Shown: positions 1 to 64,000 of the stretch, piece by piece
Layout of the letters: every line of letters begins with the position of its first letter
How positions within the stretch are numbered: position 1 is the stretch's first letter
NCBI RefSeq assembly: GCF_032051675.1
Contig: NZ_CP116968.1
Coordinates: 3,224,001-3,288,000, forward strand
Source: Candidatus Nitrospira neomarina
GTDB lineage: Bacteria; Nitrospirota; Nitrospiria; Nitrospirales; UBA8639
Direction: 5' to 3'
Length of the DNA: 64,000 nucleotides
The notes under the pieces: generated by a model
Database searches by the model: none
The model's input: the letters and a program-made list of their open reading frames with translations, nothing else
What the model was told of the DNA's origin: nothing
Made by a program: the position numbers and the translations under genes

Positions 1-379
1 GGGCATGTAACCCATCCACAATTGAAAGGGTATACTCCAAAGACTTGTTGGTCACAATAGCTTTTCTTCGGTCCTGATAATGATGAAGCACTTCCCAAAT
101 CCCAGGGTAAAACCGTGTGGTTTCCACGCAATGCTCTAGATAATGTTTCCGAAAAATCTCCAAGGCTTTTTCATATTGATCAAAATTTTCTTCTCCCACC
201 GATAACCGCAATAGCCGCTTCACCCCGTCACCCACAAAACTAAATATTTCTTCCCGTGATCGTAAGGCCAATCCCAAATCCCTTAGCGTAAGGTTTACCG
301 AGGTGGCAATATCTATTTTCGAATCGATCAAAGTTCCGTCAAAGTCAAAGAACAACACTTCCGCACGCCATGTAGTCAT
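1..379 (-). CDS. gph: Phosphoglycolate phosphatase-like HAD hydrolase (3' end outside window)
   Basis: This is the N-terminal part of a haloacid-dehalogenase-superfamily phosphatase; the reading frame runs off the left edge. The start is an ATG at 379. Residues 11-20 read FDFDGTLIDS, the HAD motif I in which the first Asp is the nucleophile and the second the general acid. The helical cap begins with a segment reading FVGDGVKRLL, as in Gph-type enzymes that dephosphorylate 2-phosphoglycolate. A TNKS stretch near the edge fits HAD motif II (Thr/Ser). Its start overlaps the stop of the upstream gene by ATGA, so it is probably translationally coupled. Substrate is inferred from family resemblance only; other small phosphate esters are possible. 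Confidence 0.8.
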   Translation of the reverse strand, partial: MTTWRAEVLFFDFDGTLIDSKIDIATSVNLTLRDLGLALRSREEIFSFVGDGVKRLLRLSVGEENFDQYEKALEIFRKHYLEHCVETTRFYPGIWEVLHHYQDRRKAIVTNKSLEYTLSIVDGLHA

Positions 380-930
380 TTTTGAACATCTTTCTCATTT
401 GTAAGCTCTAATTGTTGTATCAAAGAATTGAGCAGATTTTTTCTTTCCGGCCCAGATTCATTTAACTCCGCCCAACGAACAAAATCGACCAGACGTTGAC
501 GGCCCACATGTGGAGGCAATTGAGGCCCAACAATTTGCCACCGGTCCCCAACCGCCTTCAGATGAAAATATTGTATTTCACGATGTGGATTGGTCACAAA
601 CGTTGCTCGTTCCCAGTGCATCGTTCCAAACACCTCGAAGATTACGGGTATTTTGGCCTCTAACCCATTAATAACTTCCCATTGCGACACATCGTCCACC
701 ACATCATATCCAGAAATCACGACTACGTGTCCCCAGACCGGTTCTTCCAGCCAGGCCACAAAGGGTCTCACCACCTGCCAGGAATGCGCCTCCAACCGAA
801 CCCCTTTTTTATCGAGGGAAAGATATTTCTGTAAAATTTTGGTGGGATCTTCAGTGATATGGCCGCCAATGGCTTGAAGAGAGCTTGCACTGAACACCAC
901 CATACCCAAAACACACAGTAAGACCCGCAT
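376..930 (-). CDS. Exported protein of unknown function
   Basis: I do not recognise the family. From the ATG at 930 the product is 184 residues and begins with a typical signal peptide (MRVLLCVLGMVVFSASSLQA), so it is probably periplasmic. A longer frame from a TTG at 990 exists but would put 20 residues before the signal peptide. The mature part is a mixed alpha/beta sequence with many aromatic residues and a segment reading GDRWQIVGPQLPPHVG, somewhat like NTF2-type or DUF4864-like periplasmic folds, which I cannot confirm. It lies between a receiver-domain gene (22 bp or more upstream) and the phosphatase gene, which it overlaps by ATGA. Confidence 0.6.
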   Translation of the reverse strand: MRVLLCVLGMVVFSASSLQAIGGHITEDPTKILQKYLSLDKKGVRLEAHSWQVVRPFVAWLEEPVWGHVVVISGYDVVDDVSQWEVINGLEAKIPVIFEVFGTMHWERATFVTNPHREIQYFHLKAVGDRWQIVGPQLPPHVGRQRLVDFVRWAELNESGPERKNLLNSLIQQLELTNEKDVQK

Positions 931-1012
931 GAACCACGACAACAGACTCACAATGAATTTGGGATTGGCGATTGAGCCATGACCACACAAAAACCACTGA
1001 AGGAAACAGCGA

Positions 1013-1489
1013 TTATCCTTTGAACAGGATAACCAGAATTATCCCCAATAAGAGCCAAAGAGGAATGGACAACATTAAACCCCAGGCCAAGCCTTGCGCT
1101 GTTTTTAAGCGGCCTTTTAGGGTTTGTTTTTCCAACGCTTTCGTTACCCGCAACCTGACGTCCTCGAGATGGAAGGGTTTGGTAATATAATCATCGGCCC
1201 CACGATTAATAGCCTCCACAGCTGTGCCAATGGAGGGATGTCCAGTGATCATCAGAAAAATCACCTCATCATTTTTAACCTCCCGGATACGCCTCAACAA
1301 TTCCATGCCATCCATATTGGGCATAATCAAGTCCGCCATTATTACATCAAAGTCACCCTTACGATATTGTTTCAGGGCCTCTTCACCATTTTCGGCCATG
1401 ATGACGGTATAACCCAATGATAGCAAGAACTCTGACAAGGCTTCCCGAACTCCCTTGTCGTCATCCACCACCAAGATGCGCTCAGCCAT
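1013..1489 (-). CDS. Response-regulator receiver domain with C-terminal membrane anchor
   Basis: Residues 1-122 form a CheY-like receiver domain. The acidic pocket is at D9-D11, the phospho-acceptor is D53 in the MADLIMPNMDG stretch, the switch Thr is T82 and the conserved Lys is K104 in YITKPF. No DNA-binding or enzymatic output domain follows. Instead residues about 134-156 are one hydrophobic helix (Trp/Leu/Ile-rich) ending in a short positive tail, so the receiver would sit on the cytoplasmic face of the inner membrane. The start at 1489 has an AAAGGTGG-like ribosome site a few bases upstream. It heads a minus-strand run with an exported protein and a phosphatase; no histidine kinase is adjacent. 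Confidence 0.85.
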   Translation of the reverse strand: MAERILVVDDDKGVREALSEFLLSLGYTVIMAENGEEALKQYRKGDFDVIMADLIMPNMDGMELLRRIREVKNDEVIFLMITGHPSIGTAVEAINRGADDYITKPFHLEDVRLRVTKALEKQTLKGRLKTAQGLAWGLMLSIPLWLLLGIILVILFKG

Positions 1490-1550
1490 TTCTTTCCACC
1501 TTTTCCTTATCTGAGAATACCAACTAAAACGACAGACCTGAATGTTGAAA

Positions 1551-2240
1551 TTATGGTAATTCGATCACCACAACATCCGGCGGGATATCGAACGTCAGCT
1601 GACTGGACGAAAGACCCGTATTCGCCTGAATGTGGTCAAACATCACATGAGAGATATTCCCGCTCATCTCAAACAAGGTAATTCCCTGAATAAAATACGT
1701 ATCAGGAAAGAGTTTGAGCACAATTTTCTTGATAGTTGGAGGCGTTTGGCCAACAGGCTTAGGGACTAAGGTGAGACTAGGGAACTTTTCATTATCTTTC
1801 GAGCCCTCAGCGGATTCCAGAATCGTAAATTGCTGAGATAGATTTCCTGCCCCCTGCAAAAGAGCTAGAGGACCCTTGGACGCGGCCATTTGCGTAAGCG
1901 CCCCTTTGACTACCTGCTGATGCTCAGGGACATACATCATGACCTGATCACCATTCACATAAATCTGCTCCTCCGATGGGTGAAGATAATCCCATCGAAG
2001 CAATCCAGGTTTTTTTAAATAGAGCCGCCCTGAAGAGGTAAACCCCGTCGTAAATCCCTCAAGAATGGTTTCCTGAACAAAGTCAGCTTGCAAATCCTTG
2101 GTCTGAGCATAACGAGCCTCAACCTTTGCAACGATATCCTCCATGACGGAAACAGATGCGGCCGAGGTATCGGATACAGGCATTATAAAGGAAATAATGC
2201 CTAGAAAGATGGCTCCTCGCAGAACCGGCAATGACATCAT
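1551..2240 (-). CDS. lolA: Outer-membrane lipoprotein carrier protein LolA
   Basis: LolA is the periplasmic chaperone that takes lipoproteins released by LolCDE to the outer-membrane acceptor. The 229-residue product starts with a signal peptide (hydrophobic core about residues 8-22, cleavage near TSAA). It then shows the LolA pattern of a helix followed by YAQTKDLQADFVQE and a GRLYLKKPGLLRWDY strand segment, which line the hydrophobic cavity. Length is close to the family norm with a slightly long N-terminus. The start overlaps the ftsK stop by ATGA, implying coupling to ftsK, an arrangement common in many bacteria. Many Tol and Pal lipoproteins elsewhere in the window would be its cargo. 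Confidence 0.9.
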   Translation of the reverse strand: MMSLPVLRGAIFLGIISFIMPVSDTSAASVSVMEDIVAKVEARYAQTKDLQADFVQETILEGFTTGFTSSGRLYLKKPGLLRWDYLHPSEEQIYVNGDQVMMYVPEHQQVVKGALTQMAASKGPLALLQGAGNLSQQFTILESAEGSKDNEKFPSLTLVPKPVGQTPPTIKKIVLKLFPDTYFIQGITLFEMSGNISHVMFDHIQANTGLSSSQLTFDIPPDVVVIELP

Positions 2241-4621
2241 CCTATCTCCGACGTAACAGTACTTCGAGCGAGAACCTCTCGTCTCCCATCACGCCCTGGA
2301 GCACTCACCAGACCTTCCTCCTCCATTTGCTCAATCATCCGGGCTGCTCGGGGATACCCCACACGCAAGCGACGCTGAATAAAAGAGGCTGAGGCCTGTC
2401 CTGTGGTCATCACCAATTCTCTTGCCCGCTCATAGGTCTCATCGCGATCCTGTTCATCCACCGAGGGTTCCTGGACGGACTCCAGGGCCACGGGGTCATA
2501 GACGGGAGTGGCTTGGGATTTCACCCATTCCACTACCCCACGCACTTCCTCATCCGAAACATAAGGACCGTGCAGTCTATTAATGCCACCGGTGCCGGAG
2601 GATAAAAACAGCATATCACCTTTTCCCAAAAGACTTTCTGCTCCATTCGCATCTAAAATGGTCCGGGAATCAATTTTGGAAGAAACCTGATACGCGATAC
2701 GTGCAGGGAAATTAGCCTTGATCAATCCAGTCACAACATCAACTGACGGTCTTTGAGTCGCCAAGACAAGATGAATGCCTGACGCACGGGCCATCTGAGC
2801 GAGTCGCGCTATGCGATCTTCAATATCCTTAGGCGCCACCATAATCAGATCGGCAAATTCATCAATGACCACCACAATGTAGGGCAACAGAACCCGCTCT
2901 TCTTGTGAAGACTCCAGCAGGGGGGCCCCTTCCTCCACATCCATCGATTGGCCTTTGCTCAGCTTCTTCACGGTTTGAAGTGGAGAACCCGTCTCCTGAG
3001 AATCGGTAACTTTTTTATTATAGGCATCAATATTCCGAACACCCAATTCCGCTAACACCTGGTAACGACGCTCCATTTCTTGTACGACCCACCCTAGCCC
3101 ACGAGCGGCTTCTTTGGGGTTTGTGATAACCGGTCGAATGAGATGGGGAATCCCATCGTACACCTGCAATTCCAACACTTTGGGATCAATTAACAGGAGT
3201 TTCACTTCGTCGGGATGGGCGGTAAATAAGATATTCAATAACAGGCAGTTCAGCCCCACACTTTTTCCTGACCCTGTAGCACCCGCCACCAATAAATGGG
3301 GCATGGTGCGGAGATCCGTCACCACCGGTCGCCCAAAAATATCTTTCCCCAAGGCCAAGGCCAGCTTTGAACGGGCACGGGTGAACGCCTCTGATGTCAA
3401 CATCTCTTTCAATCCAACCGTTTCCCGTTGGGGATTCGGGACTTCAATCCCTACGGTGGATTTTCCTGGGAGAGGAGCCACCACCCGAACTTTTAGGGCT
3501 TTTAACGCCATGGCCAGGTCATCAGCCAAATTCACAATTCGGGCGACTTTGATGCCGGGACCGGGAGCAAACTCATACATGGTAATCACCGGTCCAGGAT
3601 GCACATCTGTGACGCCTCCCTCAATCCCAAAACTTGCCAACGTGTTCACAAGAACTTCGGACTGAGATTTTAACACCGCATCGGTCTGATGAGCTGCCCG
3701 CGCTGCATGAGTATCCAGCAGATCGGTGGGGGAAGGCATTTGATAGGACTTGGAAATTTTCTTGCGAGAGATAAAGGTGTCGTCGACTTCCTCAATGAGT
3801 GGAAGAGTAGGCGTTATCTCGATTGTAGCTGGCAAATCATCTCTTTTTATCTTGGATAACTTGGACTTTGGTTCCAAAGTTTCTGAAACCATCGCACCAA
3901 TACCACCACGAGCAGCCAATTGACGATTAATTCGAATCGATTTATTCATTTTTGGTTGGAACTCTGCTACCCACCAGTCTCGCTCCCTCACCGATTCCAC
4001 CACAGTATTTTTGAGGCGTCCCAAAACATTCAGGAGAGTTCGAGCAATTTGTCCAATCGAAACCGGCACAAGCAAAAGAAAGGCAATGAGTAACAGTGCC
4101 CCAAGCATGATCGTGGCACCCGTGACCGCCAGGTACGATCCGAGCCCGGCCGCTACCCATTGTCCCACAACTCCACCCTGGCTTACCCCTAAGACATCCA
4201 TGTCGGATACTTGAGGCTGGCCTGAAAATCGAAGATGTAGCAGTGCGCTGAAAGAGAGAACACCAAGCAGCGATCCCAGAAGACTGCCGGACGTAATACG
4301 AAGTTTTTCTCCCCATAGGACGCTTAAACCCAACACAATGAGCAAGAATGGCACTACATAAGCCCCCCCTCCCGCCACAGTGAGGAGGGAAAACGCGAGA
4401 GTAGCCCCAATCAGACCTACAGCGTTTTCGGGAATGGAATTTGAGGAAGGTTGCTGGGCAAAAAGAATCGGGTCTGAAGGAGAAAAGGTTGCCAGGCTGA
4501 GCAGCCCAAGAATGCCCAAAGTCGCGACTAAAATTCCCACAACTTGTGTGGTTAAGACAGAAAATCCCTTGGTTTGGTCTTTTGTTGGCTTGGTCTTTGA
4601 ACTAGGGAAGATACTCATCAA
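2237..4621 (-). CDS. ftsK: DNA translocase FtsK
   Basis: FtsK pumps chromosomal DNA across the division septum and activates dimer resolution at dif. The 794-residue protein has four to five membrane helices in residues 25-200, then a short linker, about residues 220-300. The motor follows: an alpha/beta part, Walker A GATGSGKS at 448-455, and Walker B VVVIDEFADL near 583-592. The winged-helix gamma domain is at about 727-785, with the DNA-contacting RRLRVGYPRAARMIEQME segment. An acidic/Ser-rich insertion sits around residues 540-575, between the Walker motifs. The linker is short compared with E. coli FtsK, as in many SpoIIIE-like proteins. It overlaps lolA by ATGA. Confidence 0.96.
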   Translation of the reverse strand: MMSIFPSSKTKPTKDQTKGFSVLTTQVVGILVATLGILGLLSLATFSPSDPILFAQQPSSNSIPENAVGLIGATLAFSLLTVAGGGAYVVPFLLIVLGLSVLWGEKLRITSGSLLGSLLGVLSFSALLHLRFSGQPQVSDMDVLGVSQGGVVGQWVAAGLGSYLAVTGATIMLGALLLIAFLLLVPVSIGQIARTLLNVLGRLKNTVVESVRERDWWVAEFQPKMNKSIRINRQLAARGGIGAMVSETLEPKSKLSKIKRDDLPATIEITPTLPLIEEVDDTFISRKKISKSYQMPSPTDLLDTHAARAAHQTDAVLKSQSEVLVNTLASFGIEGGVTDVHPGPVITMYEFAPGPGIKVARIVNLADDLAMALKALKVRVVAPLPGKSTVGIEVPNPQRETVGLKEMLTSEAFTRARSKLALALGKDIFGRPVVTDLRTMPHLLVAGATGSGKSVGLNCLLLNILFTAHPDEVKLLLIDPKVLELQVYDGIPHLIRPVITNPKEAARGLGWVVQEMERRYQVLAELGVRNIDAYNKKVTDSQETGSPLQTVKKLSKGQSMDVEEGAPLLESSQEERVLLPYIVVVIDEFADLIMVAPKDIEDRIARLAQMARASGIHLVLATQRPSVDVVTGLIKANFPARIAYQVSSKIDSRTILDANGAESLLGKGDMLFLSSGTGGINRLHGPYVSDEEVRGVVEWVKSQATPVYDPVALESVQEPSVDEQDRDETYERARELVMTTGQASASFIQRRLRVGYPRAARMIEQMEEEGLVSAPGRDGRREVLARSTVTSEIG

Positions 4622-4696
4622 AAAATCCTACCATAAGTGTTTCTATCGAGCAAACAACCCTTACGCATACGACAAGGCTACAAAATCCTGGAGATA

Positions 4697-5512
4697 TTAA
4701 GAAGCGGAGGGCAGCATTCCGTCATTGAGCGCTTCAGTTAAATGCTGAAACTCCCCCACCGACAGCGTTTCCGCTCGCCTGGTTAAGGTAATGCCTGTAC
4801 GCTCTTGAGCACTTTCTAGACAGGTCAAAGAAAAACCCGCTCCTCGTAATGCGTTGAGGAGGGTTTTTCGGCGTTGCCCAAAGGCCGCCCGCACCACCAA
4901 AGCAAACATGTCGGCTTCCTGAACAGAATAAGACTGATGAACACGAATATCCAACCGTACTACTCCCGAATCTACATCAGGAACGGGGCGAAAGCATTTT
5001 CGAGACACGGGGAAACCAAAACGGACATCAGCCAGGCGTTGGGCCATGACGGATAGCACACCATAATCTTTAGTATTGGGTTTGGCAGTTAACCGCTTGG
5101 CGACTTCCAGTTGCACGGTTAGGACCATTCGAAGGATCTTAGGCCGGGCTTCCAACAATCGAAACATAATGGGCGTTGAAATGTTATAGGGCAGATTAGC
5201 CACTACTACAGCGGGCTCTGGTAGTTGATCGAAGGGAAAACGGAGCGCATCGTGTTCTTGTATATCAAGGTTCGGACATTTCCCAAATTCCTCTTTCAAG
5301 AAATCCACCATACGGGGATCAACCTCTAAGGCTAACACCCGCTTCGCCGATTGGCATAACAATCTGGTCAACGCGCCGCCGCCCGGTCCAATCTCACAGA
5401 CATACTCATCAGGCTTAATGTCCGCCAGATTGATAATTTTTCGAAGCAAATTTGGGTCAATAAGAAAATGCTGACCGAGCCGTTTGCGCGGATAAGGAGG
5501 AAGGGGTGCCAT
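4697..5512 (-). CDS. rsmA: 16S rRNA dimethyladenosine transferase RsmA (KsgA)
   Basis: RsmA dimethylates two adjacent adenosines in the helix-45 loop of 16S rRNA during 30S assembly. The 271-residue product carries the family signatures in order: RLGQHFLIDPN near the N-terminus, the SAM-binding loop EIGPGGGALTRLL at 40-52, the acidic LEVDPR that contacts the ribose, and the catalytic NLPYNI at about 106-111. Length matches the family. The start at 5512 lacks a strong Shine-Dalgarno sequence, but no better start lies nearby. It is 75 bp upstream of ftsK on the same strand and may share its transcript. Confidence 0.96.
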   Translation of the reverse strand: MAPLPPYPRKRLGQHFLIDPNLLRKIINLADIKPDEYVCEIGPGGGALTRLLCQSAKRVLALEVDPRMVDFLKEEFGKCPNLDIQEHDALRFPFDQLPEPAVVVANLPYNISTPIMFRLLEARPKILRMVLTVQLEVAKRLTAKPNTKDYGVLSVMAQRLADVRFGFPVSRKCFRPVPDVDSGVVRLDIRVHQSYSVQEADMFALVVRAAFGQRRKTLLNALRGAGFSLTCLESAQERTGITLTRRAETLSVGEFQHLTEALNDGMLPSAS

Positions 5513-5573
5513 TATAATAGGCGGGGAGAAAAATGAGAGCGTTCAACCCGGCGCTTTATATGGAGAGGAACCA

Positions 5574-5891
5574 TCAGGGGATACCGGTGGTCTGAATGTC
5601 CTTAACCAACTTTTTAAGATGCCGACGGCACATGTCTACTTCATCGGCTAATTCATCAAACACATCGCCCACAAAATAGGTGGTTTCCAACCATTCCTTG
5701 GTAATGTGCTGAAGATATGCCTGACTCACGTAGGGTTCGAGACCATTCACCACTTTTCTCTTCCACTTGGTGACATGGTCTTTTCCCTGCACCGCATTGA
5801 GAGCCTTCTCCGCCTGTGCGTGAATAGTGGTGATTTCCTCTATTTGACTCTGAATATAGGCCAATAACTCTGAGGTTTGATCGGTCATCAT
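5574..5891 (-). CDS. Small helical protein of unknown function
   Basis: No family is recognised. The start is set at the ATG at 5891 because AAGGA lies about six bases upstream; an in-frame start 18 bp earlier lacks this. The 105-residue product is predicted soluble and mostly helical. It has a heptad-like acidic N-terminus and a central Trp/Tyr-containing segment (KEWLETTYFVGDVFDEL), with no signal peptide or membrane helix. It lies 80 bp downstream of fmt on the same strand and ahead of rsmA. A competing frame across the same bases lacks coding character. Confidence 0.6.
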   Translation of the reverse strand: MMTDQTSELLAYIQSQIEEITTIHAQAEKALNAVQGKDHVTKWKRKVVNGLEPYVSQAYLQHITKEWLETTYFVGDVFDELADEVDMCRRHLKKLVKDIQTTGIP

Positions 5892-5971
5892 TGGATCCTT
5901 TTCCACCAAAACGGGTCATACTGAGAACACCTGGCACCAGAACCCTGACGGTGCCAATTTTTACCACACGA

Positions 5972-6955
5972 TTACACCGCCAAATCGTCATGCTTCCCCA
6001 TTGAAAAGGTCATGCCGATGGTAACTCGATGGCCGGTTATATAGTCAGAAACGTGCATGCGTTTTTTATTTTCAGGTTGAATCTCCAAAAGGTTCAAACT
6101 TCCCTGACCAGTTTGGACACGAATGGCCTGTTTCGTGATGGCCGTAATGGTGCCCGGGGCCTGAGAAATGTCATGGGCGGGGTGCGGGTTATCTGGTTCT
6201 TGATCTTCAACTTGGACTTTCCAAATCCCCCAACGTTCACCCTCCAGGAAAGTATACACACCAGGCCAGGGCGACAGTCCGCGTATGCGATTGGCGAGGG
6301 TTCGCGCCGGCCGATCCCAATACAGCAACCCATCTTCTTTGGTCAAGATGGGCGCCATAGTCGCCGCCGAATCATTTTGGGGGATAGGGGGCAGTGTGCC
6401 CTCGATCCATCCACGTAGAGTCCTGACCAGAAGGTCTCCCCCAATCTGAGCCATTCGTGGAGCTAACTCCCCTGAGGTTTCGTCCTGCCCAATAGCAATT
6501 TCTTCCTGTTGAAGAATGGCTCCCGTGTCCATCCCTTCGTCCATAAGCATAATGGTAACCCCGGTCTTCACCTCTCCCTGGATCACAGCCCATTGAATGG
6601 GGGCAGCACCCCGATACTGCGGAAGAAGGGACCCATGCACATTCAGGCATCCCTTCGGGGGAAGATCAAGAATGGATTTGGGTAAAATTCGCCCAAACGC
6701 AGCAACCACCACCACTTCAGGCTCCCATGCTCGAAGAGTTTCCAATAATTTTGGATCTTTCATTCTTTCCGGCTGCACCACCGGGATATTTTGTGACAAT
6801 GCAAGCGCCTTGACTGGCCCTACTTGAATTTTCTTCCCACGCCCACTCGGTCGGTCAGGCTGACACACGACACCGACCACAGAAAATTCGGACTTCAATA
6901 ACTGCTGAAGGGTAGGAACTGCAAAGGCTGGGGTGCCCATAAACACGATACGCAT
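5972..6955 (-). CDS. fmt: Methionyl-tRNA formyltransferase
   Basis: Fmt formylates initiator Met-tRNA with 10-formyl-THF. The true start is the ATG at 6955 giving MRIVFMGTPAFAVPTL, the canonical N-terminus, with AAGGA about nine bases upstream. The frame extends further upstream but that part does not belong to the family. The 327-residue product has the catalytic Asn-His region NVHGSLLPQYRGAAPIQWA, the MDEGMDTG segment, and a C-terminal OB-like domain. Def (peptide deformylase), its usual partner, is not in the window. Confidence 0.95.
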   Translation of the reverse strand: MRIVFMGTPAFAVPTLQQLLKSEFSVVGVVCQPDRPSGRGKKIQVGPVKALALSQNIPVVQPERMKDPKLLETLRAWEPEVVVVAAFGRILPKSILDLPPKGCLNVHGSLLPQYRGAAPIQWAVIQGEVKTGVTIMLMDEGMDTGAILQQEEIAIGQDETSGELAPRMAQIGGDLLVRTLRGWIEGTLPPIPQNDSAATMAPILTKEDGLLYWDRPARTLANRIRGLSPWPGVYTFLEGERWGIWKVQVEDQEPDNPHPAHDISQAPGTITAITKQAIRVQTGQGSLNLLEIQPENKKRMHVSDYITGHRVTIGMTFSMGKHDDLAV

Positions 6956-7177
6956 GACTAATTTCCTTAACACCGGATAAAGAAGAAAATCAATTGAACA
7001 GAATATAGCTCGAAGACTCTTCAGGACAACAACTATCCACCCTGCTTGCGATTCCAAACCTCTTCTACTGCCATGACCACGTGCATTGACTCCCTTTCAA
7101 TTACTGTGATAGAAGCCCACGCGGGGGCACATTCGGGTATTTTCGATGCCTTAAATTATAGGAAATGGACCGCGAGC

Positions 7178-7933
7178 ATGGGTGGACATAGTCATTGGTC
7201 AACAATTAAGCGCCACAAAGGCGCACAAGATGCCAAGCGGGGGAAAATTTTTACCCGCGTAATCCGTGAGATCTCCATTGCCGCTCGTAGCGGCGGCGAC
7301 CCGGACGGCAATCCTGCCTTACGCCAAGCTATTGCGAAATCCAAAGAAGTGAATATGCCTGCCGATACGGTCAAACGGGCAATTCAACGAGGGACCGGAG
7401 AACTTCCGGGAATGCAATTCGAAGAGTTTATGTTGGAGGGCTATGGACCAGGAGGCACGGCACTTCTTCTAGAAATCTCAACCGACAAACGTAATCGGAC
7501 GGTAGCCGAAGTTCGAAATATTCTCACCAAAAATAATGGGACGATGGCCGAAGCTGGCGCAGTCGCCTGGCAATTCCAAAAAAAAGGGCTACTGGTCATC
7601 GAAAACCAGGCTGTGACAGAAGAACAACTATTCGAGCTGGCACTGGAAGCCGGAGCTGAAGACGTGAAACAAACTCCCAACGGATTTGAGATCATTTCGG
7701 AACCAGCAAATTTTGAAGCCGTCAAAGAAGCCATACAGAAGGCTCAGATTGAAACCAGTTTGTCCGAGCTGACCTTTATCGCACAAAACCACATCCAACT
7801 TGAAGGCAGAGATGCAGAGCAAGCCTTAAAACTCATGGATCTCCTAGAGGAGAACGAAGACGTGTCCAAAGTCCATGCCAACTTTGAAATATCTGACGAA
7901 TTGATGGAGAAAATGGCTGCCGAAAGTGCCTAG
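7178..7933 (+). CDS. yebC: YebC/PmpR family regulatory or ribosome-associated protein
   Basis: YebC/TACO1 proteins are described as transcription regulators (PmpR) and more recently as factors helping ribosomes through proline-rich stretches. The start at 7178 gives MGGHSHWSTIKRHKGAQDAK, the signature N-terminus; upstream sequence in the same frame is not family-like. The 251-residue product has the conserved RNRTVAEVRNILTKNNG segment in domain 2 and an acidic C-terminal domain. Fmt is divergent on its left, with starts about 220 bp apart. YebC genes often sit directly before ruvC-ruvA-ruvB; here ruvA follows but ruvC does not. Confidence 0.94.
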   Translation: MGGHSHWSTIKRHKGAQDAKRGKIFTRVIREISIAARSGGDPDGNPALRQAIAKSKEVNMPADTVKRAIQRGTGELPGMQFEEFMLEGYGPGGTALLLEISTDKRNRTVAEVRNILTKNNGTMAEAGAVAWQFQKKGLLVIENQAVTEEQLFELALEAGAEDVKQTPNGFEIISEPANFEAVKEAIQKAQIETSLSELTFIAQNHIQLEGRDAEQALKLMDLLEENEDVSKVHANFEISDELMEKMAAESA

Positions 7934-8213
7934 GAGGCTGTTCATTATTAGACTGATCTATTGCGGAAGCGCTGGGTTTCTCCAGATCTTCAGATCCGTT
8001 TCGTCCAACTACCCAACCATTCGCCTCACACGTTCAAAACGCCTGACTCAAACAAATAGAGCCTCGTTATGATCGCTAATCTCGGACAGGCTCTCTGCCT
8101 TCTGGGTTCCACTCTGCTCTTCCTTGGCATTATCCTTCAAAATTCCTACTCTGCCCCTTTACAATCCCGACCATCCCCTCACCATTTGCAGACAGTATGA
8201 GTTTCGCACAATC

Positions 8214-8825
8214 ATGATCGCCTCCCTGTCAGGAACCCTCGTTTCAAAAACACCGCAAGACGCCGTAATTTCTGTGCAGGGCGTGGGCTATCATGTGTTT
8301 ATTGCCCTTTCCACCTATTTCAGCCTTCCTGAAATCAATTCCACAGTACAAGTTTTTGTCTCCACCCACTTACGGAATGACACTATTCAGCTTTTTGGAT
8401 TTTCCACCACTGAAGAGAAACAAGCTTTTTCACTTCTTACCACCATCAGCGGCGTCGGACCGAAACTCGCCCTGAGTGCGTTATCGACCCTTTCCATCCC
8501 AGATTTATGTACAGCTATTGAAACCGGTGACCTTGAAATCTTAGGTTCCATCCCCGGAGTTGGGAAAAAATCGGCGAGTCGAATCGTTCTGGAGTTAAAA
8601 GACAAAACCAATCGCATCATGCTCCCTGATTCCCACAAACCCTCACCGGCCCCGACTGAACCGACCAACTTTCTTCAGGAAGAAGCCGCCTCCGCCCTCA
8701 TCAATTTGGGATATCGCGCCCCAGAAGTCAAAAAAGCCATGAATCTGGCGACGGCTAAATTGGACGAAGCGTACGAACTCGAAGACCTCATCCGCACCAC
8801 CCTCAAGGAATTAGCTAAAGGTTAA
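8214..8825 (+). CDS. ruvA: Holliday junction branch-migration protein RuvA
   Basis: RuvA binds four-way junctions as a tetramer and loads the RuvB motor. From the ATG at 8214 the product is 203 residues: an OB-fold N-domain (MIASLSGTLVSKTPQDAV), then two helix-hairpin-helix motifs (GVGPKLALS and PGVGKKSASRIVLELK) that contact DNA backbones, and a C-terminal three-helix RuvB-binding domain (about 155-203). The frame is open upstream to 8124, but that part is not RuvA-like. No Shine-Dalgarno sequence is evident at this start. ruvB is not downstream, so ruvA is detached from its usual partners here. Confidence 0.95.
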   Translation: MIASLSGTLVSKTPQDAVISVQGVGYHVFIALSTYFSLPEINSTVQVFVSTHLRNDTIQLFGFSTTEEKQAFSLLTTISGVGPKLALSALSTLSIPDLCTAIETGDLEILGSIPGVGKKSASRIVLELKDKTNRIMLPDSHKPSPAPTEPTNFLQEEAASALINLGYRAPEVKKAMNLATAKLDEAYELEDLIRTTLKELAKG

Positions 8826-9124
8826 TTGAAAAAGTTTTTTTGTTAGGGGGCTACAGATTTTGGCCCCACAGAAATATTTGGGTTTTGGGCAAAGTCCCAG
8901 GTGTGATCTAAATGTGGAATCAGGGATTGAGAAAGACAAGGAACGTTATTGCGAAGATCAGGACATTAAATTATGCCATCAGAAATAAAAACCCATTACA
9001 CCACGGCATAATCCTTAGAATCCACTCAGTGGTTTTGCCACACCACAGAGACCAGACAGAGACTCAATCAGTTCATAAAGTTTTTGAGTTACTAAGTTGA
9101 AAGTAAGGCGGGAGGATAAACAGG
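8826..9124. other. Intergenic stretch without a recognised gene
   Basis: About 300 bp between ruvA and a convergent small gene. A GGGGC/GCCCC inverted repeat lies at 8847-8867, preceded rather than followed by a T-run, so it is not a standard terminator for ruvA. I see no coding pattern here. Confidence 0.5.
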
Positions 9125-9307
9125 CTAGAGGGTTTCACGAATTTTTTGACCGTTGTAACCACTTTCGAGGACGCGTTTAAAAAAACGCAACACATCTGCT
9201 AAATCAAACCAAAATCCACAATTGATACATTTTGCGTTGAATCGGCGTGACATCCGGGTGTACTGACGTTCAACCAGCATAGTTCCTTGGCATCTAAGAC
9301 ACGTCAT
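9125..9307 (-). CDS. Small zinc-ribbon protein
   Basis: This 60-residue product begins MTCLRCQGTM and has a second pair CINCG, giving two CxxC knuckles 26 residues apart, the layout of a zinc ribbon. The rest is basic and aromatic, with a C-terminal helix. Such small proteins bind nucleic acid or act as metallochaperone-like adaptors; the function is unknown. The ATG at 9307 is preceded by a weak TAGG-type ribosome site. It sits alone between ruvA and a small membrane protein gene. Confidence 0.6.
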   Translation of the reverse strand: MTCLRCQGTMLVERQYTRMSRRFNAKCINCGFWFDLADVLRFFKRVLESGYNGQKIRETL

Positions 9308-9441
9308 ATCGATACAAACCTACTCCTGGATGAGATACTCTCGATGAGCGGACGGGACAATCCCCACTTTTCCCTTGCCAACCCCAAAAAAACAGGAGGA
9401 TTACAGGACCTTTCAGTCTTGTCCCGAATCATCCCGGTTGC

Positions 9442-9666
9442 CTAGCGAAGTCGATTTAGAATCACCGCTACACAACCCGCAATAACTCCACCTCCTAAAA
9501 CCGTGAGTCCCATGGAGAGAATCCCTTCCCACGTCCCAGAATACGACGAACCATAAATCAGGTCTCTCATGCCTCCCTGAACAAGCAAAACAGCTAGGGT
9601 CAACAGAGACCCCATTCCAAACCACCAGCCAAAAGTTCGCACATTCTCCTCACAAGGCTGAATCAC
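9442..9666 (-). CDS. Small two-helix inner-membrane protein
   Basis: The 74-residue product starts at a GTG (9666) and has two hydrophobic segments, about residues 14-32 and 48-70, joined by a short polar loop (RDLIYGSSYSGTWEG). It has no recognisable family. An overlapping frame (9413-9625) on the same strand is less plausible because it lacks a coherent hydrophobic pattern. An internal ATG at 9615 would remove the N-terminal tail but keep both helices. There is no clear ribosome site, so the start is uncertain. Confidence 0.5.
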   Translation of the reverse strand: MIQPCEENVRTFGWWFGMGSLLTLAVLLVQGGMRDLIYGSSYSGTWEGILSMGLTVLGGGVIAGCVAVILNRLR

Positions 9667-9760
9667 GCTTTGGACCGGCGTTACGCCTCTTTCTGAAAGG
9701 CAAAGGTACTGTAAACATTGCAGAAATCGGGTGTCAAGAACATCACATTTGAAGAAGAAT

Positions 9761-11011
9761 TCAAGAAGGAGTTGCCGGAAATTGGCTCTTCCGGATATTC
9801 AACCCATGATGTAAAAAAATAGAGACATTACTTGAAGCATTATTCACGACCGCCAATCCCGGTTCTTCCCCCCGATCGGTGGCAATCGATAGGGTAGTTA
9901 AGGCAAAGGGGGCATGCGGAGTGGGATAATCTCTTGGAGGATAATGAAAGGTCCCATCGCCCTTCCCAAATAACAACGAAATACTTCCGGATTGAATATT
10001 GGCAACGGCCACATCCGGAACTTTATCGCCGTCAAAATCCTGAGCCACTCCATAATTTGGACCGGCATCACCGCCCGATTCCCTTCCCTCCTGAAAAGTT
10101 CCATCCCCGTTTCCTAAAAACACGGTGATCGTGTTCATTTCACCGTTAATCACGAGAAGATCTATGGCTCGATCAGTATTAAAGTCTCCAAAGGAGACTC
10201 CCAATGGCCGCTTGCCAGTACGATAGTCAGTCGGAGCTTGGAAGGTGCCATCCCCCAATCCCAGCCAGATCGAGACCGCATGACTCATCGGCCCTCCATT
10301 GGACACGGCCAAATCCAAATGTTTATCCCCATTTAGATCCTCGGTAGCCACAGAGGTAGGCGTATCTCCATATTCATATAATGGTCCCAATCGAAATTTG
10401 CCGTTCCCCATCCCCAACAGGATTTGGATTTTGTCGTTGCGGAGGGCCACCACTAAATCAGGAAGAAAATCTTCATTGAAATCTCCTGTGGCAATACTCA
10501 CCGGCGTACGATGAACCAGGTATTGGGCCCCACGCAAAAAAGTGCCATCGCCTTGTCCCAAAAACACGAGAGCATGATTATCCCCGGAACACGCCACAAC
10601 GAAATCCGGCACGTGGTCAAGATTAAAATCATCCACCGCCACATTCCTCGGCTCCTGACAGGCAGAAATCGTTTTTTGGTCCTGAAAACTCCCGTCCCCC
10701 TTTCCCAAAAGCAGTGACAGGGAATTTCCCTGAATATTGCTGGTAATCAAATCCGTAAACCCATCACCGTTAAAATCACTGGCTCGGATAGACGTAGGGT
10801 TTTTACCGACCGGAATATCTAAATAATGATAAATCAGATCAGGAGGATTGTACTCTTCACGCGTAGGACAACCGACCAAAGACAGGAGGCCCAAAAGACC
10901 CAGAGGAATGACAAGGCGAGCCCACAAAGACTGACTGGAATACAATTCTTCTTGCCTTTCTCCAGAATGTGTGGGTTGAGAGGGTACTCTTATAGATGCA
11001 GGATAAACCAT
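9761..11011 (-). CDS. FG-GAP/VCBS-repeat lipoprotein
   Basis: The 416-residue product has a long polar N-terminus, a hydrophobic segment and a lipobox ending LLSLVGC (about residues 42-48), so it is probably a lipoprotein at the outer membrane. The rest is about seven repeats of roughly 50 residues of the form DFNGDGFTDL ... LGKGDGSFQ. The D-x-N-x-D-G-x-x-D loops are the calcium-binding loops of FG-GAP/integrin-alpha-type beta-propellers. The number of repeats fits one seven-bladed propeller. It has no catalytic domain and is probably a structural or binding module at the cell surface. A GAGG element precedes the ATG at 11011. Confidence 0.85.
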   Translation of the reverse strand: MVYPASIRVPSQPTHSGERQEELYSSQSLWARLVIPLGLLGLLSLVGCPTREEYNPPDLIYHYLDIPVGKNPTSIRASDFNGDGFTDLITSNIQGNSLSLLLGKGDGSFQDQKTISACQEPRNVAVDDFNLDHVPDFVVACSGDNHALVFLGQGDGTFLRGAQYLVHRTPVSIATGDFNEDFLPDLVVALRNDKIQILLGMGNGKFRLGPLYEYGDTPTSVATEDLNGDKHLDLAVSNGGPMSHAVSIWLGLGDGTFQAPTDYRTGKRPLGVSFGDFNTDRAIDLLVINGEMNTITVFLGNGDGTFQEGRESGGDAGPNYGVAQDFDGDKVPDVAVANIQSGSISLLFGKGDGTFHYPPRDYPTPHAPFALTTLSIATDRGEEPGLAVVNNASSNVSIFLHHGLNIRKSQFPATPS

Positions 11012-11210
11012 GTCCAGCGCCTCGAGTATACGGATTTTTCCAAATGATGTAAAACCTGCTACTAGCCGGAGAGATCCTCTTTTTCTACCAGGCTACAGAC
11101 GACTTTGCTAGAGACAATTTTGAAGATATGACCTTCGCACACTGGATGACTCGACTCTCTTTATGTTATAGAGGTCCCTTGTCTTTTTGTCTGTTTGTAA
11201 GGAGGAAATC

Positions 11211-11534
11211 ATGGCCGAAGAAAAGCAGAAAATTGATCTAAGCATGTATGGGGTAGCCGAAATCATAAAATGGTGCATTACCCGCAACAACGGACGTATT
11301 CCAGGAACTGATACCGCCGTCTTCAAAGAACTTCAGGCAGCGGTGGCCGAGAGGCCAACCTCAGGGGATTACTATACGCTGGATCAATTTTATAAAACAC
11401 GGAAAGTATTCGAATTTACCAAAGATGAGGTAGCCGTGGTTGATCGATGTCTTTATGATCTCCCGAATTTTGACGGCGCTCAGCTACCACAAATTCGATA
11501 CAAGTTTTGGCCAGAGGCTGTCTGTTCAAAATAG
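11211..11534 (+). CDS. Conserved-looking cytoplasmic protein of unknown function
   Basis: The start at 11211 is well supported by AAGGAGGAAATC immediately upstream; the frame is open 24 bp further but without a ribosome site. The 107-residue product is soluble, with an acidic N-terminus (MAEEKQKIDLSMYGVAEIIK), a central basic stretch (TRNNGRIPGTD) and three cysteines (residues about 24, 83 and 105). The family is not recognised. The strong ribosome site suggests high expression. It is transcribed divergently from the FG-GAP lipoprotein gene, with about 200 bp between starts. Confidence 0.7.
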   Translation: MAEEKQKIDLSMYGVAEIIKWCITRNNGRIPGTDTAVFKELQAAVAERPTSGDYYTLDQFYKTRKVFEFTKDEVAVVDRCLYDLPNFDGAQLPQIRYKFWPEAVCSK

Positions 11535-11951
11535 GATGACAACAGGCACCATACCTCCTGAACCTATGGTAATCTCTTTCGATTGCCTGTCTCCAGACAA
11601 TCCTTGTCTTCAGGCTTAGAATGGGCGCAAGAATGCTTCCCGATGGCCAAAATCAAGCGAGGATTGGACGGCTCACCAGAAATTCTAGTATGCACTTACA
11701 CGTTGAGATTTGAAACAACCGGTAAACGTGGGGAGTGATAACCCCTCAAGCCGTTCACCCCAGACACCACATGTGTCAAGTGCTTCTTTTGTTAGAGTGG
11801 CCTCTTACGGTTTTTACAACACCCGGATTATTCCCACCGTAACAACCAGGACCAGGTCACCTTTCTAGTGAAACTCTCCTCAGTAAACGGAGAGGCCTCC
11901 TAGGTCGTTTTATGAGGGAAGAATCCTGCTAACTCGAAGCGAAAGGGATAC
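11535..11951. other. Intergenic region between convergent genes
   Basis: About 417 bp with no convincing ORF on either strand. A 6-bp perfect hairpin, CTCTCC/GGAGAG with a nine-base loop, lies at 11874-11894 but has no T-run, so a terminator role is only possible. Nothing else is recognised. Confidence 0.5.
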
Positions 11952-13493
11952 TCACCCTTCACCTTGAAGTAAATCTAGCGGAGAGAAATCATCAGTCAGA
12001 ATCTGACCAGGAGCCAGAAGGACCGGCTCCTGTGACATGAATAATGCAAACCCTTCTGGCGGAAATCGATCCCGATTCATCTGACGAGCCAGAACATCCA
12101 AAAACTGCGAATCACGCATAACGGAGACAGGTTTTCCACCAAAAAAAATCAGGTTCACGGAACCTTTTTTTGTATCCAACCATTCAGGGCCCGCGACACC
12201 GTAGGACACCACATCAGGAAACGCCAGTTGCATCGTGGTCAACACCGCTTGAGCACGACGAACATTCGCGGGCGAATCGGAAGACGCCAGATTAACTGCA
12301 ACCGCGCCTTCCGGGTGCACATGCTTTCGTAATTCTTCAAAGAATTCCTGAGTCGTCACATGGAACGGAATAAGATGCCTGGCAAACACATCGACCCACA
12401 CCACATCATACTGGAAAGGATTATTTCGTAAAAAGGTGCGCGCATCCTCCACATAAACATGATGGTTGAGCGGTGGCGTATAACCAAAATACCGTTCAGC
12501 GGCCCGAACAACAGACGGATCCATTTCGACCACATCTAATTCCAAATCCGGCCAGTTCTTTCCTAGCCACTTTGCCAATGATCCTCCGCCATGGCCTAAA
12601 ATCAATCCTCGCTTAGGATTCTCGACAATTGGCAACACACCCATCATGACTTGGCTATAGGGCAAGGCAAGAGATTCCGGAGTCGCTTTCCACATCACCG
12701 CGTGGAAGGTATTGTCCAAAATGAGATAACGGAATAAATCATTTTCACTCACTCTAACCTGTTGGTACGGGCTATCCTCCTGATAAATGGCCGGTGGCAA
12801 AATGCTGACCGGATGAAAACCCATCCAGGTCATTCCCGCTATCGCCGTAAGAAGCAGGGCCTGTAGACTCGGCTGGAGTATTCCAACTTTGAATGTCCAC
12901 CATAGACCAAGACATACCTGGACCACGCCCAAGATAGCGACTAATGTAGCACTACCCAGCCAGGTTAAAAGATAAAAGGACGTCCCCCACGTTCCGATGA
13001 GGCTGCCAATGGTTGAAACCGCAATCATGCCACCGGTATGACGTCCAAGATGCCCCATATCCCCGATAGCCAAACGCAAGAGGGCCGGGAGAACGCCGCT
13101 CAATCCAAATGCCGGAACCGCCAATAGCACACCGGCTGCAAAACATGGCCCCCAGCGAGGATCCTGAATCCATTGGGCCACTCCAAAAACGACGGGCTGC
13201 CCTACCCATGCCAATAACAAGGTCCAAGCGCCGGACAGCAACAACAGCCCAGCCAACACCCGCTGCGGAGCATATCGATCAGCCAGCCAGCCTCCAGCGG
13301 CATAGCCACTGCTCATGGCAGCCAGGACCACCCCAATCAGCGCGCCCCAGACATATAGCGAACTGCCAAAAACCGGCGCGAGAAGTCGGCTTCCTAAAAT
13401 TTCCAACGCCATCACCACCGCACCGGTCGAGAACGCCGTCGCAAAGCACCACCATCGTGGCAGACTGGATTGAGTCAACGAAGATCTTGTCAT
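11952..13493 (-). CDS. Membrane-fused spermidine-synthase-like protein
   Basis: The 513-residue product joins a polytopic membrane half (six to seven helices, about residues 15-225, resembling half an MFS transporter) to a soluble Rossmann methyltransferase-like half. The latter has a SAM-type loop LILGHGGGSLAKWL, an acidic VVEMDPSVV strand end and EDARTFL. In polyamine synthases the catalytic stretch reads roughly D-S-S/T-D-P; here it is YDVVWVDVFARH, so aminopropyl transfer is doubtful. Proteins of this architecture are widespread and mostly uncharacterised. It is monocistronic and convergent with the gene on its left. No clear ribosome site is present at 13493. Confidence 0.85.
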   Translation of the reverse strand: MTRSSLTQSSLPRWWCFATAFSTGAVVMALEILGSRLLAPVFGSSLYVWGALIGVVLAAMSSGYAAGGWLADRYAPQRVLAGLLLLSGAWTLLLAWVGQPVVFGVAQWIQDPRWGPCFAAGVLLAVPAFGLSGVLPALLRLAIGDMGHLGRHTGGMIAVSTIGSLIGTWGTSFYLLTWLGSATLVAILGVVQVCLGLWWTFKVGILQPSLQALLLTAIAGMTWMGFHPVSILPPAIYQEDSPYQQVRVSENDLFRYLILDNTFHAVMWKATPESLALPYSQVMMGVLPIVENPKRGLILGHGGGSLAKWLGKNWPDLELDVVEMDPSVVRAAERYFGYTPPLNHHVYVEDARTFLRNNPFQYDVVWVDVFARHLIPFHVTTQEFFEELRKHVHPEGAVAVNLASSDSPANVRRAQAVLTTMQLAFPDVVSYGVAGPEWLDTKKGSVNLIFFGGKPVSVMRDSQFLDVLARQMNRDRFPPEGFALFMSQEPVLLAPGQILTDDFSPLDLLQGEG

Positions 13494-13694
13494 AAGATGA
13501 AGAATTGGATGGACAAAAGGGAATTGATGCTAAAGCATGATTTAGAGGGTGTCAATTCAGAAACAACCGAAAAAACCCGTATCCAGACTCTGCGTGCGAA
13601 CCCGGGCCCATTTTTAATCCTCGAGCAAAACGATCGCTCTCTGATATCTGACAGATGAAACAACTCAACCCTTTCCGGTAACATTCCGATTCGG

Positions 13695-15314
13695 ATGTCT
13701 CAATCAGCTCAACCTCCACCAGTCCCGTCATCTCCTCAAGGAGAGACCCAACGTATTAGCCGTGCGGCCGGGCTGATCGGCGGAGCTACTTTCTGTAGTC
13801 GGATTCTCGGATTTATTCGAGATGTCACTCTCGCCAATCTGTTTGGCGCCAACGCTTCAGCAGACGCCTTTTACATCGCCTATCGAATTCCCAATCTGTT
13901 GCGAGAACTTTTTGCGGAAGGGTCCATGTCTTCCGCCTTTATCCCGGTGTTCACCGAATATCATTCGACCCGCTCCAAGCAGGAAACCTGGGAATTAGCC
14001 AGCGCAGCATTCACCACGCTCCTGACGCTCGTAACCCTTGTCACCTTACTGGGCATCGTTGCCGCTCCGAGTCTCGTCTGGCTTCTTGCGCCAGGCCTCC
14101 ATGATCAAGCGAATCAACTCGCCACGACCACGCTCCTCACACAGATCATGTTTCCCTATTTACTCTTCGTGAGCCTTGCGGCCCTGGCCATGGGAATACT
14201 TAATTCCCTCCATTCATTTGCCGTTCCGGCCCTGGCTCCTGTCTTTTTTAATCTGTGTGTCATTTTCTTTGCAGTAGCCATTTCCCCGTTATTTGATCAG
14301 GCGATTCTGGCTGTAGCCATTGGCATTGTGGTGGGAGGGCTCGCTCAATTCCTCATGCAATTACCCAGTTTACACAAGCATGATTTCCCATTGTCCTGGA
14401 ATTTTCATCCGCGCCACCCCGGCGTGAAACGAATGGGGTTTCTGCTCATTCCTTCCCTGTTAGGCTTAGCTGTGACCCAAATCAATCTCACCATCAGCAC
14501 GATTTTAGCTTCGTATTTTCAAGGGGGCCCCACGTATCTGTTTTATGGAATGCGACTCATTCAATTCCCATTAGGGATTTTTGGTGTGGCAATGGCCACA
14601 GCCATTTTGCCAACCTTATCCGGCCAAGCAGCCCGTGGGGCCATTCATGAACTACGGGAAACGGTAAATTTCGGGTTACGCATGGTGCTATTTATCATTC
14701 TTCCATCAATGGTTGGGCTGATCCTATTACGCATACCCATAATTCATGTGTTTTTCGAGCATGGCGCCTTTACGGCCATGGACACAGCTGGAACCGCTTC
14801 GGCCCTTTTCGGATTTTCAATCGGATTGTGGGCATTCGCCAGTTATCGAATTCTGGCAACCGCATTTTATTCCCTTCAAGATACGAAAACACCCGCCATC
14901 GTGGCTGTAGCGTCGGTTGGCCTCAACATTGGGCTGTCATTATGGCTTATGCAATGGCTTCAATACACCGGATTAGCCCTGGCGACCGCATGTGCCGCAA
15001 TGGGGAACACCCTTATCTTACTGACCATTTTGGGGAACCGCCTTCAGGGGTTACTGTGGAAGACCCTCGGCCTATCTTTGGTCCGCACAGGAATAGCCCT
15101 TCTCCCTCTCATCGCCGTTTCTCTCTGGATTGCAGGATTCCCGCTATGGCAGACAATAGGGCAGAGCCTCGAAAAAGTTGCCTGGTTGATTGTGGCGCTT
15201 GTCACAAGCACGATTGGATATTTTTCCGTTCACCATGTATTCAAGTCAGAGGAACTCACCCACCTGACGCTCATGTTGCGAAGAAGGATACGCAAAGCAT
15301 CTTCTACAACGTAA
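13695..15314 (+). CDS. murJ: Lipid II flippase MurJ
   Basis: MurJ moves the peptidoglycan precursor lipid II to the periplasmic face. The 539-residue product has about fourteen membrane helices after a short polar N-terminus. It carries the MviN/MurJ hallmark near the start (SRILGFIRDVTLANLFGA) followed by ADAFYIAYRIPNLLRELFAEG, with the conserved Arg residues that line the cavity. Length fits the family. The downstream gene dtd begins about 70 bp later on the same strand and is probably cotranscribed. Confidence 0.96.
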   Translation: MSQSAQPPPVPSSPQGETQRISRAAGLIGGATFCSRILGFIRDVTLANLFGANASADAFYIAYRIPNLLRELFAEGSMSSAFIPVFTEYHSTRSKQETWELASAAFTTLLTLVTLVTLLGIVAAPSLVWLLAPGLHDQANQLATTTLLTQIMFPYLLFVSLAALAMGILNSLHSFAVPALAPVFFNLCVIFFAVAISPLFDQAILAVAIGIVVGGLAQFLMQLPSLHKHDFPLSWNFHPRHPGVKRMGFLLIPSLLGLAVTQINLTISTILASYFQGGPTYLFYGMRLIQFPLGIFGVAMATAILPTLSGQAARGAIHELRETVNFGLRMVLFIILPSMVGLILLRIPIIHVFFEHGAFTAMDTAGTASALFGFSIGLWAFASYRILATAFYSLQDTKTPAIVAVASVGLNIGLSLWLMQWLQYTGLALATACAAMGNTLILLTILGNRLQGLLWKTLGLSLVRTGIALLPLIAVSLWIAGFPLWQTIGQSLEKVAWLIVALVTSTIGYFSVHHVFKSEELTHLTLMLRRRIRKASSTT

Positions 15315-15386
15315 GCATGCGGACTGACAGACTTACCGTCATCATGCACGGCTGTCCTTAAAATAGGTGATATCAGGAAAGGTCTT

Positions 15387-15884
15387 ATGATTGCCGTTAT
15401 TCAACGCGTCACACAGGCTTCAGTCACCGTGGAGAGCCAAGTCATCGCCCATATCAACCGGGGGCTTGTCATTCTGCTAGGTGTGGCTAAAGGGGACACC
15501 GAACAAGACGTGTCCTTCATGGTCCAAAAAATTCCTCGCCTACGAATTTTCACGGACGTACAAGGGAAAATGACCGATGCCCTTCAAGACATCAATGGCG
15601 AACTCCTCCTGATCTCTCAATTTACCTTACTGGCTAATACAGGAAAAGGACGACGCCCAAGTTTTGAATTGGCAGCGCCTCCCGAAGAAGCACGTGTGCG
15701 ATACCAGGAATTACTGGAACAATTCCGAGCCCTGGATCTATCTGTACAAGCAGGAATATTTGGTAAGACCATGGTCGTGTCACTGGACAATGACGGTCCC
15801 ATGACCCTCATCCTGGACAGCAGGGCAGGCAAAGGAGTAAATAAGGTTAAGAACCTCTTACATCAGACCGATAGACATACATAA
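15387..15884 (+). CDS. dtd: D-aminoacyl-tRNA deacylase
   Basis: Dtd hydrolyses D-amino acids (and glycine) mischarged on tRNA. The 165-residue product has the two active-site motifs: LLISQFTLLA in the first half and NDGPMTLILD near the C-terminus, the latter holding the Gly-cisPro selectivity loop. It is slightly longer than the usual 145-150 residues owing to a C-terminal tail (GKGVNKVKNLLHQTDRHT). The ATG at 15387 is preceded by AGGAAAGG. It lies downstream of murJ and upstream of an unknown gene. Confidence 0.95.
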   Translation: MIAVIQRVTQASVTVESQVIAHINRGLVILLGVAKGDTEQDVSFMVQKIPRLRIFTDVQGKMTDALQDINGELLLISQFTLLANTGKGRRPSFELAAPPEEARVRYQELLEQFRALDLSVQAGIFGKTMVVSLDNDGPMTLILDSRAGKGVNKVKNLLHQTDRHT

Positions 15885-15938
15885 AAACCGACACACCCTG
15901 ACGAAGGGAATTCGGTGGAAAGAGAGGGAAGGGCATTG

Positions 15939-16502
15939 ATGACACAAATCCCTGAACAACATCCTCTAAGGCAGCTATTTGGTCGGTTAACAGAACGAAA
16001 CTTTTCCGAAACATTGGGATGGCCAGATTTTCAAGTGACGGAATATGTTTCAAACCTGCTTCTCGAATTTATCCATATCGATCAACTCTCCCGTATCAAA
16101 GACCATGAGGGAGAACCCGTCGAAACAGTGGTGGAACTCCTGTACGCGGCCGAATCCCATAGCCAACAGTCTTCTGCTGAAAAAGAGCGGGATATTCATC
16201 GTCATATTGGGGACCTGACCTTGTTCCTCGCCGGACTCTTCCCCGAATATTGCAAACGGATAAAATGCTCCGGACTAATTCACCATAAGGATTTTTTGGT
16301 GGATTACGTTAAAGCCGGCAAACGCTCCTACAGTATTGTGGCTACCCATCAAGACCCTCAGGGCAAAAATCCACCCGCACTCTTTCAAACGCTTTCAACG
16401 AATTTTGAACTCTGTGTCGCGGGCCTTGGTTTTGTCCGATTAGACCTGGATCGTTTTCAGGATCCTAACCTGAACCAAGCGCAAAGCCACCTTTTCCACT
16501 AA
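15939..16502 (+). CDS. Conserved-looking cytoplasmic protein of unknown function
   Basis: The chosen ATG at 15939 has GGAAGGG six bases upstream; a GTG at 15915 would add eight residues. The 187-residue product is soluble, mainly helical in the first half (YVSNLLLEFIHIDQLSRIKD) and then contains a long helix followed by GDLTLFLAGLFPEY and a C-terminal FELCVAGLGFVRLDLDRF segment. I do not know a named family. It is 54 bp downstream of dtd and probably in the same transcript as murJ-dtd. Confidence 0.7.
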   Translation: MTQIPEQHPLRQLFGRLTERNFSETLGWPDFQVTEYVSNLLLEFIHIDQLSRIKDHEGEPVETVVELLYAAESHSQQSSAEKERDIHRHIGDLTLFLAGLFPEYCKRIKCSGLIHHKDFLVDYVKAGKRSYSIVATHQDPQGKNPPALFQTLSTNFELCVAGLGFVRLDLDRFQDPNLNQAQSHLFH

Positions 16503-16951
16503 GCGCTGTTTTTCCCGGCCGTCTCCTTAGCTCGGCCCTCAATATGATGACCCACCTATCGAGCCCTATTCGCAGCCTCGCTGGTTTCCGGTATGGCTCG
16601 TGCCATCATCCACAGAATTTGTAAACCCGACAAAAACAGCCAAGTCAACAGGAATGTGACAGAACATCACTATTACCTTAAGGCCCAATGCTTTTCACTT
16701 CCATTTTCAGTTATCCCGCTTTCTCGCTTCGAGTCGGTCAATCAGGAGGATCGCTTCCGAATCAAAAGGAGAGAAACCAATTTTCCTTTCACGCCTATTC
16801 AGATGACATACAAATTTGCCGAAATGCCTATAATCAGAAAACATCCCCGGATATATCCTCGTGTTCATGGATCCCGGTATGAGGATTTGTAGATCTTCGG
16901 GTGCACAGTCTTTCGAGACACTCGCGAGGGTCTTCTGACCAAGAGTGCAGT
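16503..16951. other. Intergenic region without a supported gene
   Basis: About 450 bp. A plus-strand frame of 99 codons runs through 16593-16892 but has no ribosome site, no domain and an amino-acid composition unlike the neighbouring genes. No terminator-like hairpin or repeat was spotted. Confidence 0.45.
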
Positions 16952-18472
16952 ATGACACCAGAACTTGAAAAGAAATTACAATCCTGCCCAAGTCTTCCAA
17001 GCCCGACAAACGTCGCCATCCAAATCATCAACTTAGCCAATGAACCGGAAATCGACCTCTACAGTTTCATCAGAATTCTCAATTGTGACCCGGCACTGGC
17101 TAGTAAAATCCTACGAATCGCCAATTCTCCTTTATACCCATATTGCAAGAAAGTTGAAAGTCTTCAACAAGCAGTGTTGGTCCTTGGTCTCAACGCGACA
17201 ATTTCTCTGGCCCTGTCCTTTTCATTAATGAAATCCCTACAAACCAGTCGGGGAACCGGCTTGGACTATGGGTTGTATTGGAAACGTGCACTTTTGGCAG
17301 GAACGGCTAGCCGTGTCCTTGGAACGGCCTGTGGGTTGGCTGAAATTGAAGAGTTATATCTTTCGAGTCTGATGCAAGATTTGGGAATGCTCGCCCTCGA
17401 TCAGGTGTTTCCTGACCTCTACAATCCCCCTGAACTTGATCAAACATCCCATGCCCGTATCATCTCCCATGAATCCCAGATCCTCGGAGTCAATCATGCT
17501 GCCGTGGGGAGTTGGCTCTTGACGCAGTGGAATTTTCCGGATCGGCTCCGATTGGCCGTGGCTGGAAGCGATGACCCCTCTCGCATTCCACAAGGAGATG
17601 AACGCGCAAAATTTGTTTATTGTGTGTCGCTGTCAGGGAAAATTGCAGAAATCTTTTTACGCGACTCTCACGGCACCTACCTTCAAGCGGTCAGAGAGGA
17701 TGCCCATACTTCGCTGAATCTCTCCTCAGCAGGGCTTATGGAAGTATTGGAAGCCACACAAGGACTTCTTCCGGAAACAGAGAAAATATTCCGGACCGAC
17801 TTAGAAACATGGACCGAACCTCAAGTCATTTTGGAGAAAGCCAGGGAAGCACTTGTTCTCAGAAGCCTTCAAACTCTCAAGGAAGTTCAGGAGCTTCAAC
17901 AGAATAATGCCGCCATGGAAGCCAAGTTCCACAATTTGGAAGAAATCCACCGTCACGACCCCCTCACCGGGGCATTGGCAAGAGCCTCCCTGGATAAATA
18001 TTTAGAAGCCTCTTTTAAACAAGCTCTCGCCAACAAAGAATGTTTGACGCTGGTATTTGGAGACTTAGATAAATTTAAATCCGTCAATGATACCTATGGT
18101 CACCAGGCAGGGGATATGGTTCTTCAATCTACCGCCCATCTCCTACGATCGAACCTTCGCACGACCGATTCGGTCGGACGCTACGGAGGAGAAGAGTTCG
18201 TGCTCATTCTGCCCAAAGCCTCATCAACCACCGCCATCATGGTGTGCGAGAGAATTCTCTCAGCGTTTCGGAACACCACTCATGAAATAGCCGAAGATAA
18301 ACGCATCAACGTTACCATTTCCCTTGGAATCGCAACCCACACGCCGGATCAACCCTATCCGACAATCACCGATTTACTCCATGATGCAGATGAAGCCGTC
18401 TATTATTCCAAAATTCATGGTGGCAACAGACACACCTCCTATGACAAAATACAAACTGAACAATCAGTTTGA
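16952..18472 (+). CDS. HDOD-GGDEF signalling protein (diguanylate cyclase)
   Basis: The 506-residue product (ATG at 16952; a GTG 51 bp upstream is a weaker start) combines an N-terminal HDOD domain (about residues 8-210) with a short coiled coil (about 305-335) and a C-terminal GGDEF domain. The HDOD signature CDPALASKILRIANSP is present. The cyclase active site reads YGGEEF (GGEEF at about 412-416), preceded five residues earlier by RTTD, which fits an RxxD product-inhibition site. LVFGDLDKFKSVNDTYGH carries the metal and guanine ligands. It should make c-di-GMP under control of the HDOD module. It stands alone, upstream of an asparaginase gene. Confidence 0.93.
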   Translation: MTPELEKKLQSCPSLPSPTNVAIQIINLANEPEIDLYSFIRILNCDPALASKILRIANSPLYPYCKKVESLQQAVLVLGLNATISLALSFSLMKSLQTSRGTGLDYGLYWKRALLAGTASRVLGTACGLAEIEELYLSSLMQDLGMLALDQVFPDLYNPPELDQTSHARIISHESQILGVNHAAVGSWLLTQWNFPDRLRLAVAGSDDPSRIPQGDERAKFVYCVSLSGKIAEIFLRDSHGTYLQAVREDAHTSLNLSSAGLMEVLEATQGLLPETEKIFRTDLETWTEPQVILEKAREALVLRSLQTLKEVQELQQNNAAMEAKFHNLEEIHRHDPLTGALARASLDKYLEASFKQALANKECLTLVFGDLDKFKSVNDTYGHQAGDMVLQSTAHLLRSNLRTTDSVGRYGGEEFVLILPKASSTTAIMVCERILSAFRNTTHEIAEDKRINVTISLGIATHTPDQPYPTITDLLHDADEAVYYSKIHGGNRHTSYDKIQTEQSV

Positions 18473-18506
18473 TTGAATCGAGATAAAGCACGACTCGCCA
18501 CCGAGA

Positions 18507-19448
18507 TTGTGTAAATACCTTCGCCCTTTGCCTACGTCAGCACTCATCCCGACTCCAAAAGTCCTCATCCACGGGGGCGCAGGCTCCCGACAACCAACCC
18601 ACAGCCAGTCAGTTTGTCTGACAGAGGCACTCGTGAAGGGATATGAATGCCTCAAGACAGGACATTCACCACTCGATGCGGTAGAAAGCATGATCCGCTA
18701 CCTGGAACAATCGGGACAGTTTAATGCCGGGAGAGGGTCGCTTCGACAACTCGACGGAATCCAACGGATGGACGCGTCAATCATGGAAGGCCAAACCTTA
18801 TCGGCCGGTGCCGTCGCAGGACTGAAAGGATACCTTCATCCAATCTGCGCCGCGCGACGGGTCATGACCGACACAGACCATGTATTGATAGTCGGCCCAC
18901 ATGCCAATCGATTGGCTCGGCATTTTGGTCTAGCCCGATTGGTCCATCGGAAGAATTCGACTCACCTGAGGAACAAACGAAGTTCACGAAACACGATTAA
19001 CCCTAAATCCCAGGCGCTTTACCGTCAGTTAGGAATGTATGACACAGTCGGTGCGGTCGCTCTGGACCGTGCCGGCCATCTGGCCGCAGGGGCCTCAACA
19101 GGGGGAGTTGCGGTCATGTTACCTGGCCGTGTTGGAGATACCCCCCTAATCGGCGCGGGAGTGTATGCCGATGATACCGCCGGTGCCATTTCCATGACGG
19201 GATTAGGAGAATCCATCATACGAGCCGGCATGGCCAAACATCTAGCTATCCTGCTCGGGCTGGGCTGGACACCTGCAAGAGCGGCCAACTATGCACTCAA
19301 GGCACTCGTCAGCCGAATACAGGGGGAGGCAGGATGCCTCATCCTTGATCGCACTGGAAGGTTTGCGATTCGGCATACCACCCCCTGGATGAGCGCCGGG
19401 TATTGGAACGGCCGTGGTAAGCCTATAGTCAAAAATCGCTTTTCCTGA
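18507..19448 (+). CDS. Plant-type isoaspartyl peptidase / L-asparaginase
   Basis: This is an Ntn-hydrolase of the family that cleaves isoaspartyl dipeptides and asparagine after autoproteolysis. The 313-residue product contains KVLIHGGAGS at the start of the fold, FNAGRGSLRQLDG in the alpha subunit, and the nucleophile Thr in YDTVGAVALD, which becomes the beta-subunit N-terminus after cleavage. ASTGGVAVMLPGRVGDTPLIG-type sequence follows, with the substrate-binding Arg and Gly residues. The only start in frame after the last upstream stop is a TTG at 18507 with no ribosome site, so translation may be weak or the start misassigned. Confidence 0.85.
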   Translation: MCKYLRPLPTSALIPTPKVLIHGGAGSRQPTHSQSVCLTEALVKGYECLKTGHSPLDAVESMIRYLEQSGQFNAGRGSLRQLDGIQRMDASIMEGQTLSAGAVAGLKGYLHPICAARRVMTDTDHVLIVGPHANRLARHFGLARLVHRKNSTHLRNKRSSRNTINPKSQALYRQLGMYDTVGAVALDRAGHLAAGASTGGVAVMLPGRVGDTPLIGAGVYADDTAGAISMTGLGESIIRAGMAKHLAILLGLGWTPARAANYALKALVSRIQGEAGCLILDRTGRFAIRHTTPWMSAGYWNGRGKPIVKNRFS

Positions 19449-19566
19449 AAGGGTGTTTAATGCCAATTTTTTATTGAAACGCTCTGCCTTCCTCCTCTAT
19501 TGAAAAATAGCAACACATTTTCATTGATCATCCGAAACATGCGATAATTCTGAAGGAGTCTATAAT

Positions 19567-20010
19567 ATGTCCTCTTCCCCTTTTCATCTCTCCATTCCGG
19601 TTAAGGATATCGAATCCACAAAAACATTTTATGGTGAAGGCCTTGGATGCAGTTTGGGCCGCCAGTCTTCCGTCGCCATCACATTAAATTTCCACGGCCA
19701 CCAAATTGTCGCCCATGTGACCGAGGACCTTGGCCCCCAACAAACAAGTATCTACCCCCGACATTTCGGGCTGATCTGCAGGACGGAAGAGGAGTGGAAT
19801 GAACTCCGGAATCGGGCCCAAACGAATAGCCTCATATTTTTTCGTGAACCCCGTCGACGATTTCCTGATACTCCTCTCGAACACTTGACGTTTTTCCTGG
19901 AGGACCCATCGCATAATTTGCTTGAATTCAAATATTACTTCAATCCGAATGCCATTTTCGGGGAAGAGACTTTTTCCCAAATTGGCGACGTCCATGAACG
20001 GAATGGGTAG
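19567..20010 (+). CDS. VOC-family (glyoxalase-like) protein
   Basis: The 147-residue product is a single vicinal-oxygen-chelate unit with the two beta-alpha-beta-beta-beta modules: FHLSIPVKDIESTKTFYGE at the N-terminus and HLTFFLEDPSHNLLEFKYY at the C-terminus. The His and Glu residues typical of metal binding are present in these segments. The specific reaction (glyoxalase, dioxygenase, or other) cannot be assigned. GAAGGAG lies nine bases before the ATG. It is convergent with the peroxiredoxin gene. Confidence 0.88.
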   Translation: MSSSPFHLSIPVKDIESTKTFYGEGLGCSLGRQSSVAITLNFHGHQIVAHVTEDLGPQQTSIYPRHFGLICRTEEEWNELRNRAQTNSLIFFREPRRRFPDTPLEHLTFFLEDPSHNLLEFKYYFNPNAIFGEETFSQIGDVHERNG

Positions 20011-20049
20011 GAAGTTTTCCCTCACCTGTCATCATTTTTCAGAGCCACA

Positions 20050-20724
20050 CTATCTGAGGGCTTGAAGCACTTCAGTAAAATGCCCGTTCACTTTGACCTT
20101 AGGGAATACGTTCCTTATGGTCCCATCTTCATTGATCACTACCGTCGTACGTTCAATCCCCATATATTTCCGGCCATACATTGACTTTTCTTTCCAAACC
20201 CCATAGGCCTGAATCATGGCCTTAGACTCATCGCTTAACAAGGGAAAATTGAGTTGAAATTTATTAGAAAACTTCCGGTGAGAGGAGACCGAATCCGCAC
20301 TCACGCCGAACACGACCGCCCCGCTCTTTCTCAATTCCTGAATACCATCCCGAAACGAACAGGCTTCTGTCGTACATCCGGGCGTGTCATCTTTCGGGTA
20401 GAAATATACCACCACTTTTTTTCCTCGAAGATCAGATGAATTCACAATGCGTCCAGCATCATCAGGAAGGGAAAAAGCAGGAGCAGGATCCCCAACCTGC
20501 AACTCAGACGTCGCCGCTATGCGTGGACTCTGTTGAGCCGGTTTCTTCGTTTTAGGGGTAGATGCCGCTTTGATTTTTGTTGAGGGATTTCGAGATCCTG
20601 AAACCAGCCCCTGACTCTTTGATGAGGAACGCTTGGGTGCTGCCTTCTTTTTTGCAACAACCTTTGGCTTTGATTGTACCGGCCCCTTCTTTTTAGTCTG
20701 GGCTTTTTTCACTTTGGATGCCAT
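20050..20724 (-). CDS. bcp: Peroxiredoxin (BCP type) with lysine-rich N-terminal tail
   Basis: The start at 20724 is supported by GAGGAG seven bases upstream; an ATG seven codons earlier lacks this. The 224-residue product has an unusual first 75 residues that are almost entirely Lys, Ala, Pro, Ser and Thr, then a complete thioredoxin-fold peroxiredoxin of about 150 residues. The peroxidatic Cys lies in DDTPGCTTEACSFRDG, whose second Cys five residues on is the resolving Cys of BCP/PrxQ enzymes. It reduces peroxides using thioredoxin. The tail resembles H1-like basic tails and may bind nucleic acid or polyphosphate; that is inference. Confidence 0.93.
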   Translation of the reverse strand: MASKVKKAQTKKKGPVQSKPKVVAKKKAAPKRSSSKSQGLVSGSRNPSTKIKAASTPKTKKPAQQSPRIAATSELQVGDPAPAFSLPDDAGRIVNSSDLRGKKVVVYFYPKDDTPGCTTEACSFRDGIQELRKSGAVVFGVSADSVSSHRKFSNKFQLNFPLLSDESKAMIQAYGVWKEKSMYGRKYMGIERTTVVINEDGTIRNVFPKVKVNGHFTEVLQALR

Positions 20725-21330
20725 GGGATTCTCCTCTGATGACAAGTGGGTATACGTGCCGCGATACCTTTTTTTGCTGAATGGAACTATTCTGACTTAA
20801 TGCAGGAGATTCTCCTCATCTCCCTGGTAATGAGGGACCATTGTACAATGAATAAGAGGTTTCAATCTTCCCTTTTTTTCAGGGAAGCGAGCCACATGGC
20901 CCCCATCCTTGCGAAGGAACGGATCGCGTATAGGGTTGATGCCCTCAAATCCTTTGAGCAGACTATCATTTGTACCGCTACCTCAATGGATCTCATCTGA
21001 CGGTTAATTCTAATGAGCAACGCCAGAAAACATTCTGAGTGGCCTAACCAACCAGGCATTTCCCATCCGGCTCACACCTTAATGCCCAAACGAAATTTCT
21101 GACTTGGGATTTCAACCCTATGGATATTCCTATTTATCCTTCACCGGCCTATATCGAGGATTGGCAAAGTGAAGGAATCCCCCACTTCTTGGTCAAAGGC
21201 TCCTCATACCAGGAATGAAAATGCTGACTGGGGGTTATCAACTCGACTCAGGAAGGAACCAACGCAAGATCGAGGTTTTAAGACATCTCTCCACAGTTGG
21301 AGGATTTGAGTTGAAAGGCATTTCCCGAAC
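20725..21330. other. Long intergenic region
   Basis: About 600 bp between the divergent-side end of bcp and a minus-strand coiled-coil gene. A plus-strand frame of 84 codons (20746-21000) has no ribosome site or recognisable content. I see no clear promoter pair, hairpin or repeat. Confidence 0.4.
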
Positions 21331-21717
21331 TTAGCCGATAGGCTTTTCAGCTCGGAAGGATGAAGAAGTCAAGGAAGTGTATTCACGAAGGCGCAATTCC
21401 AATGTTTTTATTTCTTCGTCTTTCTGTTTGAGATCCATAACCAGAAGATTATTCTGCACTTCGGTATTCTGCAGCTCATCTTGCAAACTTTGTATTGCCG
21501 GATGTACCTGATCCAATTTTTCTTTTGTATCTTGTAGTTCCCGTCCGAGTCTTTCCCTCGTTTCCTGTAGATCACAAGCAATGGACTTTTTCGCTTTCTC
21601 CATAGTCAATAAGTCGTTCTCCAACATATTCAGCCGATCCTCAAGCATCATCTTCTCTTCCCGGATAGACTGAACGAGGTTATGAACTTCTTCAAGCAAA
21701 TCAGCAAGGTCCTTCAT
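21331..21717 (-). CDS. Small coiled-coil protein
   Basis: From the ATG at 21717, which has GAGGA about nine bases upstream, the product is 128 residues. Residues 1-112 are an almost continuous heptad coiled coil rich in Leu, Glu, Lys and Gln (for example LLEEVHNLVQSIREEK), ending in a Ser/Thr-rich tail. It has no signal peptide or membrane helix. Coiled coils of this kind act as scaffolds or in cell-division and chromosome-related complexes; nothing more specific can be said. It is divergent from the Rrf2 regulator gene. Confidence 0.65.
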   Translation of the reverse strand: MKDLADLLEEVHNLVQSIREEKMMLEDRLNMLENDLLTMEKAKKSIACDLQETRERLGRELQDTKEKLDQVHPAIQSLQDELQNTEVQNNLLVMDLKQKDEEIKTLELRLREYTSLTSSSFRAEKPIG

Positions 21718-21948
21718 TTCATTGATCCTCACAGCTCTCAAACATTGCAACCGGTGACTTTAATTGGGCTTTCCCCACTCATGGTATCGGCCTATTTTCC
21801 CCCAATATTTAGTAGCCATACGATTATTGTTCAGTTTTTTTGTTTGAAACAATTGCTCTCTGCAGATGAATCCCTCCAGGAGGCAATGTTTCAGGCACCC
21901 ATTGTTACCCGACATCTCCTTTTTGAGAAAAAGTACGACTCATATTTC

Positions 21949-21978
21949 TTGACAAATGTTTTCTGCAAATTTTATATT
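21949..21978 (+). promoter_or_regulatory. Sigma70-like promoter of the sulfur-assimilation operon
   Basis: A perfect -35 TTGACA at 21949-21954 is followed after 18 bp by TATATT at 21973-21978, one mismatch from the -10 consensus. Transcription would start near 21985, about 30 bp before the Rrf2 gene. It is among the best promoter matches in the window. Confidence 0.75.
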
Positions 21979-21985
21979 GCACATT

Positions 21986-22008
21986 ATTCCTATCGTTTTA
22001 GTATGAAT
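21986..22008 (+). promoter_or_regulatory. Candidate Rrf2 operator (inverted repeat)
   Basis: ATTCCTA at 21986-21992 and TATGAAT at 22002-22008 form a dyad ATTCnTA-N9-TAnGAAT. It starts at the predicted transcription start and ends seven bases before the regulator's ATG. The position fits autorepression by the Rrf2 protein encoded directly downstream. No copy is obvious before the sulfite reductase gene. Confidence 0.5.
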
Positions 22009-22014
22009 TAAATC

Positions 22015-22473
22015 ATGAACAAGTTTCCGATCAAAGTCACGTATGGGATTATGGCCACAATCGAGCTAGCAAAGCAGGACAGGTCCATTCCGCTTCAAGC
22101 CAAAATCATCGCCCAACGACAGAGGATACCCTCTCGATTTATTGAGCAGATCCTTCAGCACTTGAAACAGGCCGGGATCATTAGGAGCCTTCGAGGAGCA
22201 CAAGGAGGGTATACCCTCGCACAACACCCCAGTCAGATTTCCCTGGCGGATTTAGTCAATTCAATGAATGGTTGGGCGACAGAACCACTGCTGCAACATG
22301 GGCACACCAACGGTCATTCGGAAAGCCGACAGGTTCCGAATGTCTTACTTTCAAATATTTGGCAACAGGTTCAAGAGGCGGAGCAGGCAGTTCTGCGTGG
22401 CATTTCCTTACAAAAATTGGTCGAACAGTATCAAACGCTCGAAACCCAGCGCTGCCTGATGTATCATATTTAG
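22015..22473 (+). CDS. Rrf2-family transcriptional regulator
   Basis: The 152-residue product has the Rrf2 winged helix in residues 1-85: KVTYGIMATIELA, then IPSRFIEQILQHLKQAGII (recognition region) and SLRGAQGGYTLA (wing). IscR-type and NsrR-type members bind Fe-S clusters through three conserved cysteines; this protein has only one Cys, near the C-terminus, so it is more like CymR, which senses cysteine status through protein partners. It is first in the sulfate-assimilation operon and is the natural candidate for its regulator. It has no Shine-Dalgarno sequence; the leader is about 30 nt. Confidence 0.9.
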   Translation: MNKFPIKVTYGIMATIELAKQDRSIPLQAKIIAQRQRIPSRFIEQILQHLKQAGIIRSLRGAQGGYTLAQHPSQISLADLVNSMNGWATEPLLQHGHTNGHSESRQVPNVLLSNIWQQVQEAEQAVLRGISLQKLVEQYQTLETQRCLMYHI

Positions 22474-22574
22474 CTTTGGCAAAGGATAGACAATTCCAGG
22501 GTCGAACAGAAAATAGGGCATTTTTAAGGCAACCCTAGAAATTTACCCCTCTATACGGGATTTGGAGAATTACC

Positions 22575-25085
22575 ATGAACACCTCACCGGTCACCACCCG
22601 CCCTCCTGTTCAAACGGTTCCGATACCCCAGGAGATTCTTGAAGAAATAGAAACTTTCGAAGATGAGGTCAATCGCCTGCAATCAGGTGACACTCCAGCC
22701 GACGTGTTCAAACCGTTTCGACTCCAATACGGCATTTATGGTCAGCGCCAGGCGGACGTCCAAATGGTCCGGATCAAGATTCCCTTTGGTGGTCTGAACG
22801 CCAACCAACTACGACAAGTAGCAGACATTGCGGATACCTTTGCGACCGGCGTGGGACATGTCACGACGCGGCAGGATATTCAACTGCACTTTGTTCCCCT
22901 CCGCCACGTTGGCACCATCATGCGAAAACTGGCCGAAGTTGAACTCACCACTCGAGAAGCCTGCGCCAATACCGTCCGGAATGTCACAGCCTGTGCGTTG
23001 GCAGGGGTATGCCCCGGGGAAGTTTTTGACGTGACACCCTATGCGAAAACCGTGGCTTATCATTTATTACGGAATCCTCTCAACCAAAGTCTCCCTCGCA
23101 AGTTCAAGATTGCATTTTCCGGCTGTAAGCAGGATTGTGCCCTCACCCCCATCCACGATGTCGGGCTTCTGGCTGCTCGCAATCCCGAAGGGGTTCCGGG
23201 ATTCAAAATGGTCGTTGGAGGCGGCTTGGGGTCCACTCCCCGCCTCGCCAAAGTACTTCATGAGTTCGTTCCCATGGAAGAATTGATTCCCGCCATCGAA
23301 GCCATGCTCAAGGTGTTTGATAATTTAGGCAATCGAAAAAATCGAAGCAAAGCCCGGATGAAATTTGTCATTGACAAATTAGGGTTTGATGAATTTTCTC
23401 AACGATGGAAAGAGACCTACGATGCCATGTTGCAATCCGGCGCCACCAAACTTGGATTGAAAACGACCCCATATCCCGATGATCCTCCCTTGGTGATGCC
23501 GACGAAATCCGGGAACGGCACCTCCACCCAAGGCAATGGGAACAGGCATCCTCATGGCTCATCACAACATGAAGATCCCTCATCTCAAGAGGCGTTCGAT
23601 CATTGGTGTGCAACCAATGTAATTACGCAACGCCAGTCGAGCTACAGAACAGCGGTGGTGAGACTCCCCTCCGGTGATATCACGTCTGAGCAAATGTTTG
23701 GACTGGCCGATCTCGCCGAACGGTATGCCAATGGAAACCTACGTACCACCATCAATCAGAACATCATGGTGCGATGGCTTCCCGAACTGCGTCTCCGGCA
23801 CTTCTATGACGAACTAGTCGCTCATGGATTGGGGGACCCTGGAGCTGAAGGCGTAGCAGATATCGTCTCCTGCCCAGGGACCGACACCTGCGGACTGGGA
23901 ATCACCTCTTCCAAGGGACTGGCACGAGCGCTGGCAGAAGTGTTCCCTGCGGGAAAAATCGCAGGTGACCTGGAAGGGGTGAACGTGAAAATCAGTGGCT
24001 GCCACAATTCCTGTGCTCAACATCATATCGCCACAATCGGATTGCATGGAGTCGGTAAACGCATTGGAGACCATGTGGCGCCAGTGTATGAATTGCACCT
24101 TGGGGGACGGGTCAACGGCACGGCCAAAATTGCCCAACTTATTGTGAAGGTCCCTGCGAAAAACGTTCCCGCTGCCGTCCAGCATCTGCTCGATCTCTAC
24201 CGCCGGGATAGAAAAGATGGAGAGTCCCTCCTGGCGTTCATTGACCGCACTGGGAAACTTCGACTAAAAGATGAACTGATCCCCTACACCATTCTTCCCA
24301 CATATCAAGAGGACCCACAATTCTATGTTGACTGGGAAGGCGATGAGGAATTTTCGGTTGAAGACCTCGGACCCGGCGAATGCGCCGGCGGCGCATTGGA
24401 GATGATCGACAATCGGATTCTTGAAGCAGAACAGGAACTGTATCAAGCACGCCTGTTGGCTGAAAAACACCAATACGCGTTTGCCATTAACAAAGCCTAT
24501 CGAGCCGTAGTGGCAGGAGCAAAAGCCATCCTTGTCACAGAAGGGATTGATCCGAATACGGATGCCGACACCTTAGCGGAATTTGACAAGTTGATTGTGG
24601 CCAAAGGGCTCATGCCGGCGGAATACCATAATCTAGCCATGACCGTGGGCGATCTGGGGAACAAAGACGCCTCGGCTGACCTGACACAAGGGAAAATCGC
24701 CTTTACCAAAGGTTTCGTGGATCTCTGCCGGACCGTTTCGGATCAAATCGGCCAGGACCTCAAGTTGGCTCCGGCTGAACCGGGACAAAAATCCACTGAA
24801 TCAACCAGGACGGTACCCACGTCACCTGACAAGGCATCATCTCCATCAGGCGTGCCCGTCTATGACCTGCGGGGCGTGGCCTGTCCCATGAATTACGTGA
24901 AAACCAAGTTAAAATTAGAAATGATGGATCACGGTGAACAGTTGGAAGTATGGTTGGACGGCGGCGATCCGATTCGCAACGTCCCAGTGAGTCTTCGAAA
25001 CGATGGGCACAATGTGCTCAAACAGGAGCCCATAGATCCCGAAGAACAGCATTTTCGAGTGGTAGTGGAGAAAGTGGAACTGTAA
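22575..25085 (+). CDS. Sulfite reductase fused to HEPN-like and TusA-like domains
   Basis: The 836-residue product begins with two tandem nitrite/sulfite-reductase halves (about 45-250 and 345-560). Each has a ferredoxin-like part and a siroheme/Fe-S part. The C-terminal half has the normal cluster ligands C433-x5-C439 and C476-x3-C480. The N-terminal half also has a full set, C140-x5-C146 and C184-x3-C188. Arg and Thr residues in the HVTTRQDIQLHF and LRTTINQNIMVRW stretches fit siroheme carboxylate binding. Residues about 605-730 are an all-helical HEPN-like region, and 760-836 a TusA/SirA-like domain with C770 in VACPMNYVKTKL. The operon context indicates sulfite, not nitrite, as substrate. 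Confidence 0.88.
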   Translation: MNTSPVTTRPPVQTVPIPQEILEEIETFEDEVNRLQSGDTPADVFKPFRLQYGIYGQRQADVQMVRIKIPFGGLNANQLRQVADIADTFATGVGHVTTRQDIQLHFVPLRHVGTIMRKLAEVELTTREACANTVRNVTACALAGVCPGEVFDVTPYAKTVAYHLLRNPLNQSLPRKFKIAFSGCKQDCALTPIHDVGLLAARNPEGVPGFKMVVGGGLGSTPRLAKVLHEFVPMEELIPAIEAMLKVFDNLGNRKNRSKARMKFVIDKLGFDEFSQRWKETYDAMLQSGATKLGLKTTPYPDDPPLVMPTKSGNGTSTQGNGNRHPHGSSQHEDPSSQEAFDHWCATNVITQRQSSYRTAVVRLPSGDITSEQMFGLADLAERYANGNLRTTINQNIMVRWLPELRLRHFYDELVAHGLGDPGAEGVADIVSCPGTDTCGLGITSSKGLARALAEVFPAGKIAGDLEGVNVKISGCHNSCAQHHIATIGLHGVGKRIGDHVAPVYELHLGGRVNGTAKIAQLIVKVPAKNVPAAVQHLLDLYRRDRKDGESLLAFIDRTGKLRLKDELIPYTILPTYQEDPQFYVDWEGDEEFSVEDLGPGECAGGALEMIDNRILEAEQELYQARLLAEKHQYAFAINKAYRAVVAGAKAILVTEGIDPNTDADTLAEFDKLIVAKGLMPAEYHNLAMTVGDLGNKDASADLTQGKIAFTKGFVDLCRTVSDQIGQDLKLAPAEPGQKSTESTRTVPTSPDKASSPSGVPVYDLRGVACPMNYVKTKLKLEMMDHGEQLEVWLDGGDPIRNVPVSLRNDGHNVLKQEPIDPEEQHFRVVVEKVEL

Positions 25086-25091
25086 AACACC

Positions 25092-25808
25092 ATGGCTCTT
25101 TTCCTCAGTACCAAACCAACTCCAGAGGAACTCATCGCGGTCAATCGATCCATGGAGGGCCAAACTCCTCGGAAGATTGTCGAGACCGCGATTGCGGAAT
25201 ATGGGGGAACGATCATTCTGGCCTGTAGTTTTGGGGCCGAGGATGTTGTCCTGGCCGATATGATGTTTCGCTCAAATCCGGGCAGCACACTCTTTTATTT
25301 GGATACCGATTTTTTATTTCCTGAAACCCATGCTGTTCGGGATCGGATGATTCAACACTATCAGATAAAGGATGATCAGATCATCCAGGTCAAATCAACG
25401 CTCAGTCCCTCCGAGCAAGCCACAAAGTTTGGGGAAGCCTTGTGGCTTCGGGACCCCAACCAATGTTGCACACTCCGAAAGGTTGAGCCTCTCACATGCA
25501 TCCTGTCAAAGTATGCGGCGTGGATGACCGGTATTCGGCGTGATCAATCACCCACTCGTGCCAATGCCGCTATTGTCGAGTGGGATACGAAGTTTGGCCT
25601 TGTGAAATTTAACCCCTTAGCCGCCTGGTCATGGGAACAGGTCTGGGAATACATTCGCACAAATGCCGTTCCCTATAATGCATTGCATGATCAACACTAT
25701 CCCAGCATTGGATGTACCCATTGCACGGCACCTGTCAGGCCGGGAGAAGACCCACGCTCCGGACGATGGAAAAGTTCGGAAAAAACCGAATGTGGGCTTC
25801 ATCGATGA
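25092..25808 (+). CDS. cysH: Adenylyl-sulfate reductase, [4Fe-4S] type (CysH)
   Basis: CysH reduces activated sulfate to sulfite with thioredoxin. The 238-residue product has the PP-loop-like SFGAEDVVL near residue 46, the cluster ligands C125-C126 (NQCCTLRKVEPL) and C208-x2-C211 (GCTHCTAPV), and the catalytic C234 in the terminal ECGLH. The CC...CxxC set marks [4Fe-4S] enzymes that use APS directly; PAPS reductases of the E. coli type lack it. This agrees with the absence of an intact APS kinase in the operon. It starts six bases after the sulfite reductase stop. Confidence 0.94.
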   Translation: MALFLSTKPTPEELIAVNRSMEGQTPRKIVETAIAEYGGTIILACSFGAEDVVLADMMFRSNPGSTLFYLDTDFLFPETHAVRDRMIQHYQIKDDQIIQVKSTLSPSEQATKFGEALWLRDPNQCCTLRKVEPLTCILSKYAAWMTGIRRDQSPTRANAAIVEWDTKFGLVKFNPLAAWSWEQVWEYIRTNAVPYNALHDQHYPSIGCTHCTAPVRPGEDPRSGRWKSSEKTECGLHR

Positions 25809-25887
25809 TAATCCAGCCACATGACCATGCCGTCATTCATGACTTCACATTCATTTTTCTCAATCAAGTAGCTATTGGAGACCGCCA

Positions 25888-26301
25888 GTGAAGAAAATTG
25901 CCGTCATTATTACCAGAGGGGGATGGAACAATCTTTTCCAAGCCTGTGAGTGGATCGCCCTGGCAGCGGCCAGTGGCATCGAGGTGAGTGGCTATTTCCG
26001 TGACGAAGCCGCCGGTCGAATGACCAAAACCAAGATCAAAGAACTGACCATGTCCCCGGAGTTTAAAGGGCGAGAAGGCTTTATTCGTGAACTCTTGAAA
26101 AAAGAAGATAAAGCGGACCTCTCGAAACTCATGCAAACCTCCAAAGAAAAAGGAAACGTCAAATTTTCGGTGTGTACGGATTCTCTAAAATATTTTGGGG
26201 TGAAAGTCGAAGAGCTCATTCCGGAATTAGATGAAGTGCAAACCGCTCAGGCCTTCTGGAAAGAAGCTGTTCTTCCCGCTGACCAGGTTTTGACCTTTTA
26301 A
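25888..26301 (+). CDS. DsrE-family protein
   Basis: The 137-residue product opens MKKIAVIITRGGWNNLFQAC, the beta-alpha start of the DsrE/DsrF/peroxiredoxin-like fold, and contains KFSVCTDSLKYFGVKVEELI, whose Cys occupies the place of the reactive Cys of DsrE2-like sulfur carriers. Start is a GTG at 25888 with GGAG eight bases upstream. In sulfur oxidisers DsrE partners TusA in persulfide relay; here it sits with a TusA-like domain in an assimilatory operon, so a relay role is plausible but inferred. Confidence 0.8.
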   Translation: MKKIAVIITRGGWNNLFQACEWIALAAASGIEVSGYFRDEAAGRMTKTKIKELTMSPEFKGREGFIRELLKKEDKADLSKLMQTSKEKGNVKFSVCTDSLKYFGVKVEELIPELDEVQTAQAFWKEAVLPADQVLTF

Positions 26302-26315
26302 CCCGGAATCATGGC

Positions 26316-27404
26316 ATGGATCATCTGATTGCAAAAATTGGAAAAGGGCTGAAGGGGGCCAAGGATTTGACCTGGGACGAGGCCAAGCTGGCTCTGAACG
26401 CCATCATTGAAGGGCAGGCCACTGACGTTCAGGTGGGAGCGTTTTTGATGGCCATGCGGATCAAAACCGAATCCATCAGCGAACTCGCCGCGTTCACCAC
26501 CACGGTCCGCAGGTGGGCGCCACCGATTCCACTCCCGCATGCCGAAAACATTGTGGACCTTCCTCTCTATGGAGAAAAACACAACACCATCCATGTGGTC
26601 ATCGCCTCAAGTCTTGTTGCGGCTGCAGCCGGCGCAGGTCTCTTCATGCATGGCGTAGAAAACCCCGGCCTCCCATACGATCTCCCGCAAGTCCTTCGTC
26701 ACTTACAGCTTCCTATCGCCAATACTGCGGCTGAAGCAATTGAACATGGGACTCAATCGCCATGGGTGTACATGGATTTAGCAGGATATCATGCACCGTT
26801 AACCAAATTACTGGACCTGCGTCAGGCATTCGGGTTGCAGAATCTGTCCCATCAGGTGTCCAGACTACTGAACCCGGCCAGGGTCGGCTCACAAGTCATC
26901 GGAATTTCCCATCCTCCATACCTGGATAAAATGGTGGAAGCTTTGGATATGCTGGGCGCGAAGCGGGCATTGATTATTCAAGGAGTCGAAGGATTTCCCG
27001 AACTGTCCCTCTCCGCCCCTTCCTTGGCGCGCGAATTACGAAGCGGGCATATTTCATCATTAGCCTTTCGTCCCGATGATGCCGGATTCCGATCCGGACC
27101 ATTTCAAGCCATGAGTTCGACCATCAATGGGCCGGGATCCGGGAACCCCCAACATGAAGCTCAATTGATAATGCAATTACTCGTCGATCGCCAGAAAGGC
27201 GACCGACGGAACTGGGTGATCATGAATGCAGCCTTACTGATGTATGCCGCAGGGTTGGCTTCCTCTCTCGCGCAAGCCACACCGCTTGCCCAGGATACAC
27301 TGGATTCCGGAAAAGCCGGAGCGTTCTTTACCGCCTTGACCCAGGGACGCCCTCCCCAGTCCAAATTCGTTGTCCCACCAGCACCGGCGGAGGTGCCTGC
27401 ATGA
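26316..27404 (+). CDS. TrpD2-like (anthranilate phosphoribosyltransferase-related) protein
   Basis: The 362-residue product has the nucleoside-phosphorylase/TrpD fold: a helical N-domain ([31 protein letters not shown]) and a large alpha/beta domain. The glycine-rich PRPP-loop expected of TrpD (GTGGD) is replaced by sequence around [13 protein letters not shown], a feature of the TrpD2/YbiB group, which does not make tryptophan and is reported to bind nucleic acid. Its place between dsrE and cysD, with an ATGA overlap into cysD, ties it to sulfur assimilation. Its role there is unknown. Confidence 0.8.
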
Positions 27405-28201
27405 ACCATATTCGCCAGTTAGAAGATCAAAGCGTCTATATCCTGCGTGAGGCCTACAAAAACTTTGACAACCTGGCCATGCTGTGGTCCATGGGCAAAG
27501 ATTCTACGGTGTTGTTGTGGCTAGCCAGAAAAGCATTTTTTGGCCATGTTCCCTTTCCGTTACTCCATGTCGACACCAGCTATAAAATTCCTGAAATGAT
27601 TGAATATCGGGATCGCCTCGCACGCGAATGGCGATTAAATCTGATCGTGGGCCAAAATAAAAAAGCCCTGGCCGAAGGGATGAACCACACGAAGGGACGA
27701 GTGGAATGTTGCACCGCCTTAAAAACCCTAGGATTAAAACAATTGCTGGAAGAAAAAGGCTACACCGGGGTCATTTTGGGTGTGCGATCGGACGAGGATA
27801 GTACCAGGGCGAAGGAGCGGTATTTTTCCCCACGGGACAAAAACAATGAATGGGATTTTCGCGATCAGCCCCCCGAACTTTGGGATCAATATAAACTATC
27901 GTTTCCTCCAGGCACCCATATCCGGATCCATCCCCTTTTGGATTGGACAGAGATCAATATTTGGGAGTACATCAAATTAGAAAATATTCCCTTTCTGGAT
28001 AATCTCTACCTGGATCAAGGCACCGGCAAACGCTATCGCAGTCTGGGATGCGCCCCATGCACGACACCCATTGATTCCACCTCGAAAAATGTGGATGAGG
28101 TCATCATTGAATTACGCAACACCAAGGTGGCGGAGCGGGCAGGACGCGCACAGGACGAAGGACGGGGGATGGAACAATTACGCAAAGATGGATACATGTG
28201 A
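27401..28201 (+). CDS. cysD: Sulfate adenylyltransferase subunit 2 (CysD)
   Basis: CysD, with the GTPase CysN, makes APS from sulfate and ATP. The 266-residue product has the PP-loop SMGKDST at 30-36, [11 protein letters not shown], and the C-terminal signature [16 protein letters not shown]. Length is somewhat below that of E. coli CysD (about 300). It overlaps the TrpD2-like gene by ATGA and cysN by GTGA, so the three are translationally coupled. Confidence 0.96.
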
Positions 28202-30072
28202 AGATGACGGTCACACCAGCCATAGGCCAATCTCCCGACACTCCCCAGGACAAGTCCATCCGGGAGAGAATGAATATTGTAATTGTGGGTCACGTCGACC
28301 ACGGCAAATCCACGCTATTGGGGCGTCTGTATGCCGACACCGGAACCTTACCAACCGGCAAGATCGAAAAAATCCAGGCCATTTGCAAACAACAAGGCAA
28401 AGAATTCGAATACGCCTTTCTTTTTGATGCGTTTTTAGAAGAGCAACAACAGGGGATCACCATCGACACGGCCCGTACCTTTTTCTCCTGGGGCGGGCGA
28501 CAATACATCATTATCGACGCACCGGGACATAAGGAATTCTTGAAAAACATGGTGTCAGGTGCCGCTCGTGCCGAAGCGGCGCTCCTGGTCATTGATGCCC
28601 TGGAAGGCGTGCGCGACCAATCAAAACGCCATGGGCTGTTGCTCTCCATGTTAGGCGTCAAACAAGTGACCGTGGTGGTCAATAAAATGGATCTGGTCAA
28701 TTATCGGGAAGACACCTTTCACGCCATTGAAAAAGAATACCGGGAATTTCTCACCCAATTGAACGTCATTCCCCAATATGTCATTCCCGCGAGCGCCAAA
28801 CAGGGCATCAACATCATCAAATCAAGCCCGGAAACTCCATGGTACACCGGACCATCCGTCTTGGATTCCCTGGCGCATTTCCATCTGGAATCCAAACGTG
28901 CGGAACAAACGCTTCGTCTTCCCATTCAGGACGTGTATAAATTTGACGCCCGCAGGATTTTAGTTGGCCGGATCACGGCGGGGAAACTCAAGATTGGTGA
29001 CCGGCTGGTCTTTTCCCCTTCCAACAAGTCAGCCAATATCCAAACGATTGAAGCCTTCAATCTCGATCCACCGCCCACTCAAGCCGAAGCCGGCCAATCC
29101 GTCGGCATCACCCTGGACGAACAAATTTTTGTGGAACGAGGGGAAATTGCGACACACGATGATGCCAGGCCGTTGGTCTCTACCCGCATTCGTGCCAACT
29201 TGTTCTGGTTAGGAGGGCGTCCCTTAGAAACCCGCCGGCCCTATGTCTTACGACTGGCAACCAGAGAAGTTCCCTGCGAAGTGGCCACCATTCATCGCAT
29301 TGTGGACGCCACCAATTTAGACGACCGACAGACGCAAACCACCGTGAAACGGAATGAAGTGGCCGATATCACGCTTCGGACTAAATCTCCGATTGCCTTT
29401 GATCTCTATGCCCAGTTCGAGACAACCGGCCGCTTCGTCCTGGTGGACGAATACGATGTGGCAGGAGGGGGAATCATCACGGAACTGGTCCAGGATGACC
29501 AGGAAGATTTTCGAACGGAGGCACGAGAACGGGATTCCGCATGGGTCAAAGGAGATGTGGGAGCAGAAGACCGGGCTCAACACTATGGACATCGAGCGGC
29601 TGTGGTCTTACTCACCGGCCCAGATACCACCGCGAAAGGATTTCTGGCTCGAAAACTGGAAACCGTCTTAGTCGCGGAAGGCCGGCATGCCTACCTTCTC
29701 GCGCCGGAAAATCTACAACGGGGACTTGATGCGGATCTCGTTGACACGAAACCGGATGAAATCATCCGACGGTTTGGTGAAGTCGTGCGGTTGCTGACCG
29801 ATACAGGCTCCCTGGTGATTTCCACAACCAATGCACTCCATGAACCGACCAAACACATCGTGCAAACCGTCCAAACGTTGGTGAACCCGATCCCGGTCAT
29901 CACCATCCATATGGCCAAAGATTTACAAGGACCTCAACCCGATACCGATCTGATTTTTGCAGGGCCGGAAAATTTCGACGACTGTACTCACCAAATCATT
30001 GCTTTGCTCAAATCCAGGGGGATTCTGGCTGAACCGTCCGAGGGCCGTGCCGACTTTCAGTACTCCATTTAA
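28198..30072 (+). CDS. cysN: Sulfate adenylyltransferase subunit 1 (CysN) with degenerate APS-kinase domain
   Basis: Residues 1-440 are a translational-GTPase-like CysN: G1 GHVDHGKST at 31-39, G3 DAPGH near 108-111, G4 NKMD at 162-165, then two beta-barrels. Residues about 462-615 align with APS kinase (CysC) in the [13 protein letters not shown] and [12 protein letters not shown] segments. However, the P-loop, normally GxxGxGKS/T, reads GPDTTAKG at 474-481, and the DGDN motif is APEN. Kinase activity is therefore unlikely. GTP hydrolysis drives APS synthesis by CysD. The start is a GTG overlapping the cysD stop. It is the last gene of the operon. Confidence 0.93.
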
Positions 30073-30262
30073 GCACTCCTCCCACCCTAGGCTTACCCCC
30101 GTTTCCAGCCTTACTGCCGGCAAATGGGTAAACATAGGCCCTTTCTTCAGATGTGGGCTCTTTGTGAAAACGGGAAATCCACCCTTCACATATTCCTAGC
30201 CACCTCCCTTACACCTAAAATCACAGGGCAATAAGAAAAAGAATCCACAAACGCTTTTATGA

Positions 30263-30583
30263 TCAAGAAGGATCAGACAACTTTAACCCCGCAATGCCCA
30301 CAATAATGAGGGTAATACAGAATAATCTGACCGCATTTTTCGGCTCGTCAAATAACAGAATACCCAAGAGAACCGTGCCCACTGCACCAATACCCGTCCA
30401 CACCGTGTAAGCGGTTCCCATCGGGATTGCCCGAAAAGCTAACGACAGGCAAATCATACTGACGGCCATGGCCACCACGGTGCCAACACTGGGCCACAAC
30501 CGGGTAAACCCATCCGTATATTTCAATCCCGTGGCCCAGATGATTTCAAAAATTCCTGCCACCACCAACAATGTCCACGCCAT
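30263..30583 (-). CDS. gdx: Guanidinium exporter, SMR family (Gdx/SugE type)
   Basis: The 106-residue product is a four-helix small-multidrug-resistance protein with the membrane Glu in FEIIWATGLKY. The stretches GLKYTDGFTRLWPS and AYTVWTGIGAVGTVLLGI match the SugE/Gdx subgroup, which exports guanidinium in exchange for protons, rather than the EmrE/Qac drug exporters. GGAAGGAG lies seven bases before the ATG. It is a single gene, convergent with cysN. I looked for a ykkC-type guanidine riboswitch upstream and did not see one. Confidence 0.9.
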   Translation of the reverse strand: MAWTLLVVAGIFEIIWATGLKYTDGFTRLWPSVGTVVAMAVSMICLSLAFRAIPMGTAYTVWTGIGAVGTVLLGILLFDEPKNAVRLFCITLIIVGIAGLKLSDPS

Positions 30584-30918
30584 AGGCCTCTACTCCTTCC
30601 TCTTCTCTGCTTGTTACATTGACTCTCATCACCCATCCCTAAAACATCATTCTCCACCCATACCCCAGGGTACGAGTACCATCATATCCGAAGGAGATTA
30701 TCCTAAAAGAAGGAGCCGGGAACACTTAAAAAATTTTAGGACGGAGTTGAAGGTCTTGTCCCCCCTTGGTACACAGTCGGTTGATCTTTCTTCTTTAGTG
30801 GCTATCTTATAAAAAGAACAATCTTCCCAAAGATAATGTTTGTGAATTTAAAGGAAGAATCAGTGTATAATGTAAAGAACTCTCTGATTCTCAGGGAGAA
30901 AAGGTTGAACGTTAACAA
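30584..30918. other. Divergent intergenic region between gdx and ssrA
   Basis: About 335 bp carrying the 5' side of gdx (minus strand) and the ssrA promoter (plus strand). It is AT-rich toward ssrA. A GGTA/TACC mini-palindrome occurs near 30671-30682, but no known riboswitch is recognisable. Confidence 0.45.
30866..30871 (+). promoter_or_regulatory. -10 box of the ssrA promoter
   Basis: A perfect TATAAT lies 48 bp before the tmRNA 5' end. The -35 region is weak: TTGTGA at 30840-30845 leaves a long spacer of 20 bp. Transcription would start near 30878 and the precursor would be trimmed to the mature 5' end. Confidence 0.6.
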
Positions 30919-31269
30919 GGGGGTGACTGGCTTCGACGGGAATCAAGAGGTCAACAGAGCGTGTCGAGCTCTCGGAGTCTCGTAAAACCTTCGGGAAAAC
31001 ATTAAGTGCCAACGATAACTTGGCTCTCGCGGCTTAATTGACCGCGACGTCCCTCCTCTCTTTGCCTGCGGGTGAGGAAGGGGCGTCACACTGCAGGCTG
31101 GTCCAATGCCGGTGCTCAGCGGCGGCGGACGAGAACATTCTGGGCTAGCGGGTGCTCTAAGCCGGTCGGTGGGCGTGGGCAACTGCGAATAACAAATCAT
31201 CGGCTACACACGTAGGGCTGTTGCGCTGAATGTTCTCGGACAGGGGTTCAATTCCCCTCACCTCCACCA
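30919..31269 (+). ncRNA. ssrA: tmRNA (ssrA)
   Basis: tmRNA rescues stalled ribosomes and tags the nascent chain for proteolysis. The 5' end GGGGGTGACTGGCTTCGACG is diagnostic. The 3' end TTCAATTCCCCTCACCTCC plus ACCA closes a seven-pair acceptor stem with the 5' GGGGGTG and encodes CCA. The tag frame begins with GCC at 31008 and ends TAA at 31037, encoding ANDNLALAA; with the tRNA-borne Ala the tag is AANDNLALAA, ending in the protease-recognised LAA. Length is 351 nt. A strong terminator follows at once. Confidence 0.98.
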
Positions 31270-31272
31270 ATC

Positions 31273-31308
31273 GGCCTCTGGATCATAGGATCCAGAGGCC
31301 ATTTTTTT
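31273..31308 (+). terminator. Rho-independent terminator of ssrA
   Basis: A perfect 12-bp stem (GGCCTCTGGATC at 31273-31284 with its complement at 31289-31300), a four-base loop ATAG and a run of seven T follow the tmRNA 3' end by only three bases. Confidence 0.95.
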
Positions 31309-32492
31309 GGAAACCATATCAAATCCCGCATGCACTCATTGGGGCATTGATGACCAAACATAAAAGTTCTCATCACACTATCAGGCTGCCTGCAAAGACA
31401 TGGCCGTTTAGTCTGAATTCATTCATCGGACCTAAACATCCTCACGGGACATCTCAACAGAACCGCAGGCTAAAACCATCCCTTGCGAGACATTCACTCA
31501 AAACGACTGAACGAACCATGAACTTCCATTACAACCCAATCGATTTTCTGGGTATTATGCCCTTGGCATGATCCAACGGATGACCATACTTTCCACACTT
31601 ACTGCGGCCATCCAGCGCAGCAGAGTGGTCGTGTTGTCCGGCCCACGCCAGTCCGTCAAGACCACCTTGGCGCGAGAATCCCTCAGCGAAGATTTTAATC
31701 GGGCAATTGGATGGCCAACCGGTTGATTCACCATTTCATGAAAACCATAAGGCAACCGAACAACAAGTGGGTCGCATTAAAAAATCCATGAATTAGGTTG
31801 TGGTGAGGGACCTACTTTTGGCCATCATAGAAATATTGGTGAGGTGAATGGTCAAATTCAAAGATAAAGGCAAAAAAGTTAGGCACAAATAACTTTTGAT
31901 TAGCTTTTTTTCACCTTTCTTACTTCTCTTACTTCATCTTTGTTCATCGCCCTTATCCTTGTGCCGTGACCTTCAGGCTCGGCATTCCACGGCTCTAATC
32001 TCCCTCGCCTTGGCCACCCGGTTAGATCATCTGAAATCTTCTCTTTTTTGTGATCCGCTCGATCGACCTGCGTACCATTTCTTGCACATTTTTCGCCTGT
32101 TCCAAGTGCTTAGATAGTAAAAATGGATGGAGTGAAAACCATACTCGATGGAGGGCAACCCATACAGTGGGGAGGCATGAGAATTCAAAAGAGTTCCTCT
32201 AATTATAATGTTACGCAAGTTATTGTATTTTAATAGTTTTCTACGAATTTTCTTACTTTTTTCTGGATGCAATTTTCGTTTTGGTGAAATTATTAGAAAT
32301 TCTTCATAAATTCACCAGGCTGAACAGTTACATTTCATCAATAAAAACAATATGTTATGCGATTGAGTTTTACATAATTCAGGGGAATGATTTTTGCTCA
32401 TTTACGCGGTCCTGTGCGTAGTTAGAGTTATTCTCCCAAGATGATTTTAGGGAGAGCGTGGTTAACCTTTATTAATTTTGGAGGGCTGAATC
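31309..32492. other. Gene-poor, AT-rich region downstream of ssrA
   Basis: Nearly 1.2 kb with only a broken ATPase fragment (31568-31726, listed separately). From about 31860 on the sequence is visibly AT-rich compared with the flanking genes, with homopolymer T and A runs, and the short frames in it have no ribosome sites or familiar content. ssrA 3' flanks are common integration sites, but I found no integrase gene and no repeat of the tmRNA 3' end here. Confidence 0.5.
31568..31726 (+). pseudogene. Fragment of an AAA_14/DUF4143-type ATPase gene
   Basis: A 52-codon frame from an ATG at 31568 to a TGA at 31726 translates to the extreme N-terminus of the ATPase family with AAA_14 and DUF4143 domains. 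IQRSRVVVLSGPRQSVKTTL matches the usual start of these proteins, where the Walker A reads GPRQSGKTT. Here the Gly before Lys is Val, and the frame stops about 20 residues after the P-loop. The rest of the gene (about 350 codons) is missing. It is probably dead and marks past insertion and decay beside ssrA. Confidence 0.65.
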
Positions 32493-32708
32493 ATGGTTAA
32501 ATTATTCACTGCTTTACTGACCTTACTTGTTGCCTTGTCCTTTGGCGGAATGACCTTCGCCGGGTCCTTGGCTGACAATTCGTCCATTCAAAACACCTTT
32601 CCCTTGGGCGCAGATGGGGATAAGGATGACCATGGCGATAAAGGTGACGACAAGAAGATGGACGACAAAAAAGACGATGAAAAGGATGGAGAAAAAGGCG
32701 AGAAGTAG
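32493..32708 (+). CDS. Small exported acidic/lysine-rich protein
   Basis: The 71-residue product has a signal peptide (MVKLFTALLTLLVALSFGG, cleavage probably after TFA) and a mature part of under 50 residues. The last 30 or so are almost only Asp, Lys, Gly, Glu, His and Met in alternating charged repeats (GDKDDHGDKGDDKKMDDKKD). Such tails may bind divalent metal or be intrinsically disordered; the function is unknown. TTGGAGGG lies six bases before the ATG and a strong terminator follows, so it is a well-defined monocistronic unit. Confidence 0.75.
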   Translation: MVKLFTALLTLLVALSFGGMTFAGSLADNSSIQNTFPLGADGDKDDHGDKGDDKKMDDKKDDEKDGEKGEK

Positions 32709-32753
32709 TTTTTTGCCTGGTCTACATAATTTTTCTTTTAGTCTGATTGAAGA

Positions 32754-32791
32754 ACGACCTTCCAGGGCTTATCCCGGAAGGTCGTTTTTTT
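32754..32791 (+). terminator. Rho-independent terminator after the small exported protein gene
   Basis: ACGACCTTCC (32754-32763) pairs with GGAAGGTCGT (32776-32785); the loop adds a GGG/CCC inner helix. A run of seven T ends at 32791. It could also serve the convergent SDR gene on the other strand, which is preceded there by an A-run. Confidence 0.92.
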
Positions 32792-32828
32792 ATGGGACAT
32801 GTTTTCTCAACTCAAACTCAGCCGTTCT

Positions 32829-33548
32829 TTACCAATCAGCCCCTAACCGATCCAGCACAACCTGATGCACAACCGTATGGTATCCCAATGTCGCCAAAAA
32901 TATGGCGGTTTCGGCTACATCATAGGGACTGATTTTTTCACTGTTGAGGATTTCTTCTTGTGTCGCATCCACTAATTCATCTGCCACACCACCCGGGCAG
33001 ATCGCACTCACCTTGATATGAAAAGCCCGTCCTTCATCGGCCAGCGACTTGGTCAATGCCATGATGCCATGCTTTGAAGCACTGTAGGTGCCTGTTCCTG
33101 CCCAGGCCTGAACGCCGGCGACACTGGAGATGTTGATGATAAGCCCGCCTCCCTGCTTTTTCATGTGTTGGAACCCGGCTCGACAACAGAAAAAGGTCCC
33201 CCGCAAATTGGTACCCACTACCTCATCAAACACTGTTGTGGATGTGTCAGCCACCCGTCCTCCTCCAACCACGCCGGCATTATTGACAAGAATATCGAGG
33301 CGCCCAAAGCGCCTAATGGTCTCCTGCATGAGCGCCTCGACTTGTTCTTCCTGCGAAATATCCGTTTGTTGAGCATGGGCGGTTCCCCCATTCTCTTTTA
33401 TTTGAGCCACAGTCTTTTGACATAAATCGGATCGTCTGGCGGCCACCACCACCGTTGCTCCCTCTTCTCCGAATCGAAGGGCAATGGCTTTCCCGATCCC
33501 GCTGCTGCTTCCCGTGACCACCGCGATTTTCCCTTCTAACCGTTTCAT
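32829..33548 (-). CDS. Short-chain dehydrogenase/reductase
   Basis: A classical 239-residue SDR with the NAD(P)-binding TGSSSGIGKAIA at residues 12-23, NNAG near 89-92, and the catalytic Ser plus YSASKHG (Tyr-x3-Lys). The Arg-Arg after the second beta strand (VVAARRSD) suggests NADPH preference. The substrate is not predictable. AAGGAG lies six bases upstream of the ATG at 33548. It is monocistronic. Confidence 0.92.
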   Translation of the reverse strand: MKRLEGKIAVVTGSSSGIGKAIALRFGEEGATVVVAARRSDLCQKTVAQIKENGGTAHAQQTDISQEEQVEALMQETIRRFGRLDILVNNAGVVGGGRVADTSTTVFDEVVGTNLRGTFFCCRAGFQHMKKQGGGLIINISSVAGVQAWAGTGTYSASKHGIMALTKSLADEGRAFHIKVSAICPGGVADELVDATQEEILNSEKISPYDVAETAIFLATLGYHTVVHQVVLDRLGADW

Positions 33549-33974
33549 AGCTATCTCCTTTTTAGGCCTCTCCTCAACATACTGTTTCAGCCTCCTTGCC
33601 AGACCGGACCCTTCGGTTGACTGTAGACCACTCCATCAGTCCAGGCCAACCGTGATAAACCATACCCGGTTAGGATGAGATCTCATTCAGGTCTCGACAG
33701 CCATACGGAAACCTCCTTGAGAGAATGCCCTTCATTTCAGAGAAGTCTTTTAACTGAAAGACTTAGTCGCTACCCCACCATTAGCGGACAGTGATGAGAG
33801 AGGGCTCCTTCGCCCAACAAAGAAGGCCGTCATTCCTGTCGCACATTGGCCGGATCCCGACAGGTTGAGCTGGAGACTTTCTTCAGCCGGTTCCTTTTTT
33901 CATTGTTCAACCCCGATACCCGCCTTAACTAGAGAATTCTCAAGGTTGTTTCTCGAAAACCGACAAGTTGAGAC
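33549..33974. other. Intergenic region between divergent genes
   Basis: About 425 bp between the SDR gene and the plus-strand HDOD gene. No ORF of note, tRNA-like fold or strong hairpin was spotted, although regulatory signals for both genes must lie here. Confidence 0.4.
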
Positions 33975-34850
33975 ATGGCTCACTCTACGATCACGCCATT
34001 TGCACAAGAAGAGAGGGAAACCCTCCGATCCTTCCTCGCCGGTCAATTGGAACGAGGAAACCTGGATCTTCCCCTTTTGCCCGTAGTGGCCAATCGAGTT
34101 CTTCTGCTTTCAAGCGATCCGGATGCGGACGCCTCAAAGCTGTCCTCATTGATTCAACAGGACCAGGCCCTTGCGGGCCAAATCCTCCGCATTGCCAATT
34201 CCCCTGCCTATGCGACTCGCACCCCGATCGTCTCGCTGCAACAAGCCATTACATGGTTAGGGTTGACGATGTTGGCCGGGTTAGCATTTTCGGTGTCGGT
34301 TCAAAGTGGCGTATTTCAAACGACCGGCTATGAGAAAGAAGTACGGAACCTCTGGCGGCACGCCTTAGCGACAGGACTTTTCGGAAAGGAAATCGCCAGA
34401 CGAATCCGTCATAATGTGGAAAACGCCTTTTTGTGCGGGCTCCTGCATACCATCGGAAAACCTGCCATTCTTCATCTGCTCTCCCAATCCCCGGACAAAT
34501 CAGCGGAACCGGTTTCCTGGACCACCGTCGAATCCCTCTTCGAAGAGTTCCACGTCATGGCAGGCTCTAAATTGGCCGCCGTCTGGCAACTGCCCGATCC
34601 AGTTCAGGAAACGATCCGTTATTACCAGGACGACCACTACCACCAAGGCGTTTCCCCGACAAAAGGGGCTATGATCACCTGCCTTGCTCATCATCTGGCC
34701 TCTGTCATGCTTGGGGATTCAACCCATGACGAACATACCCTGGTCACACTTTCCGTCGTACAGGATCTGAATTTTTACCCTGAAGACATCACGGCCCTTC
34801 TGGAATTGCGGGAAACCCTCAAGGCAAGCGTGGAGTGTTTTTTGCCATGA
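33975..34850 (+). CDS. HDOD-domain signalling protein
   Basis: The 291-residue product is a stand-alone HDOD domain, related to HD phosphohydrolases but usually lacking their catalytic residues, and used as a signalling output module. The signature IQQDQALAGQILRIANSPAY lies near residues 55-75. FLCGLLHTIGKPAILHL keeps a His but not the full HD pair. It resembles the HDOD half of the GGDEF protein at 17-18.5 kb. Its stop overlaps the sthA start by ATGA, so the two are coupled. No clear Shine-Dalgarno sequence precedes the ATG. Confidence 0.9.
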   Translation: MAHSTITPFAQEERETLRSFLAGQLERGNLDLPLLPVVANRVLLLSSDPDADASKLSSLIQQDQALAGQILRIANSPAYATRTPIVSLQQAITWLGLTMLAGLAFSVSVQSGVFQTTGYEKEVRNLWRHALATGLFGKEIARRIRHNVENAFLCGLLHTIGKPAILHLLSQSPDKSAEPVSWTTVESLFEEFHVMAGSKLAAVWQLPDPVQETIRYYQDDHYHQGVSPTKGAMITCLAHHLASVMLGDSTHDEHTLVTLSVVQDLNFYPEDITALLELRETLKASVECFLP

Positions 34851-36241
34851 CGTCACCTACCCTATTTGATCTTATTGTGATCGGAAGCGGCCCGGCAGGA
34901 CAAAAGGCTGCTATTCAAGGCGCCAAAGCAGGAAAGCAGGTGGCCCTCATCGAGCAAACCCGAGAGGTGGGAGGGGCTTGCGTCTATCAGGGCACCATTC
35001 CCAGCAAAACATTACGGGAAAGCGCCCTTCAAATGGTGCGATTTCTCCAGGCAACTGAGGTCTTTGAATTCCGCATGCGCGACGATGTCAAAATCACCAA
35101 CCTGATGACCCGATTGGACCGGGTCGTGCGCGCGCATGGGAAATTTATGAAGGACCAACTCACCCGAAATGGTATCCACTGCTTTCATGGTCGCGCTGCC
35201 TTTGTGTCCGCCCATGAAATGCGAATCCAAAAAATTGACGGCACGGCCTCCCTCGTCACGGCTCCGATTATCATCATTGCCACCGGCTCGCGCCCGCGCG
35301 TCCCTGACAATATTCCCATCGACCATGAACATATTCTGGATAGCGACTCCATTCTCTCCATGGTGTATTTACCGAAATCTCTGACCGTGTTAGGCGGTGG
35401 CGTCATCGCAAGTGAATACGCCTCAATTTTTGCCTTGCTGGGAGTGCAGGTCACCATGGTGGATACAGCGGATCGCCCGCTCAAATTTTTGGATCAAGAA
35501 CTCACCGATGAATTTTGTGAAGCGTTTGAGAAAACCGGAGGGCACTATCGGGGTGGACAAAAAATCGACACAGTCCTGTGGGACGGATGTTCCAAGGTAA
35601 CCACCATTTTAGAAAACGGTGAAACGCTGGAAAGTGAAAAAGTGCTGGTAGCTCTTGGACGAGTGTCCAATCTGGAACATTTACACTTACAAGCCATCGG
35701 CATACATCCAACCACTCGGGGGCTCATTCCGGTCAATACCCACTGCCAAACTACAATTTCCCATATCTATGCCGTCGGTGACGTCATTGGCCCTCCGTCG
35801 CTGGCATCCTGTTCCATGGAACAGGGCCGACGTGCCGTTTGTCATGCCCTAAGCCTCAACCCCGGCGGCGCTCCGGAGCATATTCCCATGGGAATTTATA
35901 CGATCCCTGAAATGTCGAGTATAGGATTAAACGAGCAGGAAGCTACAGCCAAGTATGGCGGTTCGACAGTGGGAAGAGCGCGGTTTCATGAAATTGCACG
36001 AGGACAAATCTCCGGCATGACCAATGGATTGCTCAAAATGGTCGCTGACCCAAAAGGCCAGCAACTGTTAGGCGTTCATATTGTCGGGGAAGGAGCAACC
36101 GAACTGATTCATATTGGCCAAATGGGATTGCTTCACCATATGCCTATCGACCGATTCATTGACAACATTTTCAATTTCCCGACTCTCGCCGAAACCTACC
36201 GGGTCGCCGCACTCGATATCGCCAAACAACGCCAGCGGTAA
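34847..36241 (+). CDS. sthA: Soluble pyridine nucleotide transhydrogenase
   Basis: SthA exchanges hydride between NADPH and NAD+. The 464-residue flavoprotein has the FAD-binding GSGPAG near the N-terminus, the active-site-like GGACVYQGTIPSKTLR in which only one Cys is present (true dihydrolipoamide dehydrogenases have CxxxxC), the NAD-binding LGGGVIASEYASIFA, and the C-terminal dimer domain. The single Cys and the TIPSKTLR stretch identify SthA. An ATG at 34847 overlapping the upstream stop is preferred to a GTG 12 bp earlier. Coupling to an HDOD gene is uncommon as far as I know. Confidence 0.93.
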   Translation: MTSPTLFDLIVIGSGPAGQKAAIQGAKAGKQVALIEQTREVGGACVYQGTIPSKTLRESALQMVRFLQATEVFEFRMRDDVKITNLMTRLDRVVRAHGKFMKDQLTRNGIHCFHGRAAFVSAHEMRIQKIDGTASLVTAPIIIIATGSRPRVPDNIPIDHEHILDSDSILSMVYLPKSLTVLGGGVIASEYASIFALLGVQVTMVDTADRPLKFLDQELTDEFCEAFEKTGGHYRGGQKIDTVLWDGCSKVTTILENGETLESEKVLVALGRVSNLEHLHLQAIGIHPTTRGLIPVNTHCQTTISHIYAVGDVIGPPSLASCSMEQGRRAVCHALSLNPGGAPEHIPMGIYTIPEMSSIGLNEQEATAKYGGSTVGRARFHEIARGQISGMTNGLLKMVADPKGQQLLGVHIVGEGATELIHIGQMGLLHHMPIDRFIDNIFNFPTLAETYRVAALDIAKQRQR

Positions 36242-36403
36242 ACAGCTGGCTTTTTGTATTCGGATTTTATTTTTCCAGTGTAGAAGCCGTCATCATGGAA
36301 ATGATGAATTATTCGGCCATTAAAAGAAAAACAAGATGAAGCGGGAAGACCTTAACCGCGGGAGCGCTACCACGCATGATGGCAAAAATCCTCTCAAATA
36401 CCC

Positions 36404-36994
36404 TCAGAACCGATAGCTGAGCTCGTACAAGTGCAGATCCACTCCCCGATTATTAGACCCGTAGAGTGCCGCATCAGAAATATGATGAAATCGCCATCCC
36501 AGTGATATATTCCAGGGAAGGTGATAGGTAATACCAGCATGGGCCACAATTTGAACCGGTCCTCCGATATCCTGCCGACCATATTTTTCCCTACTTAAAT
36601 ATGCCCCACCACCGCCGATGTCGAAGGTAAGTCTCCAATCTGTCTGCGTAAAGGCCAGCCCGGGACTGACCTCTCCGATGAACCCGGCATCTCCGGCAGC
36701 CCTCAACATCCCTGCGGCAACATTAAGCCTAAAACGAATATCCCACCCGGAAGAAAATTCCCAACTCCAAGGTGTACCAATAACCGCAAATACGTCGTAT
36801 TGCTGAAAATCTTCCTTTTCAGACGGCGGAATGCCTAACGTGTCGGAATTTAATCCTCCCCGTATCCCAACTGAGAGCAATTCAGTCTCTTTTGTGTGGG
36901 CCAAGCCCGAAAGGATTACCGTGAGCCATACTGTCATCACAAGAACACGGGTTATCGTCGCTTGGACTTTGGACACAATTTTGCTTCTCTCCAC
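36404..36994 (-). CDS. PagL-like outer-membrane acyloxyacyl hydrolase
   Basis: From a GTG at 36994, which has AAAGGA seven bases upstream, the product is about 196 residues with a signal peptide (core VLVMTVWLTVILSGLAHT). The remainder alternates polar and hydrophobic residues as in a small beta-barrel. The C-terminus FHHISDAALYGSNNRGVDLH and LYELSYRF resembles the active-site region of PagL lipid A 3-O-deacylases, where His and Ser in H-x-S-N-A act with a Glu; the Asn of that motif is Asp here. A longer frame to 37096 adds a Cys-rich leader with no support. Confidence 0.75.
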   Translation of the reverse strand: MERSKIVSKVQATITRVLVMTVWLTVILSGLAHTKETELLSVGIRGGLNSDTLGIPPSEKEDFQQYDVFAVIGTPWSWEFSSGWDIRFRLNVAAGMLRAAGDAGFIGEVSPGLAFTQTDWRLTFDIGGGGAYLSREKYGRQDIGGPVQIVAHAGITYHLPWNISLGWRFHHISDAALYGSNNRGVDLHLYELSYRF

Positions 36995-37304
36995 GGTTGG
37001 TCCTTTTTTTGAGTGGTGACAACAGCTAATAACACCATCACTAGACAGTAATCTGCATGACCCCTGACTTGAGTACTGCATAGTCTCTTCCTTCACATTT
37101 CGCCACTTGAGGCCATAGTCACGGCTTTTCAGGGTCTTTCCACCCGTGAAATTTCTCTCTGCTCGTAGCCGAAGTCTGGGAGAAAAAAATTACAAGAGGG
37201 GATTAAAAAAAGAAGGCCAAGGGTGCGATGAGAGGGTCAACACTGCAGAAAATATATCATATTCTCATGGGTTTGTCGTCCCTTTGAATTTTAAAGGAGG
37301 CCGT

Positions 37305-37433
37305 ATGACGCTCAACGAATTTTTCGAATCATTGGAGGCCGTCCATCAGAAATTTGAAAGTGGCTGCCTTTTCCGGTTTCCTCATAAAAACCTACCAGGT
37401 CTTCTTCACTCTGACAAAACTTTTGTTGGTTAG
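37305..37433 (+). CDS. Putative 42-residue small protein
   Basis: A short frame starts at an ATG at 37305 placed directly after a strong AAAGGAGG (37293-37300, spacing four). The product reads MTLNEFFESLEAVHQKFESG and continues about 22 residues; it is soluble and mixed-charge, with an amphipathic N-terminal helix and one Cys. The frame is open upstream to 37146, but the ribosome site argues for the internal start. Its stop overlaps by four bases the stop of the convergent gene. The ribosome site is the only evidence. Confidence 0.45.
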   Translation: MTLNEFFESLEAVHQKFESGCLFRFPHKNLPGLLHSDKTFVG

Positions 37434-37990
37434 CCAATACCAGGGGCTAGATCTTCATCAAGCCGCTCTTTTTGAGACTCGTTATAGGCCTTCTCAGCAT
37501 CTTCTAACGCCGTAGATTGTTGAATTTCCAGGACCTCTTTGGGAGTGAGATATTTTAATGCCGTGGCTCCAAGCACCTTTTGCTCGGCAGTGCCCTTTAA
37601 TTGAATATTAATTAAGGCATCTGCCCCCATACGTTGTGCCTTCTTCACAAGGGCAAAATGGAGTTCATCCCAATTGACTTTCGATTTATCAGAAGATTGT
37701 TCTACCTCTATCTCATCCAACGTCTCGTAGGGAACAATGGGTTTTTCATCAAGTATATCAACAACTTTATTGAGGTAAGCATGGTCCTCGGTTTGGGGAA
37801 CATCTTCAGCAACGGGTTCCGGGCGTGGAAATCGGGCCACCTCCACATCAAAATCTTTCAATCGTAGGGCGGCCAAGGCCGCCTCGTGGGGATTACTGCT
37901 TTCTGTTAACCGTTTGAGTTTCTCCACTCGTGCAAGGGCTTCTTGCAGACTCATTCTGGCCCCAGGTTTTCGCAGAGCATTCACCGGCAT
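37430..37990 (-). CDS. Protein of unknown function with DUF2786-like N-terminus
   Basis: The 186-residue product (ATG at 37990 with GGAG seven bases upstream) begins with a helical segment VEKLKRLTESSNPHEAALAA, which resembles DUF2786. An acidic linker follows, then about 60 residues (KKAQRMGADALINIQLKG) resembling the YbjQ/heavy-metal-binding-like fold where conserved GADA starts a strand. It has no signal peptide or membrane helix. The combination suggests a cytoplasmic adaptor; function unknown. Confidence 0.65.
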   Translation of the reverse strand: MPVNALRKPGARMSLQEALARVEKLKRLTESSNPHEAALAALRLKDFDVEVARFPRPEPVAEDVPQTEDHAYLNKVVDILDEKPIVPYETLDEIEVEQSSDKSKVNWDELHFALVKKAQRMGADALINIQLKGTAEQKVLGATALKYLTPKEVLEIQQSTALEDAEKAYNESQKERLDEDLAPGIG

Positions 37991-38408
37991 TGCACAACTC
38001 CATGATCGTGTGGCATAGACCTTCCGACGCTCATTTCAAGAAGAAAGGAAATTACTCATTAGGGTAGCTTTAAGTCCTGAATGACGACGAGAATGCCCAA
38101 TAGCAGACGGACCTAAGCTTTTGGAGTGTTTTTCTACCTGTCTAGGATTCAGGTTGTCAAATGATCATTTGGCAAGAAAAGAACGACTCCATACGCTGTT
38201 CACTCCCCTAGGGCCTTCCCTCCCTAAGGCTGGCCATCCAATCACGGCGAGAAAATTATGAGGCGCTGGTCTGAAGCCACCGAAGAGCTTGATGGACCTC
38301 GATTGATCAGCAAACAGCTTCTTCTGAATACAATAGAAATTGGCGTTTTATTTGCCTAGAGAAACCATTGTGGATTGAGCATCGGTCCCCTGAAAGCCTT
38401 TAAGGGGC
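37991..38408. other. Intergenic region, possibly including decayed coding sequence
   Basis: About 420 bp without an intact gene. On the minus strand downstream of the amidotransferase-like fragment, LLYSEEAV-like codons around 38320-38345 could be a further relic of an asparagine-synthase-type protein, but this is weak. No promoter or RNA element is recognised. Confidence 0.3.
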
Positions 38409-38645
38409 TCAATTTACAATGATGCTGTAAACCGGATCAGCCCAAATAACCACTCCCCCTAAACAGATACCCCATGTTGCACATTGGCTTATTCCAACTT
38501 CTGGAATTGTGCACAGAAGTTGGTGATGTCTATAATTAGTGGCTTGACTGGGGATAGGGTATGATCTCACGAGTGTCTGAAGTTCCCTATACCATCCAAC
38601 ATTATTCATACGAAGAAGAGAAAAAAAACCGGTTATCCCTGGCAC
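38409..38645 (-). pseudogene. Possible remnant of a class-II glutamine-amidotransferase/asparagine-synthase-like gene
   Basis: A 78-codon frame from a GTG at 38645 reads (M)PGITGFFSLLRMNNVGWYR, close to the usual MCGIxGF N-terminus of class-II amidotransferases but with Pro instead of the nucleophile Cys2. Later segments, CTIPEVGI and VVIWADPVYSIIVN, fall where such proteins have a conserved PE-x-GI strand and an acidic turn. Some asparagine-synthase homologues that start MPGI lack the Cys. The frame then stops and no synthetase domain follows. It may be a decayed gene or a chance match. Confidence 0.35.
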
Positions 38646-38709
38646 GGATCACGAACAGGGTGAAAAAAGGCAATCCACCAGAAATGTTCAGACTGTAAGG
38701 AGGAAGTAA

Positions 38710-39054
38710 ATGAGTCTAGCAGATAACACATGCGTACCTTGTCGAGGGGGCGTACCTCCGTTGGAACCTCAAAAAATCCAGGACCTGCTTGGTCAATTAG
38801 AAACGGGATGGGCGCTCAATGCTCAAGGTCATATTGAGAAAACCTATATTTTTGACAACTTTGCAGATGCCTTGGCTTTTACGAATCGAGTAGGGAATGT
38901 GGCGGAACTTGAGGGCCATCACCCTGATATATATTTAGCCTGGGGCAAATGCAAGGTAGAAATTTGGACTCACAAGATTCAAGGCCTTACCGAAAGTGAT
39001 TTTTATTTAGCCGCCAAGGCTGATCGCGCCTTTCACCTTCCTGCTGCCTATTGA
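38710..39054 (+). CDS. Pterin-4a-carbinolamine dehydratase
   Basis: The 114-residue product has the family's N-terminal CVPCRGGVPPL and the active-site ELEGHHPDIYLAWGKCKVEIWTH region with the catalytic His pair (in GHHPD). These enzymes recycle 4a-hydroxytetrahydropterins made by aromatic amino-acid hydroxylases and occur in many bacteria without such hydroxylases, where their role is uncertain. GTAAGGAGG precedes the ATG at 38710. It ends just before the radical SAM gene: a TTG alternative start of that gene overlaps this stop. Confidence 0.92.
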   Translation: MSLADNTCVPCRGGVPPLEPQKIQDLLGQLETGWALNAQGHIEKTYIFDNFADALAFTNRVGNVAELEGHHPDIYLAWGKCKVEIWTHKIQGLTESDFYLAAKADRAFHLPAAY

Positions 39055-39062
39055 AGGCTCTT

Positions 39063-41012
39063 ATGGCCACCAGCCCGATTTTGATCAACCCGGTCGCTTC
39101 CGAAGCAAAAGGAACCCAGACTGCGGCCTCTCAGGGCCCCACCGATTTCCGATCTTTCGGAACGAAGGTCGCACTGGTGACCATGCCATTTAGTTATTCG
39201 AAATTTCCCTCGATCCAATTAGGGACCCTTTCGTCCTTACTAAAAGCGCAAGGGATTGGTACCCAAACCTATCATTTCAATCTCCAATTCGCCCATAAAA
39301 TCGGGGTACCGTTATATGAAATCTTATGCGAAAAACGTGGCCTATTTGGCGAATGGCTGTTCTCTGCACTCCTGTTTCGGAACAATCCGAAACACAGAGA
39401 ATATCCTATCGTGTTTAAACCCATCTTCGAAGACACGGCTCGGGAAGCCGGCTGTTCGATCAGTCATTTAGAAGAGATTGCCCGGTCGATCGCTCCTCAA
39501 TTTTTAACCTGGTGCCTGACATCAGTGGATTGGAGTCAATTCGACGTGGTGGGCTTTACCTCCACGTTCGATCAAAATGTCGCAAGCTTGAGTCTGGCCA
39601 AATTGGTCAAGGACGTATATCCCGATGTTCGGATTGTTTTTGGGGGGGCAAATTTCGACGGAGAAATGGGGCTGGAACATTTTCGGGCATTTCCCTGGAT
39701 TGATTATGTCGTGATCGGAGAAGGTGAACAAGCCTTTCCTCCATTGGTTCAACGAATCCTCCTGGACGATGAAACGGATATTCCTCCCGGTGTGGCCTTT
39801 CGACGGGAAGGAGAGATCACCTTTACTCCACAGGAAACCCTCTTCACCAAGTTTTCAGAAACGCCCCCACCTGATTACGACGATTATTTTGCAGAGCTCC
39901 AGGAATTAGCCAAACAGGGATCCACCGGATTGAATCGGATTCTACTCTATGAAGGATCTCGCGGATGCTGGTGGGGAGAAAAACATCATTGCACCTTTTG
40001 CGGTTTAAATGCTCAAGCGATGGAATTCCGCGCAAAAAAACCTGCTCAGGTCGCTTCAGAATTGGACTATCTTTCCAGCCGGTACGACACGACCCGTTTT
40101 CGCTTGGTCGATAATATTATTGACATGAAATATGTGGACGGTGTCTTCGGGCAACTAGCCCAAGAACACGTGGACCTGGACGTGTTTATGGAGACGAAAA
40201 GCAATCTCAATAAACGTCAAATTCAGACACTGGCGAAGGGTGGGGTTAAATGCATGCAACCGGGCATCGAAAGCTTGAGTCTGGCGCAACTAAAAGAAAT
40301 GGATAAGGGAGTCAGCCCGCTACAAAACATTGAATGCTTAAAATGGAGCCGATATTACAATATCGACCTATCATGGAATATATTATTGGGCTTTCCACAG
40401 GAAACAGATAACGATTACCTACAACAAATCGAACTCATTCCCTCATTAATCCACCTGCAACCCCCAGAATCCACGGCCAAACTCTGGCTCGAACGGTTTA
40501 GTCCTTATTTTAAATGGCCTGAACGATATGGTATTCGCCGAACAGGACCGGGTTTAGCCTATGCCTATGTGTATGACGAACGGCAGGTTGATCTCAACAA
40601 AATCGCTTATGATTTTGAGTACACAATCGATTGGAAAGTCGATCCACATCTCTATAAGGAACTCGTCAGACTTGTTGAAGAGTGGAAACAAAGATATCAC
40701 TCTTCTAATCGGCCCTTTCTCTTCTTTGCAAAAGCCTTGAGCTATCTCACCGTTTATGATGGGAGAGGCTTAACTCCGACGAGCGAACGATTTGAAGGCC
40801 CCTATGCTTTCATCTTAGAATTTTGCAATGAGCAACCCAAGTCCGTCGAACAAATTCGTAAAGCCTTGCAAAGTTGCTCCTTTCCAGGATCGGAGGAAGA
40901 CACTGTCGTGCCCATCACGGATATCCTCACGATATTGCAGGGGAAAAGGTTATTGCATAAGGAAGGGGGCCGGTATTTTACTCTGGCCCTACCGGTCAAC
41001 CCTCATCGTTGA
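39063..41012 (+). CDS. Cobalamin-binding radical SAM protein of the RiPP-maturation C-methyltransferase type
   Basis: The 649-residue product (ATG at 39063 with GAAGG upstream) has a B12-binding-like domain in about residues 35-245 (VALVTMPFSYSKFPSIQLG, VVGFTSTFDQN, VFGGANFDG, VVIGEGEQ) and a radical SAM barrel. The cluster motif is GSRGCWWGEKHHCTFCGLN, that is C-x7-C-x2-C (C302, C310, C313) instead of C-x3-C-x2-C. This long motif is the hallmark of the RiPP maturation radical SAM protein 1 family. A winged-helix-like C-terminal part follows. No precursor peptide or other RiPP gene is recognised nearby. It may be cotranscribed with the dehydratase gene. Confidence 0.87.
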   Translation: MATSPILINPVASEAKGTQTAASQGPTDFRSFGTKVALVTMPFSYSKFPSIQLGTLSSLLKAQGIGTQTYHFNLQFAHKIGVPLYEILCEKRGLFGEWLFSALLFRNNPKHREYPIVFKPIFEDTAREAGCSISHLEEIARSIAPQFLTWCLTSVDWSQFDVVGFTSTFDQNVASLSLAKLVKDVYPDVRIVFGGANFDGEMGLEHFRAFPWIDYVVIGEGEQAFPPLVQRILLDDETDIPPGVAFRREGEITFTPQETLFTKFSETPPPDYDDYFAELQELAKQGSTGLNRILLYEGSRGCWWGEKHHCTFCGLNAQAMEFRAKKPAQVASELDYLSSRYDTTRFRLVDNIIDMKYVDGVFGQLAQEHVDLDVFMETKSNLNKRQIQTLAKGGVKCMQPGIESLSLAQLKEMDKGVSPLQNIECLKWSRYYNIDLSWNILLGFPQETDNDYLQQIELIPSLIHLQPPESTAKLWLERFSPYFKWPERYGIRRTGPGLAYAYVYDERQVDLNKIAYDFEYTIDWKVDPHLYKELVRLVEEWKQRYHSSNRPFLFFAKALSYLTVYDGRGLTPTSERFEGPYAFILEFCNEQPKSVEQIRKALQSCSFPGSEEDTVVPITDILTILQGKRLLHKEGGRYFTLALPVNPHR

Positions 41013-41224
41013 CATTTTTGCCTAACAACTGGAATAAAAACGCCACTCTCATTCTCCGGCCAACCATATTTTTTTCTTCTTTTCATACACTTACTGTTTG
41101 GTGCGGTTCATGCAATATTTTTATCCATGCACCAATGCCAAAATTTGATGAATATGTTTGACAATTTTTCCTTACGAAGGTAGCCTATTAAGTTGTGCAC
41201 AGATTTGCCGAAAACTCTTATAAA

Positions 41225-43186
41225 ATGAGCCACTTAGATAAAACGTTACAAGTTCAACGCTCCTTCATGCCTCTGCGAGCTGCTGGTTTTTCCCGCGCCT
41301 TACTGGCTGGCTTCAGTGTGACTTTGTTCACGTTAACTCTCTGCCCTCAACCAACCCGCGGCGAAACCTCTTTTTTACCTCCAAAGGATTCTACTGAGAC
41401 TCTTACGTTTAATTATGCAATTGCGAATAGCTACCCTCGACCAGCGACCTCAATTGAGACTCAAAACTCTGAGGCAAGCACCATCCATAACGGTCAACAA
41501 TCGTCTATTCTTCTAGGTCAGACTGATGAAACCACTCCAGGCATTCCAGGATTATCTACCGAAAATGACCCGAACCAGTCTTCTGTGGAAGACCTAGCTC
41601 AAACCCCAGCACCCCAGATTCAATCCTCTAATGCTGGAAAACCGGTTGCTCCCCTATCAGTGGTTGATGTCTCTCAAGAATCTAACGCTTCCCATGACCA
41701 GCGGATTTTTTTATCTGACGAGAACAAGATTGAAGCCCTGGACACTCAAACTCAATTTTCAATTAACTCCTCTACAAAATTACGTTTTTACCCTGCTGAT
41801 TCATCTGAGCAACGAACGCAAGTTGCCTTAGCTCGATTTGCCAAAGTCTTCGATCAAACATGGGAAGCCCCCCACCAGAAAAAATCTGGGACATATGGCA
41901 CCATTCCCCTTGTCCTGAACGATTCCGTAGAGAAAAACCTTGAATATTTTCAGTATGGAATTCATGAACGATTTCAATCGTATCTTGACCGCTTTCATCA
42001 TTACCAAGATCTTGTAGAACCCGTTTTTCATGAACTGGGTCTCCCGCCGGAACTCATGTATCTTTCACTCGTTGAGAGTGGGTTCAACCCACGTGCATTT
42101 TCTCGATCCCGTGCTTCCGGCCCCTGGCAATTTATGAAAGGGACCGGGCGTGTGTATGGCCTCGATGTCGACTGGTATTTGGATGAACGGCGGGATCCGA
42201 TTAAATCCACAGTTGCTGCCGCTCATCATCTTCGTGATTTATATGACCAATTTGGCTCCTGGCCTCTGGCCCTGGGAGCGTATAATGCGGGGAGCGGAAA
42301 GATTTCGCGAGCCATCAAAAAAACGGGCACCCGTGACTTTTGGAAGATTCGACGGTCACGCCATATAAGACGAGAAACTAAAGACTATGTGCCTCGCTTT
42401 ATTGCGGCAACCCTTATCGCCCAAAATCCTACAGCCTATGGATTCACGACTCCGGACGGTGATCGGCATGAATTTGAAGAAGTCCTGATTACGAAACGCG
42501 TTCATCTTTCGGCCGTCACCAAACAAACTGGGATTCCGGTTGAGGAACTCCAACGGCTGAACCCTGAACTTCGACGCAGTATCGTGCCCAGCCTTACGGC
42601 TCCTGGTTATTTTTTAAAGGTACCCCTAGGAATGGCCTCACTTGTTGAGGAACTCCATCCGACACTCGCTGTCTGGACACAACCTCCTCCCCCACCAACA
42701 GAATGGCATACGGTCAGACGAGGAGAGAGTTTATCGGTTGTAGCCAAACGATATAGAATGAAGGTAAGTCAGCTGAAAGAAATGAACAACTTGCGGAGCA
42801 ATATAATACGAGTAGGAACCAAACTCCGGGTTCGTGGCGAGGTTGGTGACGATGATGCTGACTCTGAAATCACCTGGTACCGCGTTCGCTCCGGGGATTC
42901 TCTGGGAAGCATTGCCACCCGATTTAGAAAATCTGTTAATTCACTGATGAGACTGAACAATCTCTCTACCCATATCATTCATCCAGGAGATCGGTTACGC
43001 GTAAAAGGGGAACCTTCAGTCAGCCCTTCGAACAAAAACAACTCTAAATGGTATAAAGTCAGAAGGGGAGATAGTTTATGGACGATTGCCCGGCAATTTA
43101 GTATGAGTGTGAACGATTTGCGAGCACTCAATAACCTCTCTTCCAGCATTATCCAGGCTGGCCGCATGTTAATGGTTAGCCAATAA
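41225..43186 (+). CDS. mltD: MltD-like lytic transglycosylase with LysM repeats
   Basis: This enzyme would cut peptidoglycan strands in the periplasm. The product (about 653 residues from the ATG at 41225) has a signal-like hydrophobic segment (SRALLAGFSVTLFTLTLC), a long Ser/Thr/Gln-rich linker to about residue 200, then an SLT domain with catalytic Glu in LSLVESGFNPRAFSRS and GPWQFMKGTGR. Three LysM modules follow (starting near WHTVRRGESL, WYRVRSGDSL and WYKVRRGDSL). A GTG at 41195 is an alternative start, but a TTGACA at 41158-41163 would place transcription almost on it. The spacing favours the later ATG. Confidence 0.9.
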   Translation: MSHLDKTLQVQRSFMPLRAAGFSRALLAGFSVTLFTLTLCPQPTRGETSFLPPKDSTETLTFNYAIANSYPRPATSIETQNSEASTIHNGQQSSILLGQTDETTPGIPGLSTENDPNQSSVEDLAQTPAPQIQSSNAGKPVAPLSVVDVSQESNASHDQRIFLSDENKIEALDTQTQFSINSSTKLRFYPADSSEQRTQVALARFAKVFDQTWEAPHQKKSGTYGTIPLVLNDSVEKNLEYFQYGIHERFQSYLDRFHHYQDLVEPVFHELGLPPELMYLSLVESGFNPRAFSRSRASGPWQFMKGTGRVYGLDVDWYLDERRDPIKSTVAAAHHLRDLYDQFGSWPLALGAYNAGSGKISRAIKKTGTRDFWKIRRSRHIRRETKDYVPRFIAATLIAQNPTAYGFTTPDGDRHEFEEVLITKRVHLSAVTKQTGIPVEELQRLNPELRRSIVPSLTAPGYFLKVPLGMASLVEELHPTLAVWTQPPPPPTEWHTVRRGESLSVVAKRYRMKVSQLKEMNNLRSNIIRVGTKLRVRGEVGDDDADSEITWYRVRSGDSLGSIATRFRKSVNSLMRLNNLSTHIIHPGDRLRVKGEPSVSPSNKNNSKWYKVRRGDSLWTIARQFSMSVNDLRALNNLSSSIIQAGRMLMVSQ

Positions 43187-43219
43187 CCCACCACATCTGG
43201 TTAAGCGACTGACCTCATA

Positions 43220-44029
43220 CTATTTTCCCTCTTCATTGTCCTGAACCTTTGGATTTTCAGGGCTGCTCTTCTCGGTTCCACCCATTTCAATTGTTTCCGA
43301 TGAAGGCAAATCTTTGGCTTCTTCTGGAGCTAATACCTCCACCCGGAGAGCGGCTTCCGAGGCAAACGGAGATAAAGGAAATTCCTGGATAACCTTTTTA
43401 TACTGCTCCACCGCTTCAGGAATATTTTCATCCGCCTCTGCAATCTTGGCCAGCTCAAAAACTACCTGGTCTTTATTTAACGCATGTGGATTGGCCAGCA
43501 CTGCGTCAAAAGCTTTTAGGGCGGCCTCTCGATTGCCATGAAGTAAATAGGCAAACCCCAATCGTTGCTGAACTAATCCGAGGAGGATCTGATTTTGCCC
43601 ATATTCCTTGACCCATGAAGTATAGACATCTATCGCCCCTTGGTAATTTTTCTCCTCAATCATACTGTTTCCCAATAAAAAAGAGGAGACTCCCGCGCTA
43701 GGCGTCCCTGGAAATTGATCAAGAATTTCTTTGAACATGCCTGAAGCCTTTTGAATATTCTCTTGGCCTTTTTTGACATCATCCAGAGGACGATCCAAAT
43801 AGACCGTTTGCGCCTGGCCTTCTAATTCCCAGGCATGTTCTTGATTATTTTGATTGAGCCAAATCAATGTCACAATCGCCACAATCACCGCCAGAACAAG
43901 AAAAATCCCTCCCCACACCAAAGCTCGGTGCTCTTCGACAAAAAACAAAAACCGTTCTTTACTGGACAGAAACTGAGCTGGTTCCACCATCGGAGTCTTA
44001 TTGCCGAGGTCTTTAATTTTATATCCCAT
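43220..44029 (-). CDS. YfgM-like membrane-anchored TPR protein
   Basis: The 269-residue product has a cytoplasmic N-terminus, one membrane helix at about residues 38-58 (WGGIFLVLAVIVAIVTLIWL), and a periplasmic region with tetratricopeptide repeats such as NYQGAIDVYTSWVKEYGQNQ and NREAALKAFDAVLANPHAL. The C-terminal 40 residues are acidic and disordered. The layout matches YfgM/TPR_21 proteins that associate with the Sec translocon in enterobacteria. It is convergent with the transglycosylase gene and preceded by GAGGGA. Confidence 0.82.
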   Translation of the reverse strand: MGYKIKDLGNKTPMVEPAQFLSSKERFLFFVEEHRALVWGGIFLVLAVIVAIVTLIWLNQNNQEHAWELEGQAQTVYLDRPLDDVKKGQENIQKASGMFKEILDQFPGTPSAGVSSFLLGNSMIEEKNYQGAIDVYTSWVKEYGQNQILLGLVQQRLGFAYLLHGNREAALKAFDAVLANPHALNKDQVVFELAKIAEADENIPEAVEQYKKVIQEFPLSPFASEAALRVEVLAPEEAKDLPSSETIEMGGTEKSSPENPKVQDNEEGK

Positions 44030-44157
44030 AATTATTTTTCCCTCTCGTCACAGGACGACCACATTTTTTTCTGGAATGACGCATTGATTTAGGCGTGATG
44101 CCTTATACCCACGTGCCCTGATCATGTCAAACAGTATTCCACACTATTCCATTTGAG

Positions 44158-44185
44158 TTGACAAGGTCTAACTCACTGTTATAAT
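44158..44185 (+). promoter_or_regulatory. Consensus sigma70 promoter of the tRNA genes
   Basis: TTGACA at 44158-44163 and TATAAT at 44180-44185 are both perfect, with a 16-bp spacer. Transcription would start near 44192, about 20 bp before tRNA-Val. Confidence 0.85.
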
Positions 44186-44210
44186 AGAATAATTGTAGTC
44201 TTTTATTTTT

Positions 44211-44286
44211 AGGCGGATAGCTCAGCTGGCAGAGCGCTGCCTTTACACGGCAGATGTCGCAGGTTCGATCCCTGTTCCGCCTACCA
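44211..44286 (+). tRNA. tRNA-Val (anticodon TAC)
   Basis: Complete cloverleaf of 76 nt with encoded CCA: acceptor stem AGGCGGA/TCCGCCT, D arm GCTC/GAGC, anticodon stem CTGCC/GGCAG around loop TTTACAC (anticodon TAC), and T arm GCAGG/CCTGT with TTCGATC. Confidence 0.98.
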
Positions 44287-44401
44287 AATATTTTTTTGGC
44301 TTATAGTCTTCTTGATCTGATATATTACGAAATTCTTCATCGACTCCATTTCCTCTTTGAATGAATGCGTGGGCTATTTGCCCAAGATCAAAAAAATTTT
44401 C

Positions 44402-44480
44402 GGGGCCGTCGTTCAGCTAGGTTTAGGACGCCAGATTGTCAATCTGGAGGTCGCGGGTTCAAATCCCGTCGGCCCCGCCA
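44402..44480 (+). tRNA. tRNA-Asp (anticodon GTC)
   Basis: Complete cloverleaf of 79 nt with encoded CCA: acceptor GGGGCCG/CGGCCCC, anticodon stem CCAGA/TCTGG around TTGTCAA (anticodon GTC), T arm GCGGG/CCCGT with TTCAAAT. It follows tRNA-Val by about 115 bp and may share its promoter. Confidence 0.97.
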
Positions 44481-44565
44481 TACCTCATCTCGCAGTGGTT
44501 TATTTCTGTATCAATTATCCCCTGTTTAGATTCTGATCAGCCTAGAGGAGGTCGAAAAACAAGCT

Positions 44566-45285
44566 ATGACCTTTGCTGCCAATCCCTCTGAGTTCTTTGG
44601 GTCGTTGGGCCTGCTATCAATTGTTATTCTTTTTATCCTGTCAACTTTTTCCGTGATTTCGTGGGGAATCATCGTGAATAGATTCAGGCGATTTAGTCGC
44701 ATTCGACAGGAAGAATCACAATTTCTACAATTGTATGAACAAAATCCCATCGACCAGCACACCTTAAGAAGTCAGGCTCAAACATTAACTTACAGCCCAA
44801 GCTCAGTGGTGTATTTGGGCATTACCGACCGCCTGCCAGAATCCTCCGATCTCTTCACCTCGAGACCTTCCATGGACCCAAAACAGGCAGAGCGTTCCCC
44901 TAACCGTCAGTATTTGGAAAAAGTCGCTCAATACATCATCCAAAACCAAATCGGCCAACAGGAAGCGTATTTACCTTTTCTGGCGACCACAGGAAATCTG
45001 ACTCCATTTATTGGTCTCCTCGGAACCGTCTTGGGCATTATCAATGCCTTCCATGAAATCGGGCTTCAAGGTTCAGCGAGCATTGCCGCAGTTGCTCCTG
45101 GAGTCTCTGAAGCACTTGTGGCCACTGCTGCTGGGCTATTTGCCGCAATTCCTGCTGTGATGGCCTACAACTATTTTCTCTCTAGAATTCGAAGAATGTC
45201 CTTCAGGGTCGAGGCGTTTACAATTGAATTTCTCAATACAATAGAAGAAGCGGAAAAAGCCTATGAGGTGGAAGTAACCCGATGA
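44566..45285 (+). CDS. tolQ: TolQ/ExbB-type proton channel subunit
   Basis: TolQ with TolR forms the inner-membrane proton-driven motor of the Tol-Pal system, which constricts the outer membrane at division. The 239-residue product has a first membrane helix near residues 14-38, a cytoplasmic region, and two more helices at about 140-165 and 185-210. The MotA/TolQ/ExbB signature [20 protein letters not shown] and [18 protein letters not shown] is clear. It overlaps tolR by ATGA. A GGAGG lies about 14 bases before the ATG, rather far. Confidence 0.95.
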
Positions 45286-45722
45286 ATAGTGGATCAAAGC
45301 CTCGGCAATTTCTCTCTGAAATCAATGTCATTCCTCTCGTCGATGTCGTACTTGTTCTCTTGGTGATTTTCATGGTTACCGCCCCGATGTTGCATCGGGG
45401 CTTAGACATTAACCTCCCAACCACAACGGCCAACAATATCAAAGCCGAAGAACGATTGATTGTGACAATTCAGCGAGATCACACGTTATCCCTCGGCAAT
45501 GACACGATTAGTTTGGTCGATTTACGAGCCAAGCTTCAAGAAGCCAAAACCTTAAATCCCTTGATTTCAGTGTATCTGCGAGCGGACCAAACGGTTCCAT
45601 ATGGAACTGTTGTACAGGTCATGGATGAGGTAAAAGGGGCCAAAATTGAACGTCTCGGAATGATTACCGGCCCGAAGACTGAAACTCTAATCGAGGATGA
45701 GACCATCGGGATTTCCCGCTAA
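45282..45722 (+). CDS. tolR: TolR/ExbD-type motor subunit
   Basis: The 146-residue product has a short cytoplasmic N-terminus ending in [20 protein letters not shown], where the Asp in the single membrane helix is the proton-translocating residue shared with ExbD and MotB, and a periplasmic domain rich in beta strands. It is translationally coupled to tolQ and 12 bp ahead of the tolA-like gene. Confidence 0.95.
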
Positions 45723-45733
45723 GCGTTTGACCA

Positions 45734-47221
45734 ATGGGACATGCTGAATCCCCAAGTTTAATTTCCCTGGGGCTCTCTACTGACGTTTCTCAAAAAGATG
45801 CCTCATTCCGTTGGGGACTCGCCACCTCAGGTCTCTTCCATGCTGTCGTCATCATGATGGCCCTGTTCCTACGATTTCCATCGACAGTTGAGGAACCTCT
45901 TCGAGCCATCGATGTCACTCTTATTTCTGTACCGGAGGCACAAGCTCCGGCTCCAAGCCAAAAAAAATCTTCTCCTCCACCACCATCCCAACAAAAATCC
46001 CAACCAACAAAAAAAACAGAACCAACAAAGACGCAACCAATAGACCCCCCCCTTCCTCCTTTGCCGGTCCCAAAAGCCTCCGAGCGATTATTGGAATTCA
46101 TGGAAGGAGCCGTTGGCTCAATCGTGATGCCTCACAAACAAGAAATGACTTCACCAACACCCCCGCCCCCCATAAACGAACAACCTTCCTCGAATGACGA
46201 GTCACCGTTGTTTGAAAACCTTCGAATGCCCCCTATTGCTCCACAAATTTCACGCCCGGAACGCTTACATCCCTCACAACCCTTAGTCATTCCCAAACCT
46301 GCTCCAACTCCAGCGCCAACTCTTAAAGAGGCTGCGCCCCCAACAACAGTTCCTCCCGAGCCTCAAGGTTCGGAATCACAACCTCAGATTTCTAAAATTG
46401 AACCAACTGTCAAGCTAGCTCCTGTGCTACCGGAATTGAGTTCGGTAACCCCATTCAGCACATCCAAGAAAGAAAGAAAACCCAACGACGCTTCTCCATT
46501 AAACAATCTTGAGGAATCTCTCAAACGAACCATCCCAACCGTTCCGACACCTGCGCCAAAAATCAAAAAACAGCACAAAACCATTACACCAAAACAGGAA
46601 AAGCCTTTCGTCCCTGAAGTCTCCCCTCCTCAACTAGCCCAAATCTCTCCCTCCCCACCACTGGAAAAAGCTCCCCAACGTGAGAAAATGTCAGATATGA
46701 TGAAGCAATTATTGGAAGAAGCTAGAGTCCCAAATTTTCAATCGTCTCCACCTGCACCATCCTCTCAACAACCATTGCCCTCTTCTTCCACATCAACCGA
46801 GCCAGTCCAGTCGGAAATAGATCAACAAATTGCAAAATTATCTATTCCCAATGTCACACCCGTAGAATCGATCAAGGAACGGCTCCAACGGCTCGAGGTG
46901 CAGACCAACTCAAAACCAGGCCAATCGTCGTCTCCGGCTTCTCCCGGCAAAAACAAATATTTAGCCATGGTCGAGGACAGAATTGATCACGAGTGGAGAG
47001 CCCTTCCACTGGTCACAAACCCTCCGGTGGTGGTCCTCAAATTCCGCATATCCCGATTTGGAGAAATTTCTAATATTCACGTTGATGAAAGTTCTGGAAA
47101 CGGGAACTACGACTCCGCAGCCAAACGGGCGGTATCTGCCGTGAACCCATTACCACCTTTTCCACCAGACATATCCGATCCATTCTTCGAAGTACGATTT
47201 CGATTCATCAAAAAAGATTAG
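45734..47221 (+). CDS. tolA: TolA/TonB-like protein with proline-rich linker
   Basis: The 495-residue product has one N-terminal membrane helix (about residues 29-49), then roughly 350 residues dominated by Pro, Ser, Lys, Gln and Thr with many PPP and KPAPTPAP-type runs. A compact C-terminal domain of about 90 residues (KYLAMVEDRIDHEWRALPLV ... VVVLKFRISRFGEI) resembles TonB_2/TolA C-domains. Classical TolA has a long alpha-helical rod instead of this Pro-rich spacer. Its place between tolR and tolB assigns it to the Tol system rather than TonB. The region spans the periplasm to reach Pal/TolB. Confidence 0.88.
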   Translation: MGHAESPSLISLGLSTDVSQKDASFRWGLATSGLFHAVVIMMALFLRFPSTVEEPLRAIDVTLISVPEAQAPAPSQKKSSPPPPSQQKSQPTKKTEPTKTQPIDPPLPPLPVPKASERLLEFMEGAVGSIVMPHKQEMTSPTPPPPINEQPSSNDESPLFENLRMPPIAPQISRPERLHPSQPLVIPKPAPTPAPTLKEAAPPTTVPPEPQGSESQPQISKIEPTVKLAPVLPELSSVTPFSTSKKERKPNDASPLNNLEESLKRTIPTVPTPAPKIKKQHKTITPKQEKPFVPEVSPPQLAQISPSPPLEKAPQREKMSDMMKQLLEEARVPNFQSSPPAPSSQQPLPSSSTSTEPVQSEIDQQIAKLSIPNVTPVESIKERLQRLEVQTNSKPGQSSSPASPGKNKYLAMVEDRIDHEWRALPLVTNPPVVVLKFRISRFGEISNIHVDESSGNGNYDSAAKRAVSAVNPLPPFPPDISDPFFEVRFRFIKKD

Positions 47222-47239
47222 AAGGACACCAGCTATATT

Positions 47240-48598
47240 ATGAAGAAAGCACTCAACCCTTTGTATGCCATTCTGGCTCTTCTCGCCTTTTCTGTTATTT
47301 CCGTCTCACCGGCCTCTCTTCATGGGGAGGAAGCGGATCTCAAAGCCACACGTTCAGAGTTTCAGAAAATCCCGATTTGGGTAATGGGGTTCTCGCCCGT
47401 TCAACAAGATACCGGCCTTTCAGCAGACCTCGAGTCCCAAGTCGCTTCGGTCCTAAAAGCGGATCTCAAACGCTCACAAATATTTTCAATAGCTGAATTA
47501 CCTCCTGCCAAAGGGGATTTTTCTGACAATAAATGCATGAGTCTTTCTTCAAATTTGGCTCCGCACTTCCAAAAGGTGACAGTCTCTACCTGGGGGAGAA
47601 TAGGTGTAGGAGGGACGTCGAGCGGTGTTCAAGGACTCATCCTTGATGCCTGCGCATTTGATCCCGGACAACAGGATGTGTTGACCGGAAAACGGTATTT
47701 TTCCCTTAAAACGACAGAAACCCTCACTCGCTTAATGGCTCACCGATGGGCGGACGAACTGGTTTATCGGTATACCGGCGAGCAGGGCATTGCAAGAACG
47801 AAAATCGCATTTGTGGGTCAAAAGGAGAATGGACGAGAGCTTTTCGTCATGGATTACGATGGATATAATCCGCAACAGGTTACCGCTGATGGGTATTTAA
47901 ACCTCATGCCGACCTGGGCTCCGGACCGGAAATCCCTCATTTACACCGCATATCGGGACCGGAAACAACTGATTATAAAAAGGGAGCTGGCTACGGGTCG
48001 GGAGGAGGTGTTGGTGTCGCCAGCCAGTCTGAACATTACCGCCACCTTTGCTCCTAATGGAAAATCTATAGCCTATTCCGCGGCCCAAGATGGCAACTCG
48101 GACATTTATCAGATAGAATTGGACAGTAGAAGCGTGAAGCAGTTAACCTCCCATAACAGCGCAGATTTGTCCCCGTCATGGTCTCCCGACGGGCGGCATC
48201 TGGCCTTCACCTCAGATCGGGGAGGCCGCCCCCAAATTTACATCATGGATGCCGATGGCTTGAACGCCCGTCGATTAACCTATGATGGAGACTATAACGC
48301 GGCGCCAGCTTGGTCTCCAAAAGGAGATTGGATCGTTTATGTGTGTCGAATACCAAACGAGGGATTTAAATTATGCCGCATCAGTCCGAATGGGGAACAG
48401 CGGAAACAAATCACCAACGGGCAAAGTATAGATGACTCGCCTTCCTGGGCTCCAAATGGACGCCATATTGTTTTTAGTTCGATTCGAAGAGGAGAGAGTC
48501 AATTATACATCATCACTAGCGAGGGGGCAGGATTGGAGAAAATTTCATCGGCAGGCGAACATCTCAGCTCTCCCTCCTGGTCGCCGTTTCAACCATAA
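47240..48598 (+). CDS. tolB: Tol-Pal system periplasmic protein TolB
   Basis: The 452-residue product has a signal peptide (LYAILALLAFSVISVSPASLHG), a TolB N-terminal alpha/beta domain (residues about 35-185), and a six-bladed beta-propeller made of WD40-like PD40 repeats. Repeats are visible as LMPTWAPDRKSLIYTAYRD, LSPSWSPDGRHLAFTSDRGG, AAPAWSPKGDWIVYV and DSPSWAPNGRHIVFSS. TolB binds Pal and links it to TolA. Length is slightly above that of E. coli TolB. Confidence 0.95.
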   Translation: MKKALNPLYAILALLAFSVISVSPASLHGEEADLKATRSEFQKIPIWVMGFSPVQQDTGLSADLESQVASVLKADLKRSQIFSIAELPPAKGDFSDNKCMSLSSNLAPHFQKVTVSTWGRIGVGGTSSGVQGLILDACAFDPGQQDVLTGKRYFSLKTTETLTRLMAHRWADELVYRYTGEQGIARTKIAFVGQKENGRELFVMDYDGYNPQQVTADGYLNLMPTWAPDRKSLIYTAYRDRKQLIIKRELATGREEVLVSPASLNITATFAPNGKSIAYSAAQDGNSDIYQIELDSRSVKQLTSHNSADLSPSWSPDGRHLAFTSDRGGRPQIYIMDADGLNARRLTYDGDYNAAPAWSPKGDWIVYVCRIPNEGFKLCRISPNGEQRKQITNGQSIDDSPSWAPNGRHIVFSSIRRGESQLYIITSEGAGLEKISSAGEHLSSPSWSPFQP

Positions 48599-48642
48599 TT
48601 AACGAGACACCAACCGTGATAGTCAAAAAAAGGAGTCGTTCC

Positions 48643-49617
48643 ATGATGCGCCCAGCCATTCATATGATTTCACTACTTGGCATTCTCAGTCTTTCACTCC
48701 TCAGCATTTCGGGATGTGGAGAAAAACGGATCCACGTCTCCACCGCTTCCGGCTCCCCAGGCGAAGAAACCGGGGCATCCGCGTCAGGCACTGATACGGC
48801 GGGGCTGGCAGGAACCTCCGTTGATGAATCCCCCCTGTCGGGGCAAGGTACTTCCACCGATGAAGTTCAGGCAGAGGCGGTTCCACTACCCGCTCCGGTT
48901 CAACCACCCGCTCCGGTTGAACCTCCTAATTTTGGTTACGATCCCAACCACATGGATGAATCGTTCAAGCAGAATCTTCAAGCTGGAATCCCCTCTGAGC
49001 AAGACTCCGGAATTGAGAAAAGCAATACCGGCTCACCGACACCCTTAAACGATGGAAATGACATCTCAACTCAATCCAGCTCTTCAAGTATGAACGGCTC
49101 ACCTCACGACCCAACAGGGACGTCTCCCTTTACCTCCCAGACGGAATTCCAAAATGATCTTTCGAATTTGCCAAAGGACACGGAACCAATTCCTGAAACC
49201 TTTCAAGTAGCGAAAGCTGAACCGTCAGAAATCATTCGAGAGCAGTTGGAGAAGATTCAAGAGGAAGAATTGGCCACAGTATCCGCCGGCTTAGAAGATG
49301 TATTTTTTCATTTTGATAGTTGGACTCTCACCGCAGAAGCCAAGGATTCCCTCCAACGGGACATGGCCTGGCTCACCAACGATCCCTCCGCACTGTTAAT
49401 TATTGAAGGACATGCCGACCAGCGTGGAACGCAGGCTTATAACATGGTGCTCGGAAAAAAACGAGCCATGGCTGTTCGGGATTTCCTTTCTCAATTGGGG
49501 GTCGATCCTTCGCGATTGACTGTCATTTCTTATGGCAAAGACAAGCCCTTTTGCCAGGACACGACAGAAGTGTGCTACCAATTGAATCGACGGGGCCATT
49601 TGCTTGTTCAAAATTAG
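48643..49617 (+). CDS. pal: Peptidoglycan-associated lipoprotein Pal
   Basis: The ATG at 48643 is chosen because AGGAG sits seven bases upstream; a GTG at 48616 lacks this. The 324-residue product has a lipoprotein signal ending LLSISGC and a long Pro/Ser/Thr/acidic spacer of about 170 residues. The OmpA/Pal domain follows (about 215-324), with VFFHFDSWTLTAEAKDSLQ and LLIIEGHADQRGTQAYNMVLG holding the meso-diaminopimelate-binding Asp and Arg. The spacer is much longer than in E. coli Pal. Confidence 0.93.
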   Translation: MMRPAIHMISLLGILSLSLLSISGCGEKRIHVSTASGSPGEETGASASGTDTAGLAGTSVDESPLSGQGTSTDEVQAEAVPLPAPVQPPAPVEPPNFGYDPNHMDESFKQNLQAGIPSEQDSGIEKSNTGSPTPLNDGNDISTQSSSSSMNGSPHDPTGTSPFTSQTEFQNDLSNLPKDTEPIPETFQVAKAEPSEIIREQLEKIQEEELATVSAGLEDVFFHFDSWTLTAEAKDSLQRDMAWLTNDPSALLIIEGHADQRGTQAYNMVLGKKRAMAVRDFLSQLGVDPSRLTVISYGKDKPFCQDTTEVCYQLNRRGHLLVQN

Positions 49618-49669
49618 CAACTCCTTTTAATCGATCAGTTTTCGGAAAGCATGGAGGGATAATTCCAGA

Positions 49670-51448
49670 GTGAATATAGGGCGGACCTTGCAACATGTTT
49701 CAAGATTGTGGACATCGTCTTTTTCTTTCAACTGGATAGTGGTCTATGGCGTCTGTAGTTTATTGGGTACGGGTTGCGTGGCTCAACAAGCTGATCTTGC
49801 CCGAATTCAAAAGGATTTAGAACAACAAATTGCCAAGATCAAAGAGGAAAAAAAGACCCTTGGCGTACAAGTTGATGAAACCAAGGCACAACTCATCAAG
49901 ATGAATGAGGAAGCGCAAAAAACACGGGGCAATCTGGCTTCTATTAATCAAAAAGCCACGCTCCTCCAAGAAAAGGATGTGGCGAGTTTATATGGAAAAC
50001 TTGAAGAAACTGAAAAAAGTATCCAGGACCTCAAAAAAGACTTTACCAACCAAACAGGCGCTTTGAAATCTGACGTCCAATCGATCCAATCAACAATTCA
50101 AACACATGGGGAAGACCTCCAAACGGTAAAAACCCACAATACAAACCTCGCCCAACAGGTGGATGAAAACAATTCAGCGTTAACCACAAACATGGGCGAA
50201 TTTCAGAATTCCCTTACCCAATTCAAGGAAACGCTGACCAGCCTCGGAGCGACGATTGGACAGGTCCAAACAGATTTGTCAGGACAACGGCAAGACCTGG
50301 AAACCGTGCAATCTCGCACAGAAAATTTGTCTGTTTCGATGGTCCAGGTTCAGAGAGGTCTAGAGAAATCCGGAGAGTTGTTCAATGCCAGACTCGAAGA
50401 GGAATCACAACAAATCACTCAACTGGAAAACCAGGTCACGACTCTGCAAGAAAAACTTACCGCCGATACCCAAGCCCTTCGTTCCTATCTGGAACAAGAC
50501 GTAAAAGCCTCTATGGCGGGGTTAGTTGCCGATATCAATGCCAACCAAGGCCCAATATTAGAGCAGATTGACTCCTTACAAAAAGATATGGAAGCACTGG
50601 GAACGCACGTGCAAGCGGATGCCTCCCACGTGCAGGATCTATCCCAATCAGTTCTTAAGCTTCGCGAAGCACAGGAAGTCATGGGAAGTTTACTCGGGAA
50701 ACGCGGAGATGAAATTATTCAACAAGCGGGACGAATTTCGGAACGCATGAATAGGATTGAATCCCACCAAACCGCACTGACCGAACAGCTTCAATCCAAT
50801 ACCCAAAAAACTTCAACCCATCTAGCCGAGGTAAATGCCAGCCTCACCTCCATTACGCAAGCACTTGACCAAACCAGGCAATCCCTCTCCAGTCGCCTGG
50901 CCAAACAAGAAGAAACAGGACAAACACTCAATCAGTCGGTTCAACAAATCCAACAGTTGAAGCGAGATGTCCAGGACCAAAAGCAACAAGCGCAGGCGGT
51001 CAGTCAGGTTGCCGATCAGCTCAACCAGACGGTCGAGCGCATTGGCTCACGATTAAAAGACCTGGAGACTCATCAATCTGGGCTGGTGGGGAAAATTGAC
51101 TCTGACACCCAGATGACGAATACCCACCTCCAAGAAGTCAACAGCGGAATTCAATCGGTTGCCCAAGCATTGGAAAATGTCAGTACGAAGTTGAATGCTA
51201 GAATTGAAAGCCAGGAACATCGGCTGAATCGAGCCATGACCTCTTTCCAACAGGTCCAGGGAACCGCTGATACCTCACAAAACAATCTGACTCACCTTAA
51301 TCAGTTAACAGAAACCGTTAATAAGTTGCGCGATGTGATTAATACCATTGGGACCAAATTAGGCGAGCGGGTGGACCAGCATGAAGATCGTCTAGGCCAA
51401 TTGGCCCAGAGAGTCAATCACTTGCAAAGCCCCAAACCCCAAAAATAG
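49670..51448 (+). CDS. Long coiled-coil lipoprotein
   Basis: The 592-residue product (GTG start) has a hydrophobic N-terminus with a probable lipobox LLGTGC near residue 36, followed by an almost uninterrupted coiled coil with Gln/Thr/Ser/Leu heptads. Repeated segments include QADLARIQKDLEQQIAKIKE and internal near-repeats around HQTALTEQLQSNTQKTSTHL and HQSGLVGKIDSDTQMTNTHL, hinting at tandem duplication. It lies between pal and cpoB, so it is probably an accessory of the Tol-Pal envelope complex or a periplasmic spacer. No enzymatic domain is visible. Confidence 0.8.
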   Translation: MNIGRTLQHVSRLWTSSFSFNWIVVYGVCSLLGTGCVAQQADLARIQKDLEQQIAKIKEEKKTLGVQVDETKAQLIKMNEEAQKTRGNLASINQKATLLQEKDVASLYGKLEETEKSIQDLKKDFTNQTGALKSDVQSIQSTIQTHGEDLQTVKTHNTNLAQQVDENNSALTTNMGEFQNSLTQFKETLTSLGATIGQVQTDLSGQRQDLETVQSRTENLSVSMVQVQRGLEKSGELFNARLEEESQQITQLENQVTTLQEKLTADTQALRSYLEQDVKASMAGLVADINANQGPILEQIDSLQKDMEALGTHVQADASHVQDLSQSVLKLREAQEVMGSLLGKRGDEIIQQAGRISERMNRIESHQTALTEQLQSNTQKTSTHLAEVNASLTSITQALDQTRQSLSSRLAKQEETGQTLNQSVQQIQQLKRDVQDQKQQAQAVSQVADQLNQTVERIGSRLKDLETHQSGLVGKIDSDTQMTNTHLQEVNSGIQSVAQALENVSTKLNARIESQEHRLNRAMTSFQQVQGTADTSQNNLTHLNQLTETVNKLRDVINTIGTKLGERVDQHEDRLGQLAQRVNHLQSPKPQK

Positions 51449-51605
51449 GGTATATCATTACTTAATATTCTCAAAGAAAGGCCGACTATACCTTTATACT
51501 GTCAAAGACCCCTTTGTCTAAACTCCATGGCAATTGATAAGATATTAGGCTGAGGGAACTGACTCCCTGATTTCAGACATTATTTGTTGCCGAAGCCGGA
51601 ATTTC

Positions 51606-52511
51606 ATGACTCCAAAATTTTCCAATATGGCCATCTTTATTGGTTTAGCCCTCACGGGCGGATGGGGTTGCGCAACCGAACCCAACCTGACTGACATCCA
51701 GAAACAAGTCCAAACCCTCATCATCCAACAGGAAGCGTCCCACAAGCAGGAACAACAAATTCTCGACCGGATGGAGACGGTTGAATCACAATTGGACGAA
51801 CATGATTTCTTAGTGGGGGAACTCATCAAAACAGAAGAAGAAGCCAGTCTGGATACTCGACACCTTCTGGAAAAGCTCGAACGGACCAGTACTCTGCTCC
51901 GAGAACAAATCGAACAAACCCGCTCCACCACCCAACGCCGTGATCAGGACATGTCCATTCGGGTAAAGGCTCTGGAAAGCCGAATAGACAATGTGATCCA
52001 TCAACCTCGATCTGTGTCAGAATCCCCTGAAGTCACGACTCCTAACCCCACAGGCCCTTCTTCCGATCCGAAAGCAACCCAGACAGGAATCCCCGCATCA
52101 CCTACCTCTCCTAAAGGAAGCGCGGGAGCGGAAAACGAGGCATCGGCCTTTCGGTCAGCCTATAAAGTTTACCTCAACGGAAATTATGAACGGGCCTCGG
52201 TGGAATTCCAACGATTTGTCACAAATTATCCTTCGACTACCTTAACACCTCAGGCCTACTACTATCTTGGGGAATCGTTCTACGTGCAAAAACAGTATGA
52301 CCCTGCCAAGCAAGCCCTAGAGCAAGTCATCAGCCGCTATCCAAGCAGTAAATATCGGAGCCACGCTTTGTACAAGCTCGGACAGATTATGCTTGAAATC
52401 GATCAACGATCAAAAGCTCAGGAACTGTGGAACTCCATCATCCAAGATTACCCAGATTCACCAGAATCCACCCAAGCGAAGGAACAATTAAAAAAATCTG
52501 GGCTGTCTTGA
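51606..52511 (+). CDS. cpoB: Tol-Pal system coordinator CpoB/YbgF-like
   Basis: The 301-residue product has a lipoprotein-like signal (FIGLALTGGWGC), an N-terminal coiled coil (EPNLTDIQKQVQTLIIQQEA onward, about 20-140), a disordered Pro/Ser linker, and a C-terminal TPR domain (about 175-300: FRSAYKVYLNGNYERASVEF, YYYLGESFYVQKQYDPAKQA, LYKLGQIMLEIDQRSKAQEL). This three-part order is that of YbgF/CpoB, which links outer-membrane constriction to peptidoglycan synthesis. E. coli CpoB is not a lipoprotein; the Cys here suggests this one is. Confidence 0.92.
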   Translation: MTPKFSNMAIFIGLALTGGWGCATEPNLTDIQKQVQTLIIQQEASHKQEQQILDRMETVESQLDEHDFLVGELIKTEEEASLDTRHLLEKLERTSTLLREQIEQTRSTTQRRDQDMSIRVKALESRIDNVIHQPRSVSESPEVTTPNPTGPSSDPKATQTGIPASPTSPKGSAGAENEASAFRSAYKVYLNGNYERASVEFQRFVTNYPSTTLTPQAYYYLGESFYVQKQYDPAKQALEQVISRYPSSKYRSHALYKLGQIMLEIDQRSKAQELWNSIIQDYPDSPESTQAKEQLKKSGLS

Positions 52512-52569
52512 TTCTCCGCAAGTCTTCGCAATCTATTGTTCACCCTAATCACCCCGTGCTTGGAAACCC

Positions 52570-54360
52570 ATGCTTTCGACCGTAACTGGAAAAGTTCAAA
52601 TCCTTCCAGACAGCGTGTCATGTCGTATTGCCGCAGGAGAAGTGGTTGAACGACCAGCCTCCGTGGTGAAGGAACTGGTCGATAACAGCCTGGATGCTGG
52701 CAGCACGTTGATCACCGTAGAGGTCGAAGAAGGTGGTCGACGTGTCATTCGCGTCATCGATAATGGGACAGGCATGACGCGAATGGATGCCCAACTGGCC
52801 TGTCAACGTTTTGCAACCAGCAAACTTCGATCCGAAGACGATCTCTTGACACTCATGACGCTGGGATTCCGAGGGGAAGCTCTTCCCAGCATTGCCTCCA
52901 TTTCTCATTTTTGCTTGAAGACCGTTCCACGCGATAGCACGCTTGGCACCCAAACACAGTCCACGGGAGGCGTGACATGGGAGGTTCAAGACTATACCGG
53001 ACCTCAAGGCACTCAAGTGGAGGTGCGTGATCTCTTTTTTAATACTCCAGGACGGCTGAAATTTCTCAAGACCGTTCCCACTGAATTTTCTAAAATCTGT
53101 TATGTCGTCCAACAGGCGGCAGCCGTGCATCCAGAGATCCACTTTCGATTACGCCACCAGAACCATAAGGTGCTGGAGTACCCCGCCGTGTCCTCGCTGC
53201 AAGATCGATTATTACAGATCTACGGACCAGACTTCCTTGAGCGCTTTCTCCCCGTCACCTATAACGCTGGTTCATTTCAACTCACGGGGTATACGGTCAG
53301 TCCTCACCATGCACGGGCGTCTCGTGCGCCACAGGAAATTTTTGTCAATGGACGCCCTATAAAAAATTCGACCATATCCCATGCGGTGCTTGAAGCCTAC
53401 GGATCATTTTTACCAAAAGGGAAACATCCACAATTTACTGTATTTATCCATCTTGATCCCCAGTCAATCGATATCAATGTCCACCCGACGAAACGGGAGA
53501 TTCGCTTCTCCCATCCAGAATTCATTCATACAAGCGTTCTTCGTGGGATCAAAGCTCTCTTTTTCACGCACCCCTCATCCGATAGCCCCGCCGATGAACA
53601 AAAGGAAAAGACTGGCCCAATTCCTCATTCTGCCAGGCCATCATCTGGGTCACTCACCGTCGCCCCGGCTCCATTCCAGCCTGTTTCTGTATTCCCTGGG
53701 GGCGGCACCAATCGACATCCCACTCTTTCTCTATTTGTCCAGGAACCGCCTGCTATCTATACGGACAGAGAGCAGCCATACGATGTCTATCCTCTTGGGC
53801 AGATTCATCACACGTATCTTCTCGGACAAATCGATCAAGACCTATTCATCGTCGATCAACACACAGCCCATGAACGGGTTCGTTTTGAGAGACTGCTTCG
53901 GTCATGGAAGAAAAAAGAAATTCTTCAACAACCCTTACTCATTCCTGAGCCGGTTGAACTTCTGCCACACCAGGGAGAATTATTGGAAGAATGGCTGCCC
54001 CTCCTGGGTCAGGCGGGATTGGAGGTGGAGCGATTTGGCACCACATCGTATGTGGTGCGAGCCATCCCAGCCATACTAGGAAATATTTCCGTTGGTCCCT
54101 TGGTCCTGGAATTGTTGGATGAACTCTCAGAATGGCAATCAACAGATCTGCTGGACAACACGATTAAACCCATTCTGGCTACCATGGCCTGTCAAAGTGC
54201 CGTTCAAGCCGGACGACCCATGACGCAACCTGAAATCACCATCCTTTTACAGGACTGGGCACAGGAAAATTTTCCCATGACTTGTCCTCACGGAAGGCGA
54301 GTGGCTGTACGACATTCCTTGGAAGATTTGCACACCATATTTGCCCGTCCATTAAAATAA
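52570..54360 (+). CDS. mutL: DNA mismatch-repair protein MutL
   Basis: The 596-residue product has the GHKL ATPase in its N-terminus: ELVDNSLDAGST, DNGTGM, and TLGFRGEALPSIASI. A disordered Pro-rich linker (about 330-400) is followed by a dimerisation domain. DQHTAHERVRFE near residues 437-448 fits the endonuclease motif DQHA-x2-E-x4-E with Ala changed to Thr, and CPHGRR near the end matches the zinc-site motif. The protein is therefore likely a nicking endonuclease, as in bacteria without MutH. Confidence 0.95.
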   Translation: MLSTVTGKVQILPDSVSCRIAAGEVVERPASVVKELVDNSLDAGSTLITVEVEEGGRRVIRVIDNGTGMTRMDAQLACQRFATSKLRSEDDLLTLMTLGFRGEALPSIASISHFCLKTVPRDSTLGTQTQSTGGVTWEVQDYTGPQGTQVEVRDLFFNTPGRLKFLKTVPTEFSKICYVVQQAAAVHPEIHFRLRHQNHKVLEYPAVSSLQDRLLQIYGPDFLERFLPVTYNAGSFQLTGYTVSPHHARASRAPQEIFVNGRPIKNSTISHAVLEAYGSFLPKGKHPQFTVFIHLDPQSIDINVHPTKREIRFSHPEFIHTSVLRGIKALFFTHPSSDSPADEQKEKTGPIPHSARPSSGSLTVAPAPFQPVSVFPGGGTNRHPTLSLFVQEPPAIYTDREQPYDVYPLGQIHHTYLLGQIDQDLFIVDQHTAHERVRFERLLRSWKKKEILQQPLLIPEPVELLPHQGELLEEWLPLLGQAGLEVERFGTTSYVVRAIPAILGNISVGPLVLELLDELSEWQSTDLLDNTIKPILATMACQSAVQAGRPMTQPEITILLQDWAQENFPMTCPHGRRVAVRHSLEDLHTIFARPLK

Positions 54361-54380
54361 TTTTCATTCGTTGATGGTTC

Positions 54381-55406
54381 ATGAAACAAGCCGACATCAT
54401 CTCAGCATGGAAACCCGTCGTCGCCATTGCGGGACCCACCGCAATCGGAAAAAGCCGTATCGGAATTGAAGTCGCTAAAATTCTCAACACGGAAATTTTA
54501 ACGGCAGACTCACGACAGGTTTATCGTGGCATGGACATCGGCACCGACAAACCCTCATTAGCCGAGCAACAAAATATTCCGCATCGGTTAATTGATCTCG
54601 TCGATCCCGACCAATCCTTTAACGCCGGTGACTTCAGGCGTCACGCTATCCTAGACATTGCCCGCCTGCATCGCTTGGGTCTCCTGCCTCTTGTCATCGG
54701 AGGTACCGGGCTCTATATCCGAGCCCTCTTACGGGGTCTTTGCCCTGGTCCACCGGCTAATTGGCTGATTCGGAGTGAATTAGCCCAAGAAGCCAAATTG
54801 CAGGGACCCGCTTTTCTTTATGAAAAGCTTCAACAAGTGGATCCCGAACTCGCACAACGGCTACATCCCAATGACCAGCCCAAGGTCCAGCGCGGCCTTG
54901 AAGTGTATCGCATTCTTGGCGCGCCCCTATCGGTCATCCAGCAACAACACCGATTTGACGAAGCGCCATATCCCTATTTATTCATTGGGCTCACCATGAA
55001 ACGCCAGACCCTCTATCAGCGAATAGAAACCCGCGTCGATTGGGAAATTCAAAAAGGGCTTGTGGAAGAAACACATTCCCTCATGAAGCAAGGATTTCCT
55101 CGAGAACTCGGTTCCATGAAAGGGCTGGGCTATCGACAATTTTCAGGATTTTTAGCAGGGAACTATTCTTATGAAGAGGCTGTGCGATTATTAAAACGCG
55201 ATACCCGTCACTTCGCCAAACGACAAATGACCTGGTTTCAGAAAGAATCTGAGATCCAGTGGATAACATTGGATGAGTCAGACATCCCTGATCGAGCGGC
55301 CGCCAAAATCGTGGACCATATCAATCAGTTTCTCTCTACCTTCGAAAATTTACCCCTTCCTGCGGAAGCAACGTCCCATTTAAAATCCACTCAATCGTCG
55401 GGTTAA
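54381..55406 (+). CDS. miaA: tRNA dimethylallyltransferase MiaA
   Basis: MiaA adds an isopentenyl group to A37 of tRNAs that read UNN codons. The 341-residue product has the P-loop GPTAIGKSRIG at residues 18-28, the DSRQVYRGMDIGT segment with the catalytic Asp, and LVIGGTGLYIRALLRG. It starts 20 bp after mutL; mutL-miaA pairs are very common. A C-terminal tail of about 30 residues (FLSTFENLPLPAEAT and on) extends beyond the core. Confidence 0.95.
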   Translation: MKQADIISAWKPVVAIAGPTAIGKSRIGIEVAKILNTEILTADSRQVYRGMDIGTDKPSLAEQQNIPHRLIDLVDPDQSFNAGDFRRHAILDIARLHRLGLLPLVIGGTGLYIRALLRGLCPGPPANWLIRSELAQEAKLQGPAFLYEKLQQVDPELAQRLHPNDQPKVQRGLEVYRILGAPLSVIQQQHRFDEAPYPYLFIGLTMKRQTLYQRIETRVDWEIQKGLVEETHSLMKQGFPRELGSMKGLGYRQFSGFLAGNYSYEEAVRLLKRDTRHFAKRQMTWFQKESEIQWITLDESDIPDRAAAKIVDHINQFLSTFENLPLPAEATSHLKSTQSSG

Positions 55407-55542
55407 CCATACAGGACCATTCATGATAGAATGCGGGAAATTTCGTTCCGTTGAGACCTAAAGACTCCCCGTTAGTTGGGGTCAAATCAGCATTCCACCA
55501 AAACCACATGCCTTTCCCCTTTAAACAGAGAGACCCTTTCAC

Positions 55543-56481
55543 ATGACGGAGAACGAGGAAGCGAAGACTAAACGGCCCTCTTTACGTACCCAAAAAGCAC
55601 AAATCGGGATTATCGGAGGCAGTGGATTATATGAAATGGACGGGTTTACCAATCTCAAAGAGGTCAGGATGGCCACCCCGTTTGGGAAGCCTTCTGACGC
55701 CATTATGTTGGGAACCTTGCATGGCATGCGAGTCGCCTTTTTGGCTCGTCACGGTCGAGGGCACCGCACGCTACCTTCCGCCATAAATTATCGCGCAAAT
55801 ATTCATGCCCTCAAAGCCCTTGGTGTAACGCGGATATTTTCCATCAGTGCGGTGGGAAGCATGAAGGAATCCATTCGACCGGGGGACTTTGTCCTACCTG
55901 ATCAATTCATTGACCGAACCACTCAACGTGCCAATACGTTTTTCGACCAGGGGATTGTCGCACATGTGGCTTTTGCAGATCCCCTGTGTGGGACCCTATC
56001 GAGTGTGTTAGAAAAGGCTAGCCTTGGAGTCTCCGTTACGGTACACCGTCCGGGAACATACCTCTGCATAGAAGGCCCACAATTCTCCAGTCGAGCAGAA
56101 TCGTTTCTCTACCGGCAATGGGGCGTTGATGTCATCGGGATGACAAATATTCCAGAAGCCAAATTGGCTCGTGAAGCCGAAATTTGCTATGCCACACTTG
56201 CGCTGGTCACGGATTATGATTGCTGGCACGAGACGGAAGATGCGGTTTCCGTTGGAGCCATTTTATCTATCATGCATCAAAATGTCGAAACCGCTAAAAT
56301 CGTTTTGCGGCACGCGCTAGAACTTGCAAAAGATCTTGGACCTTGCTCTTGTCAGACCGCATTGGAACACGCCGTCATCACTCCGCTCAATCGAATCAGT
56401 CCGGCCTTGCGAAAGCGGTATCAGCTTCTGTTACGGCGTCATTTATTATCGACCACCCTACACTCCAAAAAAAGGGCCTAA
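55543..56481 (+). CDS. mtnP: S-methyl-5'-thioadenosine phosphorylase
   Basis: MtnP splits methylthioadenosine into adenine and methylthioribose-1-phosphate. The 312-residue product has the phosphate-binding GIIGGSGLYEM, LARHGRGHRTLPSAINYRAN, and the substrate-binding GMTNIPEAKLAREAEICYA, typical of MtnP rather than purine nucleoside phosphorylase. DYDCWH near residue 225 also supports MtnP. It ends five bases before the PfkB gene, suggesting a shared salvage function. It extends about 25 residues before and after the family core. Confidence 0.93.
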   Translation: MTENEEAKTKRPSLRTQKAQIGIIGGSGLYEMDGFTNLKEVRMATPFGKPSDAIMLGTLHGMRVAFLARHGRGHRTLPSAINYRANIHALKALGVTRIFSISAVGSMKESIRPGDFVLPDQFIDRTTQRANTFFDQGIVAHVAFADPLCGTLSSVLEKASLGVSVTVHRPGTYLCIEGPQFSSRAESFLYRQWGVDVIGMTNIPEAKLAREAEICYATLALVTDYDCWHETEDAVSVGAILSIMHQNVETAKIVLRHALELAKDLGPCSCQTALEHAVITPLNRISPALRKRYQLLLRRHLLSTTLHSKKRA

Positions 56482-56486
56482 TCATT

Positions 56487-57401
56487 ATGGGTAATTTATT
56501 AGTAGTTGGATCCGTTGCTTTTGATTCTGTACGAACGCCGTTTGGCGAAGCCTCCAATGTGCTGGGAGGATCCGCCACGTATTTTTCCACTTCGGCCAGT
56601 TTTTTTACAGATGTGAATCTCATTGCGGTCGTTGGTGAAGACTTTCCAAAAGAACATCTCGATTTTCTGCACAGTCGGGGTATCAATCTGGACGGATTAG
56701 AACAACGACCTGGAAAAACTTTTCGCTGGCGGGGAGAATATTCCTATCAACTCAACGAAGCTCAAACCCTGGAAACTCATCTCAATGTTCTGGAAACGTT
56801 TCGCCCGAAAATTCCCGACAGCTACCTCACGCCATCCGCCTTGTTTCTGGGCAACATCGATCCAGAATTACAACTGGATGTCCTGAACCAAGTGAAGCGC
56901 CCATCTATCGTGGCCTGCGATACCATGAACTTTTGGATTGAGGGGAAGAGGGAAGCGTTATGGAAAGTTCTTGAACATATCGATATTCTCGTCATAAATG
57001 ACGGAGAGGCCCGTGCATTGGGCAATGACGCCAATCTCGTCCAGGTGGCGAAACGGATCTTATCGCGCGGTCCCAAAACCCTGATTATTAAACGCGGAGA
57101 ATATGGCGTTTTAATGTTTCATCAACAGGAAATTTTCGGGGCTCCAGCCTATCCGCTGGAAGCGGTAAAGGATCCAACCGGCGCAGGCGACACTTTTGCC
57201 GGCGGCTTTATGGGGTACCTTTCTGCTACAGAAAATTACTCCCAAGCTGGGCTCCGACAGGCCATCATTTTTGGAAGTGTCATGGCGTCCTTCAATGTGG
57301 AGGAATTCAGCCTGGACCGACTGAGGCATTTAACCCGCGAAGAAATTGACAAGCGATTTACATCGTTTAAACATCTGACTCATTTTGAAGATTTGTCATA
57401 G
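56487..57401 (+). CDS. PfkB-family sugar or nucleoside kinase
   Basis: The start at 56487 gives MGNLLVVGSVAFDSV; the frame is open upstream into mtnP but that is overlap. The 304-residue product has the ribokinase fold: the N-terminal GSVAFDSV and LGGSATYFSTSASFF, the lid strands (KTFRWRGEYSY), and the C-terminal signature DPTGAGDTFAGGFMGYL with the catalytic Asp. The substrate is not predictable. Coupling to mtnP suggests a nucleoside or thioribose-related compound. Confidence 0.9.
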   Translation: MGNLLVVGSVAFDSVRTPFGEASNVLGGSATYFSTSASFFTDVNLIAVVGEDFPKEHLDFLHSRGINLDGLEQRPGKTFRWRGEYSYQLNEAQTLETHLNVLETFRPKIPDSYLTPSALFLGNIDPELQLDVLNQVKRPSIVACDTMNFWIEGKREALWKVLEHIDILVINDGEARALGNDANLVQVAKRILSRGPKTLIIKRGEYGVLMFHQQEIFGAPAYPLEAVKDPTGAGDTFAGGFMGYLSATENYSQAGLRQAIIFGSVMASFNVEEFSLDRLRHLTREEIDKRFTSFKHLTHFEDLS

Positions 57402-57504
57402 GACTCAGGATTTCGGAAGGCACACCTTTTACATGACGTGTGCCTTCCCATGACAAGTCAATCACATGAATACCGGAAAGGCCTTTCCCATTCAGGATAA
57501 CGCC

Positions 57505-58383
57505 ATGGAAACTCTTGGGGGATTATTCCGACAGACCCGGGAACGACAACGTTTATCTTTGGAGCAGATCGCTTCCAGAACTCGCATTCAACAACACCAC
57601 CTTCACGCACTTGAGGAGGAGGATTTCGCAAGCCTACCGGCCAAAGTGTTCGTCAAAGGATTCGTTCGTTCATATGCACGTGCGTTGGGACTGGATGAAG
57701 AAAATGCCATTCAGCTTTTCCTAACCTCCTCTAGCAATTTCTACGATCGCACCCAAGAAGAGGAACAACACATTCAAGTCACCTTACAAGCAGCCCATCG
57801 TAAACGATTCAATTGGAATTTTGTGGTCATACTGTTTCTCGCCCTTGGTGGAATTCTCTTTTATCTGCTACCCGATCAGCAGGAACCCCTTCCACCCGCA
57901 TCTGAATTCGAAACCTCTTTACCCAGCAATGAGATCCAGAAGGAAGTCATACTCGAGCCCGCAACCCCCATCGAAGAATTACCCGCCAGTGTTTCAACAG
58001 AAGCCCCTGTCCACACCGAGGAACTACAGCTCACTTCTCCTCCCCCATCCGGTATAACACCTTCGCCGCCACCCCCTGAGCCTCGACCGATATCCCCGAC
58101 CTTGCCTGCTTCTCCCATTCCTGAGAAGACCGCAGGGACCGATGGAACCCTGGTCCTGGAAATCGAAGCCACTCAACTGACTTGGGTGGTAGTGCAGTCT
58201 GATAATCAGGATCCGCATGAGGCCCTATTACAACCGGGACAAAAAAGCACCTGGAAGGCGAATACACAATACTTGCTTACACTAGGGAACGCTGCCGGGG
58301 TGGTCATCCGCCTTAATGGAGAGCCACAAGGACCATTTGGAAAGCCAGGTCAGGTGGTCAGAGACATTCGCTTGAAGCCCTGA
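57505..58383 (+). CDS. rodZ: RodZ-like cell-shape protein
   Basis: The ATG at 57505 has AGGA eight bases upstream and gives METLGGLFRQTRERQRLSLE, the usual RodZ N-terminus; an ATG at 57466 would add 13 residues. The product (about 292 residues) has a cytoplasmic helix-turn-helix (RLSLEQIASRTRIQQHHLHA), a single membrane helix near residues 104-122 (FVVILFLALGGILFYLL), a Pro/Glu-rich periplasmic spacer and a C-terminal DUF4115 beta domain. RodZ links MreB filaments to peptidoglycan synthesis. Confidence 0.9.
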   Translation: METLGGLFRQTRERQRLSLEQIASRTRIQQHHLHALEEEDFASLPAKVFVKGFVRSYARALGLDEENAIQLFLTSSSNFYDRTQEEEQHIQVTLQAAHRKRFNWNFVVILFLALGGILFYLLPDQQEPLPPASEFETSLPSNEIQKEVILEPATPIEELPASVSTEAPVHTEELQLTSPPPSGITPSPPPPEPRPISPTLPASPIPEKTAGTDGTLVLEIEATQLTWVVVQSDNQDPHEALLQPGQKSTWKANTQYLLTLGNAAGVVIRLNGEPQGPFGKPGQVVRDIRLKP

Positions 58384-58771
58384 TCTCACAAAACGAATGC
58401 CAAGGACTCCACATAATCTTCCTCCCTGTCACCTTCCAAAATTTCCCTAAATTCGCACTCGCGTTATTTTCTTGATAAAGGTTATAAAACCTTATTCCTG
58501 GCTATTGCACCATTCTCAAATGTTCGAGTGGAGTGGCTCGTCAATCTTATGTCCACAATCACATTCACCTTCTTGACAGTCTAAAAAAGTGATTGATATG
58601 ATGACGGAGTTTGGGTGGCCTAAAGGCAACCTATCTTATAAATATGTTATGATTATGAATAAGTTAGGTGCCTTCAAACGGCACCACTCCGAAGAAGAAA
58701 AAAGGGGAAGCGATAATGCACCCTCATGCTTTTTACGGTCTCATCAACTCTGTTTAACCTAGGAGGCTTAC
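58384..58771 (+). other. Long leader and control region of the cytochrome c gene
   Basis: This 388-bp gap holds a perfect inverted repeat AAGGTT-ATAA-AACCTT at 58478-58493, a strong promoter (58573-58602, listed separately) and, in the predicted leader, a GGTGCC/GGCACC hairpin with a seven-base loop at 58667-58685. No ORF is supported. The region is AT-rich around the promoter and suggests regulated expression. Confidence 0.6.
58573..58602 (+). promoter_or_regulatory. Sigma70-like promoter of the cytochrome c gene
   Basis: TTGACA at 58573-58578 and TATGAT at 58597-58602 (one mismatch) are separated by 18 bp. The predicted transcript begins near 58609 and has a leader of about 160 nt before the ATG at 58772. 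Confidence 0.7.
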
Positions 58772-59230
58772 ATGACGTTTTCGATGAAAGTGCTTGGAAC
58801 CTTAACCGCTGCCATGTTTTTGACCACGGGCTTGGCCATTGCCGGACCAGAAAAAGATCCTTTACCATCCCGTGTTCCCGCTGATAAACGGAGTGAAGCT
58901 AAAAAAGATAAAACAGACTTATACTCCAAGGCCGAAGATGCTCCGCCTGAGATTGTAGCGGAAGGAAAAGCTTTGTATGAGGGAAAAGGGACTTGCATTA
59001 ACTGCCACGGCAAAGAAGGCAATGGGCAAGGTCCGGCAGGAGCCGTCTTAAATCCGGGTCCCCGCGATTTCACCAATTGTAAATTTCACAAGAAACGGAA
59101 AGATGGCGAACTCATGTGGGTCATCAAGAATGGTAGCCCGGGCACAGGCATGGTTCCCTTAGTCCCAGCCACTATCAACGAAGAAGAAGCCTGGAAGATC
59201 ATTGCGTACGAAAGAAGTTTCTGCAAATAA
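58772..59230 (+). CDS. Monohaem cytochrome c, exported
   Basis: The 152-residue product has a signal peptide (MKVLGTLTAAMFLTTGLAIA), a charged Lys/Asp-rich spacer of about 40 residues, then a class-I cytochrome c domain. The haem-attachment site is CINCHGKEG, and the axial Met is probably the one in GSPGTGMVPLVPATI. It ends AYERSFCK. It would carry electrons in the periplasm, plausibly in the respiratory chain. TAGGAGG is six bases before the ATG, and a very strong terminator follows, so it is a single-gene, probably highly expressed unit. Confidence 0.94.
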   Translation: MTFSMKVLGTLTAAMFLTTGLAIAGPEKDPLPSRVPADKRSEAKKDKTDLYSKAEDAPPEIVAEGKALYEGKGTCINCHGKEGNGQGPAGAVLNPGPRDFTNCKFHKKRKDGELMWVIKNGSPGTGMVPLVPATINEEEAWKIIAYERSFCK

Positions 59231-59252
59231 TAGTAGTAGGTATCTTCATGAA

Positions 59253-59289
59253 AACCCCCGCTGGGCTTGACCGGCGGGGGTTTTTTTTT
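59253..59289 (+). terminator. Rho-independent terminator of the cytochrome c gene
   Basis: AACCCCCGC (59253-59261) pairs with GCGGGGGTT (59274-59282), closing a twelve-base loop; nine T residues (59281-59289) follow. Confidence 0.95.
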
Positions 59290-59427
59290 GAGAAAAGCCT
59301 TACCCCTGCCAATAATGACGGTTCCCCGTTGACACCATTCAAATCCCTTGACTAGACTCAATGTGGTAGAAGGTAACTTTACCACTATTCGTCAATCAAA
59401 TTTTTAGTGTAAGGAGAGCATAATCAT

Positions 59428-59631
59428 ATGGCTAAACGACGATCACTTCAGGAGGACGCAACCTCTCTAAAAGCCAAGGTCACGAAATCCCTAGCCAGTA
59501 GCGACAATCCTGAGGGAGATTCAGCCATTCGGTCATTACGAAAACGATTACGACGGGTGCAACGGAAGGTCCGAACCGCTAAGCGGCGAGAGGAACACCG
59601 AAAATCAAAGAAAGTCGGGGCAGAGGCCTAA
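59428..59631 (+). CDS. Small basic protein of unknown function
   Basis: The 67-residue product is soluble and very basic (Arg/Lys in LRKRLRRVQRKVRTAKRREE), with a predicted long helix in its C-terminal half. It may bind RNA or DNA, for example as a ribosome-associated factor, but no family is recognised. AAGGAG lies about ten bases before the ATG. The HEAT-repeat gene follows 43 bp later and is probably cotranscribed. Confidence 0.7.
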   Translation: MAKRRSLQEDATSLKAKVTKSLASSDNPEGDSAIRSLRKRLRRVQRKVRTAKRREEHRKSKKVGAEA

Positions 59632-59674
59632 GGTTCTGCAATCGATCCTGAAGAGAATGTGGAGGAATTAAGTG

Positions 59675-60544
59675 ATGCGAGACGACCAAAATAATATCGA
59701 TGATGCATTTTCAGATCAAACGGAGGAGTTTGTATCGCTGGAAGGTAAGACAACCCTGCCTCAAGACGAACTAGTGGATGAAGTCTCAGAAGCCATCACG
59801 GCAGAAGCAGATGAAGAAACAGCCGACACCGTCGCCTCTGCTGAAACCGAAGAAGGCGTTGAACCAGAAGAAGAGTTGGTCGAAGAGCAGGTTAAAGATG
59901 AAATCGATATTCAGATCGATCTCTTAAATGACTCCGAATGGGTCGTCCGACGTGAAGCAGTCATTACCCTTGGCGAAATGGGCGATGAACGCTGTGTCGA
60001 GCCTCTCGTTCGGTGCCTTCGAGACGGGGATTGGCAGGTTCGGGATGCCGCAGTTGAAGCCATTGCCATGATTGGGTCACCAGCCGTGGACCTTCTCCTT
60101 CGCTATATACGAGACTACGATGCTCGGAAATCAGTGATCAAAGCGTTGGGGAAGATCAATGATGAACGAGTCCTTGATCCGTTAATTTCGATGCTTCACA
60201 ATGATGAATTTAAGGACGATGCGACCTGGGCGCTTGCAGAACTTGGACAACCCGCTGTTGGACGGTTACTCGAATGCCTCAAGAATCAAGATGAAGTGAT
60301 TAGAAAACAGGCCATCCTGGCTCTCGGAGAAATTAAGGATGCCAGTTGCGTGGATTTATTGATCGAACGCTTGCAAGACCCTGACTGGTTCATCCGACTC
60401 TCGTCAGCAGCCGCGCTAGAAAAAATCGGAGATCCTCGTGGCCGTGAGGCGATCAAACCCTTGATGAAAGACCCCGATCTGGTTGTGCGCTTACGCATCG
60501 AACGCATGTTGGCAGCATGGAAAAAGCAGGCTGTCACGGCTTAA
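59675..60544 (+). CDS. HEAT-repeat protein
   Basis: The product (289 residues from the ATG at 59675; GGAGGA eight bases upstream) has a very acidic N-terminal third (residues 1-85, rich in Glu/Asp/Ala/Val) followed by six or so HEAT/PBS-lyase-like repeats of about 30 residues: NDSEWVVRREAVITLGEMGD, GDWQVRDAAVEAIAMIGSPA, KSVIKALGKINDERVLDPLI and so on. Such superhelical proteins mediate protein-protein contacts. The acidic tail next to the basic small protein encoded just upstream suggests they may interact. Confidence 0.88.
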   Translation: MRDDQNNIDDAFSDQTEEFVSLEGKTTLPQDELVDEVSEAITAEADEETADTVASAETEEGVEPEEELVEEQVKDEIDIQIDLLNDSEWVVRREAVITLGEMGDERCVEPLVRCLRDGDWQVRDAAVEAIAMIGSPAVDLLLRYIRDYDARKSVIKALGKINDERVLDPLISMLHNDEFKDDATWALAELGQPAVGRLLECLKNQDEVIRKQAILALGEIKDASCVDLLIERLQDPDWFIRLSSAAALEKIGDPRGREAIKPLMKDPDLVVRLRIERMLAAWKKQAVTA

Positions 60545-60580
60545 ACCTTTTTAAAAGCCATCAGGGTTGCGAACAAACCT

Positions 60581-60616
60581 GAGCCCTCAATTGTCCGGAC
60601 AATTGAGGGCTCTTTT
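60581..60616. terminator. Bidirectional terminator, perfect palindrome
   Basis: GAGCCCTCAATTGTCC (60581-60596) is followed directly by its exact reverse complement (60597-60612), a 32-bp perfect palindrome with four T after it. It lies between convergent genes (plus strand ending 60544, minus strand ending 60772) and can serve both. Confidence 0.88.
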
Positions 60617-60771
60617 ATGGGATGAGTCCTATCACGTCTTCCTGCCAGGACGCTTACATCCACATAAGGCACCGACGAAGGGATGATCAGAAATGGACGA
60701 ATCCGGAATAATAAGATGGGGCTGAAAACAATAAAGAACGCAACCGGCGGCGGGCTATTTGAACGACTCAA

Positions 60772-61197
60772 TCAAGGCATAACGGATTGCAACTCTTGAC
60801 GAAGATCGTCCAACATGTGAGGAGGAAGGCTATGGCCTTGAGCCAGACTTTGCTGGGCCTCTCGAATTTTCTGTTTAATGATTTTGATTTTTTGCGCCAT
60901 GGGTCCTTGAGGGTCCAACTCAACCGCTTGATCTAAATGGTGAAGTGCACGTTCAAATTCCTCTGACGCTTCCTTGAAATGATGATCTAACAGATACGCT
61001 CTCCCTTCCAAAAAGCCATCTTTTGCTGCCAACATTTGTCTCTGCAAGTTGGTCTTCTGATCAAATCCAATCGTGTTCTCCAGGACTTGTCCCGACAAGT
61101 CTCGCAATCGTTGCTTCACCTCGTCCGGTTTTTGGCCTGTGTAATAACCCAATCCAAATACAATACCTAGCAGGATCAATATTCGTAAAACTTTCAT
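60772..61197 (-). CDS. Small membrane-anchored helical (TPR-like) protein
   Basis: The 141-residue product starts with a membrane helix or uncleaved signal (ILILLGIVFGLGYYTGQ, about residues 6-22) and continues as a helical domain whose central part (AKDGFLEGRAYLLDHHFKEA and EFERALHHLDQAVELDPQGP) looks like one or two TPR-type hairpins. It would project into the periplasm. GAGG lies six bases before the ATG. The family is not named. Confidence 0.7.
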   Translation of the reverse strand: MKVLRILILLGIVFGLGYYTGQKPDEVKQRLRDLSGQVLENTIGFDQKTNLQRQMLAAKDGFLEGRAYLLDHHFKEASEEFERALHHLDQAVELDPQGPMAQKIKIIKQKIREAQQSLAQGHSLPPHMLDDLRQELQSVMP

Positions 61198-61459
61198 AGT
61201 GGACCTCGCCGGCTCAAAATGCCTCCTGCTCTACCCTGATAGACATCGGCATTAGTTCACTCCATGAATAAGACTGGAAGGGAAACTCATACCGATCGAG
61301 GAGAAACCGATGAGACAGGAAATGATGCACCATACGTAAGTCGATGGTATCACTGCATTGCAGAAGGTACAACTCTGACATGGTTTCCTCCATGACCTTC
61401 TAAGCAAAGAGTCAGCCTACCGCGCATGAGCCGAAATTTTATAGAACACGATGAGAGAT

Positions 61460-63613
61460 TCAGGCCAACTTTTCGTCTCGTGCCTTCCCTGCCTCCGAAA
61501 ACAACGGCGTATAGGCACGCTTCACATATTCTTTGAGCATGCGACGGGCACTAAATCGTGGAGCCGATGTCCGAATGGAATTTTTGACGACAGTGCACCA
61601 CCCATGTGGAACGCCATCAACACCACGATCGTAATACAACGGAATCACCTCGCTTTCAAGTTTGGTGTAGAGGCCGACCATATCCAGATCATCCTGGGCC
61701 CAATCGCCAAGTGGCTCTTCAGGGAGAGGCACTGCCCAGCCATTGCTTCCATCGTAGCCTTCTTTCCACCATCCATCTAACACGCTCAAATTAGGCACGC
61801 CATTTAAGGCGGCTTTCTGGCCACTTGTCCCGCTCGCCTCTAATGGCGGGCGAGGATTATTGAGCCACACATCGACCCCTTGCACCAGAAATTTGGCCAC
61901 ATGCATATCGTAATCTTCGACAAAGGCAATATGGCCACCCAGATGATGCGCTTTGGCAAATTGATATATACGATGGATGAGTTCGCGACCTGCTTGATCG
62001 GCGGGATGAGATTTTCCGGCAAAGATAATTTGAACAGGACGCCATGGATTCAACAGAATCTGTTTCAGCCGGTCCAGGTCTGAAAACAACAACGTGGCCC
62101 GCTTATAGGAGGCAAATCGCCTGGCAAAGCCCAGCGTCATCGAATGCGGTTCAAGAAATGCCCCGCTCGCCAACACCTGGATAGGCTCCATCGTCCCATC
62201 CATCCATCCCATCCGGGCGCGCTGACGGATAAACGTCAACAGCTTTCGTTTCAAAAATTGCCGGACTTCCCAAATTTCCCCATCCGGCACTTCTTGCATG
62301 CCCTGCCACATGCTCGGATCGTCACACCGTTCACGCCAATCAGAGCCAAGATATTTTTGATACAACACATCCATTTCCTGGGCAATCCACGTGGGGACAT
62401 GCACCCCATTGGTGACACTGTAAATAGGCACCTCCTGCAGTGGGCGTTCCGGCCACAGAATATGAAACATTTTTTTTGAAACCTGTTCGTGTTCCTTGCT
62501 CACGCCATTAATGAACGACGCCAGGCGGATAGGTAATGTCGTCATATGGAATTGATCCGCTGATAATTCCGGATGACGCCCCAACGCCATAAAATCTTCC
62601 TGCGTGAGCCCTACCTCCTCCCACCACCATTGACAATGCTCACGAATAAGGTCTCCCGAAAAGACATCGTGCCCGGCCGGGACAGGCGTATGGGTCGTAA
62701 ACACGGTGCTCTGGCGAACCTGAGCGGCCGCCTCCGACAGGGACAGCCCCTGTTGAAGTTGTTCCCGCATCCGTTCGACCAGAAAAAAAGCCGGATGTCC
62801 TTCATTGGCATGCCACACATCGGGATCACGCCCCACCGCACGAAGGGCCCGTACACCACCAATGCCCAACAACAACTCCTGACAAAGCCGTGTGCGATGA
62901 TCTCCACCATAAAGCCGGGCAGTCAGATGACGATCCTCTGGTGAATTTTCCGGTGTATCGGTATCCAAGAGATACAGCGAAACCCGGCCCACCTGGATTT
63001 GCCAGACCACACATGCGACCATTCGAGAACCCAATTGGACTTGAACCTTTGCCAAATCCCCTGCCGGTGTCCGTGCCAACTCAATCGGCATCATCATCGG
63101 GTCGACGGAATCATACACGGCTTCCTGCCAACCGTTGGTATCCACGACCTGACGAAAATAGGCCTGGCTATACATAAATCCGACAGCCACCAGCGGCACT
63201 CCCAGATCACTGGCTTCTTTAAGATGATCACCAGCCAGAATCCCTAATCCCCCGCTATACAAGGGAACGGAACGATGCAAACCAAATTCTGCGGAAAAAT
63301 AGGCAATTGTGCGATCCTGCCACTGAGGATACGTTCGCCCAAACCAGTGGTCCTTGGCTTCCATATAGACATGAAACGCCTTCATCGCCTCGCGATACAG
63401 GGAAAGAAACACGACATCCTGTCCGAGAGCCTCCAACCGATCAGAGGCAATCTTCTGCAACTGCTTAATGGGATCGTGATACGTCAATCGCCAGAGGGTG
63501 GGATCAATATACGAAAAGACGGCCCGGCCTTCAGGAGACCAACTCCACCACACATTTTGAGCTAACTCAGAAAGATTACGAAATTCTTCCGTCAACGTAC
63601 GAGTTTGATTCAT
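61460..63613 (-). CDS. glgP: Alpha-glucan (glycogen/maltodextrin) phosphorylase
   Basis: The enzyme releases glucose-1-phosphate from glycogen or maltodextrins using PLP. The 717-residue product belongs to the shorter bacterial type (E. coli GlgP is about 815). It has AYFSAEFGLHRSVPLYSGGL, a short loop typical of the non-allosteric group, HANEGHPAFFLVERM, and the PLP Lys in LEASGTSGQKAALNG. The DUF3417-like N-terminus (NVWWSWSPEGRAVF) belongs to this subgroup. It appears monocistronic; a neighbouring gene at the right edge points the same way. Confidence 0.94.
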   Translation of the reverse strand: MNQTRTLTEEFRNLSELAQNVWWSWSPEGRAVFSYIDPTLWRLTYHDPIKQLQKIASDRLEALGQDVVFLSLYREAMKAFHVYMEAKDHWFGRTYPQWQDRTIAYFSAEFGLHRSVPLYSGGLGILAGDHLKEASDLGVPLVAVGFMYSQAYFRQVVDTNGWQEAVYDSVDPMMMPIELARTPAGDLAKVQVQLGSRMVACVVWQIQVGRVSLYLLDTDTPENSPEDRHLTARLYGGDHRTRLCQELLLGIGGVRALRAVGRDPDVWHANEGHPAFFLVERMREQLQQGLSLSEAAAQVRQSTVFTTHTPVPAGHDVFSGDLIREHCQWWWEEVGLTQEDFMALGRHPELSADQFHMTTLPIRLASFINGVSKEHEQVSKKMFHILWPERPLQEVPIYSVTNGVHVPTWIAQEMDVLYQKYLGSDWRERCDDPSMWQGMQEVPDGEIWEVRQFLKRKLLTFIRQRARMGWMDGTMEPIQVLASGAFLEPHSMTLGFARRFASYKRATLLFSDLDRLKQILLNPWRPVQIIFAGKSHPADQAGRELIHRIYQFAKAHHLGGHIAFVEDYDMHVAKFLVQGVDVWLNNPRPPLEASGTSGQKAALNGVPNLSVLDGWWKEGYDGSNGWAVPLPEEPLGDWAQDDLDMVGLYTKLESEVIPLYYDRGVDGVPHGWCTVVKNSIRTSAPRFSARRMLKEYVKRAYTPLFSEAGKARDEKLA

Positions 63614-63731
63614 AGGATATACTCACAAAAAAATGGCCTCATCCAATGGTAAACAGTGAAGGATCTTCACCAACCCTGGACACATGTTGAAGTGGTCAAA
63701 GAGAACACGCAGAAGAGTCAGTTAGAGAGGG

Positions 63732-64000
63732 TTAGGCATTCCCAACAGGTTGATTTGGATTTGTCCCCGCTTGCGCCAATGAAGCCACAACCGCAAACCG
63801 CTCGCCAACGATACGGGTCGCCCGGTTCATGTGCTTGGCCAATTCCTTGGCTTCATCAGGGGGAAGGTCGCGGCGAAATTGTGGATGAAGCCCCCACCAG
63901 GATTCGACTTCCTCACCCTGTGCGCGAGACACCACGCTGATTAATTTGATCAGATTTTTCCCCGCTGTCTCCGGACCACCGGATTGTGTCGAAGGGCTGC
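63732..64000 (-). CDS. C-terminal part of a protein of unknown function (5' end outside window)
   Basis: The minus-strand frame is open to the right edge and ends with a TGA-type stop at 63732; at least 88 residues are present. Visible sequence includes GGPETAGKNLIKLISVVSRA and HPQFRRDLPPDEAKELAKHM. It has no recognised motif. The stop lies about 120 bp upstream of the glgP start, so the two could be in one transcript. The start cannot be assigned from this window. Confidence 0.55.
   Translation of the reverse strand, partial: SPSTQSGGPETAGKNLIKLISVVSRAQGEEVESWWGLHPQFRRDLPPDEAKELAKHMNRATRIVGERFAVVASLAQAGTNPNQPVGNA

Follow-up and report, generated by a model that had tools for sequence, protein, structure and literature searches.

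Candidatus Nitrospira neomarina encodes an Rrf2-family regulator directly in front of genes for sulfate assimilation, and the question raised by this locus is from which site the regulator acts, on what, and in response to which signal. The window is a stretch of 64,000 nucleotides from contig NZ_CP116968.1 (positions 3,224,001 to 3,288,000 of the forward strand), and coordinates are counted from its first letter. Inferring DNA binding, repression, docking and signal alike, we consider it likely that the Rrf2 protein, bound to a dyad, represses its own sulfate-assimilation operon and reads the cysteine status via the cysteine synthase CysK. On the forward strand before the regulator gene, a promoter scan locates a -35 hexamer TTGACA (21949-21954) and a -10 hexamer TATATT (21973-21978), which share 11 of 12 positions with the sigma-70 consensus across an 18-nt spacer. 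This promoter is the best among four promoter-like matches between 21750 and 30300 (shuffles mean 7.7), and of 133 homologues, 132 have TTGAC in the 100 bp before the gene. Seven bases behind the -10 hexamer lies the dyad ATTCCTATCGTTTTAGTATGAAT (ATTCCTA-N9-TATGAAT; 21986-22008, forward strand), a putative operator read in the sequence and from its conservation, which ends six bases before the ATG at 22015. A rule-of-thumb estimate puts the transcription start at about 21984-21987, under the dyad. The exact pattern has one copy in the window against 0.01 expected by chance, a count for which the pattern was picked after the site was seen, so that the real test is conservation.

Behind the regulator, the genes from 22575 to 30072 on the same strand are a predicted sulfate-assimilation operon. 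Domain and NCBIfam matches identify a sulfite/nitrite reductase carrying fused HEPN and TusA domains (836 aa, 22575-25085), the APS/PAPS reductase CysH (25092-25808), a TrpD/YbiB-like glycosyl transferase family protein (26316-27404), the sulfate adenylyltransferase small subunit CysD (27401-28201) and a CysN-type large subunit with an APS kinase-like end (28198-30072). A DsrE-family protein (25888-26301), assigned by domain match, is found in only 4 of the 70 order loci with at least 5.5 kb downstream. In these 70 loci, sulfite reductase, CysH and CysD are always present, the TrpD-like protein is found in 69 and CysN in 65. As side observations, the reductase is followed by HEPN and TusA stretches in 70/70, and the TrpD/YbiB-like protein is retained within a sulfate-assimilation operon in 69/70.

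An orthologue of the regulator was found in 110 of the 117 genomes of the order at E <= 1e-25, the seven misses being 84-93% complete genomes, and the upstream regions of all 110 were read (the clostridial L017-L019 stand outside the order counts). Within the genus, own genome included, all 18 loci score 19-20 of the 20 defined dyad positions, compared with a mean of 10.9 and a maximum of 14 for their shuffles; in the dyad, 18 of 23 columns never vary (mean 0.97), whereas this holds for 3 of the 60 just upstream (mean 0.60). For the other 92 order loci the genus pattern is uninformative (median 11, shuffle mean 10.3): what is conserved among them is a core and not the 23-bp site as such. Here the left arm of the dyad extends into a palindromic core, TTCCNAYCGGAA, present at no fewer than 9 of its 11 positions in 90 of the 92 loci (2.7% of shuffles) and in 17 of 23 loci of other orders (4.4% of shuffles); since the core was derived from these same sequences, the comparison with shuffles alone counts. 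Six of the 23 distant loci fall below this level, although parts of the arms are recognisable by eye in L249, L262 and L263. By eye, too, many sites resolve into three half-sites, namely TTCC, then GGAA and, further out, GGAAT. In the window's genus the core is not intact, its right inner arm being lost; by eye, the outer half-site pair is kept and the middle one lost. Among the 124 loci whose promoter was scored, 111 have a gap of 5-15 nt from -10 hexamer to core, and in 119 the core begins 20-31 nt ahead of the start codon, a spacing that is, as far as sequence can tell, the geometry of repression. In one distant locus, L250, the C-terminal tail discussed below is present and the upstream dyad absent; its gene lies directly behind another frame.

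In the arrangement that we propose, the 23-bp dyad would be the operator of the Rrf2 protein encoded directly behind it, and a regulator dimer on the dyad would cover the transcription start and block RNA polymerase, so that the regulator's own gene and the whole operon would be repressed. The same dyad lies within the predicted leader and adjoins the start codon, as would be expected if it worked in the mRNA as a hairpin controlling translation; a Shine-Dalgarno-like motif is seen in none of the 109 order leaders (AGGAG, GGAGG and GAGGT are all missing within 20 nt of the start codon), and the leader of the distant L252 folds somewhat better than its shuffles (z -1.77, 13/200). However, neither the window leader (z 0.73) nor the leader of L077 (z 0.53) is more stably folded than its shuffles, the dyad by itself yields -1 kcal/mol, and its letters are conserved beyond what pairing asks. 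A hairpin in place of a DNA operator is therefore scarcely probable, and as a candidate structure it was dropped, leader folding against shuffles giving it no support. Separately, it can be seen in the stretch 21985-22014 and in homologous leaders that the putative operator fills the usual Shine-Dalgarno place.

The number of sites per genome bears on whether the dyad belongs to this regulator. In the own genome (4.8 Mb), a search allowing up to 3 mismatches finds the 26-bp site in one place (reversed control 0), and on this ground the regulator seems to serve its own operon alone. The loose dyad occurs in two places without mismatch and in 11 with at most one (7 in the reversed control); a wider regulon in this genome was considered and rejected, as by eye only the operator among these places shares the core. 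Across the genus, 18 of 20 genomes yielded 20 places in all, and the two beyond the Rrf2 promoters are an incomplete copy of the regulator's promoter together with the beginning of its gene, at a contig end (G098), and a 3-mismatch match (G094). The strict core in the order gave 26 places in 25 of 114 genomes. We infer that the Rrf2 protein binds the dyad, and another regulator might be served by it instead, the Rrf2 gene being merely a target; but 18 of the 20 genus places and 25 of the 26 strict-core places stand at the Rrf2 gene, and the two genus genomes lacking that gene (E <= 1e-25) also lack the site, so that this alternative has very little to recommend it. Over the phylum, 32 places were found with up to 3 mismatches against 23 in the control, and 16 of the 18 with 0-2 mismatches lie at the regulator promoter, the others being in G176 and G083:C3. 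The latter, the strict-core exception (G083:C3:8572; L167:1501-1517), is operator-like by eye and stands directly before an in-frame ATG; the gene behind it encodes a secreted-looking, possibly outer-membrane protein, and the site returns with one mismatch in the phylum scan. It is a possible second target in one relative, and the regulator may have further weak targets. The first-pass annotation had claimed a near-consensus promoter and a dyad before the Rrf2 gene, arranged for autoregulation. Both lie where it placed them, with the start site covered; loss of the dyad in relatives with the operon, which it had named as refuting, was looked for and did not occur (18/18 at 19-20/20 in the genus); and the layout is supported by order-wide, partly phylum-wide conservation and by the single genomic site.

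The regulator itself (152 aa, 22015-22473, forward strand) is assigned to the Rrf2 family, and as CymR-like within it, by Pfam, NCBIfam and fold. It scores above the superfamily cut-offs (PF02082, 106.8 bits over 30; the general Rrf2 model TIGR00738, 100.9 over 73.3), and the best of the specific NCBIfam models is CymR (NF047409) at 84.9 bits, below the curated equivalog cut-off of 195; IscR (TIGR02010) reaches 70.3 bits, below its 207.55. On the CymR model, another five homologues with the tail reach 99.8 to 173.7 bits. The closest named relatives of the protein come from Nitrospirales and Nitrospirota assemblies. Its structure model has a mean pLDDT of 84.9, low at the last residues, and the top match in a fold search was Bacillus subtilis CymR (2y75, E 4.4e-10), with IscR proteins close behind; the fold alignment held 53 rows, leaving out L250, L268, L271 and others. 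IscR carries three cluster-binding Cys. The Nitrospira protein has one, six residues from the C-terminal end. A sensor of the IscR kind (iron-sulfur), of redox or thiol state, or of the Staphylococcus aureus CymR kind, with oxidation of a surface Cys, would fit the superfamily and the match to the IscR model, and four order orthologues do have four or five Cys. Nevertheless, 76 of the 109 readable orthologues (the masked L093 was dropped from tail, Cys and operon counts) have none and 29 have one, and the Cys position of the window protein is common to only 8 of the 109, which makes sensing of this type very improbable.

The C-terminal end is far more uniform. Its last codons (22459-22470, forward strand), compared with orthologues and with CymR tails, encode Met-Tyr-His-Ile, and in the 109 readable orthologues these residues are Met in 109, Tyr in 108 (Phe in one), His in 109 and Ile in 109, behind residues that vary. 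An M[YF][HYF]I end is found in 21 of 23 loci of other orders. Comparable tails occur in solved structures, with YMFYI in S. aureus CymR (3t8r) and its Listeria homologue (3lwf), and YMYYI in the Thermincola potens protein (4cic); for B. subtilis CymR (2y75), the alignment breaks off short of the end and does not cover the tail. C-terminal motifs containing Ile are listed for CysK partners other than CysE, B. subtilis CymR among those named (PMC12895370). The peptide MNYDI, whose Tyr is the third residue from the C-terminus, is reported to surpass the native CysE tails in affinity for CysK, and peptides that bind CysK well are said to favour an acidic residue or a hydrogen-bond acceptor at position four (PMC9547175). 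The His at position four of the present tail departs from that preference. A terminal Ile is the established mark of CysK docking, and we propose that the tail is a CysK-docking peptide. The first-pass annotation had stated that the protein has only one Cys, which is borne out, and that it is not an IscR-type Fe-S sensor, which the Cys counts support; its guess of CymR-like sensing through a partner gains sequence evidence from the invariant tail of CysK-docking type, the best specific NCBIfam model and the top fold match.

The proposed signal is the sulfur or cysteine status read through CysK, as in the CymR of Bacillus, where CysK is reported to make the complex of CymR with DNA more stable and to gauge cysteine through O-acetylserine (PMC2940859; PMC3828012). 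With cysteine sufficient and O-acetylserine low, the active site of CysK would take the Tyr-His-Ile tail and the repressor would be held on DNA; under sulfur shortage, O-acetylserine would rise, the tail would be displaced and the operon would be transcribed. A partner is available in the own genome, in which one of four PALP-fold proteins is CysK by TIGR01139 (452.8 over 350.95) and the other three look by eye like two threonine synthases and TrpB. Matched by eye, this CysK shows both the TSGNT loop and the QF pair; in Haemophilus influenzae CysK, threonines and Phe144 reportedly hold the Ile (PMC3805590). The protein might instead be an autorepressor at the dyad without CysK, sensing a small ligand (O-acetylserine, sulfide or cysteine) directly, with the tail serving another partner or stability. 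The operator evidence is independent of CysK, and the His at position four would sit well with this; on the other hand, four terminal residues invariant behind variable ones, a feature common to CymR proteins, and a CysK present in the genome make it unlikely. Repression assisted by CysK is the reading that we retain.

Several known systems can be compared with this locus. IscR of Escherichia coli autoregulates. The Nitrospirota regulator is like IscR and the Rrf2 regulators of isc and suf in superfamily and in being the first gene of an operon probably under its own control, and the T. potens protein 4cic, titled IscR, shares an Ile-type tail; unlike IscR, it has no cluster cysteines and heads an operon for sulfate assimilation, not Fe-S assembly. 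With CymR of B. subtilis and S. aureus it shares the Rrf2 fold, the absence of Fe-S cysteines, sulfur-assimilation targets and an aromatic-x-Ile tail, whereas it scores under the CymR cut-off, is devoid of a conserved redox Cys and has one site in its genome instead of a global regulon. Furthermore, cymR is described as constitutively expressed in Bacillus cereus and B. subtilis (PMC3519770), while the Nitrospirota regulator heads its own target operon, with a candidate operator at its own promoter. Its tail resembles the CysK-docking tails of CysE, CdiA-CT and EGL-9 in the C-terminal Ile, and its Tyr, third from the end, matches that of the tight binder MNYDI (PMC9547175), although the present tail is carried by a DNA-binding protein, has His at position four and is predicted to dock. 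CysK-assisted repression by CymR has been described from Firmicutes, and the present regulator is probably a CymR-like, CysK-assisted autorepressor outside that group.

CysE is present in 53 of 57 order genomes, and a C-terminal Ile was found in none of the 30 CysE proteins read out of 55 matches. Tentatively, and with somewhat more doubt than trust, we suggest that in much of the Nitrospirota the Rrf2 regulator and not CysE became the Ile-tailed partner of CysK, and that cysteine synthase, through O-acetylserine and sulfide, would directly set the transcription of a self-limiting sulfate-assimilation circuit of one operon. A form of CysK-assisted repression retained throughout a second phylum, and reduced to a single operator with a single operon, would reveal how Nitrospirota adjust the expensive reduction of sulfate. 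No literature joining Nitrospira, Rrf2 and sulfate assimilation was found, and a search for CymR with Nitrospir* and cysteine led to passages that deal with Fe-S regulators and mention CymR in general terms; both searches covered mostly papers outside subscription.

Among the 23 distant loci, L268 and L271 are the only two without the tail, and the core is also absent there. Both score higher on the IscR than on the CymR model (133.8 versus 121.8 bits and 131.1 versus 120.8 bits, respectively) and stand ahead of IscS/NifS-type cysteine desulfurases. In a tree of 46 rows, clostridial CymR-like proteins join these tail-less proteins (97/92), not the tailed Nitrospirota ones, with which no grouping was obtained; the deep forks are poorly supported. 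The tailed L252 stands ahead of an AprA-type APS reductase alpha subunit, the cluster of tailed L257 contains a sulfate adenylyltransferase, and in tailed L262 CysK is the second gene behind the regulator. In L249-L267 of other orders, an AprA-type APS reductase and a nearby sulfate adenylyltransferase replace CysH and CysDN (L252 and L257 checked, the others by eye). Finally, the CysK of the own genome (L168) has as neighbours, by eye, a small ThiS-like protein on one side and one resembling MoeB/ThiF on the other, a setting that suggests cysteine synthesis fed by a sulfur carrier.
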